A program made the translations under genes and the position numbers. DNA of 64,000 nucleotides, taken from assembly GCA_900104375.1 (NCBI GenBank), contig LT629302.1, forward strand, positions 3,268,480 to 3,332,479. The letters run 5' to 3'. Below are positions 1 to 64,000 of the stretch, one piece after another. How positions within the stretch are numbered: the stretch's first letter is position 1; each line of letters opens with the position of its first letter. Under the pieces are notes generated by a model. That model saw only the letters and a list, made by a program, of their open reading frames with translations. It was not told the origin of the DNA and did no database searches. The stretch is from Flavobacteriaceae bacterium MAR_2010_188. GTDB taxonomy: Bacteria > Bacteroidota > Bacteroidia > Flavobacteriales > Flavobacteriaceae.

Positions 1-77
1 AAGACTCCAGGTACAGCAACGCTATCAACTTCTCCGCTGAACAATGTGGCTTCTGGGGTTACAATTTCTAAGTACAT
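1..77 (-). CDS. atpC: F1 ATP synthase epsilon subunit, N-terminal fragment
   Basis: Only the first 25 codons lie in the window; the gene runs off the left edge. The translation begins MYLEIVTPEATLFSGEVDSV, the usual start of the Bacteroidota epsilon subunit, which caps the central stalk of F1 and couples rotation to catalysis. It follows atpD on the same strand, the normal order, but with a 109-base gap filled by AT-rich short repeats. The ATG at 75-77 is the only plausible start. Function is secure from the N-terminus and the context. Confidence 0.88.
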   Translation of the reverse strand, partial: MYLEIVTPEATLFSGEVDSVAVPGV

Positions 78-81
78 TTTT

Positions 82-186
82 ATAGATATTAGATTTGAGA
101 TACTAGATTTTAGATTAAAAAACTCTTATAAACAATTTTAAATTGAATCTAAGAAGATTTCTGATGTCTAACTTCTAATGTCTATT
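82..186. repeat. AT-rich short-word repeats between atpD and atpC
   Basis: The spacer is built from variants of TAGATATTAGAT, GATACTAGATTTTAGATT and TCTAACTTCTAATGTCTA. The same word family returns at 30018-30056. I see no hairpin terminator here, so atpC is probably co-transcribed with atpD. Confidence 0.45.
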
Positions 187-1713
<1,527 letters not shown>

Positions 1714-1755
1714 TTATCTGTATTTAATATGAAAAACGAGCTGTTTTTCGCGCTG

Positions 1756-1763
1756 CAAAGATA
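1756..1763 (-). promoter_or_regulatory. putative -7 box of the atpD promoter
   Basis: Read on the minus strand this is TATCTTTG, a full match to the Bacteroidota -7 consensus TAnnTTTG, about 60 bases before the atpD start. The -33 element is not clear in the AT-rich sequence above it. Confidence 0.5.
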
Positions 1764-1811
1764 TATTTTTTTAATTAAAAAGTTTGAAGGATTTTATCGC
1801 TTTTTTTGAAT

Positions 1812-1842
1812 AAAAAAAACGCTCCAGTTTAAGGAGCGTTTT
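1812..1842 (-). terminator. Rho-independent terminator after the SGNH lipoprotein gene
   Basis: A perfect 10-base-pair stem (AAAACGCTCC at 1816-1825 with GGAGCGTTTT at 1833-1842) encloses a 7-base loop. On the minus strand it is followed by a run of Us, so it ends the transcript arriving from 3464. Confidence 0.85.
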
Positions 1843-1859
1843 ATATATCATTTTAATTC

Positions 1860-3464
1860 TTATTGAAGTTGGGGAGAATAATTTGTTGGATAGTCCCCGA
1901 TGTCTAAAAGATTGCCAGAAGCTTCAAAATTAGAACCGTAAGTTGCATCAATTGCTTTTAAAAATTGATTTGCAATTAGGGCATAGCCTCTCGCTGTAGG
2001 GTGAACACCATCTAAAGAAAAAGTTCCTCCTGTTACTAGGCTAGAGGTAAGGTTAAATCCGTTAGAACTTAAACCTCCTGACTTAATCTGTGACAGTATC
2101 GCGTTAGCATCTACGAATGCCAATCCTGCCTGACTTGCAACCGAAGCAATGATAGAATTAAAAGTATTGGTTGCTTCAGCGATTTCCATTTGTTCGCTTG
2201 GTATTAAGACCCATTTATCCGAAAGTGGATAGGTAATGCCTTCAATTGCGAACTGACCGGCTAAACCTTCAGGTAAACCTTGGGACATTAAAAATGCAAA
2301 CGCATCTGCGTTTACCGTACCTATAACCGAGCTTACTGGAAGCACTAATAAATCATCAGCGGTGGCCTGTCTTGTCTGGCCATATGTCATTCCTAACAAA
2401 TTAGCGACTAAAGGCGCAGCTTCTGCTGGTAATCCAAATTGCTGAACAAAAGCTGGAAATGTTGGACTTTGTGATAGAACTCCAGCGATTTGTGCTGAAA
2501 GGTCGGTAAGGGTTTCATCTTTAATAACTACTGCAGATGCAGCAGTTTCTGAAAATGTGATATTTCTTCCTTCAACTCCTAAAAAAGCATAAACCTGATT
2601 TATAGCTCCAAAAATAGAATTCAATTGTGGTATTTGCGGACCGAAAGCTGGGTTAGCAGGGCTTAAAGGCTTAAAAGGTACGGTCGTAAAATGTGGTATC
2701 GTTGTAATATCAGGAATATTGGCCACAACACCTTTAGCGCCATTAGATGTTAAAAGGGTTACTACCGTAGTATAAGCAAATTGAAATGTCCCTGCGTCGG
2801 TAATTGGATCTGTACCATCTCCTCCTGTTGTTGCATAACCTAATATATCTTGATTACCAATCCATAAAGAAAAGAAAGTAGGATTTTGAGCAATGGCGTC
2901 ACCGATAATGGTTCCGTCGGGTGCTGAAGCAAATCTTACAAAATAAGGATTTGCCAGGCCTAGAGCGAGATTCTGTGGATTGCCATATTTGTCATATAAT
3001 AAATGAAAACTCTTGGCACCAGGAACTCCCATATTATTAAATGGTCCAGATAATATATTAAATGTTTCTGTGGTTGGGGTCGCATCTAATCTTACCGGAC
3101 CTGTACCGTTAAAGTATAATCTAGGGGAAAAACGGGGATTGGGCTGTCCACCGAACAAAAGCCCTCCAATATTATTATCAGTTAATGGTTGGGTAAATTC
3201 TCCACCTCCTACTAGAGAAAATTTCTGAGCTAAAAGATTAGGAAATGAATTTATCTGTCCTGCTTGAAACAACGCGCCATCTGTGAACCCCGAGGTGAGC
3301 GAATTACCAACCGAAACATAGGTCGAAAAATCTGCTGATCCAGAAGTAAGTTCTGGCAACTGCTCTTCTTGCATGCTAGAATCATCGTCATTGCTACAGG
3401 AAACGACCATGAACATTGCTGCTACTAGCCAAATCGATTTTAAAATTATAGAATACTTTTTCAT
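1860..3464 (-). CDS. SGNH/GDSL-hydrolase-like lipoprotein
   Basis: A 534-residue secreted lipoprotein. A signal peptide ends in VVSC, and the lipid cysteine is followed by SNDDDSS, an acidic stretch like the surface-export signal known for flavobacterial lipoproteins. SGNH esterase blocks can be seen: SVGNSLTSG near residue 52 (block I, GNSL replacing GDSL), WIGNQD near 200 (block III) and DGVHPTARG near 485 (block V with Asp and His). Family knowledge suggests an esterase or acyl hydrolase on the cell surface; the substrate is unknown. It lies 70 bases downstream of a TonB-dependent receptor on the same strand, so the two may work together in uptake of an ester-containing substrate. Confidence 0.8.
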   Translation of the reverse strand: MKKYSIILKSIWLVAAMFMVVSCSNDDDSSMQEEQLPELTSGSADFSTYVSVGNSLTSGFTDGALFQAGQINSFPNLLAQKFSLVGGGEFTQPLTDNNIGGLLFGGQPNPRFSPRLYFNGTGPVRLDATPTTETFNILSGPFNNMGVPGAKSFHLLYDKYGNPQNLALGLANPYFVRFASAPDGTIIGDAIAQNPTFFSLWIGNQDILGYATTGGDGTDPITDAGTFQFAYTTVVTLLTSNGAKGVVANIPDITTIPHFTTVPFKPLSPANPAFGPQIPQLNSIFGAINQVYAFLGVEGRNITFSETAASAVVIKDETLTDLSAQIAGVLSQSPTFPAFVQQFGLPAEAAPLVANLLGMTYGQTRQATADDLLVLPVSSVIGTVNADAFAFLMSQGLPEGLAGQFAIEGITYPLSDKWVLIPSEQMEIAEATNTFNSIIASVASQAGLAFVDANAILSQIKSGGLSSNGFNLTSSLVTGGTFSLDGVHPTARGYALIANQFLKAIDATYGSNFEASGNLLDIGDYPTNYSPQLQ

Positions 3465-3534
3465 GTTATTTTATTTATCAGAGGAATGTTTCTCCTTAAG
3501 ACCTTTTCAGGTAATTCAGGAGAACATTGTTTTA

Positions 3535-6282
3535 TTAAAGATTATTTATAGTAAGACCTACATAATACATGGACCCGATAAATCCTGTACCAAACGCTGT
3601 GTAATAATCGTCACCCAATAAATTGGTTGCGCCAACTTTGATGACTGATTTTAACTTAGGAAAGGTATAGTTAACTTGAGCATCTACTACGTTATAAGAA
3701 GGAATTTGACCATTTCCGAAAGTTGCCTGCCAGAAATAAGTATCACTCCATCTCCAAGATACTAAGAACCCAAAATTTGTAAATAGTTCTGTATTACCAA
3801 AACTTGCCTTTACTTTGTGCTCTGGCGTATTGAAACTAGTGATAAAGTCAGGAAAACTATCCTGGTCAAAATCTTGTTTGGTATAGGTGTAATTTCCGCT
3901 TAAATCGTAGTTAGCAAAAACCTTAGTTGAAATCTCTATCGATCCACCGTAAGAGTTTACATCTGCCACTGAGTTAGTGTAAGTCTGGTAAGTTTTAAAG
4001 TCGCCATTTGCAATAGCAGCGACCGATTGAGATCCGTCACCAGCAGTGCCATAAAACGGCGCAATAACAGCTTCTCCAGAAATAAAGTCTTGATATTTGT
4101 TATAGTAAACACTCATGTCTAAGGTAGTTCTATAATATTTGCCTCGATAACCAATTTCGTAAGAACTAACTTGTTCTGGCTTTACTAGGTCAGAATTTGC
4201 TATTTCTAGAACTCCTGGGTTACCCGTTGCTGCAAAATTACGTACCGAAGTTGCGGAATAAGAATTCTCATAGGCAGCCCTACCAGTTTGTGTTACCGTA
4301 GAAGGTTGTCCCATTTGTTGACCCGAAGCACTAACCGGGTAATCTCGAGAGTAACGATCTAAGTTTTCAGGTGAAGACCCAACCAAAATAGCTCTACCGG
4401 CATCAAGACCTATGTATAAATCTTGTGTCGTTGGGTTTCTAAAACCTGTCTGGTAAGACGCTCGGATATTGTGATTATCATTGACTGTGAAACCGGCAGA
4501 AATTCTAGGCGAAAAGAACCCATCAAATAATTCAGATTTATCATATCTAAGAGAGCCTGTCAATTTTAAATCTACCATATCCGATAACTCCATTTCTTTT
4601 TGGATTTGGGTGTAGACACCAACTTCAGAATAGAAAATCGGCCCATCGACATCTGTATAAATAGTTCCAGATGAATTAAGTTCATATTCCCTATAAGAAC
4701 CACCAACTTGTATATCTGCAAAATCCACCAGGTGGCTAAAATTATAATTGGCATCTGTATGCCTCACCTTAGAATTATCTTGAAACTTTGATCCGGTAGC
4801 AAAGTTAGGGTCCTTGGTTACCTGGTCAAATGCCGCCTTAAATTCCGGTGAACCTGGCTCGTATCTACCAGTTTCAGCTTGCGCCCTAGCAGCAGCATGA
4901 GCTTGGTCATCATTTGCACCGCCCAAAGTTGCTCCAACATAAGTTTGAATATATTCTTGGAACCACTGTTGATCTGATTTCCAAAGTCTGTTGATGTTGA
5001 TTCCCGTAAAAACCATATCGTAAGAATCACCAGCATTATCTTCAGTGATATACCCGCGGACAAAGAAATTATCATTTTTCAACTCAATCTTATGTTGATT
5101 TTGGGTGAAATTATTGATGTAATATCTATTAGTTCCTTGATAGATCGTATTTCCGGTACCATATTTACCTACGTACGAAACTTCAAAATCATCTTCCCAA
5201 GGTCTAAAGTAAATACCCCAATCTGCCTTAATGCTTCTCGCATTATAATCGGTAAGATTTTCTTCGGCATAACCGGTTCTACTTACAACTACATTTGGCA
5301 CAACTCCAAGCCCACCTGAAGCGGCTCTAATATTTGTAGAAACCTCATCACCATATACGTTAATTCCATCGTAATCTAAGTTGTCTCTAGTAAGTCCACG
5401 ATTTAGCTTATCAGCTCTATTATCTGCAACCCAGTCGGTACCTTTTAAATAGCCAAAATTAACTTTTGCCGCAAATTTATTAGAAAATTTATGAGCAATA
5501 CGTAGTCCTAAATCGCTGTAATGATTTGTTCCACCAGCGTCTTGTGAAGTAACACCTTGCTTAATATAACCACTTATACCAGGATAATCGAAAGGATTTT
5601 TACTTTGCATAAATAAGATTCCGTTGAAAGCATTCGCGCCATACAGTGCAGATGCGGCGCCAGGCAATAATTCAACACTAAGGATATCAGTCTCGGTCAT
5701 ACCAAGAAGGTTTCCTAATGGAAAGTTTAAGGCAGGAGCGGCGTTATCCATTCCATCTACCAGCTGCATAAAACGAGTATTTGCAAAGGTTGCGAATCCC
5801 CTAGTGTTAATGGCCTTGAATGTTAAGCTATTTGTATTTATGTCGACTCCTTTTAGGTTTTCTAAACCATCGTAAAACTCAGCCGAAGCTGTATTTCTTA
5901 TTTCCTTTAATCCAAATCTTTCAACCGTAACGGGTGATTCGAATATACGTTCTGGAGTACGAGAGGCAGAAATTACTACCTCATCCAATTCGGTGCCTTC
6001 CACCAAAGAAAAATCCATTACCAGATTAGAAGATGTAATTTCCTTGGTTACGGATTCAAATCCAATGCTGCTTACTTGAAGAGAGAAAGGAGGATTTTGA
6101 TTTGTAGTTATGGAATAATTTCCGTCGTAATCGGAAATGGCGCCAGTTGTAGTTCCAACAACAATTACGTTAGCGCCCGGGAGTGGGAGCCCTTTGTCAT
6201 CTGTAACTTTACCAGTAACTGTAGTTTGAGCAAAAGTGAATGCACAAGATAGCAGCAACACAAATTTTAGAGCTGTATTCAT
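3535..6282 (-). CDS. TonB-dependent receptor with carboxypeptidase-like N-domain
   Basis: A 915-residue outer-membrane transporter. The signal peptide ends in TFAQ. A CarboxypepD_reg-like domain follows (GKVTDDKGLPLPGANVIVVG, about residues 24-105), then a plug domain (ISASRTPERIFESPVTVERF to about 240) and a long beta-barrel ending in VGLTINNL. It imports a substrate too large for porins using TonB-ExbBD energy; the ligand cannot be told from sequence. There is no SusD-like partner. The neighbour is an SGNH lipoprotein on the same strand, which suggests a two-gene uptake locus. The 5' region has only weak promoter matches. Confidence 0.92.
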   Translation of the reverse strand: MNTALKFVLLLSCAFTFAQTTVTGKVTDDKGLPLPGANVIVVGTTTGAISDYDGNYSITTNQNPPFSLQVSSIGFESVTKEITSSNLVMDFSLVEGTELDEVVISASRTPERIFESPVTVERFGLKEIRNTASAEFYDGLENLKGVDINTNSLTFKAINTRGFATFANTRFMQLVDGMDNAAPALNFPLGNLLGMTETDILSVELLPGAASALYGANAFNGILFMQSKNPFDYPGISGYIKQGVTSQDAGGTNHYSDLGLRIAHKFSNKFAAKVNFGYLKGTDWVADNRADKLNRGLTRDNLDYDGINVYGDEVSTNIRAASGGLGVVPNVVVSRTGYAEENLTDYNARSIKADWGIYFRPWEDDFEVSYVGKYGTGNTIYQGTNRYYINNFTQNQHKIELKNDNFFVRGYITEDNAGDSYDMVFTGININRLWKSDQQWFQEYIQTYVGATLGGANDDQAHAAARAQAETGRYEPGSPEFKAAFDQVTKDPNFATGSKFQDNSKVRHTDANYNFSHLVDFADIQVGGSYREYELNSSGTIYTDVDGPIFYSEVGVYTQIQKEMELSDMVDLKLTGSLRYDKSELFDGFFSPRISAGFTVNDNHNIRASYQTGFRNPTTQDLYIGLDAGRAILVGSSPENLDRYSRDYPVSASGQQMGQPSTVTQTGRAAYENSYSATSVRNFAATGNPGVLEIANSDLVKPEQVSSYEIGYRGKYYRTTLDMSVYYNKYQDFISGEAVIAPFYGTAGDGSQSVAAIANGDFKTYQTYTNSVADVNSYGGSIEISTKVFANYDLSGNYTYTKQDFDQDSFPDFITSFNTPEHKVKASFGNTELFTNFGFLVSWRWSDTYFWQATFGNGQIPSYNVVDAQVNYTFPKLKSVIKVGATNLLGDDYYTAFGTGFIGSMYYVGLTINNL

Positions 6283-6465
6283 TTCGAGGAATTAGTTTTT
6301 TAATTGTGGACCAATATATATAATAATTATGATTTTTGTATGCGTGCATAATAAAAATAATCACAATTATTGAAGAAATATTGTTATATCCTCAAAATAA
6401 ATCGCCTTAAATGATGATCTCTAAAATTAGAAGTGGAAATTTAAAGAATTAATAATGTGGTAAAT

Positions 6466-8313
6466 CTACTCTACGGTTACCGATTTAGCAAGATTACGAG
6501 GTTGATCAACGTTCTTGCCGAGCATAACTGCGATATGATAAGATAGCAGCTGCAACGGAATTGTTGTGAGTAAAGGTGCTAGAGATTCTAAGGTTTCCGG
6601 AATTTCTATAACGTGATCTGCAAGTTCTTTAACGCTTACATCACCTTTAGAAACAATACCGATAATCTTACCTTTTCTAGATTTAATCTCCTGTATATTA
6701 CTTACAATCTTGTCGTAATGTCCTTTTTTGGTCGCGATTACAACGATTGGCATATTTTCGTCTATCAAGGCAATTGGGCCATGTTTCATTTCTGCGGCAG
6801 GATAGCCTTCAGCATGAATATAGCTTATCTCTTTAAGCTTAAGAGCCCCTTCCAAGGCAACCGGGAAATTGAATCCACGGCCTAGATAAAGGAAGTTTGA
6901 AGAATTCATATAGGTTCTTGCAATAGTTTGAATATGTTCATCTGCCTCTAAAGCCAATTTTACTTTGTCTGGAATTAATTCTAATTCTTGAAGATGATAA
7001 TAGTAATCGGAATTAGAAATAGTTCCTCTTTTCTTAGCAAGTTTTAGAGCTATTAGGCTTAATACCGTGATTTGCGTAGTAAAGGCTTTTGTTGAAGCGA
7101 CCCCTATTTCTGGACCAGCATGAGTATAAGCACCGGCATGGGTTTCTCTTGCGATAGAAGAACCAACCACATTACATACTCCAAACACAAACGCGCCTTT
7201 AGATTTTGCAAGTTTAATCGCTGCAAGTGTATCGGCGGTTTCCCCTGACTGCGAGATGGCTATAACAACGTCATTTTCATATATAACCGGATTTCTGTAT
7301 CTAAATTCTGAGGCATATTCTACCTCTACCGGTATACGTGCTAGGTCTTCAAATATATATTCGGCCACAAGACCAGCATGCCATGACGTACCACAAGCAA
7401 CAATAAGTATTCTGTTAGCGTTCAGGAATTTTTCAAAATTATCTTCTACACCAGACATGCGGATTACACCTTCCTTAGCTAAAAGGCGTCCTCTGTAAGT
7501 ATCCTTTATTGCATTAGGCTGCTCGTAAATCTCCTTCAACATAAAGTGAGGATAACCGCCTTTCTCTATTTGCTCAAGATTTAATTTAAGCTGTTGTATG
7601 TATGGGTCGACCATAGTGTCGTCCTTAATTTTTCTAATCTTAATTTCTTTACCTCTTCGGATAATCGCCATTTCTTCATCTTCCAAGTAAATTGCAGAAT
7701 TTGTGTATTCTAAGAAAGGAGATGCATCACTGGCAATAAAGAATTCGTCATCTCCCAGACCAATCGCCAAAGGACTTCCCAATTTGGCAACGACTATTTC
7801 ATTTGGTTTATTTTTATCGAATACAGCAATAGCGTATGCGCCAACAACTTGATTTAAAGCAATTTGTACGGCCTTACCAAGTTTAATATCTTCGTTCTTT
7901 TTAACGTCTTCAATAAGGTTTATTAATACCTCGGTGTCGGTGTCCGATTTAAAGGTATAGCCCCTTTTTATCAGCTCTTTTTTAAGAGAATCGTAATTTT
8001 CAATAATTCCGTTGTGGATGATTACTAAATCACCAGAATTAGAGTAATGTGGATGTGAGTTAACGTCGTTAGGAACTCCGTGCGTAGCCCATCTTGTATG
8101 GCCAATGCCAACGGTACCGTCTAATGAAATTTCGGACTCGGCTTTAGCTTCTAGATCAGCAACCTTTCCTTTGGTCTTGCAAAGCTTAAGATTATCGCCA
8201 TCATAAAGCGCAATACCTGCACTGTCATAACCACGATACTCAAGCCTTTTAAGGCCCTTCATCAGAATCGGATAAGCGTCTCTATTGCCTATATAACCTA
8301 CAATTCCACACAT
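6466..8313 (-). CDS. glmS: glutamine-fructose-6-phosphate aminotransferase (isomerizing)
   Basis: Makes glucosamine-6-phosphate from fructose-6-phosphate and glutamine, the first step to UDP-GlcNAc for peptidoglycan and LPS. The protein has 615 residues, full length. The N-terminal glutaminase begins MCGIVGYIGN with the nucleophile Cys after Met removal, and GHTRWATHG is seen near residue 72. Two SIS sugar-isomerase domains follow (VACGTSWHAG and AISQSGETADT; LGRGFNFPVALEGALKLKE), and the C-terminus KSVTVE is typical. It starts only 3 bases after the DUF4270 gene, so translation is probably coupled. No glmS ribozyme is expected or seen. Confidence 0.97.
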   Translation of the reverse strand: MCGIVGYIGNRDAYPILMKGLKRLEYRGYDSAGIALYDGDNLKLCKTKGKVADLEAKAESEISLDGTVGIGHTRWATHGVPNDVNSHPHYSNSGDLVIIHNGIIENYDSLKKELIKRGYTFKSDTDTEVLINLIEDVKKNEDIKLGKAVQIALNQVVGAYAIAVFDKNKPNEIVVAKLGSPLAIGLGDDEFFIASDASPFLEYTNSAIYLEDEEMAIIRRGKEIKIRKIKDDTMVDPYIQQLKLNLEQIEKGGYPHFMLKEIYEQPNAIKDTYRGRLLAKEGVIRMSGVEDNFEKFLNANRILIVACGTSWHAGLVAEYIFEDLARIPVEVEYASEFRYRNPVIYENDVVIAISQSGETADTLAAIKLAKSKGAFVFGVCNVVGSSIARETHAGAYTHAGPEIGVASTKAFTTQITVLSLIALKLAKKRGTISNSDYYYHLQELELIPDKVKLALEADEHIQTIARTYMNSSNFLYLGRGFNFPVALEGALKLKEISYIHAEGYPAAEMKHGPIALIDENMPIVVIATKKGHYDKIVSNIQEIKSRKGKIIGIVSKGDVSVKELADHVIEIPETLESLAPLLTTIPLQLLSYHIAVMLGKNVDQPRNLAKSVTVE

Positions 8314-8316
8314 ATT

Positions 8317-9939
8317 TTAATTATTTAAATCTGGTTCCGTATAGTAAATTTCTAATCGCACCCTTTTAGATTCTTCTGAACCTGGAACATTACTACCATA
8401 AAGTACGGTACTTCTTGGTGAAATGATTGAACTAACAGGAACTCTTTGAGAATTGTCTTCACTTAGTACATCAAACTGCCCCGATGCCTCTAGGTTAACA
8501 TTACCCGAAATTGATAGACCAAGTTTTACATTGGTAGAATCTTTTATCAAAATATTGTTGATGTGATCGGTAATCCTGATTTTATATTTTATGCCCTTAC
8601 CATCTTCAGCATCACCCACTCTTTGTAGTCGGCCCAAATGATATGATTTAGAAAGGTATGGGAAAGCGGTATTAGTAGGGTCAAAACCATTTTCATAATC
8701 CACTAAGTGAATATTATTATTCATATCATATAGATAAATCCTTTCTGGCTCATTACCATCAACGGCATCTTGATTAACATAGAAAACAAGATTTGCTTCG
8801 TTAACCAGGCGTTTAGACTTTAGGAATTTTCCATTCTCATCGGTGAAAACGAAATCATTCTTGAAGTCTTCAAAAGCGTTAACAGCATCGTTATCTGCGT
8901 CAATATCCGTTCCGTTGAATAGCTCTACCACACTCGTAGTGCCTTGTAAGCCTTTTAGGTATAGACGGGAATCACCATTTACAGAATCAGATTCTGGTAA
9001 GGTGAAATCCAAGGGCGAAATAAGATTAACCCTGTTACCTCCAAAAGAAAATGAAAAAGTAGACTGTACGGGGTCTTCTGTTGCAACAGAAGCATCTCGA
9101 GTGTAAAACAAGGTAATCGTTGCGTTGGTCGAAGCTATATTTAAAAGAGATAAATTCCCTTTGCCGTCAATTGCTTCAGCTTTAAAATAGATTCCTCTAA
9201 AATAATCTGAAAAATTATTACCGTTGCTTAACTCAGTAGAACCTTCCTTTTCAATTATCTTATTGATCCAATACTCAGGATCTAATTTTACTCTTAAACC
9301 CGGTGTATATCTAGTAACAACATCAACGGCATCCTTTAATAGCACTTGCTCAGCACTAGGAACAAAAGAATCGATACGAGAGATAACTGGACCTTCTAAC
9401 AAGGATTGTGGTATAGTGGTAGATCCATTTGAACCATTAGAGTAATATTTTTGTGGCTGATTAATATTCTCGCCGGTTGGATCAAAATTCCTTAAAAAAT
9501 ATTTGTTCTCAAAAAGTGTGATGTTTATCGGGTCAGAACCAAAAACTGAATCTAGTTTATAAGTAGTAGTTTGATCAACAACCTCTTTGACTTTTGAAAA
9601 ATAAGGAATAGTCAAAATAACTGAATCTAAAACAGTATTCTCACCAAAATTCGGATTGTAAGACGATGGTACAACCTGAGTTACAATACTTGCTGTAGTG
9701 GTACCATAGATTTTATCATTAAAGACCCCAAGTAAGTTTGTTGGCAAGCCGTCAGTTTGCACTGGCGCCAAGACTGTGTTATAGGTCAGAACTTCGTATT
9801 TTTCGTTTCCTTGATTAAATTGGGAACCATTTTCATCTATAATATCAGAGTCGATTGTTGTAAAATCCTCATCGCATGAAATGAAACATGTGATCAATAG
9901 TGCGATTATTGATGCGTTTCTTAAGGCAGTTAATTTCAT
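8317..9939 (-). CDS. DUF4270 family lipoprotein
   Basis: A 540-residue predicted lipoprotein. The signal peptide ends in CFISC and the lipid Cys is followed by DEDFTTIDSD, a strongly acidic stretch that favours surface exposure. The rest is beta-rich, with motifs such as NTVLAPVQTDGLPTNLLGVF and VILTIPYFSKV that I associate with DUF4270, a Bacteroidota family of unknown function. Its position between a glycogen-synthase-like gene and glmS is conserved in flavobacteria as I know them, so a link to cell-surface sugar metabolism is possible but unproven. It sits 14 bases after the upstream gene, in one operon. Confidence 0.8.
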   Translation of the reverse strand: MKLTALRNASIIALLITCFISCDEDFTTIDSDIIDENGSQFNQGNEKYEVLTYNTVLAPVQTDGLPTNLLGVFNDKIYGTTTASIVTQVVPSSYNPNFGENTVLDSVILTIPYFSKVKEVVDQTTTYKLDSVFGSDPINITLFENKYFLRNFDPTGENINQPQKYYSNGSNGSTTIPQSLLEGPVISRIDSFVPSAEQVLLKDAVDVVTRYTPGLRVKLDPEYWINKIIEKEGSTELSNGNNFSDYFRGIYFKAEAIDGKGNLSLLNIASTNATITLFYTRDASVATEDPVQSTFSFSFGGNRVNLISPLDFTLPESDSVNGDSRLYLKGLQGTTSVVELFNGTDIDADNDAVNAFEDFKNDFVFTDENGKFLKSKRLVNEANLVFYVNQDAVDGNEPERIYLYDMNNNIHLVDYENGFDPTNTAFPYLSKSYHLGRLQRVGDAEDGKGIKYKIRITDHINNILIKDSTNVKLGLSISGNVNLEASGQFDVLSEDNSQRVPVSSIISPRSTVLYGSNVPGSEESKRVRLEIYYTEPDLNN

Positions 9940-9953
9940 TGTTATTTTATCTA

Positions 9954-10763
9954 CTAGTTAAGAACTTTAGTATTGTAGAATTCTGTATATGGATCAGAAA
10001 ATTCTTCTGGGGCATAATATTCTAATACAGGTTTGCCAGAAGCTTCCATGTGCTTGCTAAGTTCTTCTGGAAGGTCTGCAGAGCCTTTTATAAGAGCATC
10101 AGAATTATTTACGGCAATCTTCATAAGATTGATGTAGGTTGGATCTTCTAACTCCTTTATTTGGTCTTCTTCAATATTATCGAACTTAACCTTATTGATC
10201 ATATTCTTATCTAACGAACCTTCAAAGCTTTGATTGTATACCGAAGTAACAATTTTACTTTCGGTAAAAAGAGGTTCGTCTTTGTAATATTGTTTCATAT
10301 ACAAAGGAAGAAGCGAAGCCAACCACCCATTTACGTGAATAATATCAGGAGCCCAGTTCAATTTTTTAACTGTTTCTATAACTCCTTTAGCAAAGAAAAT
10401 TGCTCGCTCGTCATTATCGGAAAACAATTTACCTTCCTCATCGGTCAGGGTTGCTTTTCGTTTAAAGTAATCTTCGTTGTCTATAAAGTAAACTTGGATT
10501 CTTTCTTTAGGAATAGATGCAACCTTTATAATTAAGGGCATATCTAAATCGTTGATTACCAAATTAATCCCAGAAAGTCTAATGACTTCATGCAGTTGGT
10601 GACGGCGCTCGTTAATATTTCCATATCTGGGCATGAAAATCCGTATTTGCCCTCCTTGTTTGTTTACCATCCGTGGAGCCTCAAATGACATTGATGAAAT
10701 TTCTGTCTCCGGTAAATATGGTACAACCTCAGATGACACATACAAAATTCTCTTATCTTTCAT
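9954..10763 (-). CDS. half-length glycogen/starch-synthase-like protein
   Basis: It resembles the N-terminal Rossmann domain of GT5 glycogen synthase: KRILYVSSEVVPYLPETEIS at the start and WAPDIIHVNGWLASLLPLYM near residue 125. It is only 269 residues from ATG 10763 (GlgA has about 480), so the C-terminal ADP-glucose domain is absent, and the KTGGL loop that binds the nucleotide sugar is replaced by PETEIS. I chose ATG 10763 over the in-frame ATG at 10799 because a -7 box at 10801-10808 would start transcription near 10795. Databases usually call it glycogen synthase; classical synthase activity is doubtful. First gene of the glmS operon. Confidence 0.75.
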   Translation of the reverse strand: MKDKRILYVSSEVVPYLPETEISSMSFEAPRMVNKQGGQIRIFMPRYGNINERRHQLHEVIRLSGINLVINDLDMPLIIKVASIPKERIQVYFIDNEDYFKRKATLTDEEGKLFSDNDERAIFFAKGVIETVKKLNWAPDIIHVNGWLASLLPLYMKQYYKDEPLFTESKIVTSVYNQSFEGSLDKNMINKVKFDNIEEDQIKELEDPTYINLMKIAVNNSDALIKGSADLPEELSKHMEASGKPVLEYYAPEEFSDPYTEFYNTKVLN

Positions 10764-10800
10764 AAAATCCCTCGTTTTAAATATTAAAAATAAAAACATG

Positions 10801-10808
10801 CAAAATTA
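10801..10808 (-). promoter_or_regulatory. putative -7 box for the glycogen-synthase-like/DUF4270/glmS operon
   Basis: Minus-strand TAATTTTG matches TAnnTTTG. Transcription would start near 10795, which excludes the upstream ATG at 10799 as a start codon and supports ATG 10763. Confidence 0.5.
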
Positions 10809-10839
10809 CAAAAATTTATGCGAAGTGCTTCTATTGTCT

Positions 10840-10847
10840 TAAGTTTG
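10840..10847 (+). promoter_or_regulatory. putative -7 box of the panC promoter
   Basis: TAAGTTTG matches TAnnTTTG and lies 26 bases before the TTG start of panC. It is back to back with the divergent promoter at 10801-10808. Confidence 0.5.
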
Positions 10848-10872
10848 CAGCCTGTTAATTTTTTGTTATAAC

Positions 10873-11721
10873 TTGAAAGTACTTCAGCGGAAAGACCAAT
10901 TAAAATCTCATATTTCTGAATTAAGAAATAGAAATTTATCCATCGGATTAGTACCCACTATGGGTGCGCTTCATGACGGGCACGGTTCTATCGTAGAAAG
11001 AGCGTTGGAAGAAAATGATTCAGTTGTAGTCAGTATATTTGTAAATCCAACCCAATTTGATAATAAGGAGGATTTAAAAAAATATCCGAGAAATCTTGAC
11101 CAAGACCTAGAGTTTTTACAAAAGATTTCCAAAGAGATTATCGTCTATGCGCCTCATCCTGAAGACATTTACGACGGTAATATAGCATCAGAGCATTTTG
11201 AATTTGGAGGACTAGAAAATGAAATGGAAGGAAAATTTAGAAGCGGTCATTTTGACGGGGTTGGCACCATCGTAAAACGTTTATTAAGATTGGTAATGCC
11301 AGACAGAGCTTATTTCGGTGAAAAGGACTATCAACAATTAACTATTATTAAAAAATTGGTTGAGCTTTCTGACATTCCAGTAGAAATAATGCCTCATCCC
11401 ATTTACCGTGAAAAAGACGGACTTGCTATGAGTTCTAGAAATGGAAGGCTAAATAATGAGATGAGAAAAATTGTTCCCTTCATCTACAAAACCTTGCAGA
11501 CTGCCAAGGAAAAATTTGGCATAGAAAGTGCAGATTCTGTTGGGATTTGGGTGAAAGAGCAATTTCAGGATAACAAAAACTTAAAGTTAGAATATTTTGT
11601 GATTGCCGACGATAAAGAGCTCAAGCCAATAAAAGAGAAAACTAATAACAATGTGTACCGAGCATTTATTGCAGTGTATGCGGACGATGTTAGGCTTATC
11701 GATAACATCGCATTAAATTAA
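10873..11721 (+). CDS. panC: pantoate-beta-alanine ligase (pantothenate synthetase)
   Basis: Joins pantoate and beta-alanine with ATP to make pantothenate (vitamin B5, precursor of CoA). The 282 residues match the family. The HIGH-like motif [13 protein letters not shown] has His at 34 and 37; [16 protein letters not shown] and the MSSRN loop follow. The start is TTG at 10873: no in-frame ATG lies nearby, and the putative promoter box is 26 bases upstream. panD follows after 13 bases and supplies the beta-alanine, so substrate supply and use are encoded together. Confidence 0.96.
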
Positions 11722-11734
11722 ATTTTATTTGCTA

Positions 11735-12085
11735 ATGCAAGTTCAAGTAGTAAAATCAAAAATCCACAGAATTAAAGTCACCGGCGCCGATCTTAATTAC
11801 ATCGGAAGCATAACCATTGACGAAGATTTAATGGATGCTGCTAATATTATTCAAGGTGAAAAAGTTCAGGTTGTAAATAATAGCAACGGAGAACGTTTGG
11901 ATACCTACGTAATTCCTGGTGCAAGAGGTAGTGGCGAAATTACCTTAAATGGTGCTGCCGCTAGAAAGGTTGCAGTTGGTGACGTGCTAATTCTTATAAC
12001 TTACGGATTCATGGACATGGAAGAGGCTAGGACTTTTAAACCTGCCCTTGTCTTTCCCGATGAGAACACCAATCTTCTTAAATAA
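11735..12085 (+). CDS. panD: aspartate 1-decarboxylase
   Basis: A pyruvoyl enzyme that decarboxylates aspartate to beta-alanine, the co-substrate of PanC. With ATG 11735 the protein is 116 residues and begins [20 protein letters not shown], the normal family start; a TTG six bases upstream is in frame but less likely. The self-cleavage site is Gly24-Ser25 in NYIGSIT, where Ser25 becomes the pyruvoyl group. [17 protein letters not shown] and [12 protein letters not shown] are also family motifs. Second gene of the panC operon. Confidence 0.96.
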
Positions 12086-12091
12086 ACCGTT

Positions 12092-13063
12092 TTGAATTCT
12101 AAAACCAAAAAAGCGTTACGGATTGTAATTCCTTTATTGTTAGCTATTTTCTTTGGTTGGTATACGTTTTCAAAACTTCCCGTTTCAGAAATCATTCCTT
12201 ATTTTAAATCTGCCAATTATAGTTGGATTGTAGCAGGGGTTTTGTTTGGTGGTTTAAGTCATCTTTCTAGAGCTTACCGATGGCAGTTTCTATTAGAGCC
12301 GATGGGCTATAAGGTTAAATTGCCTAATAGTATTATGGCGGTTTTCGTTGCCTATCTTTCAAATTATGGTATCCCAAGGTCAGGAGAAGTTCTTCGAGCT
12401 GCAGTTCTTACTAATTATGAAGGCGTTCCATTCGAAAAAAGTTTTGGAACTATTGTAGCAGAGCGAATGGCAGATATGGCGGTAATGCTTCTAATCATCG
12501 CGATTACCTTGGTGTTAGAATTCAAGTTTATATACGATATCCTCGCGCAATCAATAAACCCAACGAGATTGCTTATTTATCTTGCTATTGTTATTATTGG
12601 TGGCGTGGTGCTATTCAAAATATTAAAAAGGAGCCAATCCAAATTCGCACTTAAGGTCAAAAAGTTTTTAAAAGGCTTAGTTGAAGGTATTTTGAGCATA
12701 TTTAAGATGAAGAAAAAATGGCCATTTATCTTTCATACTCTCTTTATTTGGCTCATGTATATTTTGATGTTTTACGTAACGTCATTCGCGTTACCAGAAT
12801 TAGATAACCTTTCTATCGGTGCGGTTTTAATTGCTTTTATCGCTGCAACTTTTACCATTGCAGCAACCAACGGCGGAATTTTCTTTTATCCCGCAGCTGT
12901 GATGTCGGCACTTATGTTATTCGATTTACCTAAAGAACCGAGTTATGCATTTGGTTGGATTATGTGGTCGGCACAGACTTTGCTGATTATAATTTGTGGT
13001 ATAATCTCCTTTGTTTATTTACCGATTTATAATAGGAAGAAAATATCGGTGAAAGAATCCTAG
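12092..13063 (+). CDS. lysylphosphatidylglycerol synthase-type flippase-domain membrane protein
   Basis: A 323-residue integral membrane protein with about eight hydrophobic segments. It resembles the transmembrane domain of MprF/AglD-type proteins (family UPF0104): SHLSRAYRWQFLLEPMGYKV, YGIPRSGEVLRAAVL and AATNGGIFFYPAAVMSALML. Family members lacking the synthase domain are thought to move lipids or glycolipids across the membrane; the substrate here is unknown. The start is TTG at 12092, six bases after panD, so it is in the pan operon, a placement common in flavobacteria that says little about function. Confidence 0.8.
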   Translation: MNSKTKKALRIVIPLLLAIFFGWYTFSKLPVSEIIPYFKSANYSWIVAGVLFGGLSHLSRAYRWQFLLEPMGYKVKLPNSIMAVFVAYLSNYGIPRSGEVLRAAVLTNYEGVPFEKSFGTIVAERMADMAVMLLIIAITLVLEFKFIYDILAQSINPTRLLIYLAIVIIGGVVLFKILKRSQSKFALKVKKFLKGLVEGILSIFKMKKKWPFIFHTLFIWLMYILMFYVTSFALPELDNLSIGAVLIAFIAATFTIAATNGGIFFYPAAVMSALMLFDLPKEPSYAFGWIMWSAQTLLIIICGIISFVYLPIYNRKKISVKES

Positions 13064-13137
13064 TACTTTTTAAAGACCATTATCATTGAGTCTTAAAATT
13101 TTATAACTTGTTAAACTAAATCTAACATACTTTAAAT

Positions 13138-14289
13138 ATGGTCAAAATCGCCTTTGCCTGTTTAGCATTTCTATTTTTTACTTCTAATAGTGTCGCCCAA
13201 GCCATTTACGAGACTTATAAATCAGATAGGTTACTTCAGTCCCGAGAATTAAAAATACAGCTACCAAGAAATTATGACCGCGATAAAGAAACACAATATC
13301 CTTTGGTCATTGTTTTAGACGGTGATTATCTTTTTGAACCGGTTGTCGGCAATATAGATTATCAATCTTACTGGAATGATATGCCAGAATGTATTGTGGT
13401 GGGCATCAATGAATCCGAATATCGAGATATGGATCTTTCCTATTCAGAACAAAGTGGGCTCCCAATCGATGACGGCGCAAAGTTTTTTGAATTCATAGGG
13501 ATGGAATTGATTCCATACATCCAAGATAAATATAGAGCGTCAAAATTTAGAATCGCGGTGGGCCATGACATGAGTGCCAACTTTATTAATTATTACCTTT
13601 TTAAGGATTATCCAGTCTTTAATGCCTACATAGCTCTGAGTCCTGATTATGCGCCGGATCTTATTAATAAATTACATCAGCGCTTGCCGCTATTACAGTC
13701 AGATACTTTTTATTATTTAGCGACTAGCGAAGGGGATATACCGGCGCTTAAAAAAGATATTGAAACCGCGAATACTTCACTTAAAAGTATCAGTAATGAA
13801 AAGTTCCATTATCGCTATGATGCCTTTGCAGATGCAAATCACTATTCATTGGTAGGTCAAGGAATACCTAGAGCTTTAAATGCGATTTTTGAATTGTACA
13901 AACCAATCGATGCGACCGAATATAAAGATGAAATGCTTACTTACACTGGATCGCCGATGGAATATCTTTTGAATAAGTACGAAAACATCAAGAATTTTTA
14001 TGGCTTCGAGAAAAAGGTCATCGAAAATGATATTAGGGCCGTGGCTGCTGCCGCTAAAAAGAAAGATGACATTGAAGCGGTTAAGGAGCTTTCGAAATAT
14101 GCTAAACAAGAGTTTTCTGATTCCATGATTAGCGCCTATTACCAAGGACTTTATTTTGAAATGGACGGCAATCTTAAAAAGGCGCTCAATTATTATCAAT
14201 CCGGTCTATTGCTTAAAGCGTCTCAATTCATTAATAAGGAAGTTCTGCTAGATAAGATTTACGACCTTAAGGACGAAAAGGATGACTAA
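13138..14289 (+). CDS. esterase-D-fold protein lacking the catalytic serine (copy 1)
   Basis: A secreted 383-residue protein. The signal peptide ends in NSVAQ and is followed by an alpha/beta-hydrolase domain of the putative esterase (PF00756) type: ELKIQLPRNYDRD, YPLVIVLDGDYLF and YIALSPDY. The nucleophile elbow, normally GHSxGG, reads GHDMSAN (residues 142-148), so Asp144 stands where Ser should be and both glycines are lost. A candidate His remains in NHYSLV. The C-terminal 100 residues look helical with a TPR-like unit (YYQGLYFEMDGNLKKALNYY). A tandem homologue follows. It is either inactive (scaffold or binder) or uses another chemistry; I cannot say which. Confidence 0.7.
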   Translation: MVKIAFACLAFLFFTSNSVAQAIYETYKSDRLLQSRELKIQLPRNYDRDKETQYPLVIVLDGDYLFEPVVGNIDYQSYWNDMPECIVVGINESEYRDMDLSYSEQSGLPIDDGAKFFEFIGMELIPYIQDKYRASKFRIAVGHDMSANFINYYLFKDYPVFNAYIALSPDYAPDLINKLHQRLPLLQSDTFYYLATSEGDIPALKKDIETANTSLKSISNEKFHYRYDAFADANHYSLVGQGIPRALNAIFELYKPIDATEYKDEMLTYTGSPMEYLLNKYENIKNFYGFEKKVIENDIRAVAAAAKKKDDIEAVKELSKYAKQEFSDSMISAYYQGLYFEMDGNLKKALNYYQSGLLLKASQFINKEVLLDKIYDLKDEKDD

Positions 14290-14310
14290 AAAATACACTT
14301 TATCGAAAAT

Positions 14311-14339
14311 ATTCGTGTTTTAACATTAAAAACACGAAT
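14311..14339 (+). terminator. 11-base-pair hairpin between the two esterase-like genes
   Basis: ATTCGTGTTTT (14311-14321) pairs perfectly with AAAACACGAAT (14329-14339) around a 7-base loop. The U-tract after it is short (TTTAG), so it may be a weak terminator, an attenuator or an mRNA-stabilising hairpin. Confidence 0.5.
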
Positions 14340-14363
14340 TTAGTTCTCCTTAACCTACCAGTA

Positions 14364-15542
14364 ATGAGAACGACTTTCACTTTATTTTTTTTCGCAGTTA
14401 CCATAATTTTCAACTCTTTTGGTCAGACCGAAAAATTCGAATCCCGTAAGCTTAACTCCGTAAGGGGTTTAAAGATTAAACTTCCAAAAAATTATGATCC
14501 AGACTCTGGATTAAAGCATCCATTAATCGTTGTTTTTGATGCCGATTACCTGTTTGGACCTGTAGTGGGGCAGACAGAATTCCAAACCTATTTTGACCAG
14601 ATGCCTAGCTCTATTATCGTGGGCATCGTTCAAGGGAACGAGCGTTTTTATGATAGCTATTTTGATGAAATATCAGGTCTCCCATTAGAAACAGGTGCAA
14701 GATTTTATGAGTTCGTAGCGCAAGAGTTACTTCCATACATTGATTCTAAATACAACACCAGTAAATTCAGAGTTGCGGTAGGTCATAACATTATGGGCAA
14801 TTTTATCAATTCGTTTCTTTTAAAAGAAGATCCATTGTTTAAGGCATATATCAATATCAGTCCAGACTTCACCGGAGAAATGGGGTCTAACGTAGCACAA
14901 CGATTGTCTTATTGCAAACAAGATATCTTTTATTATATGGCGACCAGTAAAGCAGATATAACTTCTATCAGAAAATCGATCATTAATACCCATGTAAAGA
15001 TCGCTGATATCGAAAACGACCATTTGACTTATTATTTTGATGACTTTACGGAACAGACCCATAATGGTCTGGTAACTGCTGCGGTTTCAAAAGCCATGGA
15101 TAAAATCTTTGATATCTATCAGCCTTTAAGTGAAAAGGAATTGACCGAAAAAGTCGCCAAGTATGATGGAACCCTTGACCAATATCTGATTAATCGTTAT
15201 AGTCGTATTGAAGACTTGTTCGGAATCGAAAAGAAAATCTCAGAAGAAGAATTTGAAAAGGTTATTGCAGTAGCCGAAAAACGAGAAGATTTAGAGTCAT
15301 TACAAAAAATAGGAAAACTGGCATTAAAGCAGGACCCAACTTCACTTTTGGGGACTTATTATTTGGCTTTACATGCCGAGAAATCAGGAAAGCCAAAAAA
15401 AGCAGCGAAATTATACGATGCGGCTCTGGCAATGGATCCAACTTCCCATATTGATAAAGACTTTATTCTATCTAAAGTTGAAGGTTTAAATCTTGCAACT
15501 ACAGACGAAGAAATTGACGATGAGGACATCGATGATAACTAG
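14364..15542 (+). CDS. esterase-D-fold protein lacking the catalytic serine (copy 2)
   Basis: A 392-residue secreted paralogue of the preceding gene, with the same order: signal peptide ending NSFGQ, hydrolase domain (LKIKLPKNYDPDSG, HPLIVVFDADYLF, YINISPDF) and TPR-like C-terminus (YYLALHAEKSGKPKKAAKLY). The nucleophile elbow reads GHNIMGN, so Asn142 replaces Ser. The tail is very acidic (TDEEIDDEDIDDN). Because the two copies differ at the nucleophile position (Asp and Asn) yet keep the fold, the loss of Ser seems to predate or accompany the duplication. Function is unknown; hydrolase annotation from the fold alone would mislead. Confidence 0.7.
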   Translation: MRTTFTLFFFAVTIIFNSFGQTEKFESRKLNSVRGLKIKLPKNYDPDSGLKHPLIVVFDADYLFGPVVGQTEFQTYFDQMPSSIIVGIVQGNERFYDSYFDEISGLPLETGARFYEFVAQELLPYIDSKYNTSKFRVAVGHNIMGNFINSFLLKEDPLFKAYINISPDFTGEMGSNVAQRLSYCKQDIFYYMATSKADITSIRKSIINTHVKIADIENDHLTYYFDDFTEQTHNGLVTAAVSKAMDKIFDIYQPLSEKELTEKVAKYDGTLDQYLINRYSRIEDLFGIEKKISEEEFEKVIAVAEKREDLESLQKIGKLALKQDPTSLLGTYYLALHAEKSGKPKKAAKLYDAALAMDPTSHIDKDFILSKVEGLNLATTDEEIDDEDIDDN

Positions 15543-15776
15543 TTTTCAGTAGCTCCACATCATCCTATAGTGTCTTATTCAAATTTATAAAAGAGACGTT
15601 CGATATTTTATGTAAAGAATAAATGAAAGGTCTTCTAAAAGGATAAATATACTATTGATTGATTATCTGTTAGTTAATATTAAGTCTTGATTCTCTATTC
15701 TAGAAGCGAAGCGGTCTCTATTCTTTTCCCTAAAATTAGTGCTTAAATATCTTTATTTTAGCCTCAAATTTGGGAA

Positions 15777-17135
15777 ATGGCTAAGATAAAAACCACTTTT
15801 TTTTGTCAAAATTGCGGAACACAATACTCTAAATGGCAAGGACAATGTACTGCCTGCAAGGAATGGAATACCATTGTGGAAGAAGTAATTCAGAAAGAGG
15901 AAAAATCTACCTGGAAAACTCCAACATCACCCTTAAAAAGAGCATCATTACCGCTTAGAATCAACGAAATTGATACTTCCCAAGATACGCGATTAGACAC
16001 ATTAGATTCCGAATTTAATCGGGTGCTTGGCGGTGGGTTGGTTCATGGTTCAATGACTTTATTGGGTGGAGAACCGGGAATTGGTAAGAGCACGTTAATG
16101 CTTCAAATTGCACTAAAACTTCCTTATAAAACACTCTATGTTTCAGGTGAAGAAAGTCAAAAACAGATTAAGATGCGAGCAGATCGTATTGAACCTAATA
16201 GTACCTCTTGCTATATTCTTACCGAAACCAAGACTCAAAATATTTTCAAACAAATTGAACAGCTAGAACCAGATGTATTGGTCATTGATTCAATACAAAC
16301 CCTTCACAGCGATTATATTGACTCTTCTGCAGGCAGTATTTCTCAGGTTAAGGAATGCACAACCGAGCTTATTAAATTTGCAAAGGAAACAGCGACACCA
16401 GTTATTCTGATTGGGCATATTACAAAAGAGGGCAGCATTGCAGGTCCAAAAATTCTGGAACATATGGTAGATACCGTACTCCAATTTGAAGGAGATCGCA
16501 ATCATGTTTTCAGGATTCTTCGAGCAAATAAAAATAGATTTGGATCTACTAACGAATTGGGCATCTACGAAATGCAAGGTTCAGGTTTAAGGGAAGTAAG
16601 CAACCCCAGTGAAATATTGATTTCCCAAAAAGATGAAGACTTAAGTGGTAATGCCGTCGCTTCGACCTTGGAAGGGATGAGGTCGTTACTTATTGAAGTT
16701 CAGGCCTTGGTAAGTTCTGCAGTATATGGAACACCTCAACGTTCGGCAACAGGTTTTAATTCTAAACGCTTGAATATGTTGTTGGCGGTTTTAGAGAAGC
16801 GGGCAGGATTTAGACTTGGTACCAAAGATGTTTTCCTAAATATTACTGGCGGTATTACGGTAGACGACCCGGCAATCGATTTGGCAGTGGTAGCCGCAAT
16901 ATTATCTTCTAATGAAGATGTGGCATTGAGCCAAGACATTTGTTTTGCGGCTGAGGTTGGACTTTCTGGTGAAATTAGACCTGTGCAAAGAATAGAACAA
17001 CGAATACTGGAAGCTGAAAAGCTTGGATTTTCCACGATATATGTTTCGGCTTATAACAAAATCGGACTTCAGAATACAGCCATTAAAGTGCAGCTGATTA
17101 CTAAAATTGAAGATTTGGTGGCGTATATTTGTTAA
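15777..17135 (+). CDS. radA: DNA repair protein RadA (Sms)
   Basis: A RecA-related ATPase that drives branch migration in recombinational repair. The 452 residues show all family parts: an N-terminal C4 zinc finger (CQNCGTQYSKWQGQCTACKE), Walker A GGEPGIGKST at about residues 97-106, the RadA-specific NKNRFGS motif near 247, and a Lon-like C-terminal domain (DVFLNITGGITVDDPAIDLA, AEVGLSGEIRPV). The ATG at 15777 is well placed. The gene is followed directly by the palindromic repeat array starting at 17141. Confidence 0.97.
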   Translation: MAKIKTTFFCQNCGTQYSKWQGQCTACKEWNTIVEEVIQKEEKSTWKTPTSPLKRASLPLRINEIDTSQDTRLDTLDSEFNRVLGGGLVHGSMTLLGGEPGIGKSTLMLQIALKLPYKTLYVSGEESQKQIKMRADRIEPNSTSCYILTETKTQNIFKQIEQLEPDVLVIDSIQTLHSDYIDSSAGSISQVKECTTELIKFAKETATPVILIGHITKEGSIAGPKILEHMVDTVLQFEGDRNHVFRILRANKNRFGSTNELGIYEMQGSGLREVSNPSEILISQKDEDLSGNAVASTLEGMRSLLIEVQALVSSAVYGTPQRSATGFNSKRLNMLLAVLEKRAGFRLGTKDVFLNITGGITVDDPAIDLAVVAAILSSNEDVALSQDICFAAEVGLSGEIRPVQRIEQRILEAEKLGFSTIYVSAYNKIGLQNTAIKVQLITKIEDLVAYIC

Positions 17136-17140
17136 TTAAC

Positions 17141-17262
17141 GTCATTGCGAGTGCAACGAAGCAATCTATATATAGACAGGTATGTCTCATATTTTAGGTT
17201 CACATCATTAGACCTGCCTGCCGGCAGGCAGGTTACTTCGGTCGTCCCTCCCTCTAAATTAC
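17141..17262. repeat. long variant palindromic unit carrying a 22-base perfect palindrome
   Basis: It has the normal left arm (GTCATTGCGAG...AAGCAATCT) but a longer, different centre and a degraded right end (CTCTAAATTAC instead of CTCGTAATGAC). Just before the right arm lies ACCTGCCTGCC/GGCAGGCAGGT (17212-17233), a perfect 22-base palindrome that looks inserted. Confidence 0.7.
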
Positions 17263-17272
17263 CATTCGGAAC

Positions 17273-17355
17273 GTCATGGCGAGTGCAACGAAGCAATCTT
17301 TAGAATGAGAGTTCACCTCATGGGATTACTTCGGTCGTTCCTCCCTCGTTATGAC
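17273..17355. repeat. 83-base palindromic unit
   Basis: The left arm GTCATGGCGAG...AAGCAATCT is inverted at the right end as GGATTACTTCGG...CTCGTTATGAC. The centre holds a small inner stem (ATGAG/CTCAT). Length is exactly 83 bases. Confidence 0.8.
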
Positions 17356-17370
17356 GGATAAATAAGGAGC

Positions 17371-17385
17371 CTTCCTCGTTATGAC
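17371..17385. repeat. relic of a right arm end
   Basis: CTTCCTCGTTATGAC repeats the last 15 bases of the right arm with no matching left part, as if a unit had been truncated or partly duplicated. Confidence 0.55.
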
Positions 17386-17397
17386 GGTTACATCATA

Positions 17398-17430
17398 AGA
17401 TTACTTCTGTCGTACCTCCCTCGTAATGAC
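17398..17430. repeat. solo 33-base right arm
   Basis: AGATTACTTCTG...CTCGTAATGAC, the same 33-base length as the right arm of full units, with no left arm in front. Confidence 0.7.
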
Positions 17431-17439
17431 AATTGTAAC

Positions 17440-17522
17440 GTCATTGCGAACGAGGTGAAGCAATCTGTCTAATTGTAGTTCGATGCATGAGATTACTTTG
17501 GTTGGTCCTCTCTCGTAATGAC
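17440..17522. repeat. 83-base palindromic unit adjoining the GIY-YIG gene
   Basis: GTCATTGCGAA...AAGCAATCT and AGATTACTTTGG...CTCGTAATGAC form the inverted arms. It ends five bases before the stop codon of the GIY-YIG gene. Length is exactly 83 bases. Confidence 0.8.
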
Positions 17523-17527
17523 GTTAA

Positions 17528-17824
17528 TCAAAATGCAAACAACCATCCATCTGATAAATCGTTCCATTCAGCATTCGTAGAATTTATCAATTCTTCTTTT
17601 CGTTTTCTATTACCTGATTTTATTTGTTTTTCTCTTGCAATGGCTTGCCTTATATCATCGAATTCCTCGAAATAAACTAAAATATCGCAATTATACTTAC
17701 TGGCAGATCCTTTATAAAATTTGGTTTTATGTTGGTAAATCCTTTTCAGTAAATCAATTGTCACACCAACGTAAATTACGGTTTTGATTTTATTGGTTAG
17801 GATATAAACAAAGGACTTCTTCAT
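17528..17824 (-). CDS. single-domain GIY-YIG nuclease inside the palindromic array
   Basis: A 98-residue protein made only of a GIY-YIG nuclease domain: VYI at residues 6-8, IYVGVT at 17-22, the catalytic Arg at 28 (LLKRIYQHK) and the metal-binding Glu at 65 (AREKQIK), ending WNDLSDGWLF. These are the residues needed for DNA cleavage. Small proteins of this kind are common in Bacteroidota and usually called UvrC-like or UPF0213-like. It is bracketed on both sides by 83-base palindromic units and solo arms and lies opposite to radA and ileS. The setting suggests the nuclease acts on, or spreads with, the palindromes; that is inference. Confidence 0.85.
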   Translation of the reverse strand: MKKSFVYILTNKIKTVIYVGVTIDLLKRIYQHKTKFYKGSASKYNCDILVYFEEFDDIRQAIAREKQIKSGNRKRKEELINSTNAEWNDLSDGWLFAF

Positions 17825-17859
17825 GTTTCAAAAATAAACTTTTTACAACATTCAAGTTG

Positions 17860-17892
17860 ATATTACTTCGGTCGTTACTCCCTCGTAATGAC
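17860..17892. repeat. solo 33-base right arm upstream of the GIY-YIG gene
   Basis: ATATTACTTCGG...CTCGTAATGAC, 36 bases before the GIY-YIG start. Together with 17440-17522 it brackets the gene with the same element. Confidence 0.7.
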
Positions 17893-17902
17893 CGGTCGGA
17901 AC

Positions 17903-17985
17903 GTCATTGCGAGTGCAACGAAGCAATCTGTCTAAGTGTAGTTTCATTCACGAGATTACTTCGGTCGTATCTTCCTCGTAATGAC
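17903..17985. repeat. 83-base palindromic unit
   Basis: The best preserved copy. Left arm GTCATTGCGAG...AAGCAATCT; right arm AGATTACTTCGG...CTCGTAATGAC. Flanking AAC and GTT extend the inverted repeat by three base pairs on each side. Confidence 0.8.
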
Positions 17986-17998
17986 GTTTCATATCAAA

Positions 17999-18031
17999 AG
18001 ATTACTATGATTGTTCCTCCCTGCTAATGAC
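17999..18031. repeat. solo 33-base right arm, diverged
   Basis: AGATTACTATGA...CTGCTAATGAC, the same length and orientation as the other solo arms, with several substitutions. Confidence 0.65.
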
Positions 18032-18145
18032 TAATTGTAACGTTTATAGGATTTCATCATTTAAAACTCATACCTATGGTAACTCAGGTCTTGCCCTCTT
18101 TCGGTATTTTTTGATTTTAATGCTAAAAATTTTCGCTATAATTCT

Positions 18146-18153
18146 TAATTTCG
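18146..18153 (+). promoter_or_regulatory. possible -7 box of the ileS promoter
   Basis: TAATTTCG matches seven of eight positions of TAnnTTTG and lies 25 bases before the ileS start. Weak by itself. Confidence 0.3.
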
Positions 18154-18177
18154 CAGCCTTAAAGAGCGAAAGCAACA

Positions 18178-21100
18178 ATGACAAAATTTCCTGAATATAA
18201 AGGACTTGACCTTCCGAACGTAGCAACCGAAATTCTAGAATATTGGAAACAGAACAATATTTTCGAAAAAAGTGTGAGCACTCGAGAAGATGGTAAGCCA
18301 TTTGTTTTCTTTGAAGGTCCGCCATCTGCAAACGGACTTCCTGGTGTTCACCATGTTCTGGCTAGAGCCATAAAGGATATTTTTCCGCGGTATAAAACGA
18401 TGAAAGGTTTTCAAGTTAAGAGAAAAGCTGGTTGGGATACACATGGATTGCCAATAGAACTTGGTGTAGAAAAAGAATTGGGAATTACTAAGGAAGATAT
18501 CGGGAAAATTATTTCAGTAGAAGATTATAATGAGGCTTGTAAAAAAGCCGTGATGAGGTACACCGATGTTTGGAACGACCTCACCGAAAAAATGGGGTAT
18601 TGGGTAGATATGGAAGATCCATATATTACCTATAAGCCTAAATACATGGAAACCGTCTGGTGGCTTTTAAAGGAGATTTACAATAAAAAACTTTTATATA
18701 AAGGGTATACAATTCAACCTTATTCGCCAAAAGCGGGTACTGGGCTAAGTTCTCATGAGCTTAATCAACCAGGTACTTATCAGGATGTAACCGATACCAC
18801 AGTGGTTGCTCAATTTAAGGCGATAGAAGAAACGCTTCCTGATTTTCTTAAGGATGAAGGCGATATCTATTTCTTAGCTTGGACCACCACTCCTTGGACC
18901 CTTCCAAGCAATACCGCATTAACGGTAGGGCCTAAAATCGATTATGTCTTAGTTGAAACTTACAATCAATATACCTTTGAACCTATAAATGTAGTATTGG
19001 CTAAAAAATTGGTCAACTATCAATTTTCAGGAAAGTTCGAAAGAGTAGAAAGCAAACCAGAACTTCTAAACTATAAAGCCGACGATAAAAAGATTCCATA
19101 TTACGTAGTTAAGGAATTTGTCGGGAAGGATTTGGTCGGCATTAAATACGAACAACTACTTAAATATGCGCTTCCTTACGAAAATCCGGCCAACGCCTTT
19201 AGGGTGATTGCAGGCGATTTTGTAACCACGGAAGACGGAACTGGGATTGTACATACTGCACCTACTTTTGGAGCAGATGATGCCATGGTGGCTAAACAAG
19301 CTCAGCCAGAAATTCCGCCGATGTTGGTAAAGGATGAAAACGGAAATCTTGTTCCTCTAGTTGATCTTCAAGGGAAGTTTAGACCAGAAATGAAGGAGCT
19401 CGCCGGCAAGTACGTTAAGAATGAATACTATGATGAAGGACAGGAACCAGAGCGTTCTGTTGACGTTGAGATTGCCATAGATTTAAAAACAGAAAATAAG
19501 GCCTTTAAGGTCGAAAAATATAAGCATAGTTATCCCAATTGTTGGAGAACCGATAAACCGATTTTATACTATCCATTAGATTCTTGGTTTATAAAAGTGA
19601 CCGATATAAAGGATAGGATGCATCAACTTAATACTACGATTAATTGGAAGCCTAAATCTACCGGGGAAGGCCGATTTGGTAACTGGTTGGCAAATGCAAA
19701 CGATTGGAATCTTTCACGTTCTAGATACTGGGGAATTCCATTGCCAATTTGGCGGTCAGAAGATGGTAAAGAAGAAATCTGTATTGGTTCGGTTGAAGAA
19801 TTAAAAACCGAAATGGCCAAAGCCGTTGCGGCTGGAGTTTTAGAAAAGGATATTTTCGAGAATTTTGAAATAGGGGATATGTCCGAAGCTAATTACGATA
19901 CTATTGATCTTCACAAGAATATCGTAGATGAAATAATGCTGGTTTCAAAATCGGGCAAACCTATGAAACGAGAAGCAGACCTGATCGATGTTTGGTTCGA
20001 TTCTGGTTCTATGCCTTATGCACAGTGGCATTATCCGTTTGAGAATAAGGATAAGATAGATTCTGGAGATTCATTTCCGGCTGATTTTATTGCAGAGGGA
20101 GTTGATCAGACCAGAGGTTGGTTCTACACCCTTCATGCCATTGCAACGATGGTTTTTGACTCAGTAGCTTATAAAAATGTCGTTTCTAATGGATTGGTTT
20201 TAGATAAGAACGGTCAAAAGATGTCTAAGCGTTTAGGAAATGCTGCAGATCCGTTTACCACTCTAGAAACCTATGGTGCCGATGCAACCCGTTGGTACAT
20301 GATTGCCAATGCAAATCCTTGGGATAATTTAAAGTTTGATATCGAAGGAATCGAGGAGGTTAAACGTAAGTTCTTTGGGACTTTATATAATACCTATTCG
20401 TTTTTTACTTTATACGCCAACCTAGATAATTTCAATTATTCTGAAGCTGATATCGAAATTAGTGAACGACCAGAAATAGACCGTTGGATACTTTCAGAAT
20501 TAAATACCTTGATCCAAAAGGTAGACGAATATTATGCAGACTATGAGCCAACAAAGGCAGCAAGAGCGATTTCGGATTTTACCCAGGATTATCTTAGTAA
20601 TTGGTACGTTAGGTTAAGTAGAAGACGTTTCTGGAAAGGCGATTATCAAAAAGATAAAATCTCTGCCTATCAGACTTTGTATACCTGTATGCTTACAATT
20701 GCCAAGCTTGGTGCGCCAATTGCACCGTTTTTTATGGATCGCTTGTACCAAGATCTTAACAAAGTAACGTCTAAAGAACGCTTCGAAAGTGTGCATCTTT
20801 CAACCTTTCCAGAATTTAAATCCAGTTTTGTGGATAAGTCTTTAGAAAGAAAAATGGAAAATGCCCAAACTATTTCATCCTTAGTGCTTTCTTTAAGAGC
20901 GAAAGAGCGCATAAAAGTTAGGCAGCCATTACAGAAAATAATGATTCCTGTTAATTCTGAAGCTGAAAAAGCTGAAATACTTGAAGTGGAAAATCTCATA
21001 AAATCCGAGGTTAATGTTAAGGAAGTTGAAGTTTTGTTGGATGCTTCAGACATTATCGTAAAACAGATAAAGCCGAATTTTAAGACTTTGGGTCCAAAAT

Positions 21101-21579
21101 TCGGGAAGGATATGAAGCAAATCGTTGCCGCAATTTCACGATTCACCGAAGCCGATATCAAAAATATCGAGCAAAACGACACTTTTCACGTTGAATTAAA
21201 TGGAAAAAAGGTTACTTTAGAACGCTCGGATGTGGAGATAACCTCACAGGATATCGAGGGTTGGCTCGTAGCAAATTCGGGTTCTTTAACGGTTGCCTTA
21301 GATGTAACCATCAACGAGGACTTGAGGAGCGAAGGCATCGCCAGAGAATTGGTAAATAGGATACAGAACCTTCGAAAAGACTCGGGTTTTGAGATAACTG
21401 ACCGCATTTTGGTTTCCTTGGAAAAAGATGTAGATCTTAAGGATGCGATTGAGAAAAATTTAGAATATATTAAAACTGAAACTTTAACCGAAAGAATAGA
21501 TATTTTGGAAAGTGTGGAAAGCGGTATAAATATTGCTTTCGATGAGGTCAAGACAAAATTGTCTATTCAAAAATACTAA
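18178..21579 (+). CDS. ileS: isoleucine-tRNA ligase
   Basis: Charges tRNA-Ile with isoleucine. It has 1133 residues, the long form found in Bacteroidota and close to the eukaryotic type. The class I signature is near residue 57 (GLPGVHHVLAR) and KMSKR near 681 (GQKMSKRLGN). The editing domain with AWTTTPWTLPSNTAL lies between them, and the C-terminal anticodon-binding region contains RARKE-like LRAKERIKVRQPL. The gene begins a run with the DksA-like and lspA genes on the same strand. Confidence 0.97.
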   Translation: MTKFPEYKGLDLPNVATEILEYWKQNNIFEKSVSTREDGKPFVFFEGPPSANGLPGVHHVLARAIKDIFPRYKTMKGFQVKRKAGWDTHGLPIELGVEKELGITKEDIGKIISVEDYNEACKKAVMRYTDVWNDLTEKMGYWVDMEDPYITYKPKYMETVWWLLKEIYNKKLLYKGYTIQPYSPKAGTGLSSHELNQPGTYQDVTDTTVVAQFKAIEETLPDFLKDEGDIYFLAWTTTPWTLPSNTALTVGPKIDYVLVETYNQYTFEPINVVLAKKLVNYQFSGKFERVESKPELLNYKADDKKIPYYVVKEFVGKDLVGIKYEQLLKYALPYENPANAFRVIAGDFVTTEDGTGIVHTAPTFGADDAMVAKQAQPEIPPMLVKDENGNLVPLVDLQGKFRPEMKELAGKYVKNEYYDEGQEPERSVDVEIAIDLKTENKAFKVEKYKHSYPNCWRTDKPILYYPLDSWFIKVTDIKDRMHQLNTTINWKPKSTGEGRFGNWLANANDWNLSRSRYWGIPLPIWRSEDGKEEICIGSVEELKTEMAKAVAAGVLEKDIFENFEIGDMSEANYDTIDLHKNIVDEIMLVSKSGKPMKREADLIDVWFDSGSMPYAQWHYPFENKDKIDSGDSFPADFIAEGVDQTRGWFYTLHAIATMVFDSVAYKNVVSNGLVLDKNGQKMSKRLGNAADPFTTLETYGADATRWYMIANANPWDNLKFDIEGIEEVKRKFFGTLYNTYSFFTLYANLDNFNYSEADIEISERPEIDRWILSELNTLIQKVDEYYADYEPTKAARAISDFTQDYLSNWYVRLSRRRFWKGDYQKDKISAYQTLYTCMLTIAKLGAPIAPFFMDRLYQDLNKVTSKERFESVHLSTFPEFKSSFVDKSLERKMENAQTISSLVLSLRAKERIKVRQPLQKIMIPVNSEAEKAEILEVENLIKSEVNVKEVEVLLDASDIIVKQIKPNFKTLGPKFGKDMKQIVAAISRFTEADIKNIEQNDTFHVELNGKKVTLERSDVEITSQDIEGWLVANSGSLTVALDVTINEDLRSEGIARELVNRIQNLRKDSGFEITDRILVSLEKDVDLKDAIEKNLEYIKTETLTERIDILESVESGINIAFDEVKTKLSIQKY

Positions 21580-21583
21580 TATT

Positions 21584-21964
21584 ATGGGAGTAGAAACCAA
21601 CGTAAGATATTCTGATAAGGATCTTGCAGAATTCAAAGTAATTCTTAAGGAGAAGATAAATAAAGCTGAACACGATTTAGAGCTGATCAAAAGTGCCTAT
21701 ATGAATGATCATAACAACGGTACCGATGATACTTCTCCGACGTTTAAAGCTTTTGAGGAAGGTAGTGAAACTATGAGCAAGGAAGCAAACTCACAACTTG
21801 CCATTAGACAGGAGAAATTTATTAGGGATTTAAGAAATGCTCTTATAAGAATCGAGAACAAGACTTACGGTATTTGCCGTGTAACTGGTAAACTTATCAA
21901 TAAAGATAGGCTTAAGTTGGTGCCACATGCCACGTTGAGCATCGAGGCGAAAAATATGCAATAA
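21584..21964 (+). CDS. DksA/TraR-like protein with a degenerate zinc finger
   Basis: A 126-residue protein of the TraR/DksA family, which binds in the RNA polymerase secondary channel and works with ppGpp. I start it at ATG 21584, four bases after the ileS stop; the open frame runs further upstream inside ileS. The long coiled-coil region is followed by the finger YGICRVTGKLINKDRLKLVP, in which only one cysteine (Cys98) of the four remains, the others being Thr, Ile and Glu. Zinc binding is thus unlikely. This loss is usual for the Bacteroidota branch. Probably co-transcribed with ileS. Confidence 0.85.
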   Translation: MGVETNVRYSDKDLAEFKVILKEKINKAEHDLELIKSAYMNDHNNGTDDTSPTFKAFEEGSETMSKEANSQLAIRQEKFIRDLRNALIRIENKTYGICRVTGKLINKDRLKLVPHATLSIEAKNMQ

Positions 21965-21986
21965 AGCTTATTATAAAATAAATCAC

Positions 21987-22019
21987 AAACCATTCAATCT
22001 TTAGGTTGAGTGGTTTTTT
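21987..22019 (+). terminator. Rho-independent terminator after the DksA-like gene
   Basis: AAACCATTCAA (21987-21997) pairs with TTGAGTGGTTT (22006-22016), with one G-U pair, and is followed by six Us. It ends the ileS-dksA transcript. Confidence 0.75.
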
Positions 22020-22042
22020 GTTTCCATAAGTTTTCTAAATCG

Positions 22043-22050
22043 TATTTTTG
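22043..22050 (+). promoter_or_regulatory. putative lspA promoter (-7 box)
   Basis: TATTTTTG is a full -7 match. A TTTTTTG ending at 22020, 22 bases upstream, could serve as the -33 element, overlapping the preceding terminator. The start codon is 30 bases downstream. Confidence 0.5.
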
Positions 22051-22079
22051 GGAACTATTAGAATCCTTAACTTCTTTAA

Positions 22080-22739
22080 ATGTCCTTACGGAAATCTGTC
22101 GCCCTTGTCCTTATAGTCTTATTGATTGATCAGATAAGTAAGTTTTACATAAAAACCCATTTTGCCTTAAATGAAAGTCATCAGGTATTTAGCTGGTTTC
22201 AAATTCTTTTTGTTGAAAATGATGGTATGGCCTGGGGGACTAAAATCAGTGATTTTGTAAGTTTTATAGATGACAGGACCGCCAAGTTAGTTCTCACCAT
22301 CTTTAGGATATTTGCGGTTATCGGGATTGGATTTTGGCTAATTTCGGCAATCAAAAAACACAGAAACTATTTACTGATATTAGCGATTTCCCTGGTTTTT
22401 GCAGGAGCTTTAGGAAATATTATAGATTCGGTTTTCTACGGAATGTTCTTTAATGATAGTTACGGCCAGGTCGCAACATTTTTACCTGAAGACGGCGGAT
22501 ATGATTCTATATTTTTTGGGAAAGTTGTAGACATGCTGCATTTTCCTATTTGGCAAGGGTTTCTTCCAGAGTGGATACCTGTAATAGGCGGAAATCATTT
22601 TACATTCTTCGATCCAGTGTTTAATATTGCAGATATGGCAATTAGCACTGGTATCGGAATTTTTATATTCTTCAATAAAAAAGTTTTCGGTGAGAGAAAT
22701 GAGCATGAAAAGAATGAAGAAGAAGTTCCAACTTTCTAG
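22080..22739 (+). CDS. lspA: lipoprotein signal peptidase (signal peptidase II)
   Basis: An inner-membrane aspartic protease that removes the signal peptide of prolipoproteins after diacylglyceryl transfer, essential for the many lipoproteins in this genome. It has 219 residues and four transmembrane segments, with the catalytic pair Asp116 (GNIIDS) and Asp185 (FNIADM). It is longer than the roughly 165-residue E. coli enzyme because of a periplasmic insert between the two sites, as is usual in Bacteroidota. Its 3' end overlaps the convergent folate cyclo-ligase gene by four bases. Confidence 0.95.
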   Translation: MSLRKSVALVLIVLLIDQISKFYIKTHFALNESHQVFSWFQILFVENDGMAWGTKISDFVSFIDDRTAKLVLTIFRIFAVIGIGFWLISAIKKHRNYLLILAISLVFAGALGNIIDSVFYGMFFNDSYGQVATFLPEDGGYDSIFFGKVVDMLHFPIWQGFLPEWIPVIGGNHFTFFDPVFNIADMAISTGIGIFIFFNKKVFGERNEHEKNEEEVPTF

Positions 22740-23320
22740 GAATTTTTAAAATCATAAATTCTTTCAGGTGTTACGCAAAAGTCTAGCGGGATATCCAGTT
22801 CGCTAACTTCAGCAATGATTTCTTCTGCTTCAAAATAGGAGAGACCAATTTTAATAGTTTCGCTTCTGCAATTTTGCAAAAAGATATCGTAAAAACCTTT
22901 ACCATATCCTACGCGGTTTCCGCTTTTATCGTAGGCTAACAGCGGAACAAAAACAACTTCAATCTTAGAAATTTGGATTTCGATCCCCTCTTCCGGCTCT
23001 GGTATTCCATATTTATTTGGGGAAATCCTAGTATTATCGGTAAGCAGAATATGTTCCAAGTTTCTGGATTTAAAATCGCTTTTTGGGAGGATAATATTCT
23101 TGTCCTTGCCGGCTAAAATATTTATGATGAATTCTGTGTTGACTTCTCGCTTGCTCTCGATAGGAAGAAAAATATGATAATAAGAAAAATCCCAGATGTT
23201 GAGTTCTAAAAGTTTGTTGGCAATCTTCAAACTAAAATCATCTAACTCTTGAAGGCTTAATTGATTTCGCTTTTCTATGTACTTACTCCTTAGTTGCGCC
23301 TTTGTCAATTTTTTGGACAA
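22736..23320 (-). CDS. 5-formyltetrahydrofolate cyclo-ligase
   Basis: Converts 5-formyl-THF to 5,10-methenyl-THF with ATP, recovering folate. The 194 residues show the family signature: LRSKYIEKRNQLS at the N-terminus, IFLPIESKREVNT, and the phosphate-binding VPLLAYDKSGNRVGYGKGFYD near residue 135. It is the last gene of a four-gene minus-strand run, and its 5' end overlaps the upstream AstE-like gene by 38 bases, so translation is probably coupled. Confidence 0.94.
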   Translation of the reverse strand: MSKKLTKAQLRSKYIEKRNQLSLQELDDFSLKIANKLLELNIWDFSYYHIFLPIESKREVNTEFIINILAGKDKNIILPKSDFKSRNLEHILLTDNTRISPNKYGIPEPEEGIEIQISKIEVVFVPLLAYDKSGNRVGYGKGFYDIFLQNCRSETIKIGLSYFEAEEIIAEVSELDIPLDFCVTPERIYDFKNS

Positions 23321-24284
23321 TTTTAGTGGTTATATGAAACAGCGCGTCTCCTTGGTAAACAATGGGGGATTCATTTACATTGATGACGTAACCAGAGTTT
23401 TCGGCCTTTACAAAATGGTTGAATTTTCCATAAGGATCAGTAATATTCCCAATTACGGTGTTTTTTTTGACCATGGTATTTATGGGTACGGTCGCTTGAA
23501 ACATTCCTGAGAAGTTAGCGCGCTGCCATTGGCTTTTTAAGATGAAAACAGGTTTTCTTTTCGGTGGTGTAACCTTAAATTTGGCTGAAAGCATATCTAA
23601 ATGGGCCAAAATCCGCTTTACTCCGTTAACTCCCGTTAAGGTGATGTTAGGATCAATATGACTTGATTTTCCACCTTCAAAGAGGAGGAGAGGTTTGCCT
23701 AATCTGTAGTTGGCGTTTCTAAAAGACTTATTGAGGTTTCTACTGTAAAGAACAAATGGAGCACCAAATATTTCAGCCAAATGGTCTAAGTCTGGATTTT
23801 TCTGGGCAATTCTAATTTGAGGTGCGTTAAACCTACCAGCTCCACCGGTATGAAAATCAAGTACCATATCTACTTCCGAGATAACTTCCGTCATAAGCTT
23901 AAATGCTACCCTACTGGCTAAAGAGCCATTGGCCAAACCAGGAAAAACCCGATTGAGGTCACGGCCATCTGGAAATTCCCGCGCCATATTAATAAACCCG
24001 AACACATTGATAACTGGGATGCAAATGATGGTTCCTTTTTTCGGCTTGTTTATGCCTTTAGCAATAATCTGTCTTACGATTTCGACGCCATTTACTTCAT
24101 CACCATGGATTCCTGCGGTAATCAAAACGATGGGACCGGGTTTTTTGGAACGGTCTATAAGAACTGGCACGGCTACATTGGAGGCAGTATGGAGTTTTGC
24201 TACTTCAAAGCTGGCCTCGGCAGTCTCGCCCGCTCTTATCTTTTTGCCTAAAATGGTTATGGTTTCTCTGTGTTCGAATGTCAT
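23283..24284 (-). CDS. succinylglutamate desuccinylase/aspartoacylase-family zinc hydrolase
   Basis: A 333-residue M14-related zinc hydrolase. The zinc-binding motif GIHGDEVNG has His60 and Glu63, and a later His is in VLDFHTGGAGR; GRDLNRVFPG is the substrate-binding stretch. The C-terminus carries a beta-barrel with PYGKFNHFVKAENSGYVINV. It lies next to rimK with a four-base overlap. Because RimK adds glutamates to the C-terminus of S6, a carboxypeptidase-like partner could trim or process such tails; this is inference. Annotations as succinylglutamate desuccinylase should not be read as arginine catabolism here, since no ast genes are near. Confidence 0.85.
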   Translation of the reverse strand: MTFEHRETITILGKKIRAGETAEASFEVAKLHTASNVAVPVLIDRSKKPGPIVLITAGIHGDEVNGVEIVRQIIAKGINKPKKGTIICIPVINVFGFINMAREFPDGRDLNRVFPGLANGSLASRVAFKLMTEVISEVDMVLDFHTGGAGRFNAPQIRIAQKNPDLDHLAEIFGAPFVLYSRNLNKSFRNANYRLGKPLLLFEGGKSSHIDPNITLTGVNGVKRILAHLDMLSAKFKVTPPKRKPVFILKSQWQRANFSGMFQATVPINTMVKKNTVIGNITDPYGKFNHFVKAENSGYVINVNESPIVYQGDALFHITTKIVQKIDKGATKE

Positions 24285-25162
24285 CCTAGGTGTCTATTTC
24301 TTTCAATATAAGTGATAATACTTTTAGCAATATTTCTTCCGGTGGCGGTTTCTATTCCTTCCAAACCCGGAGTAGAATTAACTTCTAATAACAATGGACC
24401 TCGTGCAGATTGAAGCATATCAACCCCACATACCGGCAGTTTTAAAACTTTTGCTGCATTCATCGCCAAGGCCAATTGGTCATGATTCAATTTAAAAATT
24501 TCTGCGCTTCTACCACGATTAAAGCTAGACTTAAACTCGCCATTGTTGCTTTGTCTTTTCATTGCTCCTACAACTTGACCATCTACAATCAATGCGCGTA
24601 AATCGCTGCCGTTAGATTCTTTAATAAATTCTTGCACAATCACTCTTGCCTGTAATCCATTAAAAGCTTCTAAAACCGATTCGGCCGCATTTCTGGTTTC
24701 TGCAAGAACAACTCCAAGACCTTGGGTGCCCTCTAGCAATTTAATAATTACCGGAGTGCCACCAACTTGGTTTACAACTTCTGCCACATCGCGAGAGTAA
24801 TTGGTAAATACAGTTTTCGGCATTCCAATCCCAGCTTTGCTCATCCGCTGCAAACTTCTTAATTTATCTCTAGAGCGCTGTATGGCGTCCGATGATGCGA
24901 TGGTAAAAACATTCATCATCTCGAACTGCCTAACTACCGCGCAACCATAAAATGTTATCGAAGCGCCAATCCTTGGTATAACTGCATCAACATAGTCTAG
25001 ATAACGATCTCGATAATAGATAGTGGGTTTTTCCTTTTCTATAATAATATCACATTTTAATGGGTCTATGACCTCTACCATGTGATTTCTCTTTCTTCCT
25101 TCTACGACTAAACGCTCGGTAGAATATAGATTAGAATCCCTCGATAATACAACTATATTCAT
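24281..25162 (-). CDS. rimK: RimK-family ATP-grasp ligase (S6-glutamate ligase type)
   Basis: An ATP-grasp ligase of 293 residues that in E. coli adds glutamate residues to the C-terminus of ribosomal protein S6. Seen are the N-terminal preATP-grasp domain, the ATP-binding stretch GGTPVIIKLLEGTQGLGVVL, EFIKESNGSDLRALIVDG, and the metal-binding C-terminus LLLEVNSTPGLEGIE. It overlaps both neighbours by four bases (ATGA type), so the AstE-like protein, RimK and the RimB-like protease form a tight unit. The target in this organism is unproven. Confidence 0.92.
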   Translation of the reverse strand: MNIVVLSRDSNLYSTERLVVEGRKRNHMVEVIDPLKCDIIIEKEKPTIYYRDRYLDYVDAVIPRIGASITFYGCAVVRQFEMMNVFTIASSDAIQRSRDKLRSLQRMSKAGIGMPKTVFTNYSRDVAEVVNQVGGTPVIIKLLEGTQGLGVVLAETRNAAESVLEAFNGLQARVIVQEFIKESNGSDLRALIVDGQVVGAMKRQSNNGEFKSSFNRGRSAEIFKLNHDQLALAMNAAKVLKLPVCGVDMLQSARGPLLLEVNSTPGLEGIETATGRNIAKSIITYIERNRHLG

Positions 25163-25608
25163 TTAATGATTTCCTGCTTTGGCTTTGTATTATAGGACAT
25201 ATTTTCTTGGTCTACATCTACCAAAAATTTCTTGGCCAAAAACTGGCGGCCAATCAATACAGGGAATTTCATATCGTCTCTTGTGCTTAAAGTTAAGTTG
25301 ATTTTGTATTTTTTTCCAAAGATTACAACTTCGGATTTTATCTTGTATCTATTCTCTACGGTTCCGTTGCTGCTCTTTACATCAGTTCTCGAAAATCTGG
25401 CAAAGGTTACGGTTTTTCCGCTAAAATTTGGATGGCCTTTGCTGTCGAAAGTACAGATTAAGGTCTCGCCTTCTTCTTTGATGAATGAACAATGAATGGC
25501 CGAAGTATACGCGCCAGTGTCGATTTTTACATCGATATCGAATAAATTCAATAAGGGAAAGTCTATTTTATCGACTCTACCAATAAAGTGTTTTGCGATT
25601 TCCTTCAT
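25159..25608 (-). CDS. RimB-like retropepsin-type protease (ATP-dependent zinc protease family)
   Basis: A 149-residue protein of the PF05618 family with a retropepsin-like fold: the active-site motif DTGAYTSAIH begins at Asp30, and FPVLIGRQFLAKKFLVDV is the second conserved block. I start it at ATG 25608 (MKEIAKHFIGRVDKIDFPLL). The longer frame to 25716 would run into the divergent uvrC start and adds an unrelated hydrophobic leader. In pseudomonads a RimB homologue cleaves RimK-added glutamates; the adjacency to rimK fits that. First gene of the operon. Confidence 0.82.
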   Translation of the reverse strand: MKEIAKHFIGRVDKIDFPLLNLFDIDVKIDTGAYTSAIHCSFIKEEGETLICTFDSKGHPNFSGKTVTFARFSRTDVKSSNGTVENRYKIKSEVVIFGKKYKINLTLSTRDDMKFPVLIGRQFLAKKFLVDVDQENMSYNTKPKQEIIK

Positions 25609-25686
25609 TTCGACTGGCAAGGTAGCCAAAAAGAATATTACAATATTATTTTTAGGATTGCGATTATAACACTGAAATGTAAATCT

Positions 25687-25694
25687 TACCTTTG
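25687..25694 (+). promoter_or_regulatory. -7 box of the uvrC promoter, almost leaderless
   Basis: TACCTTTG is a full match to TAnnTTTG. Transcription would begin near 25700, so the mRNA starts at or just before ATG 25701. The in-frame TTG at 25692 lies inside the box and is therefore excluded as start. Confidence 0.5.
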
Positions 25695-25700
25695 AAATTA

Positions 25701-27494
25701 ATGGTAAAACCTTCACTAGAATTACAACTTAAAACACTGCCAGACCAACCTGGGGTTTATCAATATTTTGATAAGGATGGTAGGATACTTTACGTAGGTA
25801 AGGCAAAGAATCTTAAAAAAAGGGTAAGCTCTTATTTCAATAAAATTCAAGATTCTGGCCGTACCCGAGTGATGGTCAGAAAGATTGAAACGATTAAACA
25901 TATTGTCGTCATCACGGAAACCGACGCGCTTTTATTAGAAAACAATCTTATAAAAAAACATCAGCCCCGGTATAACGTGATGCTGAAAGACGACAAATCC
26001 TATCCGTGGATCTGTATTAAAAACGAACGTTTTCCACGAGTTTTTTCTACCAGACGAGTTATCCGGGATGGGTCAGAATATTTTGGTCCATATACAAGTA
26101 TGAAAACCGTTAAGACCCTTCTGGGACTTATAAAAGGACTTTATCATATCCGAACCTGCAATTATAAATTAACGGAAGCTAATATTGAAGCAGGGAAATT
26201 CAAAGTGTGTTTAGAATATCATCTTGGTAATTGTAAAGGTCCCTGTGAAGCCTTGCAAAGTGCGGAAGATTACCACGGAAACATAGAAGATATCCGCGGA
26301 ATCTTAAAAGGAAATTTTAAGGATTCCTTGACTGGTTTTCGGGAACAGATGAAGGATTTAGCCTCAGAGATGCGGTTTGAAGAAGCCCAACGCATCAAGG
26401 AAAAGATAAATATCCTTGAAAATTATCAGTCTAAATCTACCGTGGTTAATCCTAAAATTAGCAACGTGGATGTCTTTTCCATTGTTAGTGATCAGGCTTA
26501 TGCTTACGTTAATTTTCTTCAACTTTCTTATGGTTCCATTATACGTTCGCATACTTTAGAAATAAAGAAAAAGCTCGAAGAAACCGACCAAGAACTATTG
26601 GAACTGGCAATTACTGAGATTAGACAAAGATTTCATTCTAATTCAAAAGAAATCTATGTTCCGTTTGAGCTAGAATCAGGTGAAGAAATTAAAGTTACGG
26701 TTCCTAAACTCGGTGATAAAAAAAGGATTTTGGAATTATCTACCAGAAATGCAAAATTCTATAGAATAGAGCAGCTTAAACAGGTCAAGATTGTTGACCC
26801 AGACCGCCATGTCAATAGAATAATGGCTCAGATGAAAGCAGATTTACGTTTGAGCGAAGAACCACGACACATTGAGTGTTTTGATAATTCAAATATTCAA
26901 GGTTCTAATCCCGTAGCAGCTTGTGTAGTTTTTAAAGATGGTAAGCCTAGTAAAAAGGATTATAGACATTTCAACATAAAAACTGTAGATGGGCCAGATG
27001 ATTTCGCTTCGATGGAAGAAGTTGTCTACAGGAGGTATCGGCGGTTGTTAGAAGAAGATGAATCGCTACCTCAACTTATAATCATAGACGGTGGTAAAGG
27101 ACAATTATCTTCGGCCCTAAAAAGTTTAGAAATTCTTGGACTTCGCAAAAAAATCGCGATTATCGGCATAGCGAAGCGTTTAGAAGAATTATTCTATCCA
27201 GATGATCCAATTCCCTTATATTTAGATAAAAAGAGCGAAACCTTAAAGATAATCCAACAACTTAGAAACGAGGCGCACCGTTTTGGGATTGAGCATCATA
27301 GAAACAGAAGGAGCAAGGGGGCTTTAAGAAATGAGTTGGAAGAAATCCCAGGGATTGGAGAACAGACAGTGGTCGCATTAATGAAGAAATTTAAATCGGT
27401 AAAGCGAGTAAAGAATGCCAAGATTTCGGAGTTAGAAGAGGTTGTCGGCTTATCGAGAGCAAAAAAGATTGAAGCGTTTTACGCAGAAAAATGA
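25701..27494 (+). CDS. uvrC: excinuclease ABC subunit C
   Basis: Makes the two incisions around a DNA lesion in nucleotide excision repair. It has 597 residues from ATG 25701. The N-terminal GIY-YIG domain (PGVYQYFDKDGRILYVGKAKNLKKRVSSYF region, residues 17-46) makes the 3' cut. A UVR motif for UvrB contact is at about 210-240 (FEEAQRIKEKINILENY), an RNase H-like domain makes the 5' cut (ECFDNSNIQGSNPVA, IIDGGKGQLSSA), and a helix-hairpin-helix pair is at the end (IPGIGEQTVVALM). It overlaps the patatin gene by four bases. Confidence 0.97.
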   Translation: MVKPSLELQLKTLPDQPGVYQYFDKDGRILYVGKAKNLKKRVSSYFNKIQDSGRTRVMVRKIETIKHIVVITETDALLLENNLIKKHQPRYNVMLKDDKSYPWICIKNERFPRVFSTRRVIRDGSEYFGPYTSMKTVKTLLGLIKGLYHIRTCNYKLTEANIEAGKFKVCLEYHLGNCKGPCEALQSAEDYHGNIEDIRGILKGNFKDSLTGFREQMKDLASEMRFEEAQRIKEKINILENYQSKSTVVNPKISNVDVFSIVSDQAYAYVNFLQLSYGSIIRSHTLEIKKKLEETDQELLELAITEIRQRFHSNSKEIYVPFELESGEEIKVTVPKLGDKKRILELSTRNAKFYRIEQLKQVKIVDPDRHVNRIMAQMKADLRLSEEPRHIECFDNSNIQGSNPVAACVVFKDGKPSKKDYRHFNIKTVDGPDDFASMEEVVYRRYRRLLEEDESLPQLIIIDGGKGQLSSALKSLEILGLRKKIAIIGIAKRLEELFYPDDPIPLYLDKKSETLKIIQQLRNEAHRFGIEHHRNRRSKGALRNELEEIPGIGEQTVVALMKKFKSVKRVKNAKISELEEVVGLSRAKKIEAFYAEK

Positions 27495-29731
27495 ACAAAA
27501 AAGTCATTTTATTAGTAAGTATTCTTTTAATCGGAAATTACTTTTTCGCCCAAGAAAATACTGATAAGTCTAAACCAAAAATCGGCTTGGTATTAAGTGG
27601 AGGAGGCGCAAAAGGTTTTGCCCATATTGGTGTCCTTAAAGTCCTTGACAGTTTAGATATTAAAATCGATTATATCGCGGGTACCAGTATGGGTGCAATC
27701 GTTGGTTCTATGTATGCGGCAGGTTACAGCGGTAAGCAGCTAGACAGTATTTTTGAAAATGTACAAATAGAACAAATAGTAAACGACAACATCCCGAGAA
27801 GCGCAAAAACTTTCTACGAGCGCGATAATTCTGAAAAATATTCGATTACCCTTCCCTTTAACGGATTTCAATTAAAATTGCCCTCGGCACTTTCGAGAGG
27901 ACAAAACGTTTATAGCTTACTCACAAAATTGACGCTTCACGTTAAATCGATAGATACTTTTGAAGATTTGCCCATTCCGTTCTTCTGTATGGCAACCGAC
28001 ATTGAAACTGGAGAGGCAGTGCTTTTAGATAAGGGAAATCTAGCATTGGCGGTTAGGGCAAGTGGTTCTATACCTTCTTTATTTCAACCTGTAAGAGTAG
28101 GAGATAGAGTTTTGGTAGATGGTGGAGTCGTTAATAATTATCCGGTCGATGAACTTATAGCCAAGGGAATGGATATCATTATCGGAGTCGATGTACAAGA
28201 TGGCTTGGCGACCATAGAAGAAATGGAATCTGCCCCCGATTTGTTAGTGCAGGTAAACAACTTCAGGACAATTGACGCCATGAAGGAAAAAGAAAAAAAG
28301 ACCGATATCTACATTAAACCAGATATTACGGATTATTCTGTGATTTCTTTTGGCAAAGGCAGCAAGATTATAGAAAGCGGGGCCGTTGCGGCTCGGAAGG
28401 TAATTTCAGAACTCACTTCATTACCAACTTACGAACCTCCTTATAGCAGGAACAAAGTTAATATTGCTTCTAACGATAGCATAGCCTTCAACTCTATAGA
28501 AATTACTGGGAATAATAGATATAGCCGAGCTTATATCCTCGGAAAACTAAAGGTGAAAATAGGTGAATACATCCACTATGATGATTTCAACACTGGCATA
28601 AACAACCTTGTTGCAACCAATAATTTTGACAATCTTTTTTATGACCTTCAAAAATCTGGCGACTCCCCAACCTATGATTTAAGTATAACTGTTAAGGAAA
28701 GTGAGATAAGAACACTTTTAAAATTTGGATTGCATTATGATGACCTATATAAAAGTGCGGCACTGGTAAACCTTACGAAAAAACGTCTTTTGTTCAATAA
28801 TGATATTTTGTCTTTGGACATGATTCTTGGAGACAACGTTCGGTATGATTTCAGTTATTTAATCGATAAAGGATTTTATTGGAGCATCGGTTTAAAGTCT
28901 AGGTTTAATCAGTTTACCAAGAATGTAAATCCGGAAATTCTTCCTGATTCTGACCAAGTTATTCCCGATGATGTAAATTTTATTGAGATTGATTACCAAG
29001 ATCAAACCAACCAGTTTTATCTGCAGACACTATTTAGGAAGGACTTTGCTTTTAGTTTAGGAGCCGAACATAAACGATTACGGATACAATCTGAAACTAT
29101 TTCTTTTAGCGAAGAGCAAAGGGAAGTAACTTTTGAAAATACCGATTACTTCAGTGCATTCGGAAATTTAAAACTAGACACATATAACAGTAAATATTTT
29201 CCAAAACGCGGAGTTTACTTTAATGGCGACTTTCATATTTATTTGTTGTCCTCTGACTTTAACAGCGATTTTTCACAATTTTCGATAGCAAAGGCAGATA
29301 TAGGATATGCATTTTGCATCACTGACCAATTTTCGGTGAATCTAACGTCACAAGGAGGTTTCAGGGTAGGCGACGATTCTACACCATCGCTCAATTTTGC
29401 CTTGGGTGGCTACGGTAATAATTTTATAAATAATTTTATTTCATTCTATGGAAGAGAACATATTTCCCTAATTGGAAATAGTTTTGTAAAGGGAGGATTA
29501 TCTTTAGATTACGAATTATTTCCCAAGAATCATATTCAGTTTATAGCAAACTACGCCAACATCGAAAACGATATTTTTGAAACCGGCGAGTGGTTGACGC
29601 TTCCTGATTATAGTGGCTACGCTTTTGGTTACGGTCTCGAGACATTTTTAGGTCCCGTACAAGCGCAATATACATGGTCGCCAGAAACAAAAAACAGCAT
29701 TTGGTTATTTACTTTGGGGTTTTGGTTTTAG
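27491..29731 (+). CDS. patatin-like phospholipase fused to a BamA-type barrel
   Basis: A 746-residue protein with a signal peptide ending FFAQ, a patatin domain and an outer-membrane barrel, the layout of PlpD-type (type Vd) proteins. The Ser-Asp dyad is visible: GGGAKGFAHIG oxyanion loop at 37-47, GTSMG at 64-68 with Ser66, and DGGVVNNYP with Asp near 211. A POTRA-like domain follows (FNSIEITGNNRYSRAYILGK, about 335-410), then barrel strands ending in LFTLGFWF. It likely hydrolyses phospholipids at the outer membrane; whether the lipase is released is unknown. The ATGA overlap with uvrC suggests co-transcription without obvious functional link. Confidence 0.93.
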   Translation: MNKKVILLVSILLIGNYFFAQENTDKSKPKIGLVLSGGGAKGFAHIGVLKVLDSLDIKIDYIAGTSMGAIVGSMYAAGYSGKQLDSIFENVQIEQIVNDNIPRSAKTFYERDNSEKYSITLPFNGFQLKLPSALSRGQNVYSLLTKLTLHVKSIDTFEDLPIPFFCMATDIETGEAVLLDKGNLALAVRASGSIPSLFQPVRVGDRVLVDGGVVNNYPVDELIAKGMDIIIGVDVQDGLATIEEMESAPDLLVQVNNFRTIDAMKEKEKKTDIYIKPDITDYSVISFGKGSKIIESGAVAARKVISELTSLPTYEPPYSRNKVNIASNDSIAFNSIEITGNNRYSRAYILGKLKVKIGEYIHYDDFNTGINNLVATNNFDNLFYDLQKSGDSPTYDLSITVKESEIRTLLKFGLHYDDLYKSAALVNLTKKRLLFNNDILSLDMILGDNVRYDFSYLIDKGFYWSIGLKSRFNQFTKNVNPEILPDSDQVIPDDVNFIEIDYQDQTNQFYLQTLFRKDFAFSLGAEHKRLRIQSETISFSEEQREVTFENTDYFSAFGNLKLDTYNSKYFPKRGVYFNGDFHIYLLSSDFNSDFSQFSIAKADIGYAFCITDQFSVNLTSQGGFRVGDDSTPSLNFALGGYGNNFINNFISFYGREHISLIGNSFVKGGLSLDYELFPKNHIQFIANYANIENDIFETGEWLTLPDYSGYAFGYGLETFLGPVQAQYTWSPETKNSIWLFTLGFWF

Positions 29732-29926
29732 TAGTTTTACAAATTGCCTAAAATTTGCGATATTTGTTTTAATATGAAATTTTTCTGGAACAGCTTACTA
29801 ATCTACCTTCATTTTCTACTCAAGAGAAATCCTGAATAAGTTTCCATATGTGTATCTTTAAGAGCCAAGAGCCAAGAATAAAGATTTGCGGATCAGCAAA
29901 TTAGCCAATAAATGCAGAACAGTCAA

Positions 29927-29950
29927 TGTCACACTGAGCCTGTCGAAGTG
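29927..29950. repeat. CACTTCGACAGGCTCAGTG-type dispersed element
   Basis: The reverse strand reads CACTTCGACAGGCTCAGTG plus TGACA. From general knowledge this 24-mer type is scattered through intergenic DNA of many bacteria; only one copy is in the window. Confidence 0.55.
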
Positions 29951-30017
29951 TATTTTGCGGACTAAAAATGAAAACTTTAACCACTAGCAAAGAATTATAG
30001 TTCTGATTAAAATTACA

Positions 30018-30056
30018 ATCTAGTATCTAGTATCTAGCATCTAACATCTAATACCT
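30018..30056. repeat. TATCTAG short-word array before hmgA
   Basis: Variants of TAGTATC, TAGCATC and TAACATC repeat about five times, ending seven bases before the hmgA start. Same word family as the atpD-atpC spacer. Confidence 0.6.
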
Positions 30057-30062
30057 TAAGAA

Positions 30063-31223
30063 ATGCCATTTTACCATAAATTAGGGGATATACCCCATAA
30101 GCGCCACACACAGTTTAGAAAGCCAGATGGTACCTTATATTCCGAACAATTGTTCGGTACTATTGGTTTTGATGGAATGTACAGCAATAGTTACCATCAC
30201 CATCGACCGACTCAAGTTAAGGCGTTGTCTAAAGGAGTAAATGTTGCGCCTAAAATCGCAAAAGGAAACCATATACAATCCTATAAGTTCAGAGGATTCG
30301 AAGTAAAACCTGAAGCCGATTTTCTTAAAAGTCGTAAAACTATTTTAACGAATTCTGATTGTTCAATAATTCTTGCTGCTCCACAAAAATCGATGTCCGA
30401 TTATTTTTATAAGAACTCAGACGCGGATGAATTGATTTTCGTTCATAAAGGAACAGGAAAACTACGTACCCATTTGGGGAATCTGGATTTTAAATATGGG
30501 GATTATCTATTAATTCCTAGAGGAATTATCTATAAAATAGATTTTGATTCTGAAGACAACAGATTGTTTATTGTAGAATCCCGAAGACCGATTTATACAC
30601 CAAAGCGCTACAGAAACTGGTTCGGACAGTTATTAGAGCATTCACCTTATTGCGAACGCGATATCCGTAAGCCTTATGAATTAGAATCTCACGACGAAAA
30701 AGGAGATTTTATTATAAAAATTAAAAAGCAGGATGAAATTTTTGACCTTACCTATGCGACACATCCATTTGATGTTGTAGGCTACGATGGTTATAATTAT
30801 CCTTATGCGCTTTCAATTCATGATTTTGAACCTATTACAGGACGAGTTCATCAACCGCCACCAGTCCATCAAACTTTTGAAACAGATGCGTTTGTAGTCT
30901 GTAGTTTTGTGCCTAGGATGTACGATTATCATCCTCAAAGTATTCCCGCGCCTTACAATCACAGTAACATAGATAGCGATGAGGTTCTCTATTATGTGGA
31001 TGGTGATTTTATGAGTCGAAACGATATTGAAGCAGGGCATATTTCATTGCATCCAGCCGGAATTCCTCATGGACCGCATCCGGGAACGGTTGAAAAGAGC
31101 ATTGGCAAAACCAAAACCGAAGAACTGGCGGTTATGGTAGATACCTTTAAGCCTTTAAAAGTTACAGAAGAAGCATTAAAAATCGCAGAAGAGGATTATT
31201 ATAGGTCGTGGTTGGATCATTGA
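30063..31223 (+). CDS. hmgA: homogentisate 1,2-dioxygenase
   Basis: Opens the aromatic ring of homogentisate to give maleylacetoacetate in tyrosine and phenylalanine breakdown, using Fe(II) and O2. The 386 residues are a cupin-fold homogentisate dioxygenase: PFYHKLGDIPHKRHTQFRKP at the start, GTGKLRTHLGNLDFKYGDYL, and HPAGIPHGPHPG near residue 335 which holds iron ligands. hppD, the preceding step of the pathway, follows after the small four-helix-bundle gene. The start ATG 30063 is clear. Confidence 0.95.
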   Translation: MPFYHKLGDIPHKRHTQFRKPDGTLYSEQLFGTIGFDGMYSNSYHHHRPTQVKALSKGVNVAPKIAKGNHIQSYKFRGFEVKPEADFLKSRKTILTNSDCSIILAAPQKSMSDYFYKNSDADELIFVHKGTGKLRTHLGNLDFKYGDYLLIPRGIIYKIDFDSEDNRLFIVESRRPIYTPKRYRNWFGQLLEHSPYCERDIRKPYELESHDEKGDFIIKIKKQDEIFDLTYATHPFDVVGYDGYNYPYALSIHDFEPITGRVHQPPPVHQTFETDAFVVCSFVPRMYDYHPQSIPAPYNHSNIDSDEVLYYVDGDFMSRNDIEAGHISLHPAGIPHGPHPGTVEKSIGKTKTEELAVMVDTFKPLKVTEEALKIAEEDYYRSWLDH

Positions 31224-31224
31224 C

Positions 31225-31261
31225 GAGAGAAGAGAGTAGAGAGAAGAGAATAGAGAGTAGA
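31225..31261 (+). repeat. purine-rich array before the four-helix-bundle gene
   Basis: Pure A/G words with rare T: GAGAGAAGAGAGTAGAGAG, AAGAGAATAGAGAGTAG. It starts directly after the hmgA stop codon and ends at the start of the small gene. A pyrimidine-rich mirror lies at 31639-31662. Confidence 0.65.
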
Positions 31262-31265
31262 AATT

Positions 31266-31637
31266 TTGAAAGTCATAGTGAGCAAACAGAGGCATGATTA
31301 CAAAAACTTGAAGATTTGGACCTTAGGCTTAGAAATGGTAAATGACGTTTTTGATCTTTTTACAGATTTTCCTAAAGATGAGAAATATGGTCTCCAATCT
31401 CAAATAAGCCGATGCTCCATTTCTATTCCTAGCAATATAGCTGAAGGCTCTTCGAGGTCCGATAAAACTTTTTCAAACTATATCGATATTGCTCTTGGAT
31501 CGTCATTTGAATTGGAGACACAACTAATAATAGCTTGCAACAGAAATTATATCAATCAACAAAAACTTAATGATTTACAGAAAAAGATTTCAGAGTTTCA
31601 GAAAATGACCATGAGTTTTCAAAATAAATTTGAATAA
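31266..31637 (+). CDS. four-helix-bundle (S23 / 23S intervening-sequence type) protein
   Basis: A 123-residue all-helical protein of the S23 family: YKNLKIWTLGLEMVNDVFDL, SQISRCSISIPSNIAEGSSR and the tail YINQQKLNDLQKKISEFQKM. The family was first met as the ORF in intervening sequences of 23S rRNA genes, and relatives (Avd) serve diversity-generating retroelements as nucleic-acid binders. The start is uncertain: TTG 31266 or GTG 31278, no ATG fits. It separates hmgA from hppD and is bordered by purine-rich and pyrimidine-rich arrays in opposite sense, so it looks like an inserted unit. Its job here is unknown. Confidence 0.82.
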   Translation: MKVIVSKQRHDYKNLKIWTLGLEMVNDVFDLFTDFPKDEKYGLQSQISRCSISIPSNIAEGSSRSDKTFSNYIDIALGSSFELETQLIIACNRNYINQQKLNDLQKKISEFQKMTMSFQNKFE

Positions 31638-31638
31638 A

Positions 31639-31662
31639 TCTCTTCTCTTTTCTCTCTTTTCC
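31639..31662 (-). repeat. pyrimidine-rich array after the four-helix-bundle gene
   Basis: TCTCTTCTCTTTTCTCTC followed by TTTTCC. Read on the minus strand it is AGAGAGAAAAGAGAAGAGA, a near copy of the upstream array in inverted orientation. Both are low complexity, so exact alignment is loose. Confidence 0.6.
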
Positions 31663-31693
31663 TTATTCTTTAAAATCTAATCATTCAAAAACA

Positions 31694-32854
31694 ATGGACA
31701 ACGAAATTAAATCCGTCAATTACGGACTAGAAAAAATATTTGAAGGAGCAGAGGATTTCCTTCCGCTTTTAGGAACAGACTACGTAGAATTCTATGTTGG
31801 TAATGCCAAGCAATCTGCGCATTTTTACAAAACGGCCTTCGGCTTTCAGTCCTATGCCTATCGAGGTTTGGAGACTGGCGCAAAGGATTCTGTGAGCTAT
31901 GTTCTGAAGCAAGATAAGATACGGCTAGTTTTAACAACGCCTTTGAGCAGTTCTTCGCCTATCAACGACCATATTGTTAAGCATGGTGATGGGGTTAAGG
32001 TTATTGCTCTTTGGGTTGAGGACGCCAAACAAGCATTTGAAGAAACTACCAAAAGGGGAGCAAAACCTTATTTAGAGCCAGTAACAGAAAAAGATGAACA
32101 CGGCGAAGTGGTAAGAGCGGGCATTTATACCTATGGAGAAACAGTACATATGTTCGTAGAAAGAAAGAACTATAATGGTCTGTTTATGCCTGGCTTCGAA
32201 AAATGGGAATCCGATTATAACCCAAGCCCGGTTGGTCTAAAGTATATTGACCATATGGTTGGTAACGTAGGTTGGGGCCAAATGAATACCTGGGTAAAAT
32301 GGTACGAAGAGGTCATGGGATTCGTAAACTTTCTATCTTTTGACGATAAACAGATTCATACCGAATATTCAGCGCTAATGAGCAAGGTAATGAGTAATGG
32401 CAATGGCAGAATTAAATTTCCGATTAATGAACCTGCCAAAGGACAAAAGCGTTCACAAATTGAAGAATATCTAGATTTTTATGAAGGTTCTGGAGTCCAG
32501 CATCTCGCAGTTGCGACAGATGATATCATCAAAACCGTAGCGCACCTTAAAGAAAGAGGAGTAGAGTTTCTACCACCGCCCCCGCAGGCATATTATGAAG
32601 ATATACCAAGAAGATTGGGTGAGCATCGAGATAAGATGAAAGAGGATATTGAACGTTTGCAAGAACTTTCAATTTTGGTAGATGCAGATGAAGAAGGTTA
32701 TCTGCTTCAAATTTTTACCAAGCCAGTTGAGGATAGACCAACTCTTTTCTTTGAAATTATTCAACGGATGGGGGCAAAAGGTTTTGGCGCAGGTAATTTT
32801 AAAGCTCTGTTTGAATCGATAGAACGAGAACAAGCCAAAAGAGGGACTTTATAA
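31694..32854 (+). CDS. hppD: 4-hydroxyphenylpyruvate dioxygenase
   Basis: Converts 4-hydroxyphenylpyruvate to homogentisate, the substrate of HmgA. It has 386 residues with two vicinal-oxygen-chelate domains. The iron ligands are visible: His in KYIDHMVGNV, His in GSGVQHLAVATDDI and Glu in LFFEIIQRMGA; FTKPVEDRPT is also family-typical. It starts ATGGACAACG at 31694, 57 bases after the four-helix gene. hmgA and hppD probably form one transcription unit interrupted by that gene. Confidence 0.96.
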   Translation: MDNEIKSVNYGLEKIFEGAEDFLPLLGTDYVEFYVGNAKQSAHFYKTAFGFQSYAYRGLETGAKDSVSYVLKQDKIRLVLTTPLSSSSPINDHIVKHGDGVKVIALWVEDAKQAFEETTKRGAKPYLEPVTEKDEHGEVVRAGIYTYGETVHMFVERKNYNGLFMPGFEKWESDYNPSPVGLKYIDHMVGNVGWGQMNTWVKWYEEVMGFVNFLSFDDKQIHTEYSALMSKVMSNGNGRIKFPINEPAKGQKRSQIEEYLDFYEGSGVQHLAVATDDIIKTVAHLKERGVEFLPPPPQAYYEDIPRRLGEHRDKMKEDIERLQELSILVDADEEGYLLQIFTKPVEDRPTLFFEIIQRMGAKGFGAGNFKALFESIEREQAKRGTL

Positions 32855-32955
32855 AGGGTTGAAAAATTCAGTTTTCATCCCACTTTAGATTTTTATTATG
32901 TTGAAAATAAGTGTAGAACTAAAGCGTTAACACAACAGCGTCTCGCTTAATTTTA

Positions 32956-32963
32956 TATTTTTG
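32956..32963 (+). promoter_or_regulatory. putative promoter of the DUF3108-kynA-M23-pgi run
   Basis: TATTTTTG fully matches TAnnTTTG, 51 bases before the DUF3108 start. The -33 element is unclear. Confidence 0.4.
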
Positions 32964-33013
32964 GAATAGTAATTGCAAAATAGCTCAATACCCGCAATCA
33001 CTAAATGATTATC

Positions 33014-33793
33014 ATGAAAAGAGTCCTACTTATTTTTTGTGCAATATTAATTTCAACTTTAGCTTTTCCACAGCAGAATTCCGCATTTCAGGATGGAGAA
33101 TGGTTTAAGTTTAGGATGAGTTACAGCAACTTTTTTAAGGCAGGCAACGCAACCTTAGAGGTAAAAGAGAAAACCTTGGATGGCAGACAAGTTTATCATG
33201 TCGTTGGTCGGGGTTACACTACCGGACCGGTAAAGTTGTTCTTTAAGGTGAAAGATCGTTACGAAAGTTATATTGATAGACGCACTGGTTTGCCTTATAA
33301 GTTTATCCGGAATATAGATGAAGGCGGACACACCAAGGATATAGAAATTAAATTTGACCACAATAATCGAAAAGCTTACGTAGAAAATAAAAAGCATAAA
33401 ACAAACAAGGCTTATGCGACAGAAAAAGATGTGCAGGATATGGTGTCGGCCTTCTATTACCTTCGGAACAATTATAGCACAGAAAATATAAAGGAAGGAG
33501 ATGTGGTTAAGTTGAATATGTTTTTTGATGAAGAAAATTTCAACTTTCAACTTAAATTCCTCGAAAGAGAAACGATTACCACTGACTTTGGTGATATAAA
33601 GACACTTAAATTTCGTCCTTACGTTATGGCTGGCAGAGTTTTTAAAGAACAAGAAAGCTTGACACTTTGGATAAGTGCGGACGAAAATAGATTACCTCTA
33701 AGAATTAAGGCAGATTTAGCTGTCGGCTCGTTGCGGGCAGACCTTGAAGCATTTAAGGGCTTAAAATATTCCTTTGTAAAAGAATTCGATTAA
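33014..33793 (+). CDS. DUF3108 domain secreted protein
   Basis: A 259-residue exported protein (signal peptide MKRVLLIFCAILISTLAFPQ; I prefer ATG 33014 to the one nine bases earlier because it gives a normal signal peptide). The mature part is beta-rich with DGEWFKFRMSYSNFFKAGNA and GPVKLFFKVKDRYESYID, features of the DUF3108 family of periplasmic proteins. Function is unknown. It is four bases from kynA; the order hppD, DUF3108, kynA, M23 peptidase is one I associate with other flavobacteria. Confidence 0.8.
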   Translation: MKRVLLIFCAILISTLAFPQQNSAFQDGEWFKFRMSYSNFFKAGNATLEVKEKTLDGRQVYHVVGRGYTTGPVKLFFKVKDRYESYIDRRTGLPYKFIRNIDEGGHTKDIEIKFDHNNRKAYVENKKHKTNKAYATEKDVQDMVSAFYYLRNNYSTENIKEGDVVKLNMFFDEENFNFQLKFLERETITTDFGDIKTLKFRPYVMAGRVFKEQESLTLWISADENRLPLRIKADLAVGSLRADLEAFKGLKYSFVKEFD

Positions 33794-33797
33794 ATAA

Positions 33798-34736
33798 ATG
33801 GGAAAGGCAGACCTACCGAGTTACGACCACATTATAGAACAGATTCAAGATAAATATACCAATCTTGATCAAGATACCGACGACCATCTCTTTGGCTTGC
33901 TCTACAGCAAGCCAATTACTTATTGGGACTACATAAATACCGATGCGCTTTTAAGTCTTCAAATTCAGAGAACCGTCTTACCAGACGAGATGGTTTTTAT
34001 TGCATACCATCAAATTAATGAATTGCTTTTTAAGATGATGCTTTGGGAAATAAAGCAAGTGGCAGAAAAGGAAGAACTAGATGTTCAGTTTTTTGAGAGC
34101 AAGATTATGCGCATTAGCCGTTATTTTGATATGCTTACCACCTCCTTCAACATAATGCGTGAAGGAATGGATATAGAACAATACATGAAGTTTCGCTATA
34201 CCCTAACTCCTGCAAGCGGATTCCAAAGTGCGCAATACCGAATGGTTGAATTTGCTTCTACCGAATTAATAAATCTTATCGATAACCGCTTTCGCGAAAA
34301 AATCGACAGGAACACGCCTTTTGAACATGCTTTTGAACACCTGTATTGGCAGGCTGCGGGCAAGGATTACAAGACCGGGAAAAAGTCTGCAACTTTAACA
34401 AATTTTGAAAAAAGGTACAAGAAGGAATTTATAACTTTCATGGAAACTTACAACACCAAGAATCTCTGGACACGGTTTAAGGAACTACCTAAAGAAGACC
34501 AAGAAGATGAAGATTTGGTAAAAGCGATGAGGAATTACGATTATACCGTTAACGTTACTTGGGTAATGGCGCATTATAATACCGCAGTCCATTATATAGA
34601 GAGTGGTATAGGAGATGGAGAAGCTACCGGAGGCAGCGATTGGAAAAAATATATGCATCCAAAATTTCAGAGACGCATATTTTTTCCTCAACTTTGGAGC
34701 GAAGAAGAATTGAAAAATTGGGGACAGAACATTTAA
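33798..34736 (+). CDS. kynA: tryptophan 2,3-dioxygenase
   Basis: A heme enzyme that opens the indole ring of tryptophan to N-formylkynurenine, the first step of the kynurenine path. The 312 residues include the family signatures YWDYINTDALLSLQ, MVFIAYHQINELLFKMMLWE and TPASGFQSAQYRMVEF (substrate-binding loop), with the proximal heme His in the VMAHYNTAVHYIESG region. The distal His is in AYHQINEL. Together with hppD and hmgA it gives the locus a role in aromatic amino acid catabolism. Confidence 0.95.
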   Translation: MGKADLPSYDHIIEQIQDKYTNLDQDTDDHLFGLLYSKPITYWDYINTDALLSLQIQRTVLPDEMVFIAYHQINELLFKMMLWEIKQVAEKEELDVQFFESKIMRISRYFDMLTTSFNIMREGMDIEQYMKFRYTLTPASGFQSAQYRMVEFASTELINLIDNRFREKIDRNTPFEHAFEHLYWQAAGKDYKTGKKSATLTNFEKRYKKEFITFMETYNTKNLWTRFKELPKEDQEDEDLVKAMRNYDYTVNVTWVMAHYNTAVHYIESGIGDGEATGGSDWKKYMHPKFQRRIFFPQLWSEEELKNWGQNI

Positions 34737-34750
34737 TTTTAAAAAGCTTA

Positions 34751-36043
34751 ATGCAACATAAAAGATTATTAATAGCACTTTTAATCTGTATCATTAGTTT
34801 CTCCTGTAAAGAGGAAAAAAAAGTAAGAGAAAGTCAAAAGCCTTTACAGAGTTACGTAGAACCAAAACAAATTACCGAATTCGGGTTTAACCTTAATGAT
34901 TATATCGTAAAGCGCGATACTATTAAAAAGGGAGACAGTTTTGGGGTGATACTAGAAAGAAACAATCTTGGATATCCAAAAATCTATCAGATTGCCGAAA
35001 AGGCTAAGGATTCCTTTGATATTAGAAAGCTTCAAGTCGGTAAGCCTTATACCATCCTTTTTTCGAAAGATTCTCTCCAAACTCCAGAAAGTTTTATTTA
35101 TCAACCTACTAAGGAAGATTATGTGGTCATAAATTTTAAGGATTCCATCTATGCTTTCAATAGTAAAAAGCGCGTTACTTATGTAGAAAAGGAAATAACT
35201 GGGGTAATTAACAGTTCGATTTCCGAAACACTTGCACAGCAAAACCTAAGCATGATCTTGGCCTACAAAATGTCCGACATCTATGCGTGGACCATTGATT
35301 TCTTCAGACTTCAAAAAGGTGATAGGTTTAAGGTTATTTATACTGATAAATACATAGACGATACCATCTACGCAGGTGTGGACAATATAAAAGCAGCTTT
35401 TTTTGAACATAATTTAGAACCTTTTTATGCTTTTGAATTTAAGACCGATAGTGTAAAAAATATCGTCGATTATTTTAACGAAGACGCTAAAAATTTAAGG
35501 CGGGCTTTTTTGAAAGCTCCTGTCGAATATAAAAGAATTTCTTCACGCTATAATTTAAAACGAAGGATTGCACTTTACGGAAATAAGATTAGGCCACATA
35601 AAGGCACTGATTTTACTGCAGATGTCGGCACTCCTATTATGGCAACTGCAAATGGTAAGGTTAACAAATCTGGTTATACTGGTGGCAATGGAAACTTTGT
35701 TAAGATTAGACACAATAGCACCTATGAAACCCAATATTTGCATATGCAAAAGCGTAAAGTAAAAGTTGGCGATTATGTAAAACAAGGTGATATAATTGGC
35801 TGGGTAGGAATGACCGGAAATACATCTGGGCCACACGTCTGTTATCGCTTCTGGAAAAACGGGTTACAAGTTGATCCTTTTAGGGAAAAACTTCCTGCAT
35901 CAGAACCAATTGCTGATAGCCTAAAGGTGGCTTATATAGATCACATCCAACCGCTAAGAGCACAATTAGACCAAATTCAATTTATAGATTTAGAACTTCA
36001 ATTAGATAAGGACCAACCAGATATCTCTGCACAAATAAAATAA
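34751..36043 (+). CDS. M23-family peptidoglycan metallopeptidase lipoprotein
   Basis: A 430-residue lipoprotein (signal peptide MQHKRLLIALLICIISFSC) starting at ATG 34751; the open frame extends into kynA but that part is not coding. A LysM-like or linker region precedes the C-terminal LytM/M23 domain with the zinc ligands HKGTDFTAD near residue 281 and HVCYRFWKNG near 362, and LHMQKRKVKVGDYVKQGDII between. It likely cleaves peptide cross-links in peptidoglycan during growth or division. It ends exactly where pgi begins (TAA then ATG), so the two are coupled. Confidence 0.9.
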   Translation: MQHKRLLIALLICIISFSCKEEKKVRESQKPLQSYVEPKQITEFGFNLNDYIVKRDTIKKGDSFGVILERNNLGYPKIYQIAEKAKDSFDIRKLQVGKPYTILFSKDSLQTPESFIYQPTKEDYVVINFKDSIYAFNSKKRVTYVEKEITGVINSSISETLAQQNLSMILAYKMSDIYAWTIDFFRLQKGDRFKVIYTDKYIDDTIYAGVDNIKAAFFEHNLEPFYAFEFKTDSVKNIVDYFNEDAKNLRRAFLKAPVEYKRISSRYNLKRRIALYGNKIRPHKGTDFTADVGTPIMATANGKVNKSGYTGGNGNFVKIRHNSTYETQYLHMQKRKVKVGDYVKQGDIIGWVGMTGNTSGPHVCYRFWKNGLQVDPFREKLPASEPIADSLKVAYIDHIQPLRAQLDQIQFIDLELQLDKDQPDISAQIK

Positions 36044-37672
36044 ATGTCACTACCAACCATTAATCCGACCACCACAAAATCGTGGAAAAAGCTACAAGAT
36101 CATTTTAATGAGATCAAAAATCATAAAATGGTTGATTGGTTCGCAGAGAATCCGGATAGAGCGGAGGAAATGACAATTAAGTGGGAAGATTTCTATTTTG
36201 ATTATTCCAAGAATCGGATTACCGAGAAAACCATACAGTTATTAATAGAACTTGCCAATGAAGTAGGCTTGTCTCAAGCGATGGATAGCTATTTTGGAGG
36301 GGATGTCATAAACAAGACTGAAGGCAGGGCCGTGTTACACACTGCTTTAAGGCTAAATGGGGATGAAAAGGTTTTGGTCGATGGCGAAAATGTGATGCCC
36401 GAGGTTTTTGAGGTAAAGCAAAAAATAAAAGAATTCTCGGATGATATTATCTCTGGAAATCTAAAGGGATACACCGGCAAAAAATTTGAATCAATTATAA
36501 ACATTGGGATTGGTGGATCGGATTTAGGTCCGGCAATGGTGGTCGATGCTTTGGCGTTTTACGGGAATCATTTAAAAACTTATTTTGTCAGCAATGTAGA
36601 TGGTGATCACCTAAATGAAGTTTTGAAGAATGTAAATCCTGAAACTACTTTATTTGTAATAGTTTCAAAGACTTTTACTACGCAAGAAACACTCTCTAAT
36701 GCAAATACAATTAGGGAATGGTTTTTAAAAAGTGCTACTAAGGAAGATGTGTCCAAACATTTTGTCGCGGTATCTACAAATATTGAAAAAGTCAAAGAAT
36801 TTGGCATTTCAGAAAATAATATTTTCCCAATGTGGAATTGGGTCGGTGGTCGTTTCTCTCTCTGGAGCGCAGTGGGCCTTTCTATAAGTTTATCGGTAGG
36901 ATACAAAAATTTCGACTCACTTCTAAAAGGCGCCCATAAAATGGATGAGCATTTTAAGGAAACGGAGTTTTCAGAAAACATTCCGGTTATAGCAGCGCTT
37001 TTAAGTGTATGGTATAACAATTTTTTTGACGTACAGACCGAGGCAATCATTTCCTATACGCAATATCTTAACCAATTTGCTACCTATTTACAACAGGCCA
37101 TTATGGAAAGTAATGGCAAGAGCGTCGATAGAAATGGAGATAAGGTAAATTACCAGACAGGCACCATTATTTGGGGTGAACCAGGAACAAATTCACAGCA
37201 TGCTTTTTTTCAACTTATACATCAAGGCACCAAGTTGATTCCTGCGGATTTTATTGGTTTTGTAAAACCACTTCATGGTAATATGGACCACCATGACAAA
37301 CTTATGTCTAATTATTTTGCACAGACAGAAGCCCTCTTAAATGGTAAATCTAAAACCTCTGTGGTTAATGAAATGGGTGCTAAAGTGGAAGAATTAATCG
37401 TTCCATTTAAAATATTTGAGGGCAATAAACCTACTACGAGTATCTTAATTAATCAACTTACGCCAGATAGCTTAGGCGAGTTGATTGCGATGTACGAGCA
37501 CAAGATTTTTGTTGAAGGCATCATCTGGAATATCTATAGTTACGACCAGTTCGGGGTCGAGCTTGGTAAACAACTTGCTGGCACAATACTTCAAGAACTT
37601 GAGGATTCTAATGCAGAAATCAATCATGATTCTTCCACCTCCCACATGTTAAAGTATTATCAATCTCGATAG
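36044..37672 (+). CDS. pgi: glucose-6-phosphate isomerase
   Basis: Interconverts glucose-6-phosphate and fructose-6-phosphate in glycolysis. The 542 residues correspond to the long (E. coli-like) form. The motifs NIGIGGSDLGPAMV near residue 150, VSKTFTTQETLSN, FPMWNWVGGRFSLWSAVG and the catalytic GEPGTNSQHAFFQLIHQG are all present. It is the last gene of the DUF3108-kynA-M23-pgi run; no strong terminator follows. Confidence 0.97.
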   Translation: MSLPTINPTTTKSWKKLQDHFNEIKNHKMVDWFAENPDRAEEMTIKWEDFYFDYSKNRITEKTIQLLIELANEVGLSQAMDSYFGGDVINKTEGRAVLHTALRLNGDEKVLVDGENVMPEVFEVKQKIKEFSDDIISGNLKGYTGKKFESIINIGIGGSDLGPAMVVDALAFYGNHLKTYFVSNVDGDHLNEVLKNVNPETTLFVIVSKTFTTQETLSNANTIREWFLKSATKEDVSKHFVAVSTNIEKVKEFGISENNIFPMWNWVGGRFSLWSAVGLSISLSVGYKNFDSLLKGAHKMDEHFKETEFSENIPVIAALLSVWYNNFFDVQTEAIISYTQYLNQFATYLQQAIMESNGKSVDRNGDKVNYQTGTIIWGEPGTNSQHAFFQLIHQGTKLIPADFIGFVKPLHGNMDHHDKLMSNYFAQTEALLNGKSKTSVVNEMGAKVEELIVPFKIFEGNKPTTSILINQLTPDSLGELIAMYEHKIFVEGIIWNIYSYDQFGVELGKQLAGTILQELEDSNAEINHDSSTSHMLKYYQSR

Positions 37673-37792
37673 TATTTCGTTAAATATTTGATTTTCTTAT
37701 AATTATTCTACACTCACTTCTGAATATTTCAAAAGTTTAGAAAGTCGGGCAATTTCTTAACATTGTGTTAATGTTTTATCATTTATTCATTG

Positions 37793-37800
37793 TAATTTTG
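37793..37800 (+). promoter_or_regulatory. putative -7 box of the TonB-dependent receptor promoter
   Basis: TAATTTTG, a full match, 36 bases before the ATG at 37836. Upstream TTAACATTGTGTTAATG (37758-37774) is a near-palindrome (TTAACA/TGTTAA) that could be an operator. Confidence 0.5.
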
Positions 37801-37835
37801 CCGAAACTTTAAATCAAAAAATTTAACTATTAACA

Positions 37836-40379
37836 ATGAAAAAATTTACCCATTTTTTACATGTTATTGTGTTGATGCTTGTTACTTCATTCGCATTCTC
37901 ACAAAGCACCATTACCGGTAAGGTTTTAGGCTCTGATATGAACGCTCCTCTTCCAGGCGCGAATGTCATAGTAAAAGGGACTTCTAACGGAACGACTACT
38001 GACTTTGATGGAAATTTTAGTTTTACCGCTGCTTCTGACGCGGGTGAGGTAGTGATTTCTTATGTTGGTTACACGTCTATGACAATTGCTTTTTCTGGAA
38101 ATCAGGATTTGGGAACAGTGACTCTCGAAGCTAGCGGTGTCGGTCTTGAAGAAGTTCAGATTATTGCATCTGTTGCAGTAGACAGAAAAACTCCTGTGGC
38201 CGTTTCAACAATTAGAGCTGCAGAAATCGATTTAAAATTAGGGACACAAGAATTCCCTGAAGTACTTAAATCAACTCCAGGAGTTTATGCGACCAAATCA
38301 GGGGGTGGATTCGGAGATGGTCGAATTAACCTTCGTGGATTCAACTCAGAAAATGTTGCTGTATTGATTAATGGGGTTCCTGTTAATGACATGGAAAACG
38401 GTGTTGTATATTGGAGTAACTGGGCGGGTCTCAGTGATGTAACTTCTTCTATGCAAGTTCAAAGAGGTTTAGGTGCGTCTAAGGTTGCTGTTCCATCTGT
38501 GGGTGGTACTATTAATATTCTTACCAAAACGACGGATGCAGAAGAAGGCGGAAATATTTACACAACTCTTGGTAATGACGGTTATCAAAAATATGGTTTG
38601 ACATATTCTACGGGTTTAATGGATAATGGATTTGCTGCTACCGTTTCTGCTGCAAAGACTGACGGTGATGGCTATGTTGACGGAACGCAATTTAACGCGG
38701 TTTCATATTTCGTGAATTTAACCAAGGAGTTTAACGAGGCACATACTTTATCTCTAACTGCCTTTGGTGCTAAACAACGTCACGGTCAAAGACAAAATAG
38801 ACATTTTATCAGTGAATATCGGGAAGCTGAAAGTGGTATCAAATACAATTCAGATTGGGGTTATAAGAACGGTCAAGTTCTTCATATCGAAGATAACTTC
38901 TATCACAAACCACAGATTTCATTAAATCATTATTGGAACATCAGTGATGCAACCACACTTGCAACTGCTGCTTATGTATCTTTTGGTTCTGGTGGAGGAG
39001 GAGGAACTGCTGGTTCTTCTAGTAATAAATTTTCTAGTGATGATTATACTATCGGTAGATATGGGCCTGTTGATGTTGATCGTATTGTTGATGAAAATAT
39101 TGCTAATGGAGCTGATGGTTCAACTGCTGCATTAAGAGCGTCAAGAAATGATCATAACTGGTATGGAGTGATCTCAACCTTAAAAACTGATTTATCTGAC
39201 GACTTCGTTCTTTTGACTGGTTTAGATGTTAGAGATTACAAAGGAATCCACTTTAGAGAAGTTACTGATCTTTTAGGTGGTCAGTATTTGCCTGTAGATG
39301 ACGATGTTAATAATCCAAATCAGGCTGCTGTGGTAGGTGATAAAATCAGTTATTACAATGATGGTTTAGTAAGTTGGTTAGGCGCTTTTGGACAGTTAGA
39401 ATATACAATGGACAAGCTATCCGCTTTTCTTGCTGTAGCTGGGTCTAACACTTCTTATAAAAGGGTAGATTATTTCCAATATACTCCAGATAGTGATTTA
39501 AGAGAAACAGATCGTTATAGTTTTACAGGATACAGTGTTAAAGGTGGTGCTAACTATAACTTAAGTAGCAACCATAACGTATTTGCAAATGTTGGTTATT
39601 TTGAAAAAGCTCCTGATTTTGATGCAGTATTTCCGAATTTCAATAATGAGGATATCAACGCAAATGCAAAAAATGAAAAAATTATGAGTTTTGAAGTTGG
39701 TTATGGTTTTAGAGGAGAAAAATTCTCTGCTAACCTTAACGCTTACAGAACCACATGGAGAGATAGAACTGAGACCATAGGTTTTCAATTGAGCGAAGAT
39801 GAAACAGGATTTGCTAATATCTTAGGTATTAATGCGCTTCACCAAGGAATCGAATTCGATTTTGTCTATCGTGCCACTGATAAATTGAAGATTACTGGTA
39901 TGGCATCTTTGGGTGACTGGACGTGGGAAGATGATGTAACTGATGTTAATATCTTGAATGAAGAACAGGAGATTGTAGATGTTGTAAATGTCTTCATTAA
40001 GGATGTACACGTTGGTGATGCCGCTCAAACAACCGCGGCAATTGGAGTAAATTATGAATTCTTACCAAAATCTAACTTGGTGATCGATTATAATTACTTC
40101 GATAATCTATATGCAGATTTTAACCCTTCTGACAGAAATGACCCAGATTTTAGAGGTGATACCTGGGAGGTTCCAGCTTATGGTATTTTTGATGCTGCAA
40201 TTAGACATGGTTTTAGTTTTGGAGAATTCGAAGCTGAATTAACTGCTAGGATGAACAACGTGTTCGATACAGAATATATCGCTGATGCGTTCGATGGTAC
40301 TGATTCTAACGCTCGAACTGCCTTAGTATATTACGGTTTTGGCCGTACGTTTAGTGTTGGCGCTAAACTTAAATTTTAA
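37836..40379 (+). CDS. TonB-dependent receptor with carboxypeptidase-like N-domain
   Basis: An 847-residue outer-membrane transporter: signal peptide ending AFSQ, CarboxypepD_reg-like domain (GKVLGSDMNAPLPGANVIVK), plug (AVDRKTPVAVSTIRAAEI; INLRGFNSENVAVLINGVPV; GLGASKVAVPSVGGTINI) and a barrel ending SVGAKLKF. A glycine-rich loop (GSGGGGGTAGSSSN) sits in an extracellular region. Loss of a typical SusD partner and the following lipoprotein with a choice-of-anchor J domain point to capture of an unknown substrate, perhaps protein, peptide or carbohydrate. The lipoprotein gene starts 13 bases after the stop, so the two are one operon. Confidence 0.93.
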   Translation: MKKFTHFLHVIVLMLVTSFAFSQSTITGKVLGSDMNAPLPGANVIVKGTSNGTTTDFDGNFSFTAASDAGEVVISYVGYTSMTIAFSGNQDLGTVTLEASGVGLEEVQIIASVAVDRKTPVAVSTIRAAEIDLKLGTQEFPEVLKSTPGVYATKSGGGFGDGRINLRGFNSENVAVLINGVPVNDMENGVVYWSNWAGLSDVTSSMQVQRGLGASKVAVPSVGGTINILTKTTDAEEGGNIYTTLGNDGYQKYGLTYSTGLMDNGFAATVSAAKTDGDGYVDGTQFNAVSYFVNLTKEFNEAHTLSLTAFGAKQRHGQRQNRHFISEYREAESGIKYNSDWGYKNGQVLHIEDNFYHKPQISLNHYWNISDATTLATAAYVSFGSGGGGGTAGSSSNKFSSDDYTIGRYGPVDVDRIVDENIANGADGSTAALRASRNDHNWYGVISTLKTDLSDDFVLLTGLDVRDYKGIHFREVTDLLGGQYLPVDDDVNNPNQAAVVGDKISYYNDGLVSWLGAFGQLEYTMDKLSAFLAVAGSNTSYKRVDYFQYTPDSDLRETDRYSFTGYSVKGGANYNLSSNHNVFANVGYFEKAPDFDAVFPNFNNEDINANAKNEKIMSFEVGYGFRGEKFSANLNAYRTTWRDRTETIGFQLSEDETGFANILGINALHQGIEFDFVYRATDKLKITGMASLGDWTWEDDVTDVNILNEEQEIVDVVNVFIKDVHVGDAAQTTAAIGVNYEFLPKSNLVIDYNYFDNLYADFNPSDRNDPDFRGDTWEVPAYGIFDAAIRHGFSFGEFEAELTARMNNVFDTEYIADAFDGTDSNARTALVYYGFGRTFSVGAKLKF

Positions 40380-40392
40380 AAAATATTGTAAT

Positions 40393-42045
40393 ATGAAAAG
40401 ATTAAGTATTTATTTAATGGTCATAGGGGCAATTTTTACAAGTTGCGATCCTTTGGAAGATATTAATAACGATATCGACTCACAAGATAATCCAGTGGTT
40501 GGTAGTGTAGAATACACTCTAACCGATGAAGATTATGATGATTTGGACCTCTCTTTTGGAAGTTTCAATTCTGAAGATCAAGCCAAAGAATTATTGCCAG
40601 CATTTTTAGCTGACAAATATCCTTATTATGGAGAAGGTTCTTCTGTAAATGTTGGATACGAATTGTTCAGGGGCAATGCAGAAGGTGTCAGCAACTTTAC
40701 CGGAGCTGATATTTATACATTAACAAATAACGACTACGCCACTATTGGAAGTAATGCCAATGGATTCTATCCAAACGTTGATGCAACTGCACAAATACCT
40801 GCAGTACTAGACGCTCAAATAGATGGGGCAGTAGAAGGACAGATTATCTTAGCGAAATATCAGCAGTATTTCGAAAATCCTGTGATAGGTCTTGCCAGTC
40901 TTTATGAAACAAATTTTCCATCAAACTTTGAAGATTTTGAAAATAGAGACTTCTTAGGAAATGAAGGTTGGACAGCTGGTCCGGATAATGCACAAGGTTC
41001 AGGATTTAATAGTGGGGTTTTCCCCAATGAAGACTGGTTAATTTCTCCAGAAATCGATTTAACTGAAGGAACCGATCTTAAATTTCAAATTACACAAAGA
41101 ATAAATTTTCTAAACGGTCAGGATCAATTGATCAATGTATTGGTCTCTATAGATTATACTACTGGCGGTGATGTAATGGCAGCAACTTGGGATACTTTTG
41201 ATATTGACAAAACCGAATCTGGAGAATTTGTGATCTCAGAACCATATGACTTTTCTGCTTATGATGGTATGATGATTCACATTGCTTTTAAATACGAGTC
41301 TACGGCTACTGATTCACCACGATGGAGAATTCAGTCCTTTGCGATTCAAGAAATTGGGGCAAGTGGCGACACAAATAAAAGAGGGGAGTACTTCATGTAC
41401 AACGGGACTACGTGGGAGGCCGTCGAGGATGTTTATTACCTAAGTTCAGAAGATTTTGACTCTATGGGTGAAGAATCCGGACAGCCCGGGAGATTTAATA
41501 ACTTTGGAAGTTCAGTACCTCCGGATAATTATTTACCCCAGTTTTTAGCTATTAAATATCCTTACGCACAAGTTGATGACGAATTATTTGTGATTTATGA
41601 TTATTTCTCTAGTTCATCAGGAGCTCAGATAAGAGGAAATGTTTATACTTACAATGGTATGGAATGGGAAGCTTATAACTCTACCATTTCTACAAGTCTT
41701 CAATTTGGTTATGAAGATGGAATGTGGGTACCAGATAATACCATAAGATATACTTTTACAGGTGATGATTATGCATTAGCTGCGTCTACATTACTTAATG
41801 AGCCAGGATTCGAAGCTGCTGCGGGAAACCTTAACAATTTTGGAAACTTCAACCGTACCGGTGGAAGCACTAACTGGTCTGATGATATGATGCTTAGAGC
41901 AATAAGCATCGTATTGAACGATATTGACCCTTCAGCTGAAGAAGGACAAAAGTATATAGTTACCGTTGATGTCTACATCGGAAGTAGCTCTACCCAATCA
42001 TTTAAATTGATTAATGAAGGCGGAGAATGGGTTTACCAAAGCTAA
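40393..42045 (+). CDS. surface lipoprotein with choice-of-anchor J domain and four YTLTDEDY-type repeats
   Basis: A 550-residue lipoprotein (Cys18 in FTSC, followed by DPLEDINNDIDSQD), starting at ATG 40393. The centre (about residues 177-322) looks like a choice-of-anchor J / DUF5017 jelly-roll: NEGWTAGP, DWLISPEIDL, HIAFKYEST, RWRIQSFAI. Around it four copies of a short motif occur: YTLTDEDY (41), YTLTNNDY (108), YYLSSEDF (348) and YTFTGDDY (453). Two copies are followed by a FLADKYPY/FLAIKYPY block. It probably sits on the outer membrane with the receptor encoded just upstream. Ligand unknown. Confidence 0.82.
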   Translation: MKRLSIYLMVIGAIFTSCDPLEDINNDIDSQDNPVVGSVEYTLTDEDYDDLDLSFGSFNSEDQAKELLPAFLADKYPYYGEGSSVNVGYELFRGNAEGVSNFTGADIYTLTNNDYATIGSNANGFYPNVDATAQIPAVLDAQIDGAVEGQIILAKYQQYFENPVIGLASLYETNFPSNFEDFENRDFLGNEGWTAGPDNAQGSGFNSGVFPNEDWLISPEIDLTEGTDLKFQITQRINFLNGQDQLINVLVSIDYTTGGDVMAATWDTFDIDKTESGEFVISEPYDFSAYDGMMIHIAFKYESTATDSPRWRIQSFAIQEIGASGDTNKRGEYFMYNGTTWEAVEDVYYLSSEDFDSMGEESGQPGRFNNFGSSVPPDNYLPQFLAIKYPYAQVDDELFVIYDYFSSSSGAQIRGNVYTYNGMEWEAYNSTISTSLQFGYEDGMWVPDNTIRYTFTGDDYALAASTLLNEPGFEAAAGNLNNFGNFNRTGGSTNWSDDMMLRAISIVLNDIDPSAEEGQKYIVTVDVYIGSSSTQSFKLINEGGEWVYQS

Positions 42046-42062
42046 AACCATTCAAACTATAT

Positions 42063-42095
42063 AAAAAAAGCCTCGCAATTTGCGGGGCTTTTTTT
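42063..42095. terminator. bidirectional Rho-independent terminator
   Basis: A 15-base-pair stem (AAAAAAAGCCTCGCA with TGCGGGGCTTTTTTT, one G-U pair) and a 3-base loop. A-tract and U-tract on the two sides let it serve both the lipoprotein gene (plus) and gldD (minus). Confidence 0.88.
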
Positions 42096-42131
42096 ATAAA
42101 AGAATGACTCAGAATTTTAAGCTGAAAATCA

Positions 42132-42701
42132 TTATTTCCATTTAACACTTTCCATTAAGTGCTTTATATCGTTCTTTAGATAAACTGCAGCCGGATAAAT
42201 TGAATCAAAATTTGGTTTGGCATAGAAATATAAAGAGCCGTTTAAAAAATGATGTGTGCTATCGGTTAAATAGAATTGAGATTGTGAAGCTGCATTACCT
42301 CCAACTTCATAAAACATACCGTGGGTATTGGCTGAAGCATTGTCAAAAACCTGTTCCGAGATTTCGTCTGCTTTGGAAGCATGCTTTTGAGTGATGTTTT
42401 GAGCGTCCTTTAAAAGCCGATTGAGATTTCCATCAACATTCCTATAGGTTAGATAAATCGTTCCTTTAAGCGCAGGATAATTGATGTCGATTCCTATATC
42501 ATTATTTGCCTTGTCTATCTTAATTTTGGTAATCGGGGCAGCGAGATTGTTTTTTTCAAAAGAGAAAGGAATATCCAGATTTACCAAGCTATATTCTGGT
42601 GTAGGATATTCTAATCGCAATGCTGCTTTTGGCTTAGGTAGCGGTTCGTCACCACATCCTAAAAGTAAAAAAGCCATAACGGGAATAATTACTTGTTTCA
42701 T
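42132..42701 (-). CDS. gldD: gliding motility lipoprotein GldD
   Basis: A 189-residue lipoprotein (signal peptide MKQVIIPVMAFLLLGC) with the GldD features PKPKAALRLEYP near residue 22 and the C-terminal YFYAKPNFDSIYPAAVYLKND. In Flavobacterium johnsoniae GldD is needed for gliding and type IX secretion. It overlaps gldE by four bases, the conserved arrangement in gliding Bacteroidota. Presence of this pair alone does not prove that the strain glides. Confidence 0.94.
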   Translation of the reverse strand: MKQVIIPVMAFLLLGCGDEPLPKPKAALRLEYPTPEYSLVNLDIPFSFEKNNLAAPITKIKIDKANNDIGIDINYPALKGTIYLTYRNVDGNLNRLLKDAQNITQKHASKADEISEQVFDNASANTHGMFYEVGGNAASQSQFYLTDSTHHFLNGSLYFYAKPNFDSIYPAAVYLKNDIKHLMESVKWK

Positions 42702-44005
42702 TTTTTTAGGATTGTGAATTTAACTTGTTTGATCCGTTTCTTATCCAAAGCTTCAATTGTAAAAACAAAATTCTTAAAGTTAATCTTACTATTTAAACGC
42801 GGGAAGATTCCAGATATTTCTAGAACAAACCCGGCAATCGTTTCAGATTCACCTTTATGCTCTTCAAAATCTGACTCATCTTTCAAAGAAACAATTTTAT
42901 AAAAATCCTTTAAAGGTGTTTTGCCTTCAAACGTAAAATTATTAGAATCGATTCTAGTATAGACCAAATCCTCATCGTCGAATTCATCACTGATGTCACC
43001 AACAATCTCTTCAATAACATCTTCCAGAGAAATCAATCCAGAAGTTCCGCCGTATTCATCTACGACCACTGCCAGATGCACTTTTTTATTTTTAAACTCA
43101 ATCATTAAATCGTCGAGCTTTTTATTTTCTGTAACAAAGAAAGGATCTCTTAATAATGTTGTCCAGTCGAACTGTTTTCGGTCTATAAATGGCAATAAAT
43201 CCTTTGCATATAAAATCCCTATAACGGAATCAATACTATCTCTATAAACAGGAATACGAGAATAACCATTCTTTATAATCTCTGGTAAAATCTCCGAATA
43301 TTTCTGGTCTTCGCTTACCGCAAAAATATCCATCCGAGGTCTCATTACTTGCTTGGTATCCGTATTACCGAATGAGATAATTCCTTGCAATATCTTTTGC
43401 TCTTCCATAGAAGTTGCATTATTGGAAGTAAGTTCTAACGCTTGGGATAAATGGTCAACGCTTAAATTGCTTTTCTGCCGACCAAGTTTTTTATGAATTG
43501 CCAAACTGAATTGACGCATGGGCAAGCTGATTGGGGAAAAGATAAAATCTAGCACCCGTAAAGGGATTGCCATAAATTCTGAAAACTTTGTTCTATTTCT
43601 ACTGGCATAGATTTTTGGAATAATCTCACCAAAAAGCAAAATAAGAAAGGTGACGACCACAACTTCCAAAAGAAATTTGAGCCATGGGATTTCTATGTAA
43701 TGGAATGCCGATTCGCTTAAAAAAGCAAAAAGAATTACAATACCGATGTTTATGAAATTGTTCGCTACAAGAATCGTGGCCAAAAGCTTTTTAGGTCGTT
43801 CGAGTAGCTTTATAATAATATTGTACGCCTTTGCATTTCGCGAAAGTCCGTCGTCTAAGTCGCTTCTAGTAAGCGAAAAAAGCGCAACTTCTGCACCAGA
43901 AATCATCGCTGAAAAACCCAATAGAACAAAAAGCAACAAGAACCCGAAGATATAGGTCGTATCAAAAGAAATGCTTAAAAATAGACTGGGAGGTTCAGGA
44001 TCCAA
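42698..44005 (-). CDS. gldE: gliding motility-associated protein GldE (CNNM/HlyC-type membrane protein)
   Basis: A 435-residue inner-membrane protein. The DUF21 (CNNM) transmembrane domain occupies about residues 18-190 (LGFSAMISGAEVALFSLTRSDL), a CBS pair follows (MRPRMDIFAVSEDQ; HLAVVVDEYGGTSGLISLED), and a CorC/HlyC C-terminal domain ends the protein. Relatives handle Mg2+ or Co2+; GldE supports GldD function in F. johnsoniae. It lies 35 bases after ssb in the mutY-ssb-gldE-gldD order typical of the family. Confidence 0.94.
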   Translation of the reverse strand: MDPEPPSLFLSISFDTTYIFGFLLLFVLLGFSAMISGAEVALFSLTRSDLDDGLSRNAKAYNIIIKLLERPKKLLATILVANNFINIGIVILFAFLSESAFHYIEIPWLKFLLEVVVVTFLILLFGEIIPKIYASRNRTKFSEFMAIPLRVLDFIFSPISLPMRQFSLAIHKKLGRQKSNLSVDHLSQALELTSNNATSMEEQKILQGIISFGNTDTKQVMRPRMDIFAVSEDQKYSEILPEIIKNGYSRIPVYRDSIDSVIGILYAKDLLPFIDRKQFDWTTLLRDPFFVTENKKLDDLMIEFKNKKVHLAVVVDEYGGTSGLISLEDVIEEIVGDISDEFDDEDLVYTRIDSNNFTFEGKTPLKDFYKIVSLKDESDFEEHKGESETIAGFVLEISGIFPRLNSKINFKNFVFTIEALDKKRIKQVKFTILKK

Positions 44006-44040
44006 TTATATCTTGTTTAGGTTGGTGGTGATAGAATTAA

Positions 44041-44478
44041 TTAAAATGGCAAATCGTCATTTTCATCCTGTTGTACTGTCTGGTTAGCGTTGTTCGTTGC
44101 GGCAGCTTGATTATTGGATGGTGTAGAATTCTGCGAATCGCTCTTGGTAGTAAGAAACGTGAAATCCGTACACTGTATTTCGGTACTGTAGCGATCGTTT
44201 CCCTGATCGTCTTGCCATTTGCGGGTTTTGATTCTTCCTTCAACATAAATCTTGTCTCCCTTAGAAAGATATTTTTCGCAAATTTCTGCCCCTTTATTCC
44301 TTACAACTATATTATGCCATTCTGTATTAGAAACCTTTTCGTTAGTCTGTTTGCTGGTATAAGTTTCGTTAGTTGCCAATGGAAACCTTCCAACACAGCC
44401 ACCGCCTTCAAAAAAATGCATTTTTACTTCATCACCTAAATGGCCAATTAACATCACTTTATTTAAAGTCCCGGACAT
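44041..44478 (-). CDS. ssb: single-stranded DNA-binding protein
   Basis: Coats single-stranded DNA in replication, recombination and repair. The 145 residues comprise an OB fold (NKVMLIGHLGDEVKM, WHNIVVRNKGAEICEKYLSK, GDKIYVEGRI) and a Gln/Asn-rich linker ending in the acidic tip DENDDLPF that recruits partner proteins. It sits between mutY and gldE. Confidence 0.96.
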   Translation of the reverse strand: MSGTLNKVMLIGHLGDEVKMHFFEGGGCVGRFPLATNETYTSKQTNEKVSNTEWHNIVVRNKGAEICEKYLSKGDKIYVEGRIKTRKWQDDQGNDRYSTEIQCTDFTFLTTKSDSQNSTPSNNQAAATNNANQTVQQDENDDLPF

Positions 44479-44546
44479 ATATTCTTAATTTTTTATCGAT
44501 TGATATTGAGCTATAATTTAGTTCAATTTGTTGGAATTGCAAAGGA

Positions 44547-44554
44547 CAAAATTA
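44547..44554 (-). promoter_or_regulatory. putative -7 box of the ssb promoter
   Basis: Minus-strand TAATTTTG, 68 bases before the ssb start, in the 121-base gap after mutY. Confidence 0.4.
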
Positions 44555-44599
44555 CCACTTTTAGATGAGATAAATTAATCGACATAGAATTAAAACCAA

Positions 44600-45646
44600 T
44601 TAGTATTTGGCTTCAAATTCGTTTACGAAGTTGCTGATAAGCATAGGGGTGGGATATTTTTTAATCTCACTAAAGTCAAAATCCTCAATATTATCACCTT
44701 GTTGCTCTAATATCCAAAACTTGGTATGCAAGTGCTGATGGGAGAGCTTATGTATGACATCCTTTTCATTAAAGAGAGTTATCGATAAGTCATCAATTTT
44801 TAGATTTTGGGTAGAATTGATTTGTTTCCTTAAAGTTTCTTCATCCAATTCTTCATTGGATTCAATCAACGGGAATTGATACATGTTCTGCCAAATGCCT
44901 TTTTGTTTCCGCTTTTCAAAGATGATTTTTTCATCTTCATCAAGTTTAATCAAGTAATTAAAATGTCGTATCCTCACTTTATTTTTCTTCAACTTAACCG
45001 GTAAATCCGAAACGGAATTGCTTCTAAACGCAACACAACTCTCATTAAAGACGCATATTGAGCAGTCGGGATTAGAAGGTTTACATTGAAGCGAACCAAA
45101 TTCCATTAATGCTTGGTTGTGTTCTGCAGGATTTTGAGTGTCAATAATATCAGAAGCAATCGCCTTAAACTCCTTTTGACCTTTAGAACTATTGATTGGG
45201 GTGAAAATTCCGAAATAGCGAGCGAGTACTCGGTAGACGTTGCCGTCTACGACTGCGGCAGGTTCATTAAAGCAAAAAGAAGCGATTGCACTCGCAGTGT
45301 AATCCCCAACCCCTTTAAGCTTAAGAAGTTCCAGGTAAGTTTCGGGGAATTTCCCGTCTAATTCATGGTCAACATATTTTGCAGTTGCGTGTAAATTACG
45401 GGCACGAGAATAATATCCTAATCCTTGCCAAAGTTTAAGCACTTCTTGTTCGTTTGCGGAGGCCAGTTCAAAAACCGTTGGAAAATGTTCTATGAAAGAA
45501 TGATAATAAGGCAAACCTTGTTTTATCTGTGTTTGCTGAAGAATAATCTCGGATAGCCAAATGTGATATGGGTTTTTTGTAGCCCTCCAAGGCAACGCTC
45601 TCTTATGTATTGAGTACCAATAAGTTAAAATTTTGCTAAATCTCAT
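44600..45646 (-). CDS. mutY: A/G-specific adenine glycosylase
   Basis: Removes adenine mispaired with 8-oxoguanine. At 348 residues it is full length, with catalytic Glu33 (SEIILQQTQ) and Asp134 (AAVVDGNVYR), the helix-hairpin-helix LKGVGDYTASAIASF and the 4Fe-4S cysteines at 188, 195, 198 and 204 (C-x6-C-x2-C-x5-C). The C-terminal NUDIX-like domain that reads 8-oxoG is present (IFEKRKQKGIWQNMYQFPL). It is the first gene of the mutY-ssb-gldE-gldD run, divergent from the HU gene. Confidence 0.96.
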   Translation of the reverse strand: MRFSKILTYWYSIHKRALPWRATKNPYHIWLSEIILQQTQIKQGLPYYHSFIEHFPTVFELASANEQEVLKLWQGLGYYSRARNLHATAKYVDHELDGKFPETYLELLKLKGVGDYTASAIASFCFNEPAAVVDGNVYRVLARYFGIFTPINSSKGQKEFKAIASDIIDTQNPAEHNQALMEFGSLQCKPSNPDCSICVFNESCVAFRSNSVSDLPVKLKKNKVRIRHFNYLIKLDEDEKIIFEKRKQKGIWQNMYQFPLIESNEELDEETLRKQINSTQNLKIDDLSITLFNEKDVIHKLSHQHLHTKFWILEQQGDNIEDFDFSEIKKYPTPMLISNFVNEFEAKY

Positions 45647-45707
45647 TCTGTGATATACGAGACCACAAAAATAAAAGTTTATTAGGTTAAAATTTAACCA
45701 ATTACGC

Positions 45708-45739
45708 TTGATTGTATGAATTTAAATTTCCTATATTTG
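45708..45739 (+). promoter_or_regulatory. promoter of the HU gene
   Basis: TTG at 45708-45710 and the -7 box TATATTTG at 45732-45739 are 21 bases apart, matching the Bacteroidota promoter layout. The start codon is 41 bases after the box. This is the clearest promoter in the window. Confidence 0.65.
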
Positions 45740-45779
45740 CAACCCTTATAATTAATAGTTAACCCAAAAAACAATTACA

Positions 45780-46070
45780 ATGACAAAAGCTGATTTAGTG
45801 GCTAAGATTTCAGACAAACTCGGCATCGAAAAAGGAGATGTACAAGCTACCGTTGAATCATTTATGGAAGAAGTTAAGACATCTTTAGAAAGTGGAGATA
45901 ATGTTTACCTTCGTGGATTCGGAAGTTTTATAATTAAAACAAGAGCCGAAAAAACTGGTAGAAACATTTCTAAGAATACAACGATAAAAATACCTGCACA
46001 CAACATCCCAGCATTTAAACCTGCGAAAATATTCGTAGAAAGTGTTAAGACTAACGTTGATGTAAACTAA
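45780..46070 (+). CDS. HU-family DNA-binding protein
   Basis: A 96-residue nucleoid protein of the HU/IHF family that bends DNA without strong sequence preference. The start MTKADLVAKISDKLGIEKG, the DNA-arm region FGSFIIKTRAEKTGRN and PAHNIPAFKPAKIF are typical. It is expressed from a strong-looking promoter and is followed after 29 bases by a gene for a very basic 30-residue protein, then a terminator. Confidence 0.95.
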   Translation: MTKADLVAKISDKLGIEKGDVQATVESFMEEVKTSLESGDNVYLRGFGSFIIKTRAEKTGRNISKNTTIKIPAHNIPAFKPAKIFVESVKTNVDVN

Positions 46071-46099
46071 ATAATAATAATTTTATAAAATAAGAATTT

Positions 46100-46192
46100 A
46101 TGCCAAGTGGTAAAAAAAGAAAAAGGCACAAGGTAGCGACGCATAAGCGCAAGAAGAGAAGACGCGCTAACCGTCACAAGAAGAAAAAATAA
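46100..46192 (+). CDS. 30-residue highly basic protein, putative ribosome-associated
   Basis: A short gene with ATG at 46100 and TAA at 46190. The product starts MPSGKKRKRHKVATHKRKKR and ends RRANRHKKKK: 11 Lys, 7 Arg and 3 His in 30 residues. Such composition is typical of tiny ribosomal proteins that bind rRNA. It lies between the HU gene and a strong terminator, upstream of RNase E/G, an order I recall in other flavobacteria. A match to the small Bacteroidota large-subunit protein called bL38 is possible, but I cannot confirm it. Codon use is varied and the reading frame is intact. Confidence 0.72.
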   Translation: MPSGKKRKRHKVATHKRKKRRRANRHKKKK

Positions 46193-46193
46193 A

Positions 46194-46229
46194 TTGAAAA
46201 AGTAGTTTTTAACTACTTTTTCAATTTTT
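46194..46229 (+). terminator. Rho-independent terminator after the small basic protein
   Basis: A perfect 14-base-pair stem (TTGAAAAAGTAGTT with AACTACTTTTTCAA) with a 3-base loop and a U-tract. It begins two bases after the stop codon. Confidence 0.85.
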
Positions 46230-46296
46230 AAACAAACGTTCTTTGATAACAAATTGCAGAATACCCGGTACTACCTATTAGGTTCTGTGATTTAAC

Positions 46297-46355
46297 GGAT
46301 TAAATAATCCTGTGTCAAAAAATAATTTAGTAATCCATCCCGCTATTTACGGGAT
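46297..46355 (+). promoter_or_regulatory. two small hairpins in the RNase E/G leader
   Basis: GGATT/AATCC (46297-46310) and ATCCCG/CGGGAT (46337-46355, loop CTATTTA) lie just before the rng start at 46369. RNase E of E. coli represses its own mRNA through leader hairpins; a similar role here is a guess. Confidence 0.3.
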
Positions 46356-46368
46356 ATAAATTAACATC

Positions 46369-47913
46369 ATGGAAAAAGAATTGATTGTTCGATCGAGTTC
46401 CGATTTTGTTGATTTTGCCTTATTAAAAGATGGAAAACTTATTGAATTACATAAGGACGAAGACAGTAACAACTTTGCTGTAGGCGATGTGTTTTTAGCC
46501 AAAGTCAGAAAAGCTGTTCCAGGACTAAATGCTGCATTTGTAAATGTAGGATATGAAAAAGATGCATTTTTGCATTATCATGATTTAGGACCTCAGCTGC
46601 CTTCTCTTTTAAAATTCGTAAAACGTGTAAGTACAGGGAAACACACAGATTTTTTACTTAAAAACTTTTCTTTTGAGAAGAGTATTGATAAAAACGGAAG
46701 TATTATCAATGTATTAAAGACCAATCAATCGTTGTTGGTTCAGATTGTAAAAGAACCTATCTCTACCAAAGGCCCAAGGATTAGCTCAGAGCTATCCATC
46801 GCCGGTAGATATATAGTTCTTGTTCCTTTTTCTGATAGATTTTCGATTTCTCAAAAAATCGAATCTAAAGAAGAAAGAGAACGTCTAAAACGATTGGTTA
46901 AAAGCATAACGCCAAAAGGTTTCGGTGTCATCATCAGAACCGTGGCAGAAGGCAAGAAAGTTGCAGAACTAGATAAGGATTTGCAAAATCTATTGGGTAG
47001 ATGGACCGCCATGTGCAAGAAACTCTATAAAGCACACCAACCCAGCAAGGTCCTAAGTGAAATGAACAAAGCTTCGTCGATATTAAGAGACATTTTCGAC
47101 GACTCATTTACAAGCATTATTGTAGATGATGAATCTTTGTGCATTCAAATTAAAGATTATCTGCAACAGATTGCACCAGAAAAAGAATCTATCGTGAAAT
47201 TACATAAGAATGGGGTTCCTGTTTATGAAAAATATGGAATCGAAAGACAAATTAAGACGACATTTGGTCGCACAGTCTCAATGGCGCGTGGCGCTTATCT
47301 TGTGATTGAGCACACTGAAGCATTACATGTTATTGATGTAAACAGTGGAAATAGATCCAACAAGCAAAAGAACCAAGAGGATACTGCATTAGAAGTAAAT
47401 ATGATTTCTGCTACCGAAATCGCCAGACAATTACGTCTGCGAGATATGGGCGGAATTATCGTTATCGATTTTATCGATATGTCTAAGGCAGAGAATCGTA
47501 AAAAACTTTTCAATCATCTTCGAGACGAGATGAATGATGACAAAGCAAAGCATAAAATATTACCTCCGAGCAAATTTGGTCTAGTACAGATTACTAGACA
47601 ACGAGTAAGACCAGAGCGTAATATTAAAACCAAAGAAGAAAATCCTAATGGGGTTGAAGGTAGTGAGATTGAAGCACCGATTAAGGTTGTAGAGAAAATC
47701 ACCCAAGACTTAGAAAGGATTTTTCGAAAAGACTATAAGAAGGTGACCTTAAACACACATCCTTTTATAGCGGCCTTTTTATCGAAAGGTTTCCCTTCTG
47801 TGCGTTCAAAATGGTTTTTTGAACATAAAAAATGGGTTAAGATACAACCCAGAGATGCTTACACATTTCTTGAATACCATTTTTATGATAAAAATGGAGA
47901 CAAAATCAATTAA
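46369..47913 (+). CDS. rng: ribonuclease E/G
   Basis: An endoribonuclease that processes rRNA and starts mRNA decay. The 514 residues carry an S1 domain (VGDVFLAKVRKAVPGLNAAFVNVG, about 37-125), the catalytic DNase I-like region (GRTVSMARGAYLVIEHTEAL; HVIDVNSGN with the metal Asp; GGIIVIDFIDM with the second Asp) and TRQRVRPE. The zinc-link motif is weak. Length is that of RNase G rather than the long RNase E with its scaffold tail. A terminator follows. Confidence 0.94.
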   Translation: MEKELIVRSSSDFVDFALLKDGKLIELHKDEDSNNFAVGDVFLAKVRKAVPGLNAAFVNVGYEKDAFLHYHDLGPQLPSLLKFVKRVSTGKHTDFLLKNFSFEKSIDKNGSIINVLKTNQSLLVQIVKEPISTKGPRISSELSIAGRYIVLVPFSDRFSISQKIESKEERERLKRLVKSITPKGFGVIIRTVAEGKKVAELDKDLQNLLGRWTAMCKKLYKAHQPSKVLSEMNKASSILRDIFDDSFTSIIVDDESLCIQIKDYLQQIAPEKESIVKLHKNGVPVYEKYGIERQIKTTFGRTVSMARGAYLVIEHTEALHVIDVNSGNRSNKQKNQEDTALEVNMISATEIARQLRLRDMGGIIVIDFIDMSKAENRKKLFNHLRDEMNDDKAKHKILPPSKFGLVQITRQRVRPERNIKTKEENPNGVEGSEIEAPIKVVEKITQDLERIFRKDYKKVTLNTHPFIAAFLSKGFPSVRSKWFFEHKKWVKIQPRDAYTFLEYHFYDKNGDKIN

Positions 47914-47923
47914 TATCAAAGAG

Positions 47924-47957
47924 AAAAGCCCTTTCAGAAATGAAGGGGCTTTTTTTA
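47924..47957 (+). terminator. Rho-independent terminator after rng
   Basis: AAAAGCCCTTTCA (47924-47936) pairs with TGAAGGGGCTTTT (47941-47953), with one G-U pair, a GAAA loop and a run of Us. Confidence 0.85.
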
Positions 47958-48013
47958 TTTAGCTAAAATTGGTTTAAACTTTAAATCTGTTCAGTATTAA
48001 AACTGTATACTGT

Positions 48014-48062
48014 CATAACTCATAACTCATAACTCATAACTCATAACTCATAACTCATAACT
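48014..48062. repeat. seven perfect tandem copies of CATAACT
   Basis: A 49-base tract of seven identical heptamers, ending seven bases before the stop codon of the aldo/keto reductase gene. The unit length is not a multiple of three and the tract is not coding. Confidence 0.9.
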
Positions 48063-48069
48063 CCTAATT

Positions 48070-49107
48070 CTAGGTCGCCGGATTCGGAATTTCTGAATGT
48101 ATTTTCTCAATACCTATCAGAACTTTTTCGCTCAGTTCAACCTCGATGCTCCCAATATTTTCTTCAAGTTGTTTAAGATTGGTTGCTCCAATAATATTAC
48201 TGGTTACAAATGGTTGCTGATTTATAAAGGCCAAAGACATTTGGGCTAAGGTGAGTTCATTTGCTTCTGCCAATTTTAAGTAACGGTTGGTAGCATTTCT
48301 ACATTGCTCACTGCTATATCGACTGAAGTGGGCAAACATATTTAATCTAGATTTTGGAGTATCTAATTCCTTTATATACTTCCCAGAAAGTACACCAAAA
48401 GCTAAAGGCGAGTACGCCAACAATCCAATATTTTCCCGGTGTGAGATTTCTGCCAAATCACCTTCAAATGTACGGTTGAGCAATGAATACGCATTTTGGA
48501 TGGTAATCATTTTTGGTAAGTCATGATGCTTAGATTCTTCCAAGAAACGCATCGTTCCCCAAGCCTTTTCATTGGAAAGTCCAATATGTCGAATTTTCCC
48601 AGCATCAATCATCAATTTAAGATTATGGAGCACTTCATTAAAATCATCTTGCCACTTATCATCCACATTTTGCTTATAGTCTCGATTACCAAAAGTATTG
48701 GTCTGTCTTTCTGGCCAATGCAACTGAAATAAATCAATAAAATCTGTTTGGAGACGCTTCAATTCAGAATTGACTGCATCTTCAACTCCTTCTTTGCTAA
48801 ATCCAGATTCTCGAATATGCGCGGTATATTCCCCACCGCCAACAATTTTACTCCCAATCACCACCTTATCGCGATTTCCTGATTTTTTAAACCAAGAACC
48901 GATGATTTCAGATGTTTTACCTTGAGTTCCAGATTCGGCAGGAACCGGATACATTTCCGCAGTATCAAAATAATTGATGCCTCTTTCTAAGGCAAAATCC
49001 ATTTGGGCGTGCCCTTCTTTTTCGGTATTTTGATTTCCCCAAGTCATTGTTCCGAGGCAAATTTTACTGACTTTAATATCTGTATTTGGGAGGGTTGTAT
49101 ATTTCAT
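48070..49107 (-). CDS. aldo/keto reductase
   Basis: An NADPH-dependent oxidoreductase of 345 residues, Tas-like. The catalytic tetrad is visible: Asp and Tyr in YFDTAEMYP (near residue 50), Lys in IGSKIVG (near 86) and His in LFQLHWPER (near 130). NADP-binding stretches near the C-terminus include NIIGATNLKQLEENI. The substrate is unknown. Both ends of the gene adjoin short-word repeat arrays, so it may sit in an intergenic zone prone to slippage or insertion. Confidence 0.93.
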   Translation of the reverse strand: MKYTTLPNTDIKVSKICLGTMTWGNQNTEKEGHAQMDFALERGINYFDTAEMYPVPAESGTQGKTSEIIGSWFKKSGNRDKVVIGSKIVGGGEYTAHIRESGFSKEGVEDAVNSELKRLQTDFIDLFQLHWPERQTNTFGNRDYKQNVDDKWQDDFNEVLHNLKLMIDAGKIRHIGLSNEKAWGTMRFLEESKHHDLPKMITIQNAYSLLNRTFEGDLAEISHRENIGLLAYSPLAFGVLSGKYIKELDTPKSRLNMFAHFSRYSSEQCRNATNRYLKLAEANELTLAQMSLAFINQQPFVTSNIIGATNLKQLEENIGSIEVELSEKVLIGIEKIHSEIPNPAT

Positions 49108-49120
49108 GTTTTGGGTTATA

Positions 49121-49294
49121 GTTGTTTGTTGCTAGTTGTTTGTTGTTGGTTGTTTGTTTTTGGTAAAATGTCTCAAAGCCTGTTCGCCTTAAGTGGATTT
49201 CAAAGTTTCAAAGTCTCATAGTTTCAAACTTTCAGAGTTGCAAACTTTATAACCGAATCGTTCGCTAATTCGCTAATTTCCTCATTCGCTAATC
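49121..49294. repeat. three adjoining short-word arrays
   Basis: Three different words follow one another: GTTGTTTG variants (49121-49162), CAAAGTTT variants (49199-49247) and TTCGCTAA variants (49260-49294). They fill the gap between the aldo/keto reductase and exonuclease III genes. No promoter or terminator is clear. Confidence 0.65.
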
Positions 49295-49295
49295 T

Positions 49296-50075
49296 TCAAA
49301 AATCCAATTCAATTAAAATAGGGCAGTGGTCGCTGTGTACGGCATCAGATAAGATAACGCTTCTCTTTAACTTATCTTCCAAAGGTAAACTAGCCATTCC
49401 ATAATCTAACCGCCAGCCTTTGTTATTGCTTCTGGAATTAGCGCGGTAACTCCACCAAGTATAATTATGCGGGTCTTTATTAAAATATCTAAATGTGTCT
49501 ATAAAGCCATTGCCAATAAAGTTGCCAATCCAATCCCTTTCTTCTGGTAAAAATCCAGAAACTGTTTTATTTCTTACTGGGTCGTGAATGTCTATTGCTT
49601 CATGACAAATATTATAATCGCCACAAATCAAAATGTTTGGATGATTCAGCTTTAGTTGGTCGATGTAATCATGAAAAAGGTCCATATATTCAAACTTATG
49701 GTCTAATCTCGCCAAATTGGTGCCTGAAGGTAAATAGAGGCTCATCACGGAAAGTCCTTCGCCATCTGCCGTCTTGAAATCGGCTCTAATATTTCGGCCT
49801 TCAAAATCCATCGATGCGATTCCGGTACCGTATTCAACATGTTCAGGTTTTATTTTGCTGATAATCGCAACCCCACTATAGCCTTTTTTCTGCGCACTAT
49901 GCCAATAATGATATTTAAATCCGGCTTCTTCAAATAGAGAAAGATCCAACTGCTCTTTGTTCGCCTTTATTTCTTGGAAGCAAACTACATCTGGCTTTAC
50001 CGCCGATAGCCACTCCATAAGGCCTTTATTAAGCGCAGCTCTGATTCCGTTTACATTATAGGATAAGATTTTCAT
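49296..50075 (-). CDS. xth: exodeoxyribonuclease III (AP endonuclease)
   Basis: Cuts DNA at abasic sites and removes 3' blocking groups in base excision repair. The 259 residues show MKILSYNVNGIRAAL, the catalytic Glu in VCFQEIKA (near residue 35), GYSGVAIISK, the Asp/Asn pair in ICGDYNICHEAIDIHDP and the C-terminal DAVHSDHCPILIEL. The gene faces away from the large outer-membrane protein gene at 50205. Confidence 0.96.
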   Translation of the reverse strand: MKILSYNVNGIRAALNKGLMEWLSAVKPDVVCFQEIKANKEQLDLSLFEEAGFKYHYWHSAQKKGYSGVAIISKIKPEHVEYGTGIASMDFEGRNIRADFKTADGEGLSVMSLYLPSGTNLARLDHKFEYMDLFHDYIDQLKLNHPNILICGDYNICHEAIDIHDPVRNKTVSGFLPEERDWIGNFIGNGFIDTFRYFNKDPHNYTWWSYRANSRSNNKGWRLDYGMASLPLEDKLKRSVILSDAVHSDHCPILIELDF

Positions 50076-50204
50076 TGTAAAGTTGGTTAATGTTACTTGT
50101 ATAGTGTTTCACTGCTAAAATAATTATTACTGTACTTTTATGACCGAATATTAAAGGGCTTTTAACTATAAAATAATAGACATATTTAATAGTTTACTTA
50201 ATTA

Positions 50205-53200
50205 ATGAAAGTAACATTACTTTTTCTGCTAGGTCTAGTTCCGTTAATCTTCTTCGGTCAGCAACCCTCTTCAAACGAACGGAAAGTTAAAGTTGCTCTG
50301 GCAGATACAATTGTCATCGATAGTGTGAGTATAAATCCGGCTCGATTTTTAGTTAGAGACACAAATGGAATCGAATTAGATTCAACCCAATACCAAGTGG
50401 ATTTTGCGAAATCAAAGATTTTTTTTAGCGGGAATATTGAAACCGATTCAATCGTAATCGAGTATCTAAGATATCCAGAATTTCTTACCAAGAGCTATTC
50501 ATTGTTAGATGAAAATATTATTGTGAAGAATACCGACGCGGTGAACCGGTTATATAACCTTTCCCAGCCAACCATTACCAATTCCTTCACTCCTTTTGAT
50601 GGTTTAACTACATCTGGAAGTATTTCTCGTGGAGTTACCATTGGTAACAATCAAAACTCGGTTCTCAATAGCGAGTTAGATTTACAAATTTCTGGAAAAT
50701 TAAGTGATAAGGTTACCTTGAAGGCTTCAATACAAGATGCAAACATTCCTTTGCAGGAAACGGGTTACTCACAAAGGTTAGACGAATTTGATCAGGTTTT
50801 TATTGAAATCATGAGTGAGGCCTGGAATATTAGGGCAGGGGATATAGACCTTATAAATAACAACAGCTATTTTTCTAAGTTCAGCAAAAGAGTGCAAGGG
50901 CTTTTGGTCAATGTAAATCTAGACCATCCCGAATCCGAAACTAATCTTTTCGCCTCTGGAGCATTAGTGAGAGGTCAGTTCACTACGAGCAAATTTACTG
51001 CCCAAGAAGGCAATCAAGGGCCGTACAAACTTACTGGGCCAAATAACGAACTGTATGTGCTCATCGTTTCTGGAAGCGAAACGGTTTATGTAAATGGTCT
51101 TAGGGTAGAACGTGGTGAAAACGAAGATTACATCATTGACTATAACGCAGGCGAAATCATTTTTAACTCTACATTTCCCATCACTTCAGAGATGAGGATA
51201 ACGGTCGATTATCAATTCACCGACCGCAATTATTCAAGGTTTGTTGCTTATGGAGGTGGTCAATATGAAAGCGAAAAACTTAAATTAGGCGTTTCGGTCT
51301 ATTCGGAGTCCGATGCTAAGAATCAACCGCTTCAACAAAATCTTTCTACTGAACAAGCGCAAATATTAGCAAATGCTGGCGACGAGCAAACCTTAATGTT
51401 TGCACCTTCTGGCACGGAAGAAGTCTATTCTGAAAACCGAATTTTATATCGCAAGACCTTAATCGAAGGTGTAGAGGTTTATGAATTTTCCATTGATGAA
51501 GATGAGCAGCTCTACAGTGTAAAATTTAGGTTGGTCGGCACTGGTAATGGCGATTATGTTGTTGCTAATTCTAATGCGGTGAGCACCATTTATGAATATG
51601 TTTCACCTGTAAATGGCGTGTCACAAGGAAACTACGCGCCAATTGTTCAACTAGTGGCGCCAGTAAAACTACAAGTTGCGGTGGTTAATGGGCAATATAC
51701 TCCCAGTGAAAGGACCGATGTATTTTTTGAACTTGCCGGAAGTAAAAATGATTTGAATCTTTTTTCTAATCTAGATGATAATGATAATGACGGCTTTGCT
51801 GGTAAGCTAAGATTTGAACAACAGATTATTAAAAAAGACACTCTTTATGGCATTAGGGCATTTGGTGATATTGATTTTATTCAAGATGAATTTAAAAGTA
51901 TACAGAGAATTTATAATGCCGAATTTAACCGAGATTGGAATCTTCTAAATCCAATGGGCGACCAACGATTGATTTCCGGTGGACTTGAATACCTGAATCT
52001 TAAAAATGGAATCGCAAATTATAATTTTCAACATTTGGATTATTCTGAAAATTTTAATGGAAACAAACATAATTTTTTAGCGAATCTAAGATTAGGAAGT
52101 TTGGAAGTATTCACCAATTCTAGCATTTTAAATAGCGAAAGCGACCTGGCAACTTCTAAATTTTATATGACTTTTAATCGCGCCGTTTATGGGTATAAAA
52201 AACAATGGATTGGGACAAAATTTGCCGCGGAGGATAATGAGGAACGGTTAAAAGAGACTGCTTTGCTTACCAATTTAAGTCAACGTTTTAAGTCTTACGA
52301 AGTTTTTACAGGGATTGGGGATAGCACTGCAGTCTTTGCCGAAGTCGGTTATAAATATCGGGTAAACGATAGTGTAAGGAATAATCAGGTAGCAAGAGTG
52401 AACAGTTCTAATACTTTTTATTTGAAGTCTAAAATCATTCAAAATGAAAAAACGGATTTAGGGATTTATATCAATTATCGAAGATTAAAATGGATGGAAG
52501 ACGACATTGAAGATGAAAATTCCCTGAATAGCCGTTTGACCTTCAACCAAAAAATGTTTAACAATATTTTACTTTGGAATACGATTTGCGAAACCAATTC
52601 TGGCACTTTACCGCAACAGGATTTTACCTATGTGCAGGTAGAGCCCGGACAGGGAAATTACACTTGGAACGATTATAATGATAATGGCGTTCAAGAATTA
52701 AATGAATTTGAAGTTGCCCAATTTCAAGATGAGGGCAAATATATTAGAGTACTGTTGCCTAATAGAATTTTTGTAAAGACCCACCAAAATCGGTTTAGCC
52801 AATCACTAACGATCAATCCGCAGCAGTGGTCGGTTTCCGATAACGCTTCAAAAAAATTCTGGGCACATTTTTACAACCAAACCTCGTTTCTGGTAGATAG
52901 GAAGCTTAAAAAGGAAGATAACACCTTCGATCTAAATCCTTTCAATGACAAAGACGATTTGGATTTGGCACTTAATAAAAGCCTTAGGAATACCCTGTTT
53001 TTTAATCGCGGCAAGCAGAACTATACCACATCGTACACCTACTTAAATACGGTGAATAGAACTTTGTATTCTATAGGATTTCAAGAAAATAAATTGAAGA
53101 GTCATCAGGTTAATTTTAACCATAAGTTTTTGACGAGTTGGTTGTTTAATCTTAAATTGAGTATAGAGCAAAATGAAAGTTTGAGCGAGAACTTTGCCAA

Positions 53201-53615
53201 TCGAAATTACATATTGAACGAAGAGAGAATATTTCCAAAAATCTCTTATCTCTTTAGTGAGAATGCGAGATTCGACCTGTTTTATCAATACACCAACAAA
53301 GAAAATATTATAGGTAACCAGGAGCTACTTTTACAGAGTCGCTATGGTACGTCATTTACCTACAACACTGCTCAGCAATTATCTATTGTGGGAGAAATAA
53401 ATCTCTATAAAAATGATTTTACGGGAAGTGCCAACACTCCGATTTCTTATCAGATGTTAGAAGGGCTTCAACCCGGAAAAAATTATACGTGGAGTCTATT
53501 GGCCCAAAAGAAGCTCACAAAATTCTTGGATCTTAACCTAAATTATCTTGGCAGAAAAACAGAAACTTCACGAACAATACACACTGGGACGGTTCAACTA
53601 AAAGCATATTTCTAG
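50205..53615 (+). CDS. large outer-membrane beta-barrel protein, SprA-like motifs
   Basis: A 1136-residue exported protein (signal peptide ending IFFGQ). It is rich in aromatic and polar alternation and ends in VQLKAYF, as outer-membrane barrels do. Around residues 143-340 it has TSGSISRGVTIGNNQNSVLN, GKLSDKVTLKASIQDANIPL and EDYIIDYNAGEIIFNSTFPI, which recall internal segments of SprA, the giant type IX secretion translocon protein, but the length is under half. I cannot name the family. An acidic calcium-type stretch (NLDDNDNDGFAGK) lies near 523. Single gene with its own leader; a role in secretion or surface assembly is only suggested. Confidence 0.7.
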   Translation: MKVTLLFLLGLVPLIFFGQQPSSNERKVKVALADTIVIDSVSINPARFLVRDTNGIELDSTQYQVDFAKSKIFFSGNIETDSIVIEYLRYPEFLTKSYSLLDENIIVKNTDAVNRLYNLSQPTITNSFTPFDGLTTSGSISRGVTIGNNQNSVLNSELDLQISGKLSDKVTLKASIQDANIPLQETGYSQRLDEFDQVFIEIMSEAWNIRAGDIDLINNNSYFSKFSKRVQGLLVNVNLDHPESETNLFASGALVRGQFTTSKFTAQEGNQGPYKLTGPNNELYVLIVSGSETVYVNGLRVERGENEDYIIDYNAGEIIFNSTFPITSEMRITVDYQFTDRNYSRFVAYGGGQYESEKLKLGVSVYSESDAKNQPLQQNLSTEQAQILANAGDEQTLMFAPSGTEEVYSENRILYRKTLIEGVEVYEFSIDEDEQLYSVKFRLVGTGNGDYVVANSNAVSTIYEYVSPVNGVSQGNYAPIVQLVAPVKLQVAVVNGQYTPSERTDVFFELAGSKNDLNLFSNLDDNDNDGFAGKLRFEQQIIKKDTLYGIRAFGDIDFIQDEFKSIQRIYNAEFNRDWNLLNPMGDQRLISGGLEYLNLKNGIANYNFQHLDYSENFNGNKHNFLANLRLGSLEVFTNSSILNSESDLATSKFYMTFNRAVYGYKKQWIGTKFAAEDNEERLKETALLTNLSQRFKSYEVFTGIGDSTAVFAEVGYKYRVNDSVRNNQVARVNSSNTFYLKSKIIQNEKTDLGIYINYRRLKWMEDDIEDENSLNSRLTFNQKMFNNILLWNTICETNSGTLPQQDFTYVQVEPGQGNYTWNDYNDNGVQELNEFEVAQFQDEGKYIRVLLPNRIFVKTHQNRFSQSLTINPQQWSVSDNASKKFWAHFYNQTSFLVDRKLKKEDNTFDLNPFNDKDDLDLALNKSLRNTLFFNRGKQNYTTSYTYLNTVNRTLYSIGFQENKLKSHQVNFNHKFLTSWLFNLKLSIEQNESLSENFANRNYILNEERIFPKISYLFSENARFDLFYQYTNKENIIGNQELLLQSRYGTSFTYNTAQQLSIVGEINLYKNDFTGSANTPISYQMLEGLQPGKNYTWSLLAQKKLTKFLDLNLNYLGRKTETSRTIHTGTVQLKAYF

Positions 53616-53691
53616 CTTAATATTGTGTAATGACCCACCAATTTTATTTATTTGTACATAACTAATTGAATTAACTCAAATCTAAAATAAT

Positions 53692-54233
53692 ATGAAAAAA
53701 TTAATTTTTGCATGTCTGCTGTTAATCGGCGGTACCTCCTTTGCTCAAGATATGGCCAATGAACAAGAAGTTGATGTTGAAACAGGAACAGTTTGGGAAA
53801 TTAAGGGGAACGCTTTTTACCTTGTGCTAGGTGCAATTGAAGTTTCAGTCGAACATTCTCTGAATAGTGAATCGGCAATCGGAGTTTCTGGTTTTTTGCC
53901 TTTTGATAAGGAGGTTAAGGAAAGCATTGAATATTATGTAGCCCCATACTATAGACTTTATTTTGGAGAGAAATATACCGCAGGTTTTTTTCTTGAAGGA
54001 TTCGCAATGTTGAATTCAACAGAAAGAACCCAGTTTGAGAGTATATTCGAGGAGAGAGAAGATGAGTTTGTTACTGATTTAGCTATAGGTATAGGTCTGG
54101 GGGGAAATGGGTAACCAGAAATGGTTTCGTTGGTGAGATAAACTTCGGAATTGGAAGGAACCTTTTCAGCACAGCCGACAATGACATTGAGGTGGTGGGC
54201 AAAGGAGGCATTGTCGTGGGCTACAGATTTTAA
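53692..54233 (+). pseudogene. DUF3575-like outer-membrane beta-barrel gene, frameshifted
   Basis: The gene starts normally with a signal peptide (MKKLIFACLLLIGGTSFAQ) and reads as a small barrel protein: VEHSLNSESAIGVSGFLPF, YYVAPYYRLYFGEKYTAGFF. The frame stops at 54114, right after a run of six Gs (54099-54104). One more G would restore GLGGKWVTRNGFVGEINFGI and continue to GGIVVGYRF at 54231, giving 180 residues with the normal end of the family. So this is a fresh frameshift, a sequencing error in the G-run, or a slippage switch. The annotated 140-residue product would lack its last strands. Confidence 0.75.
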
Positions 54234-54258
54234 GAAAAATTAATCAAACTTATAAATT

Positions 54259-54291
54259 AAAAAGCCTTCTAAATGCTAGAAGGCTTTTTTT
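54259..54291 (+). terminator. Rho-independent terminator after the barrel gene
   Basis: AAAAAGCCTTCTA (54259-54271) pairs with TAGAAGGCTTTTT (54277-54289), with a 5-base loop and U-tract. The A-tract may let it serve glyS on the other strand too. Confidence 0.85.
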
Positions 54292-54318
54292 ATGCTAGTT
54301 GTCTGATATTTTAGGAAT

Positions 54319-55860
54319 CTACATTTTCATCAACCATTCCTTTACATCAATTTCTTTTTTAATGATGTCCCTAAGGTCCTCAATCTTAACTCTTTTTTGT
54401 TCCATAGTGTCTCTATGTCTAATAGTAACCGTATTATCGTCTAGAGTATCGTGATCTACCGTAATACAGAATGGAGTACCGGCAGCATCTTGCCTTCTGT
54501 AGCGTCTGCCTACTGCATCTTTTTCGTCATAATCTACTGAAAAATCCCATTTAAGCTCATCCATTATTTTTCTGGCCACTTCTGGCAATCCGTCCTTTTT
54601 AACTAGAGGAAGAATGGCTGCCTTGGTTGGCGCTAAAACCGCAGGTAATTTTAAGACCGTCCTGGTAGTGTTATTTTCTAAATCTTCTTCTATTAAAGAA
54701 TGTGAAAGAACCGCCAAGAACATTCTATCGAGACCGATAGAGGTTTCTAAGACGTAAGGAACGTAACTTTTGTTTTCTTCATGATCAAAATATTGAAGCT
54801 TTTTACCAGAAAATTCTTCATGCTGACTTAAATCAAAGTCCGTTCTAGAATGTATTCCTTCTAATTCCTTGAATCCAAATGGGAATTTAAATTCAATATC
54901 ACAAGCAGCATCTGCATAATGGGCTAGTTTATCATGATCATGAAAACGGTAATTTTCGCTCCCCATGCCTAGTGAAATATGCCATTTTAATCTGGTTTCC
55001 TTCCAGTGTTCATACCATTCTTTCTGGGTTCCTGGCTTAATAAAGAATTGCATTTCCATCTGCTCGAACTCTCGCATCCTAAAAATAAACTGTCTAGCGA
55101 CGATTTCATTTCTAAAGGCTTTTCCGGTTTGTGCAATCCCAAAAGGTATTTTTAAACGTCCGGTTTTTTGAACATTTAGAAAATTCACAAAGATACCTTG
55201 TGCAGTTTCTGGTCTTAGATAAAGGTCCATTGCAGATTCTGCAGAAGCTCCGAGTTTGGTGCCGAACATTAAGTTGAATTGCTTTACATCCGTCCAGTTT
55301 CTTGATCCACTTAAAGGATCTGCAATTTCTAATTCTTCGATCAGTGCCTTAACATCCGCTAAATCTTCATTTGCCAAAGATTTGCCCATTCTTTTGAGAA
55401 TGGAATCCATTTTTTCTTGATAACCTACAACGCGTTGGTTTGTGGTTATAAATTCATTTTTATCAAAGGCATCTCCGAATCTGGTTTCGGCTTTGGAGAC
55501 TTCTTTGTCGATCTTAGCTTCAATCTTGGCGCAGTAATCTTCAATAAGAACGTCTGCTCTATATCGTTTTTTAGAATCCTTATTATCGATTAAAGGATCA
55601 TTAAAAGCATCAACGTGGCCAGAAGCTTTCCATGTGGTTGGATGCATAAATATTGCGGCATCGATACCAACGATATTTTCGTTCATTTGTACCATTGCCT
55701 TCCACCAATAATCACGGATATTCTTTTTTAGTTCTGCGCCATTTTGACCGTAGTCATAAACTGCACTTAAACCATCGTATATTTCGCTACTCTGAAATAC
55801 ATAACCGTATTCCTTTGCGTGTGAGATTACTCTTTTAAATAAATCTTCGTTGTTTGCCAT
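54319..55860 (-). CDS. glyS: glycine-tRNA ligase (dimeric type)
   Basis: Charges tRNA-Gly. The 513 residues are the single-chain alpha2 form, not the E. coli alpha2beta2 type. Class II motifs are visible: LRPETAQGIFVNFLN (motif 1-2 region), FRNEIVARQFIFRMREFEQME (motif 2 zone) and SIGLDRMFLAVL (motif 3). The C-terminal anticodon domain has VKKDGLPEVARKI and GRRYRRQDAAGTPFCITVDH. The start ATG 55860 is clear; no partner subunit gene is present nor needed. Confidence 0.96.
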   Translation of the reverse strand: MANNEDLFKRVISHAKEYGYVFQSSEIYDGLSAVYDYGQNGAELKKNIRDYWWKAMVQMNENIVGIDAAIFMHPTTWKASGHVDAFNDPLIDNKDSKKRYRADVLIEDYCAKIEAKIDKEVSKAETRFGDAFDKNEFITTNQRVVGYQEKMDSILKRMGKSLANEDLADVKALIEELEIADPLSGSRNWTDVKQFNLMFGTKLGASAESAMDLYLRPETAQGIFVNFLNVQKTGRLKIPFGIAQTGKAFRNEIVARQFIFRMREFEQMEMQFFIKPGTQKEWYEHWKETRLKWHISLGMGSENYRFHDHDKLAHYADAACDIEFKFPFGFKELEGIHSRTDFDLSQHEEFSGKKLQYFDHEENKSYVPYVLETSIGLDRMFLAVLSHSLIEEDLENNTTRTVLKLPAVLAPTKAAILPLVKKDGLPEVARKIMDELKWDFSVDYDEKDAVGRRYRRQDAAGTPFCITVDHDTLDDNTVTIRHRDTMEQKRVKIEDLRDIIKKEIDVKEWLMKM

Positions 55861-55871
55861 GCTGCAAAAAT

Positions 55872-55901
55872 AAAAAACCGCCCTGACTAACAGAACGGTT
55901 T
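55872..55901 (-). terminator. Rho-independent terminator after the coiled-coil membrane protein gene
   Basis: On the minus strand AAACCGTTCTG pairs with CAGGGCGGTTT (two G-U pairs) around TTAGT, followed by six Us. It separates that gene from glyS. Confidence 0.78.
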
Positions 55902-55924
55902 CAAAAAATATATGTTAGATTAAA

Positions 55925-56809
55925 TTAGTCTAGTATTATCTTGGTGCCCGCAATTTTGCGTTCGTTATGAAAAACACTCACATAATAAAGTCCTTTTTCT
56001 AAAGGTCTATCATCCGGGTCTGCTTTAACGGTTACACAAATATCCTTGGCCTTGTTATCGTAGTAAACAATGTTTTTAGCACTGTATATCAAGGTTTGTT
56101 CGCCAAAGGTTACGGCTCCCTTATCTGCAACAACGTTGTTCTTAGGATTAACGATCTGAATATATAGTTGTTTGTTACCGGCCTCGGCCAAAACATTTTC
56201 GGTTAAGGTTAAACAAACCTCAATATCTTCGGCATTAACCGCTCTTCTAGTTTCAGTCTTAATTCCTTTGCTGTTTGTAAAGGCTTTTACCGCAAGATTG
56301 TTGACGTATATTTTAGAACCGATTTCTATTTTAGTAGATAACTCATCATTTTCTTCTCGCAAAGCAACATTCTCTGCTCTCTCTATTTTGAGCTCATTTG
56401 TCACTTGATTATTTTCTTCTACTAGTTGATCATTTAAATCGTTCAAAGAATCTACAGATTGAAACAGCTTAACATTCTGTTCCCTTAAAAATGATATTTG
56501 GTGTTTATATTTAGAATAGACTTCAATATCCCCATTAAGGATTTCGATAGAATCCAAAGCAATTTTTGCTCGCGTTTTTGCGTCTTCTAACTGTGCAGAA
56601 ACCAGGTCGTTAGATACATGAACTTGTTCGTACTGAGTTAGCATACTTGTTAGCTCACTAGAAATAAGTGTCTTCTCTTGCTCTAAAAATTGTTCATGAG
56701 CCTCGCTCGATTTATAGTTAGAAAAACTATAGAGAGATAAAACTGCAATGGCAATAATTAAAGAACCGGTAATTAATCTGTAGTTAAATAGTTGAGGGTT
56801 AACTATCAT
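55925..56809 (-). CDS. membrane-anchored coiled-coil protein of unknown function
   Basis: 294 residues. One transmembrane segment lies near the N-terminus (LITGSLIIAIAVLSLYSF, about 12-29), then a long heptad-rich coiled coil (about 30-160, e.g. QLVEENNQVTNELKIERAEN) and a beta-rich C-terminal domain (TRRAVNAEDIEVCLTLTENV; KGLYYVSVFHNERKIAGTK). Homologues are often labelled chromosome partitioning protein ParA in flavobacterial genomes, but there is no Walker motif here, so that name is wrong. It probably acts in the periplasm. Function unknown. Confidence 0.75.
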   Translation of the reverse strand: MIVNPQLFNYRLITGSLIIAIAVLSLYSFSNYKSSEAHEQFLEQEKTLISSELTSMLTQYEQVHVSNDLVSAQLEDAKTRAKIALDSIEILNGDIEVYSKYKHQISFLREQNVKLFQSVDSLNDLNDQLVEENNQVTNELKIERAENVALREENDELSTKIEIGSKIYVNNLAVKAFTNSKGIKTETRRAVNAEDIEVCLTLTENVLAEAGNKQLYIQIVNPKNNVVADKGAVTFGEQTLIYSAKNIVYYDNKAKDICVTVKADPDDRPLEKGLYYVSVFHNERKIAGTKIILD

Positions 56810-56878
56810 TAATGTTCAATAAATTAATTGGTGCAATATTAGATATAATGATAGCTTTAAATTATTTTAATCGATGAA

Positions 56879-57559
56879 ATGGTCAAAAATTTGTTAAACT
56901 TGTTTTTCCCAAAAGTCTGTCTAGCATGCAAGTATATGCTCACGGACAACGAAGATATTGTTTGTACCAAATGCAGGCATGAACTTCCCGCTACGAATTT
57001 CCATTTTGATCTCGACAAAAAAGTGGCAGATATTTTATATGGAAGGGTTCAATTTGTTGATTCAACTGCCCTACTTCATTTTTATAAGAAAGGAATTGTA
57101 CAAGAATTAATGCACAACCTAAAGTATCGTGGACATGAAGAAATCGGTGTTTTTTTAGGTAAATGGCTTGGTTCTGAATTGACGGATGCTTCAGGATTTA
57201 ACGATATCGATGTCGTAATTCCGGTGCCAATCCATAAATCAAGATTAAGGAAAAGAGGTTATAATCAAGTCAGCAAATTTGGAGAGGAGATAGCTAACAA
57301 ACTCAATGCGGAATTCAACGAAACAATTTTAATACGATCTTTTGCTACAAAAACCCAAGTGTTTCAGGATAGAATTGGTCGTTCCATAGACAACGAAGCG
57401 AAATTCTCCATCAACGATTTTGAATATCTTAAAAACAAGCACATATTATTGGTCGATGATATTATTACGACCGGTGCTACCATAGAATCCTGCGCCACTG
57501 TTCTTAATCAAATCGAAGGCGTAAAGCTAAGCTTGGCTACGATGGCAATTACAGATTAA
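56879..57559 (+). CDS. comF: ComF-family phosphoribosyltransferase-like protein
   Basis: A 226-residue protein related to ComF, which in naturally competent bacteria supports single-stranded DNA uptake. An N-terminal zinc ribbon (Cys14, Cys17, Cys29, Cys32) precedes a phosphoribosyltransferase domain with VVIPVPIHKSRLRKRGYNQV and the PRPP loop VDDIITTGAT. Homologues also occur in species not known to be competent. It is divergent from the coiled-coil protein and followed after 54 bases by an Ig-like lipoprotein. Confidence 0.9.
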   Translation: MVKNLLNLFFPKVCLACKYMLTDNEDIVCTKCRHELPATNFHFDLDKKVADILYGRVQFVDSTALLHFYKKGIVQELMHNLKYRGHEEIGVFLGKWLGSELTDASGFNDIDVVIPVPIHKSRLRKRGYNQVSKFGEEIANKLNAEFNETILIRSFATKTQVFQDRIGRSIDNEAKFSINDFEYLKNKHILLVDDIITTGATIESCATVLNQIEGVKLSLATMAITD

Positions 57560-57613
57560 AATTTTCGTTCTAAGAATATTTAATCGTTATTTTGCCTCAT
57601 CATAAAAGATAGA

Positions 57614-59248
57614 ATGCTAAAGAAACTTCCCCTTTTAACGCTTACGATTATCTCCCTTTTCTTGATCTTTAGCTGCGCCAATAAAAAAGGGTCTGTAGAA
57701 GGTGGTCCCAAAGATATTGTACCACCGAAAATTGTAAAGGAAGTTCCAGAAAATTATACTACCAATTTTAACGGCAATGAAATCAGGATTTATTTTAATG
57801 AATATATTAAGATAAAGGATTTACAGAAACAGCTGATTGTCTCACCACCGATGGATATGCAACCAGAGGTTTCACCTTTAGGTTCTGCAAATAAATACAT
57901 TAAGATAATAATCAACGATACTCTAGAGGACAATACCACCTACGCATTTAATTTCGGACAGAGCATTGTAGACAATAACGAACAAAATCCATTTTCTTAT
58001 TACAAATATGTTTTTTCAACTGGAGATTACATCGATTCATTATCGATAAAAGGACAGGTCTTTAGCGCCGATACTCGGCAAGTCGATAAATTTATTTCGG
58101 TTATGTTATATGAGGTAGACTCTACCTACACCGACTCTTTGGTCTACAAACAAAGCCCAAGGTATATCACCAACACTTTAGATAGCACCACTACATTTAG
58201 TTTAGAAAACTTAAAGGCAGGGAGATATAAACTGTTGGCTTTAAAGGATAAGAACAACAATTTTAGATTCGAGCAGAAGGCGGATAAAATTGGTTATTAT
58301 GAAGGAGTGGTTAACATCCCATCAGATTCATTCTATTCAGTTACCTTGTTCAAGGAAAAGTTAGATGATAGAATTTTAAATCCTAAACAAATTGCTGGTC
58401 AAAAGATTTCATTCGGTTTTGAGGGCGACCCTGAGGATGTCGAAATAAAGATTTTGTCGGACATCCCAGATGATTATGAATATCGCATAACTAAAGACAA
58501 GAAAACAGATACGCTCTACTATTGGTACAAGCCTAAAATAGCCTTAGATTCTACCTATTTTGAAGTGAAAAAAGGTGTGTTTATAGATACTTTGAAGCAT
58601 CGGTTTAAGGAAATGAATCGAGATTCATTAAAGATTACCGCCTCTACTTCTGGCTCAATCGATTTTGATAAAGACTTGATTTTAGAGGCTACCACGCCGC
58701 TGACGATGATAGATGAATCAAAGATTAGGGTGCTGGGCAAAGATTCCTTGGAGGTGCCTTTTAAGGTTGAATTTGATTCACTCCGGAATACGGTAAAGGT
58801 GAAATTAGATAAAAAGGAATCTGAAGATTATAAGTTCCAGATGCTGCCGGAAACTTTTAAGGATTTTTTCGGGGATACCAACGATACTTTAAATTACACG
58901 ATTAGAACCAAGAGTCTTTCGGATTTTTCGAATGTACGTGCCATAGTTACCAATGCGACCTATCCAATTATCGTTCAGCTTACTAACGCCAAAGATGAAG
59001 TAAAATATGAACTAATCGCGGATGAAAACCGACCGTTGGATTTCAGGAATATTGCGACTGGCACCTATTATATGCGAGTGATTATAGACGAAACCGGAAA
59101 TGGAAAATGGGATTCTGGAAATTATCTAAAAGGCCTTCAACCTGAAAGAATCATTTACGATACAAAACCTATAGAAGCCAGGGCTAATTTTGATTATGTT
59201 CATGATTTTGAAGTACCTCAAAAACGTCCCGATCGGCTAAAAAATTAA
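57614..59248 (+). CDS. Ig-like (Big_5) domain lipoprotein
   Basis: 544 residues. A lipoprotein signal ends in LIFSC (Cys near 21). The N-terminal domain (GGPKDIVPPKIVKEVPENYT; NEIRIYFNEYIKIKDLQKQL) is the Big_5 Ig-like fold common at the start of Bacteroidota surface proteins. Later segments carry a prealbumin-like unit (LENLKAGRYKLLALKDKNNN) and a similar unit at the end (TGTYYMRVIIDETGNGKWDS). Function unknown. Its last 65 bases overlap the convergent amidase gene. Confidence 0.85.
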   Translation: MLKKLPLLTLTIISLFLIFSCANKKGSVEGGPKDIVPPKIVKEVPENYTTNFNGNEIRIYFNEYIKIKDLQKQLIVSPPMDMQPEVSPLGSANKYIKIIINDTLEDNTTYAFNFGQSIVDNNEQNPFSYYKYVFSTGDYIDSLSIKGQVFSADTRQVDKFISVMLYEVDSTYTDSLVYKQSPRYITNTLDSTTTFSLENLKAGRYKLLALKDKNNNFRFEQKADKIGYYEGVVNIPSDSFYSVTLFKEKLDDRILNPKQIAGQKISFGFEGDPEDVEIKILSDIPDDYEYRITKDKKTDTLYYWYKPKIALDSTYFEVKKGVFIDTLKHRFKEMNRDSLKITASTSGSIDFDKDLILEATTPLTMIDESKIRVLGKDSLEVPFKVEFDSLRNTVKVKLDKKESEDYKFQMLPETFKDFFGDTNDTLNYTIRTKSLSDFSNVRAIVTNATYPIIVQLTNAKDEVKYELIADENRPLDFRNIATGTYYMRVIIDETGNGKWDSGNYLKGLQPERIIYDTKPIEARANFDYVHDFEVPQKRPDRLKN

Positions 59249-59987
59249 GTTTATTTCTTGTCTCGTGCAAGATGTTCTGATCTAAAACCACCGTTGCGAG
59301 GCTAACTTCATCCGATTGTAGCTCGTCCAATCTTTTTCCGAGCATATCATAAACTGCCGAATGGCCAACATAATTGTAACCATTTCCATCTTCACCAACC
59401 CGATTCACCCCAACTGAATAACACATATTTTCAATGGCTCTGGCCTGTAACAATATATCCCAAGCCTTTATCCTTGCTTCGGGCCAGTTAGCAACATAAA
59501 TCAATACGTCAAAATCTTCGGTATTTCTAGACCATGCTGGGAAACGAAGGTCATAACAAACTAGTGGACAAATTTTCCAGCCCTTATAGTCTACCACCAA
59601 ACGCGATGTACCTTTTTCATAAACTTCGTGTTCACCCGCTAAAGAAAATGTATGCCGTTTGTCATATGTTTCAATTTTACCGTTGGGATGAACGAAAAAC
59701 AAGCGATTATAAAATTTGTCTTCGTCCTTAATAATAAGACTTCCGATTATTGCCGCGTGTTTCTGGCCCGCCATTTTTTGCATCCAATTAATAGTGTCGC
59801 CTTCCATGGTTTCGTAGAGTTCTTCCGCATTCATCGAAAACCCGGTAGAAAACATTTCTGGCAGAACGATAAGATCAACGGTGTCGTTTAGTCCAATTAA
59901 TTGGTTCGTAAAATTGATTCTATTTTCTTCAGCGTTTTCCCAAACTAGGTCAGATTGTAGAATGGCAACTTTTAATTGGTCTTCCAT
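59184..59987 (-). CDS. nitrilase-superfamily amidase, omega-amidase (YafV) type
   Basis: 267 residues with the Glu-Lys-Cys triad of carbon-nitrogen hydrolases: Glu44 (VLPEMFSTGF), Lys110 (YDKRHTFSLAGEH) and Cys144 (VCYDLRFP). The YafV-like group hydrolyses alpha-ketoglutaramate and ketosuccinamate left when glutamine or asparagine serve as amino donors. Two genes away on the same strand is a methionine-type aminotransferase that produces such keto-amides, so they may form one salvage route. The 3' end overlaps the Ig-like lipoprotein gene by 65 bases. Confidence 0.9.
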   Translation of the reverse strand: MEDQLKVAILQSDLVWENAEENRINFTNQLIGLNDTVDLIVLPEMFSTGFSMNAEELYETMEGDTINWMQKMAGQKHAAIIGSLIIKDEDKFYNRLFFVHPNGKIETYDKRHTFSLAGEHEVYEKGTSRLVVDYKGWKICPLVCYDLRFPAWSRNTEDFDVLIYVANWPEARIKAWDILLQARAIENMCYSVGVNRVGEDGNGYNYVGHSAVYDMLGKRLDELQSDEVSLATVVLDQNILHETRNKLNFLADRDVFEVLQNHEHNQN

Positions 59988-59989
59988 GC

Positions 59990-60496
59990 TTATGATTTTT
60001 TTAATCTTCTTTGATACTTATCTACGTTGTCCTGCAATTTCTCAAGCTTCTTTAACCAATCCTTTTCATCGTTAGGTGACAATTTTCCTTTTCTACTTAG
60101 TCGGTCGTATTTTTTCTGATTATCCTCTAACTTCTTAGAAGCTTTTTCAAAATTCTTTTGGGCCTTTTCCTTAGCCTTTAAATCTTTCTCACTCCTTTTA
60201 AGTGCCTTCTCATATTTTGAAGCAGCTTTTTCGGCTTTTTTTAAATCTTTGTCCTTTTGATCAGAGATTTTCTTTAGGGCCATGTTATCTTCATGCTTAT
60301 CTAGGATAGTTTTCTGAAGGTCTGCATCCAAGTTCTTGGTCACATCTTTCCCATCTTGTAATATCACTTTTCCCTTCACATAATAGGTTGTTCCGTTGTG
60401 CTCAACCTGCTGTGCAGTTAAGTTGAAACAAACTAGAAGCAAAAACACAAATACAAATCCTTTAATATTTTTATACGTTTTATCGAATTTCATCAT
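59990..60496 (-). CDS. secreted lysine-rich coiled-coil protein
   Basis: 168 residues with a signal peptide ending NLTAQ, a short beta region (VEHNGTTYYVKGKVILQDGK) and a long, highly charged helix (about 70-168) rich in Lys, Glu and Asp, e.g. KAEKAASKYEKALKRSEKDL. No known domain is recognised. It lies two bases upstream of the amidase gene on the same strand. The start could be the second Met (MKFDKTYK). Confidence 0.7.
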   Translation of the reverse strand: MMKFDKTYKNIKGFVFVFLLLVCFNLTAQQVEHNGTTYYVKGKVILQDGKDVTKNLDADLQKTILDKHEDNMALKKISDQKDKDLKKAEKAASKYEKALKRSEKDLKAKEKAQKNFEKASKKLEDNQKKYDRLSRKGKLSPNDEKDWLKKLEKLQDNVDKYQRRLKKS

Positions 60497-60573
60497 TCTA
60501 TTTATTAAAATTATATCTTTATATAAAGTATCTAAAATTATATAATTTTCCTCTTAACTTAAGTTAAATTTTG

Positions 60574-61089
60574 ATGAACCTAAGTTTTATAAAATGCACG
60601 TTTGACGATTTAAAAATCCTTCGGGAATTTTCTATATCCACGTTTTGTGATGCGTTTGAAGCCAAAAATAATGCTGAAGATTTTAAGATTCATTTAGACT
60701 ATTCATTTTCAAAACAAAAACTCCGTTTTGAACTTCTTAATCCTAATTCCGAATTTTATTTCGCTTTTCTGGAGAAGGAATTGGTCGGTTATTTAAAAAT
60801 GAATTACAACGATGCACAAACCGAGCGTTTCTATCCTAATGCAGTAGAACTAGAAAGGCTGTATATCGATAAAGACCATCAGCGAAATGGTTATGGTGAA
60901 ATCCTTCTTCAATTTGCAATCAACAAAGCCAAGACTAGAAATCCGCCCTTTTTGTGGCTTGGGGTTTGGGAAGAAAATTTGGACGGTATTAGATTCTACG
61001 AAAAACATGGATTTAAGAAATTTGAAACTCATCCTTATTTTATCGGTACTGAACAACAGACTGACTGGTTAATGCGATTGACCGTTTAA
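60574..61089 (+). CDS. GNAT-family N-acetyltransferase
   Basis: 171 residues from ATG 60574 (an in-frame TTG three bases earlier is less likely). The acetyl-CoA-binding motif A is ERLYIDKDHQRNGYGEILLQ near residue 90, followed by WLGVWEENLDGIRFYEKHGF, the typical GNAT motif B. The substrate is unknown. Convergent with the aminotransferase gene, overlapping by four bases. Confidence 0.9.
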   Translation: MNLSFIKCTFDDLKILREFSISTFCDAFEAKNNAEDFKIHLDYSFSKQKLRFELLNPNSEFYFAFLEKELVGYLKMNYNDAQTERFYPNAVELERLYIDKDHQRNGYGEILLQFAINKAKTRNPPFLWLGVWEENLDGIRFYEKHGFKKFETHPYFIGTEQQTDWLMRLTV

Positions 61090-62228
61090 ATCTGGCAAAG
61101 AATCTTTGCCGCTTTTTGTAAGGTTTCTTCAGTTTTGGCAAAACAAAAACGCAACATTTTCTGATCTAGATTGTCGTTATTAAATGCTGAAAGAGGTATA
61201 GAAGCGATGCCGTATTGCTTTATTAGTATTTCAGCGAATTCCACATCATTCTTATCCGTAATTTCAGAATAATCCATCGCTTGAAAATAAGTGCCTTTAG
61301 AAGGAATTAGCTTAAATCTCGAATCCTTTATCAAGCTTAAGAAAAAATCCCGCTTATGCTCGTAAAACTTGGGAAGCTCTAAATAATGCAATGGTTCTTG
61401 GAGATAATCCGCCAAGCCTTTTTGCATAGGATGATTCGCGCAAAAGACATTAAATTGATGTACTTTTTGATATTCTTCCATTAACTCCTTCGGTCCACAA
61501 CAATATCCCATTTTCCAGCCGGTATTGTGGAAAGTCTTACCAAAGGAAGACACCACGAAAGCTCTTTCCTTTAATTTTGGGAACCGGCAAGCGCTTTGGT
61601 GTTCTTCGCCATCAAAAATTATATGCTCATAAACTTCGTCGCTCAACAAGATAATGTTGGTGTTTTGTAAAAGTTTTTCAAGTTGAAGCATATCCTCTTT
61701 TTTAAAGACCGTACCGCTGGGATTGTGCGGCGTATTTATGATAACCATTTTGGTCTTGCTATTGATCTTAGCGCTTACTTCTTCCCAATCAACCTTATAA
61801 ACAGGAGCCATAAGTTGAATCGGCACAACCTTGCCTTTGTTGAGCTGTATTGCGGGGGCGTAACAATCATAGGCCGGAGTGAAGATTATAACTTCGTCGT
61901 CTTCTTTGATAAAGGTTGTTATAATCGTAAAAATCGCTTGGGTTGCACCGGCAGTCACCGTTATCTCTGAACTCGGATTATACGTCGCTCCATAAAGACC
62001 TTCAATTTTATTGGCGATTGCCACCACGAGTTCTGGATTACCTTCTAAAGGAGCATATTGATTGTATCCTTGGTTCAACGCATCTGATACAAGTTGAATC
62101 AACTTTGGGTCACTTTCAAAATTTGGAAAACCTTGAGAAAGGTTAATGGCATTATATTGCCGCGATAGCTTACCAATTACGGTAAATATGGTAGTTCCTA
62201 CATTCGGTAATTTTGAAGTATGTTGCAT
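61086..62228 (-). CDS. methionine (glutamine-dependent) aminotransferase
   Basis: A PLP-dependent class I aminotransferase of 380 residues with Schiff-base Lys231 (SSFGKTFHNTGWKMG). The start FTVIGKLSRQYNAINLSQGF and NTPHNPSG near 167-172 are typical of the YbdL/kynurenine-aminotransferase group, which transaminates methionine or other hydrophobic and aromatic amino acids using glutamine. The omega-amidase-type gene close by fits removal of the keto-amide product. A role with KynA in kynurenine metabolism is also possible. Confidence 0.9.
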   Translation of the reverse strand: MQHTSKLPNVGTTIFTVIGKLSRQYNAINLSQGFPNFESDPKLIQLVSDALNQGYNQYAPLEGNPELVVAIANKIEGLYGATYNPSSEITVTAGATQAIFTIITTFIKEDDEVIIFTPAYDCYAPAIQLNKGKVVPIQLMAPVYKVDWEEVSAKINSKTKMVIINTPHNPSGTVFKKEDMLQLEKLLQNTNIILLSDEVYEHIIFDGEEHQSACRFPKLKERAFVVSSFGKTFHNTGWKMGYCCGPKELMEEYQKVHQFNVFCANHPMQKGLADYLQEPLHYLELPKFYEHKRDFFLSLIKDSRFKLIPSKGTYFQAMDYSEITDKNDVEFAEILIKQYGIASIPLSAFNNDNLDQKMLRFCFAKTEETLQKAAKILCQI

Positions 62229-62303
62229 TTATAGAAAGATTATAAGCAAAGCTAAATAATAATAAAGCGGAGAATTGCCTTAAAGAAAGGTACTTGAAAA
62301 TAT

Positions 62304-62774
62304 TTATTGATTCTTGCCGATTATCAAAAATTCTAAAACATCGTTGATGCATCTTTCAAGATTATTTTTAATCTCGCCTTCCCAAAATCTAAAAACCGTA
62401 AAACCCAATTCTTCCAGAACACGGTTGACTTCTCTGTCTTTTTGCATGTTTCTTTCAATCTTCGGAATCCAAAAATCTTTATTGGTCTTAATTTTTGGTT
62501 TGCGCTCTTCCCAGTTGTGGCCATGCCAATATTCGCCATCTATAAAAATCGCGAGCTTGTATTTTATGATGGAAACATCTGGTCTGCCAGGTAATTGACG
62601 GTTGTCAACTCGAAAACGAACATCTTTTGCCCAAAGAGCTTTGCGGAACAAAAGTTCTGGCTTGGTATTCTTTCCGCGGATTTTGCTCATGATCTTAGAG
62701 CGTTTATTGGTAGTGTAAAAACCTGATTCTTCGTTAAATCGCGGGACTATTATTTTTGGTTCCTCATATTTCAT
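62304..62774 (-). CDS. very short patch repair endonuclease (Vsr)
   Basis: 156 residues. The Vsr fold is shown by SKIMSKIRGKNTKPELLFRK, LPGRPDVSI with the catalytic Asp at 66, FIDGEYWHGHNW with the metal/active-site His at 84 and 86, and the C-terminal FRFWEGEI. Vsr nicks T:G mismatches made when 5-methylcytosine is deaminated, and usually accompanies a C5-cytosine methyltransferase. No such gene is in the window, so it is an orphan here. Note that IDGEYW replaces the more usual THGCFW motif. Confidence 0.88.
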   Translation of the reverse strand: MKYEEPKIIVPRFNEESGFYTTNKRSKIMSKIRGKNTKPELLFRKALWAKDVRFRVDNRQLPGRPDVSIIKYKLAIFIDGEYWHGHNWEERKPKIKTNKDFWIPKIERNMQKDREVNRVLEELGFTVFRFWEGEIKNNLERCINDVLEFLIIGKNQ

Positions 62775-62827
62775 GCTCAGCTATAGTTATCGAAAATTAG
62801 ACCAGAAACCTAATATTTTAAACTGAC

Positions 62828-63361
62828 CTATAGAAGTTTGTTGGCCACATCTTGCCATGAGTCTACTCTTTCAAATTCTGTTTCGTGAATATTATGACCC
62901 GAGGTAAACAAAAATTTTCTACCATCGAAGGTTTTTAGATTATAGCCACGATCATCGATGAGCACATCACCTTTTAAGATATGTTTGTCACCACATAAGA
63001 TTCTTTTTTGCCAAGGAATAAATGGAAAATGTTGATCTAACCATTCGCTTTTTTCCAGAAGGGAATTTGGAAATTGCATCGCAGCAGAAGCGATGTAAAC
63101 GTCATGCTTTTCATTTATGGCTTCCAGAACTTTTTGGCTATCCTTTATGGGTTTTAAATCGCTAAAAAATCCAAGACCGTAGGCGTGGTTTTTAACGGTA
63201 TCGTTCCTGTGTTCGGGGACTGCCTTCCAAACTTCCTTTCCCCAGCAATCTTCAGGGGTAAGACATTCGTCAAAATCTTTATTATATTGATCGATGTGAG
63301 CGTAGTAAGTGTCGGCCATTACTTCATCCATATCAACAAAAATTGTTAATGGTTTATTCAT
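62828..63361 (-). CDS. 5'(3')-deoxyribonucleotidase family HAD phosphatase
   Basis: 177 residues of the HAD superfamily. The nucleophile motif FVDMDEVMAD has Asp10 and Asp12; SAAMQFPNS corresponds to motif II and DVLIDDRGYN to motif IV. Sequence closely resembles the NT5C group, which removes phosphate from deoxynucleoside monophosphates. Nearby ahcY has its own terminator, so this gene is separately expressed. Confidence 0.88.
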   Translation of the reverse strand: MNKPLTIFVDMDEVMADTYYAHIDQYNKDFDECLTPEDCWGKEVWKAVPEHRNDTVKNHAYGLGFFSDLKPIKDSQKVLEAINEKHDVYIASAAMQFPNSLLEKSEWLDQHFPFIPWQKRILCGDKHILKGDVLIDDRGYNLKTFDGRKFLFTSGHNIHETEFERVDSWQDVANKLL

Positions 63362-63394
63362 GTATTGTAGATTATTAAATTCAAATTAAAACAA

Positions 63395-63420
63395 AAACCC
63401 TCACATTTCTGAAAGGGTTT
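63395..63420 (-). terminator. Rho-independent terminator after ahcY
   Basis: A 7-base-pair stem (AAACCCT at 63395-63401 with AGGGTTT at 63414-63420) and 12-base loop, followed on the minus strand by TTTTTGTTTT. Confidence 0.65.
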
Positions 63421-63468
63421 GATAGCTTAAAACTATTTATATATAATATAGGTAAACTTCAATCGTTT

Positions 63469-64000
63469 TTAGTATCTGTAATATTCAGGCTTAAAAGGAC
63501 CTGCAACTTCAACTCCGATATATTGTGCTTGGTCTTCGCGAAGCTCGGTTAATTCTACCCCGATTTTTTCAAGGTGAAGTTTTGCAACCTTCTCATCCAG
63601 ATGTTTTGGAAGCATATAAACCTCATTTTCGTATTTATCGTGGTTTTTCCAAAGTTCAATTTGTGCCAAGGTCTGGTTGGTGAATGAATTACTCATCACA
63701 AAACTAGGATGACCTGTCGCACAACCAAGATTAACCAAACGACCCTCTGCCAAGATGATAACATCTTTGCCGTCGATAGTATATTTATCTACCTGGTCTT
63801 TAATGGTATTTTTGGTGTTTCCGTAATTTTTGTTTAACCAAGCCATATCAATTTCATTATCAAAATGACCGATATTACAAACAATTGCTTTGTCCTTTAA
63901 CGCTTTAAAGTGCTCTGCTTGTACGATGTCTTTATTACCAGTCGTAGTAATAACGATATCTGCTTTTTCGATAACATTTTCTAGCTTTTTCACCTCAAAG
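63469..64000 (-). CDS. ahcY: adenosylhomocysteinase, C-terminal part
   Basis: Splits S-adenosylhomocysteine into adenosine and homocysteine, relieving product inhibition of methyltransferases. Only the last 177 codons are in the window; the gene runs off the right edge, so the apparent GTG start at 63993 is internal. [28 protein letters not shown] and the C-terminus [10 protein letters not shown] are family signatures of the NAD-binding and C-terminal domains. Identity is secure. Confidence 0.96.

Follow-up and report, generated by a model that had tools for sequence, protein, structure and literature searches.

A tandem pair of exported esterase-fold proteins in a Flavobacteriaceae genome lacks the catalytic serine and is probably an ancient pseudoenzyme pair

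The window, a stretch of 64,000 nucleotides of contig LT629302.1 from Flavobacteriaceae bacterium MAR_2010_188, holds two neighbouring genes whose products resemble secreted esterases, but the serine that should sit at the nucleophile elbow is replaced in both. This raises the question of what an esterase fold without its nucleophile is kept for. The original prediction was that both copies serve a function other than ester hydrolysis, either binding or scaffolding or, in copy 1, an Asp-based chemistry. The features at issue are the following.

13138..14289, + strand: copy 1, putative secreted pseudo-esterase, 383 aa (open reading frame, Pfam, phmmer, model)
13561..13581, + strand: former nucleophile elbow of copy 1, GHDMSAN, residues 142-148 (sequence, model, column statistics)
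13567-13569, + strand: codon of Asp144 in the copy 1 elbow
13735..13737, + strand: Asp200 of copy 1, triad-acid position after the next-to-last strand (model; 85% in the non-redundant set)
13840..13842, + strand: His235 of copy 1, triad-histidine position after the last strand (model; 81% in the non-redundant set)
14364..15542, + strand: copy 2, putative secreted pseudo-esterase, 392 aa, architecture as in copy 1 (open reading frame, Pfam, phmmer, model)
14781..14801, + strand: former nucleophile elbow of copy 2, GHNIMGN, residues 140-146 (sequence, model)
14787-14789, + strand: codon of Asn142 in the copy 2 elbow
14955..14957, + strand: Asp198 of copy 2, acid position (alignment, model)
15060..15062, + strand: His233 of copy 2, histidine position (alignment, model)

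Both reading frames are intact and start with a signal peptide that can be read from the sequence, as had been predicted, and the two products are 38% identical. In copy 1, the signal peptide is followed by an esterase fold (residues ~22-255) and a helical, TPR-like tail (~259-382); the acidic C-terminus of copy 2, modelled with low confidence, is probably disordered. Both copies match PF00756 (Esterase), with 37.5 bits for copy 1 and 37.8 bits for copy 2 (Pfam cut-off 22), and their AlphaFold2 models reach pLDDT values of 92.4 and 90.3, respectively. Compared with GHSxGG, the motif of serine esterases at the elbow, the catalytic Ser of GxSxG is absent from both proteins. In the models, Asp144 of copy 1 is flanked by strand 134-143 and helix 145-155; for Asn142 of copy 2, the flanking elements are strand 132-141 and helix 143-153. 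As both residues occupy a strand-elbow-helix arrangement, the models rule out that the true elbow lies elsewhere in the chain. The acid and histidine of the triad are found at their canonical positions in both models (Asp200/His235 and Asp198/His233), which agrees with the prediction that the fold and a candidate His remain. As for the predicted TPR-like C-terminus, this region is all-helical and TPR-like in both models, but the Pfam match is weak in copy 2 (TPR_2, 22.1 bits against a cut-off of 27, E 1.5e-4) and not significant in copy 1.

Of 383 aligned sequences, 369 have Gln at position 21, a Gln+1 context behind the signal peptide. The Q-rule of Bacteroidota describes Gln at +1 after cleavage by signal peptidase I (PMC5837995). 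Reading both signal peptides by eye, we saw no lipobox. Taken together, signal peptide, Gln+1 and the lack of a visible lipobox make it most likely that both copies are soluble periplasmic proteins.

We then asked whether the substitution is peculiar to this genome. The family is present in 253 of 299 sampled Flavobacteriaceae genomes at E<=1e-10 (three of these are weak, generic matches), and match scores fall sharply outside the Flavobacteriaceae. Ser is missing from the elbow in 380 of the 382 family members collected from Flavobacteriaceae. Across all 382, the position is held by Asp (250), Gly (90), Asn (27), Glu (6), Thr (2) and Ser (2); Arg, Leu, Ala, Gln and others each occur once. By comparison, 41 of 42 related esterases used as outgroup carry Ser. 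Because the absence of Ser is conserved throughout the family (380/382 vs 1/42 in the outgroup), chance is excluded, and a local mutation, the refutation that an alignment of orthologues might have delivered, is ruled out. The same alignment revealed that the Asp and Asn of the two copies are themselves variable. The elbow Gly is strongly conserved.

We built a tree from 74 non-redundant family members plus 8 outgroup sequences, using a quick search and SH-aLRT as the only measure of support. It recovered the family as a clade with support of 100; many inner forks of the tree are open. On this tree, parsimony requires two changes between Ser and non-Ser, namely one loss on the stem and one reappearance, vs 22 changes in the identity of the elbow residue. 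This suggests that after a single loss the site drifted among D/G/N/E/T/Q/L/A/R, as it would if constraint on the elbow residue was relaxed once Ser had been lost in the ancestor. The reconstruction thus places the loss of Ser in the family ancestor, after the split from Ser-bearing esterase-TPR proteins. The reappearance concerns L288 (97-1257, - strand, genome G096), the sole full-length member with an elbow Ser (GHSFTANF, codon TCG), which also has the Asp and His. A smaller-sample tree had put L288 near the base of the family, a placement that was overturned once nearer relatives were added. With these included, L288 nests among members with Asp or Gly at the elbow, which makes a late reappearance of Ser more likely; its Ser-Asp-His triad may have been regained.

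Median dN/dS was 0.048 for copy 1 and 0.047 for copy 2, calculated from the 7 close pairs per copy that were left after many pairs with saturated dS had been omitted. Values for neighbouring genes were 0.020 (panD), 0.027 (radA), 0.10 (panC) and 0.13 (bamH). Both copies are under strong purifying selection. Decaying or neutral pseudogenes, a reading to which the lost catalytic residue and the shortening of some extra copies to ~280 aa without a TPR-like tail would lend themselves, are extremely improbable given reading frames that are intact across the family, a dN/dS of ~0.05 and near-universal retention. For copies 1 and 2 the selection data refute it; for the short third copies it may hold.

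The tandem arrangement of the original prediction is real in this genome; beyond its clade, however, most relatives carry just one copy. Copy 1 and copy 2 fall into two sister groups (support of 97 for the joint clade and 99-100 for each group), and the pair is a derived duplication within one clade. Some genomes, among them Algibacter mikhailovii (L103), have three copies: one belongs to the copy-1 type, one is a short copy-2 type that lacks the TPR-like tail, and the third, of GHGETANF type, resembles the single-copy orthologues. From the tree, it is likely that the ancestor of the clade had three copies, of which the present genome kept two. The duplicated copies probably have partly divided roles. 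Further extra copies of ~280-300 aa, lacking the TPR-like tail and with fast-changing elbows, are possibly degenerating:

L020, 2686-3534: shortened extra copy
L021, 603-1439: shortened extra copy
L022, 596-1420: shortened extra copy
L023, 2615-3529: shortened extra copy
L024, 590-1480: shortened extra copy

If the genes are maintained, the question remained whether they are maintained as enzymes. The Asp-based chemistry proposed for copy 1 would make Asp144-Asp200-His235 an equivalent of the Asp-His-Asp triad of haloalkane dehalogenases and epoxide hydrolases. In line with this, D-D-H is the commonest combination of elbow, acid and His (195 of 382), and the copy 1 model has acid and His at the canonical positions. 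As a function of the family, however, it is not supported. Asp is confined to about two thirds of the elbows counted above, the members with Gly or Asn there mostly keep D200 and H235, and the second copy in this genome has Asn. Moreover, the large GYDITANF subfamily, in which the Asp is best kept, often lacks the acid (frequently Lys, Glu or a gap), the His (frequently Glu or Asp) or both. Erosion of the acid and His extends to entire lineages, with combinations such as D-K-H, D-E-H, E-E-V and G-K-E, which leaves no single alternative triad common to the family and thereby argues against a family-wide Asp nucleophile. The structure neighbours are siderophore and feruloyl esterases. No dehalogenase appears among the 50 best-ranked structure matches listed, which does not in itself prove the point. 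We consider an Asp-nucleophile hydrolase very unlikely.

The acid and His themselves deserve separate consideration. In the non-redundant set, D200 is kept in 85% and H235 in 81% of sequences, both ranking in the top 16-20% of columns; near-invariance, which a smaller sample had indicated, was dropped after wider sampling. This is more conservation than a wholly abandoned site needs, so the proteins may retain some chemistry or a site for a polar ligand. Together with the Ser-Asp-His of L288, this counts against a non-catalytic reading. One possibility is unconventional catalysis, in which the Asp200-His235 pair and an activated water would tolerate the residue found at 144. We regard this as unlikely: the gene persists in whole lineages that drop both residues (the 4W9R type, with E/E/V, and the basal group L145-L147, L310 and L312), much of the GYD subfamily has lost one or both, and the pair might instead serve packing or hydrogen bonding. 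Elsewhere at the old elbow new residues became fixed, namely N148 (85%) and N151 (92%, both in the non-redundant set), at positions that are mostly Leu and Thr in the Ser-bearing outgroup. It is conceivable, if rather doubtful, that the elbow was rebuilt, with N148/N151 and the often-kept Asp200-His235 forming a new site, either for ligand sensing or for non-serine catalysis, directed at an envelope compound specific to Flavobacteriaceae, and with the two copies tuned to different ligands.

To learn whether the gene neighbourhood points to a partner, we compared the surroundings of the family. The conserved neighbours in the window are as follows.

11729..12085, + strand: panD, conserved neighbour, named by resemblance
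12092..13063, + strand: LPG_synthase_TM flippase-like membrane protein without synthase domain, upstream neighbour
15777..17135, + strand: radA, conserved downstream neighbour, named by resemblance

The order bamH, half starch synthase, panC, panD, flippase-like gene, pseudo-esterase(s), radA recurs in almost every neighbourhood examined. Only a deep lineage (L175, L176 and L177) departs from it; there the pseudo-esterase lies beside menD-like and menB-like genes, named by sequence resemblance, on the opposite strand. Synteny with housekeeping genes may be old gene order and carries little functional information. The presence of SprA, a marker of type 9 secretion and gliding, gave no contrast either, being found in 76 of 80 genomes with or without the pseudo-esterase, and a plasmid search returned generic esterases only.

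The flippase-like gene directly adjoins the pseudo-esterase in most loci examined. In Agrobacterium, the periplasmic alpha/beta hydrolase AcvB, an active Lys-PG hydrolase, is encoded in an operon beside LpiA, an MprF-type lipid synthase/flippase with which it works (PMC13197417). By analogy with this operon, the pseudo-esterase might be an accessory protein of the LPG_synthase_TM protein, since here too an alpha/beta-hydrolase protein is encoded beside an MprF-type membrane protein. However, the neighbour in the window lacks the synthase domain, and the pseudo-esterase does not depend on it: in the Flavobacterium-like genus g128, 11 of 13 genomes tested keep the pseudo-esterase with no match to the membrane protein, five genomes show the reverse, and in G168, G131, G367 and G119 the two genes lie apart. 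The LPG_synthase_TM gene is thus often adjacent but dispensable to the association, and an accessory role modelled on LpiA-AcvB is highly improbable.

The same neighbourhood contains what looks, from its sequence, like a second conserved pseudoenzyme. The half starch synthase beside bamH (window 9954-10799, - strand) consists of the N-terminal GT5 domain alone (280 aa, Pfam). KxGG is the ADP-glucose-binding motif expected in a starch synthase. At this site the protein reads PETEISSMS, a stretch that is nearly invariant in 97/97 aligned neighbours, and its dN/dS is 0.028.

Returning to the two copies, we favour as the probable explanation an ancient pseudoenzyme pair, that is, periplasmic, non-catalytic proteins in which an esterase fold and a TPR-like tail serve binding or scaffolding. 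Both copies combine an esterase domain of the IroE/Fes/BES type with a TPR-like helical tail, and they belong to a family whose common ancestor lost the catalytic Ser. The esterase fold, what was once the pocket region, and the tail would since have formed a binding or scaffolding surface in the cell envelope. In the clade of this genome the gene was duplicated, with both copies kept by purifying selection. The predicted selection for a non-esterase function is well supported by the single ancestral loss, the near-universal retention, the low dN/dS and the new Asn residues fixed at the old elbow. That copies 1 and 2 do not hydrolyse esters is what their sequences suggest, the signal peptide and Gln+1 point to a periplasmic location, and the binding or scaffold role is reached by elimination.

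Among solved structures, the nearest is 4W9R (Coch_1243 of Capnocytophaga ochracea), which matches over the whole chain (phmmer E 4.1e-53 for copy 1 and 1.3e-39 for copy 2; structural Z 40.5 and 40.4, 357 residues). It shares with the pair the full-length fold (~31% identity in the match at Z 40.5), the esterase domain with helical tail and the lack of a catalytic Ser, but differs in having Glu at the elbow and E/E/V in place of Ser/acid/His. Coch_1243 was the homodimer target T0852 of CASP11 and T94 of CAPRI, described only as a putative esterase (PMC5030136). The crystal contacts of this relative suggest that the two copies are possibly dimeric as well. The open-licence literature searched gave no function for Coch_1243, nor any match for Fjoh_0826 to Fjoh_0830, F. 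johnsoniae tags guessed from the BamH tag Fjoh_0823.

More distant are 3GFF (an IroE-like serine hydrolase), 2QM0 (Bacillus cereus BES) and the enterobactin esterase Fes (PF00756), which share the fold of the esterase domain (Z 23-28); the helical tail is only partly matched by 3GFF, with an alignment up to model residue 309. By title, IroE, BES and Fes are serine hydrolases or siderophore esterases, in contrast to the Ser-less family described here. Ser-bearing esterase-TPR paralogues of Bacteroidota have the same domain order. One of them is encoded in this genome at another locus (L002, G000:C1:2021240) and differs from the copies in its catalytic Ser (GHSFGG), with ~22% identity to copy 1. 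A precedent from another lineage is MPT51, described as a non-catalytic alpha/beta hydrolase (Wilson et al. 2004, as cited in PMC6119806). By this description it is likened to our pair as a secreted alpha/beta-hydrolase fold without nucleophilic Ser. MPT51 is not known to have a TPR-like tail. Non-catalytic alpha/beta hydrolases are therefore already a known kind; what is new, relative to the open-licence literature, is that a family found almost throughout the Flavobacteriaceae, one structure of which is solved, can be read as an ancient pseudoenzyme. On this reading, the Pfam annotation 'Putative esterase' would be corrected and the family removed from esterase mining, and the pseudo-esterase would be an envelope component of most Flavobacteriaceae for which the crystal structure of a relative is already solved.

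Follow-up and report, generated by a model that had tools for sequence, protein, structure and literature searches.

The S23 gene and its arms

The question raised by this locus is why a gene for an S23-type four-helix-bundle protein, framed by a purine array and an inverted pyrimidine array, stands between hmgA and hppD. The window, that is, the whole 64,000-nucleotide stretch that was analysed, comes from Flavobacteriaceae bacterium MAR_2010_188, and an earlier note on it had proposed that gene and arrays form a small mobile or self-inserting cassette. The features of the locus, in window coordinates, are as follows.

30063-31223, + strand: hmgA-like gene (homogentisate 1,2-dioxygenase), the upstream host gene (HgmA_N/HgmA_C)
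31225-31261, + strand: left arm, a purine heptad array of GAGAATAG-type words (period 7, autocorrelation scan)
31266-31637, + strand: S23 / four-helix-bundle gene (PF05635, TIGR02436)
31639-31662, + strand: right arm, a pyrimidine array, the inverted partner of the left arm (sequence, flank alignment, fold)
31663-31693, + strand: remaining spacer up to hppD, its length as in the 13-42 bp empty-site spacers
31694-32854, + strand: hppD (4-hydroxyphenylpyruvate dioxygenase), the downstream host gene (TIGR01263, E 2.8e-139)

Both the family assignment and the inverted arrays of the earlier note were confirmed. Specifically, the window protein matches PF05635 (E 8.9e-33, 113.1 bits against a curated cut-off of 33.8) and TIGR02436 (E 2.3e-29, 101.8 bits against a cut-off of 24), which places it in the S23 family by either profile; its start codon is uncertain, being TTG at 31266 (as in the list of open reading frames) or GTG at 31278. 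The left array starts directly past the hmgA stop codon and the right array directly past the S23 stop codon, and the unit leaves both hmgA and hppD unbroken. As RNA, the arms form a 22-bp closing stem (31227-31236/31652-31661 plus 31238-31249/31639-31650) that MFE and centroid folding predict alike. Past this stem the folding offers no structural support, the unit as a whole being unexceptional (z -1.12). The inverted-repeat score of the locus is 31, a value that 2.9% of swapped flank pairs reach or exceed (p 0.029), and the window arm pair taken alone is only mildly unusual. In a control of small open reading frames from the same genome, 3 of 95 scored above 26, the top score being that of the window S23 gene. 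Elsewhere in the window, heptad arrays without an S23 gene were seen at 30013-30056, 48009-48072 and 49128-49158.

With respect to the protein itself, S23 is conserved and under strong purifying selection: compared with a second S23 copy at hmgA-hppD (L136), the window gene gave a dN of 0.19 and a dS of 2.43, and across six S23 pairs dN was 0.06-0.19, with dS 1.3 to 2.4 or saturated. Solved structures exist for S23 relatives (2GSC, 2RLD), and the one from Xanthomonas is described in a passage of PMC4990558 as a pentamer of four-helix bundles.

Occupancy of the hmgA-hppD spacer in relatives

The earlier note suggested that sister species be compared for junctions lacking the gene, and such junctions were indeed found when 28 other same-family genomes with hmgA upstream of hppD were compared. 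The spacer is only 13-42 bp long in 11 of the 28. Three relics were also present: two loci retain a C-terminal remnant of S23 with the pyrimidine right arm, seen by tblastn in L116 and by eye in L126, and a third (L123) has kept both arms and holds no gene. The rest of the 28 sites contain other spacers or inserts. Further S23 copies lie at hmgA-hppD in G134, G238 and Winogradskyella (L136, L145, L273), and a broken copy lies there in G132 (L154). The S23 gene is thus absent at hmgA-hppD from most relatives examined. A target-site duplication could not be read at hmgA-hppD because the empty spacers are too short and divergent.

The empty sites and relics bear out the cassette part of the earlier proposal. 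Its self-inserting part found no such backing, as the search for self-catalysed insertion revealed no transposase between the arms and no retroelement partner.

Other occupants of this spacer were also observed. A recurrent insert with ends that look similar by eye is present in the hmgA-hppD spacers of L106, L107, L109, L112, L114, L115, L116, L120, L124 and L129; Rfam places a Flavo-1 RNA (RF01705) at 2716-2788 in the L115 spacer and made no such call in L116, L120 or L124. By eye, L114, L117 and L132, from three genera, carry a small membrane-protein-like non-S23 gene between hmgA and hppD.

Inverted heptad arms across S23 loci

A profile search of the source genome gave 13 PF05635 matches, and by eye all 13 loci are bordered by short-unit arrays, which are mostly inverted. 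The repeat word differs at each locus and is common to the two arms of that locus, so the anatomy belongs to S23 genes and the word does not. The earlier suggestion that the same arrays border the other S23 genes of this genome consequently holds in kind, as inverted arrays, and fails in the letter, since identical arrays at every S23 gene were rejected. By alignment score against swapped flanks, 7 of the 13 loci reach p<0.05.

For a broader assessment, each locus was scored by aligning its left flank to the reverse complement of its right flank, with two controls: flanks swapped between loci, and a complement without reversal that keeps base composition exactly. Among 282 distinct S23 loci (duplicates removed), the inverted score lay above the composition control in 240 and below it in 31 (Wilcoxon p 7.6e-37). 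Swapping flanks only among loci of the same genome gave the same picture, with own pairs at 30.4 and swapped pairs at 19.4 (p 0.0002; 71 loci, 15 genomes). In the same-family set, which is the stronger part of the listed matches and under-samples weak members, 55 of 103 loci exceeded the 95th percentile of swapped pairs and 34 the 99th, and 48 fell below the 95th; in direct orientation, 16 of 103 exceeded it. Own pairs also lay above the 95th percentile at 14 of 23 loci scored in other Bacteroidota families (29 loci used), at 49 of 75 loci on named genome contigs (79 before short flanks were dropped), and at 13 of 28 loci (of 29) from the phylum of a genome titled Planctomycetota (G390). Six genomes titled as other groups (Betaproteobacteria, Alphaproteobacteria, Planctomycetota, Gracilibacteria, Ignavibacteriae and the archaeal Methanophagales) contributed 19 of 27 loci above this mark (27 of 28 used, two partial matches having been omitted beforehand); several of the 27 are the same places as in the named-contig set, and non-Bacteroidota titles of metagenome-assembled genomes may be wrong through contamination.

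The arms also share the 7-nt period of heptamer short tandem repeats. In S23 flanks, identity at lag 7 was 0.415, compared with 0.294 after shuffling, and at lag 14 it was 0.383; the remaining lags were near the shuffled control. The lag-7 peak recurs in the other Bacteroidota families, the named contigs, the six other-group genomes and the G390 phylum.

S23 genes occur in most of the same-family genomes that were sampled (45 of 60; 181 of 249 by protein query), some of which hold ten or more copies. Separately, G395 and G407 have 25 and 21 PF05635 matches, mostly weak, as in a divergent expansion.

Descent of the unit and co-variation of its arms

The closest relatives of the window S23 protein lie mostly at the 'acd' site and have arms of GAGAATAG/CTATTCTC type too. 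From our reading of the end sequences, we take this site to be flanked by a thiolase-like gene and by one resembling acyl-CoA dehydrogenase. A tree of 93 S23 proteins (those without inner stops and with a nameable site) implied 15 site changes, where the minimum possible is 6 and shuffling gives 40.3; it was made by a quick method from few columns and has many open forks, with stars on only 14 of the 90 inner branches. The rows from hmgA-hppD (hmg), together with two sdh rows, fall inside the acd group. For pairs from different sites and different genomes, drawn from 120 of the 127 distinct same-family loci left after merging sets, arm k-mer similarity rose from 0.075 to 0.295 with rising protein similarity (permutation p 0.001), the site labels being rough ones from the text of neighbouring proteins, so that some few of the pairs counted as 'different site' may in fact share one. 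Taken together, the tracking of arm by protein similarity across sites and the moves on the tree indicate that gene and arms travel together. The recurrence of such a frame around S23 relatives in distant bacteria, each with a matching pair of its own, suggests that the gene is inherited together with its frame and now and then moves with it. No recent move was seen between two close strains.

The match between arms is also locus-specific within single sites. Own arms outscored within-site swaps at the fad site (25.8 and 18.1, n=23, p 5e-5), the acd site (27.8 and 19.0, n=46, p 5e-5) and the sdh site (n=6, p 0.004), and were no better than swapped pairs at hmg (p 0.49) and ffh (p 0.18), with five loci each; at a further two sites the loci were too few. 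At the fad site the words vary, for example among TAGTATTGAG, GTATAATGTA and GAGATTTGAG types, and each is met by its own complement. Thus, the two arms stay matched while their shared word drifts, and S23 gene and arms constitute a heritable unit that, over evolutionary time, is found at new sites, where its arms still belong to its own family.

How the arms are kept matched

Chance combined with base composition, an explanation to which the modest single-locus value for the window lends some colour, is refuted for the set by the composition-preserving control and is scarcely credible overall. A more substantive proposal is that the arrays are independent slippage products of the clade and that S23 genes merely share their spacers. 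Heptamer repeats are indeed described from many bacteria in passages of PMC4679880 and PMC4692102, and 464 kb of the source genome contain 20 noncoding arrays, the one at the window S23 gene among them; 17 have period 7 and nearly all lack S23, so that arrays as such are no mark of S23 there. To this extent the objection that the earlier note had raised against its own proposal, namely that arrays might be common where S23 is lacking, is borne out, but it does not extend to the inverted arrangement: 14 S23-free array spacers, with limits set by eye, hold no inverted pairs (own median 12.5, swapped 15). Moreover, 400 kb from eight S23-free same-family genomes contained 0 arrays and 400 kb sampled from eight S23-rich genomes contained 1, and arrays were found at 19 of 80 S23 flanks (16 kb) of the same eight S23-rich genomes. 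In these eight other genomes arrays hardly occur away from S23 flanks, and the notion that they are a mere property of all spacers is true of the source genome only. Given also the co-variation of arms within sites and the way arms follow the protein across sites, we regard independent slippage as improbable.

With regard to RNA, the arms might be complementary in order to form a stem that RNase III cuts, freeing the S23 segment from the mRNA. A passage of PMC4990558 describes just such complementary borders and RNase III excision for S23 open reading frames in 23S rRNA intervening sequences, and the closing stem of the window speaks for this reading too. Orientation is in keeping with this as well: S23 is co-directional with both neighbours at 122 of 125 same-family loci and at 22 of 26 and 65 of 72 loci in other sets, as against 120 of 227 control open reading frames. 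The units therefore lie nearly always in the direction of host-operon transcription, and this sense orientation implies that the unit lives inside transcripts, although no RNA stem would be needed to account for it if S23 is expressed by read-through. Selected pairing in the transcript should make G.U mismatches outnumber A.C mismatches. Instead, arm mismatches at the laxest cut comprised 200 of G.U type and 272 of A.C type, and at a stricter cut 74 and 80; because stricter cuts are about even, our claim is limited to the missing G.U excess. Together with the unremarkable fold of the whole unit, this makes an RNA stem an unlikely account, if the weightiest of the alternatives. Far less probable is copying of the unit by a reverse transcriptase with S23 as its Avd-like partner. 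PF05635 recurs in diversity-generating retroelement (DGR) neighbourhoods and is linked to Avd in a passage of PMC10053308, and the window protein does resemble bAvd (E 1.8e-7) and Avd (E 5.8e-7), both below the curated cut-offs. However, its Avd equivalog score is 29.8 bits against a cut-off of 80, no reverse transcriptase stands next to the window S23 gene, and the sole RVT_1 match of the source genome is at 2016193, >1.2 Mb from the window. A partner reverse transcriptase was rejected as a general feature, given that 5 of the 10 S23-rich genomes searched yielded no RVT_1 match at E<=0.001.

The lack of a G.U excess and the absence of RVT_1 from these five genomes favour upkeep of the arms at the DNA level, the DNA-copying step being favoured here on an absent wobble signature, which is negative evidence. 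The explanation that we hold to be the best as a whole, at somewhat better than an even chance, is an 'S23 cassette', in which an S23 gene stands between a pair of inverted arrays built of ~7-nt units with one common word, the arms are matched by DNA copying, and S23 acts on the resulting hairpin. One arm would be copied to the other at the DNA level, through a hairpin or template-switch synthesis during replication, and 7-nt slippage would lengthen or replace units. The S23 pentamer, presumably expressed by read-through from the host operon, may act on the armed hairpin either by protecting it or by aiding copying and rare relocation. In the window, such a unit would have entered the hmgA-hppD spacer with neither gene broken. 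We know of no biochemical role of S23 on the arms. The shared anatomy with its co-evolving arms provides a first handle on the probable target of S23, and makes its role testable. The puzzle that it poses is how two arrays ~400 bp from each other can go on sharing a word that changes, with no wobble signature of RNA pairing.

By eye, G-rich arrays in the source genome tend to follow stops and C-rich arrays to precede starts, and a CCTGCC...GGCAGG palindrome lies within solo heptad arrays in L168 (~7210), L169 (~16780) and L174 (~6210).

Relation to known systems

The known system nearest to this unit is the rRNA intervening sequence that carries an S23 open reading frame, as in the 23S rRNA of Coxiella and Leptospira, which shares the protein family, an insert of ~430 nt and complementary borders, the last of these being found at the window locus and across the 282 loci. 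The unit described here is built like such an insert but is no rRNA intervening sequence: it lies in the spacer of a protein operon, between hmgA and hppD, its arms consist of 7-nt repeats whose word is specific to the locus, and no rRNA is among the Rfam matches in the L104 locus. In addition, S23 is under purifying selection here, whereas the Coxiella open reading frame is described in a passage of PMC4990558 as under reductive evolution; the same source calls S23 function unknown.

Several other systems share single features with the unit. The P6b stem of the Nostoc tRNA-Leu intron is likewise built of 7-nt repeats, with two interchangeable motif classes, but is a stem-loop inside a group I intron, and no gene is described between its arms in the relevant part of PMC4476775. 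Intergenic 7-nt arrays are formed by TAACTGA in Beggiatoaceae, Cyanobacteria and some Bacteroidetes and by GGGAATC in Xanthomonas, where a passage of PMC4692102 gives 70 and 75 inverted heptamer pairs in two genomes; these heptamers are described as one genome-wide word rather than one per locus, and the passages concerned describe no tie to S23. The Avd protein of DGRs is a related four-helix bundle, from which the window protein differs by its score and by the lack of a nearby reverse transcriptase. As for transposons, the arms enclose only the S23 frame, with no transposase between them, and terminal repeats are not conserved, the words being related only among close S23 relatives. REPtrons (RAYT) also comprise one gene framed by inverted repeats and spread slowly and vertically. 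RAYT, however, is a transposase with a conserved REP sequence, and the S23 unit has neither a transposase nor a conserved arm sequence. Among the passages of open-access PMC literature consulted, none joined S23 genes to inverted heptad arms, and that of PMC5524665 merely lists a four-helix gene between two others.

The anatomy common to the S23 loci also ties together three subjects that the literature consulted treats separately: the intervening sequences of rRNA, heptamer repeats between genes, and orphan genes for four-helix proteins. More tentatively, at a little short of an even chance, S23 genes across bacterial phyla could form the heart of a single, hitherto unrecognised class of element that moves slowly. 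Each would consist of a gene for a small pentameric protein and self-matching inverted 7-nt arms with a free word, would land in sense in transcribed sequence, be it operon spacers or in frame inside genes, with the rRNA intervening sequence as one landing place, and would depend on S23 to keep its arms matched.

S23 genes nested in coding genes

Within coding genes, S23 was found at 3 of 156 loci inside a host frame that stays open across S23 in another frame; such nesting occurred at 0 of 79 loci of the named-contig set. This in-frame lodging recalls the palindromic elements in Rickettsia genes. Two of the three (L227 in G304, L240 in G269) have S23 at the same place in a large DNA methylase gene, and the third (L246 in G289) has it within a pglX-like gene. 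In G324 and G306, homologues of the L227 host align to residue 476-477 and resume at 625-628, the aligned pieces lying only 87 and 18 nt apart, so that most of this stretch of the L227 host is extra. In all three loci, S23 sits in the same frame offset to its host.
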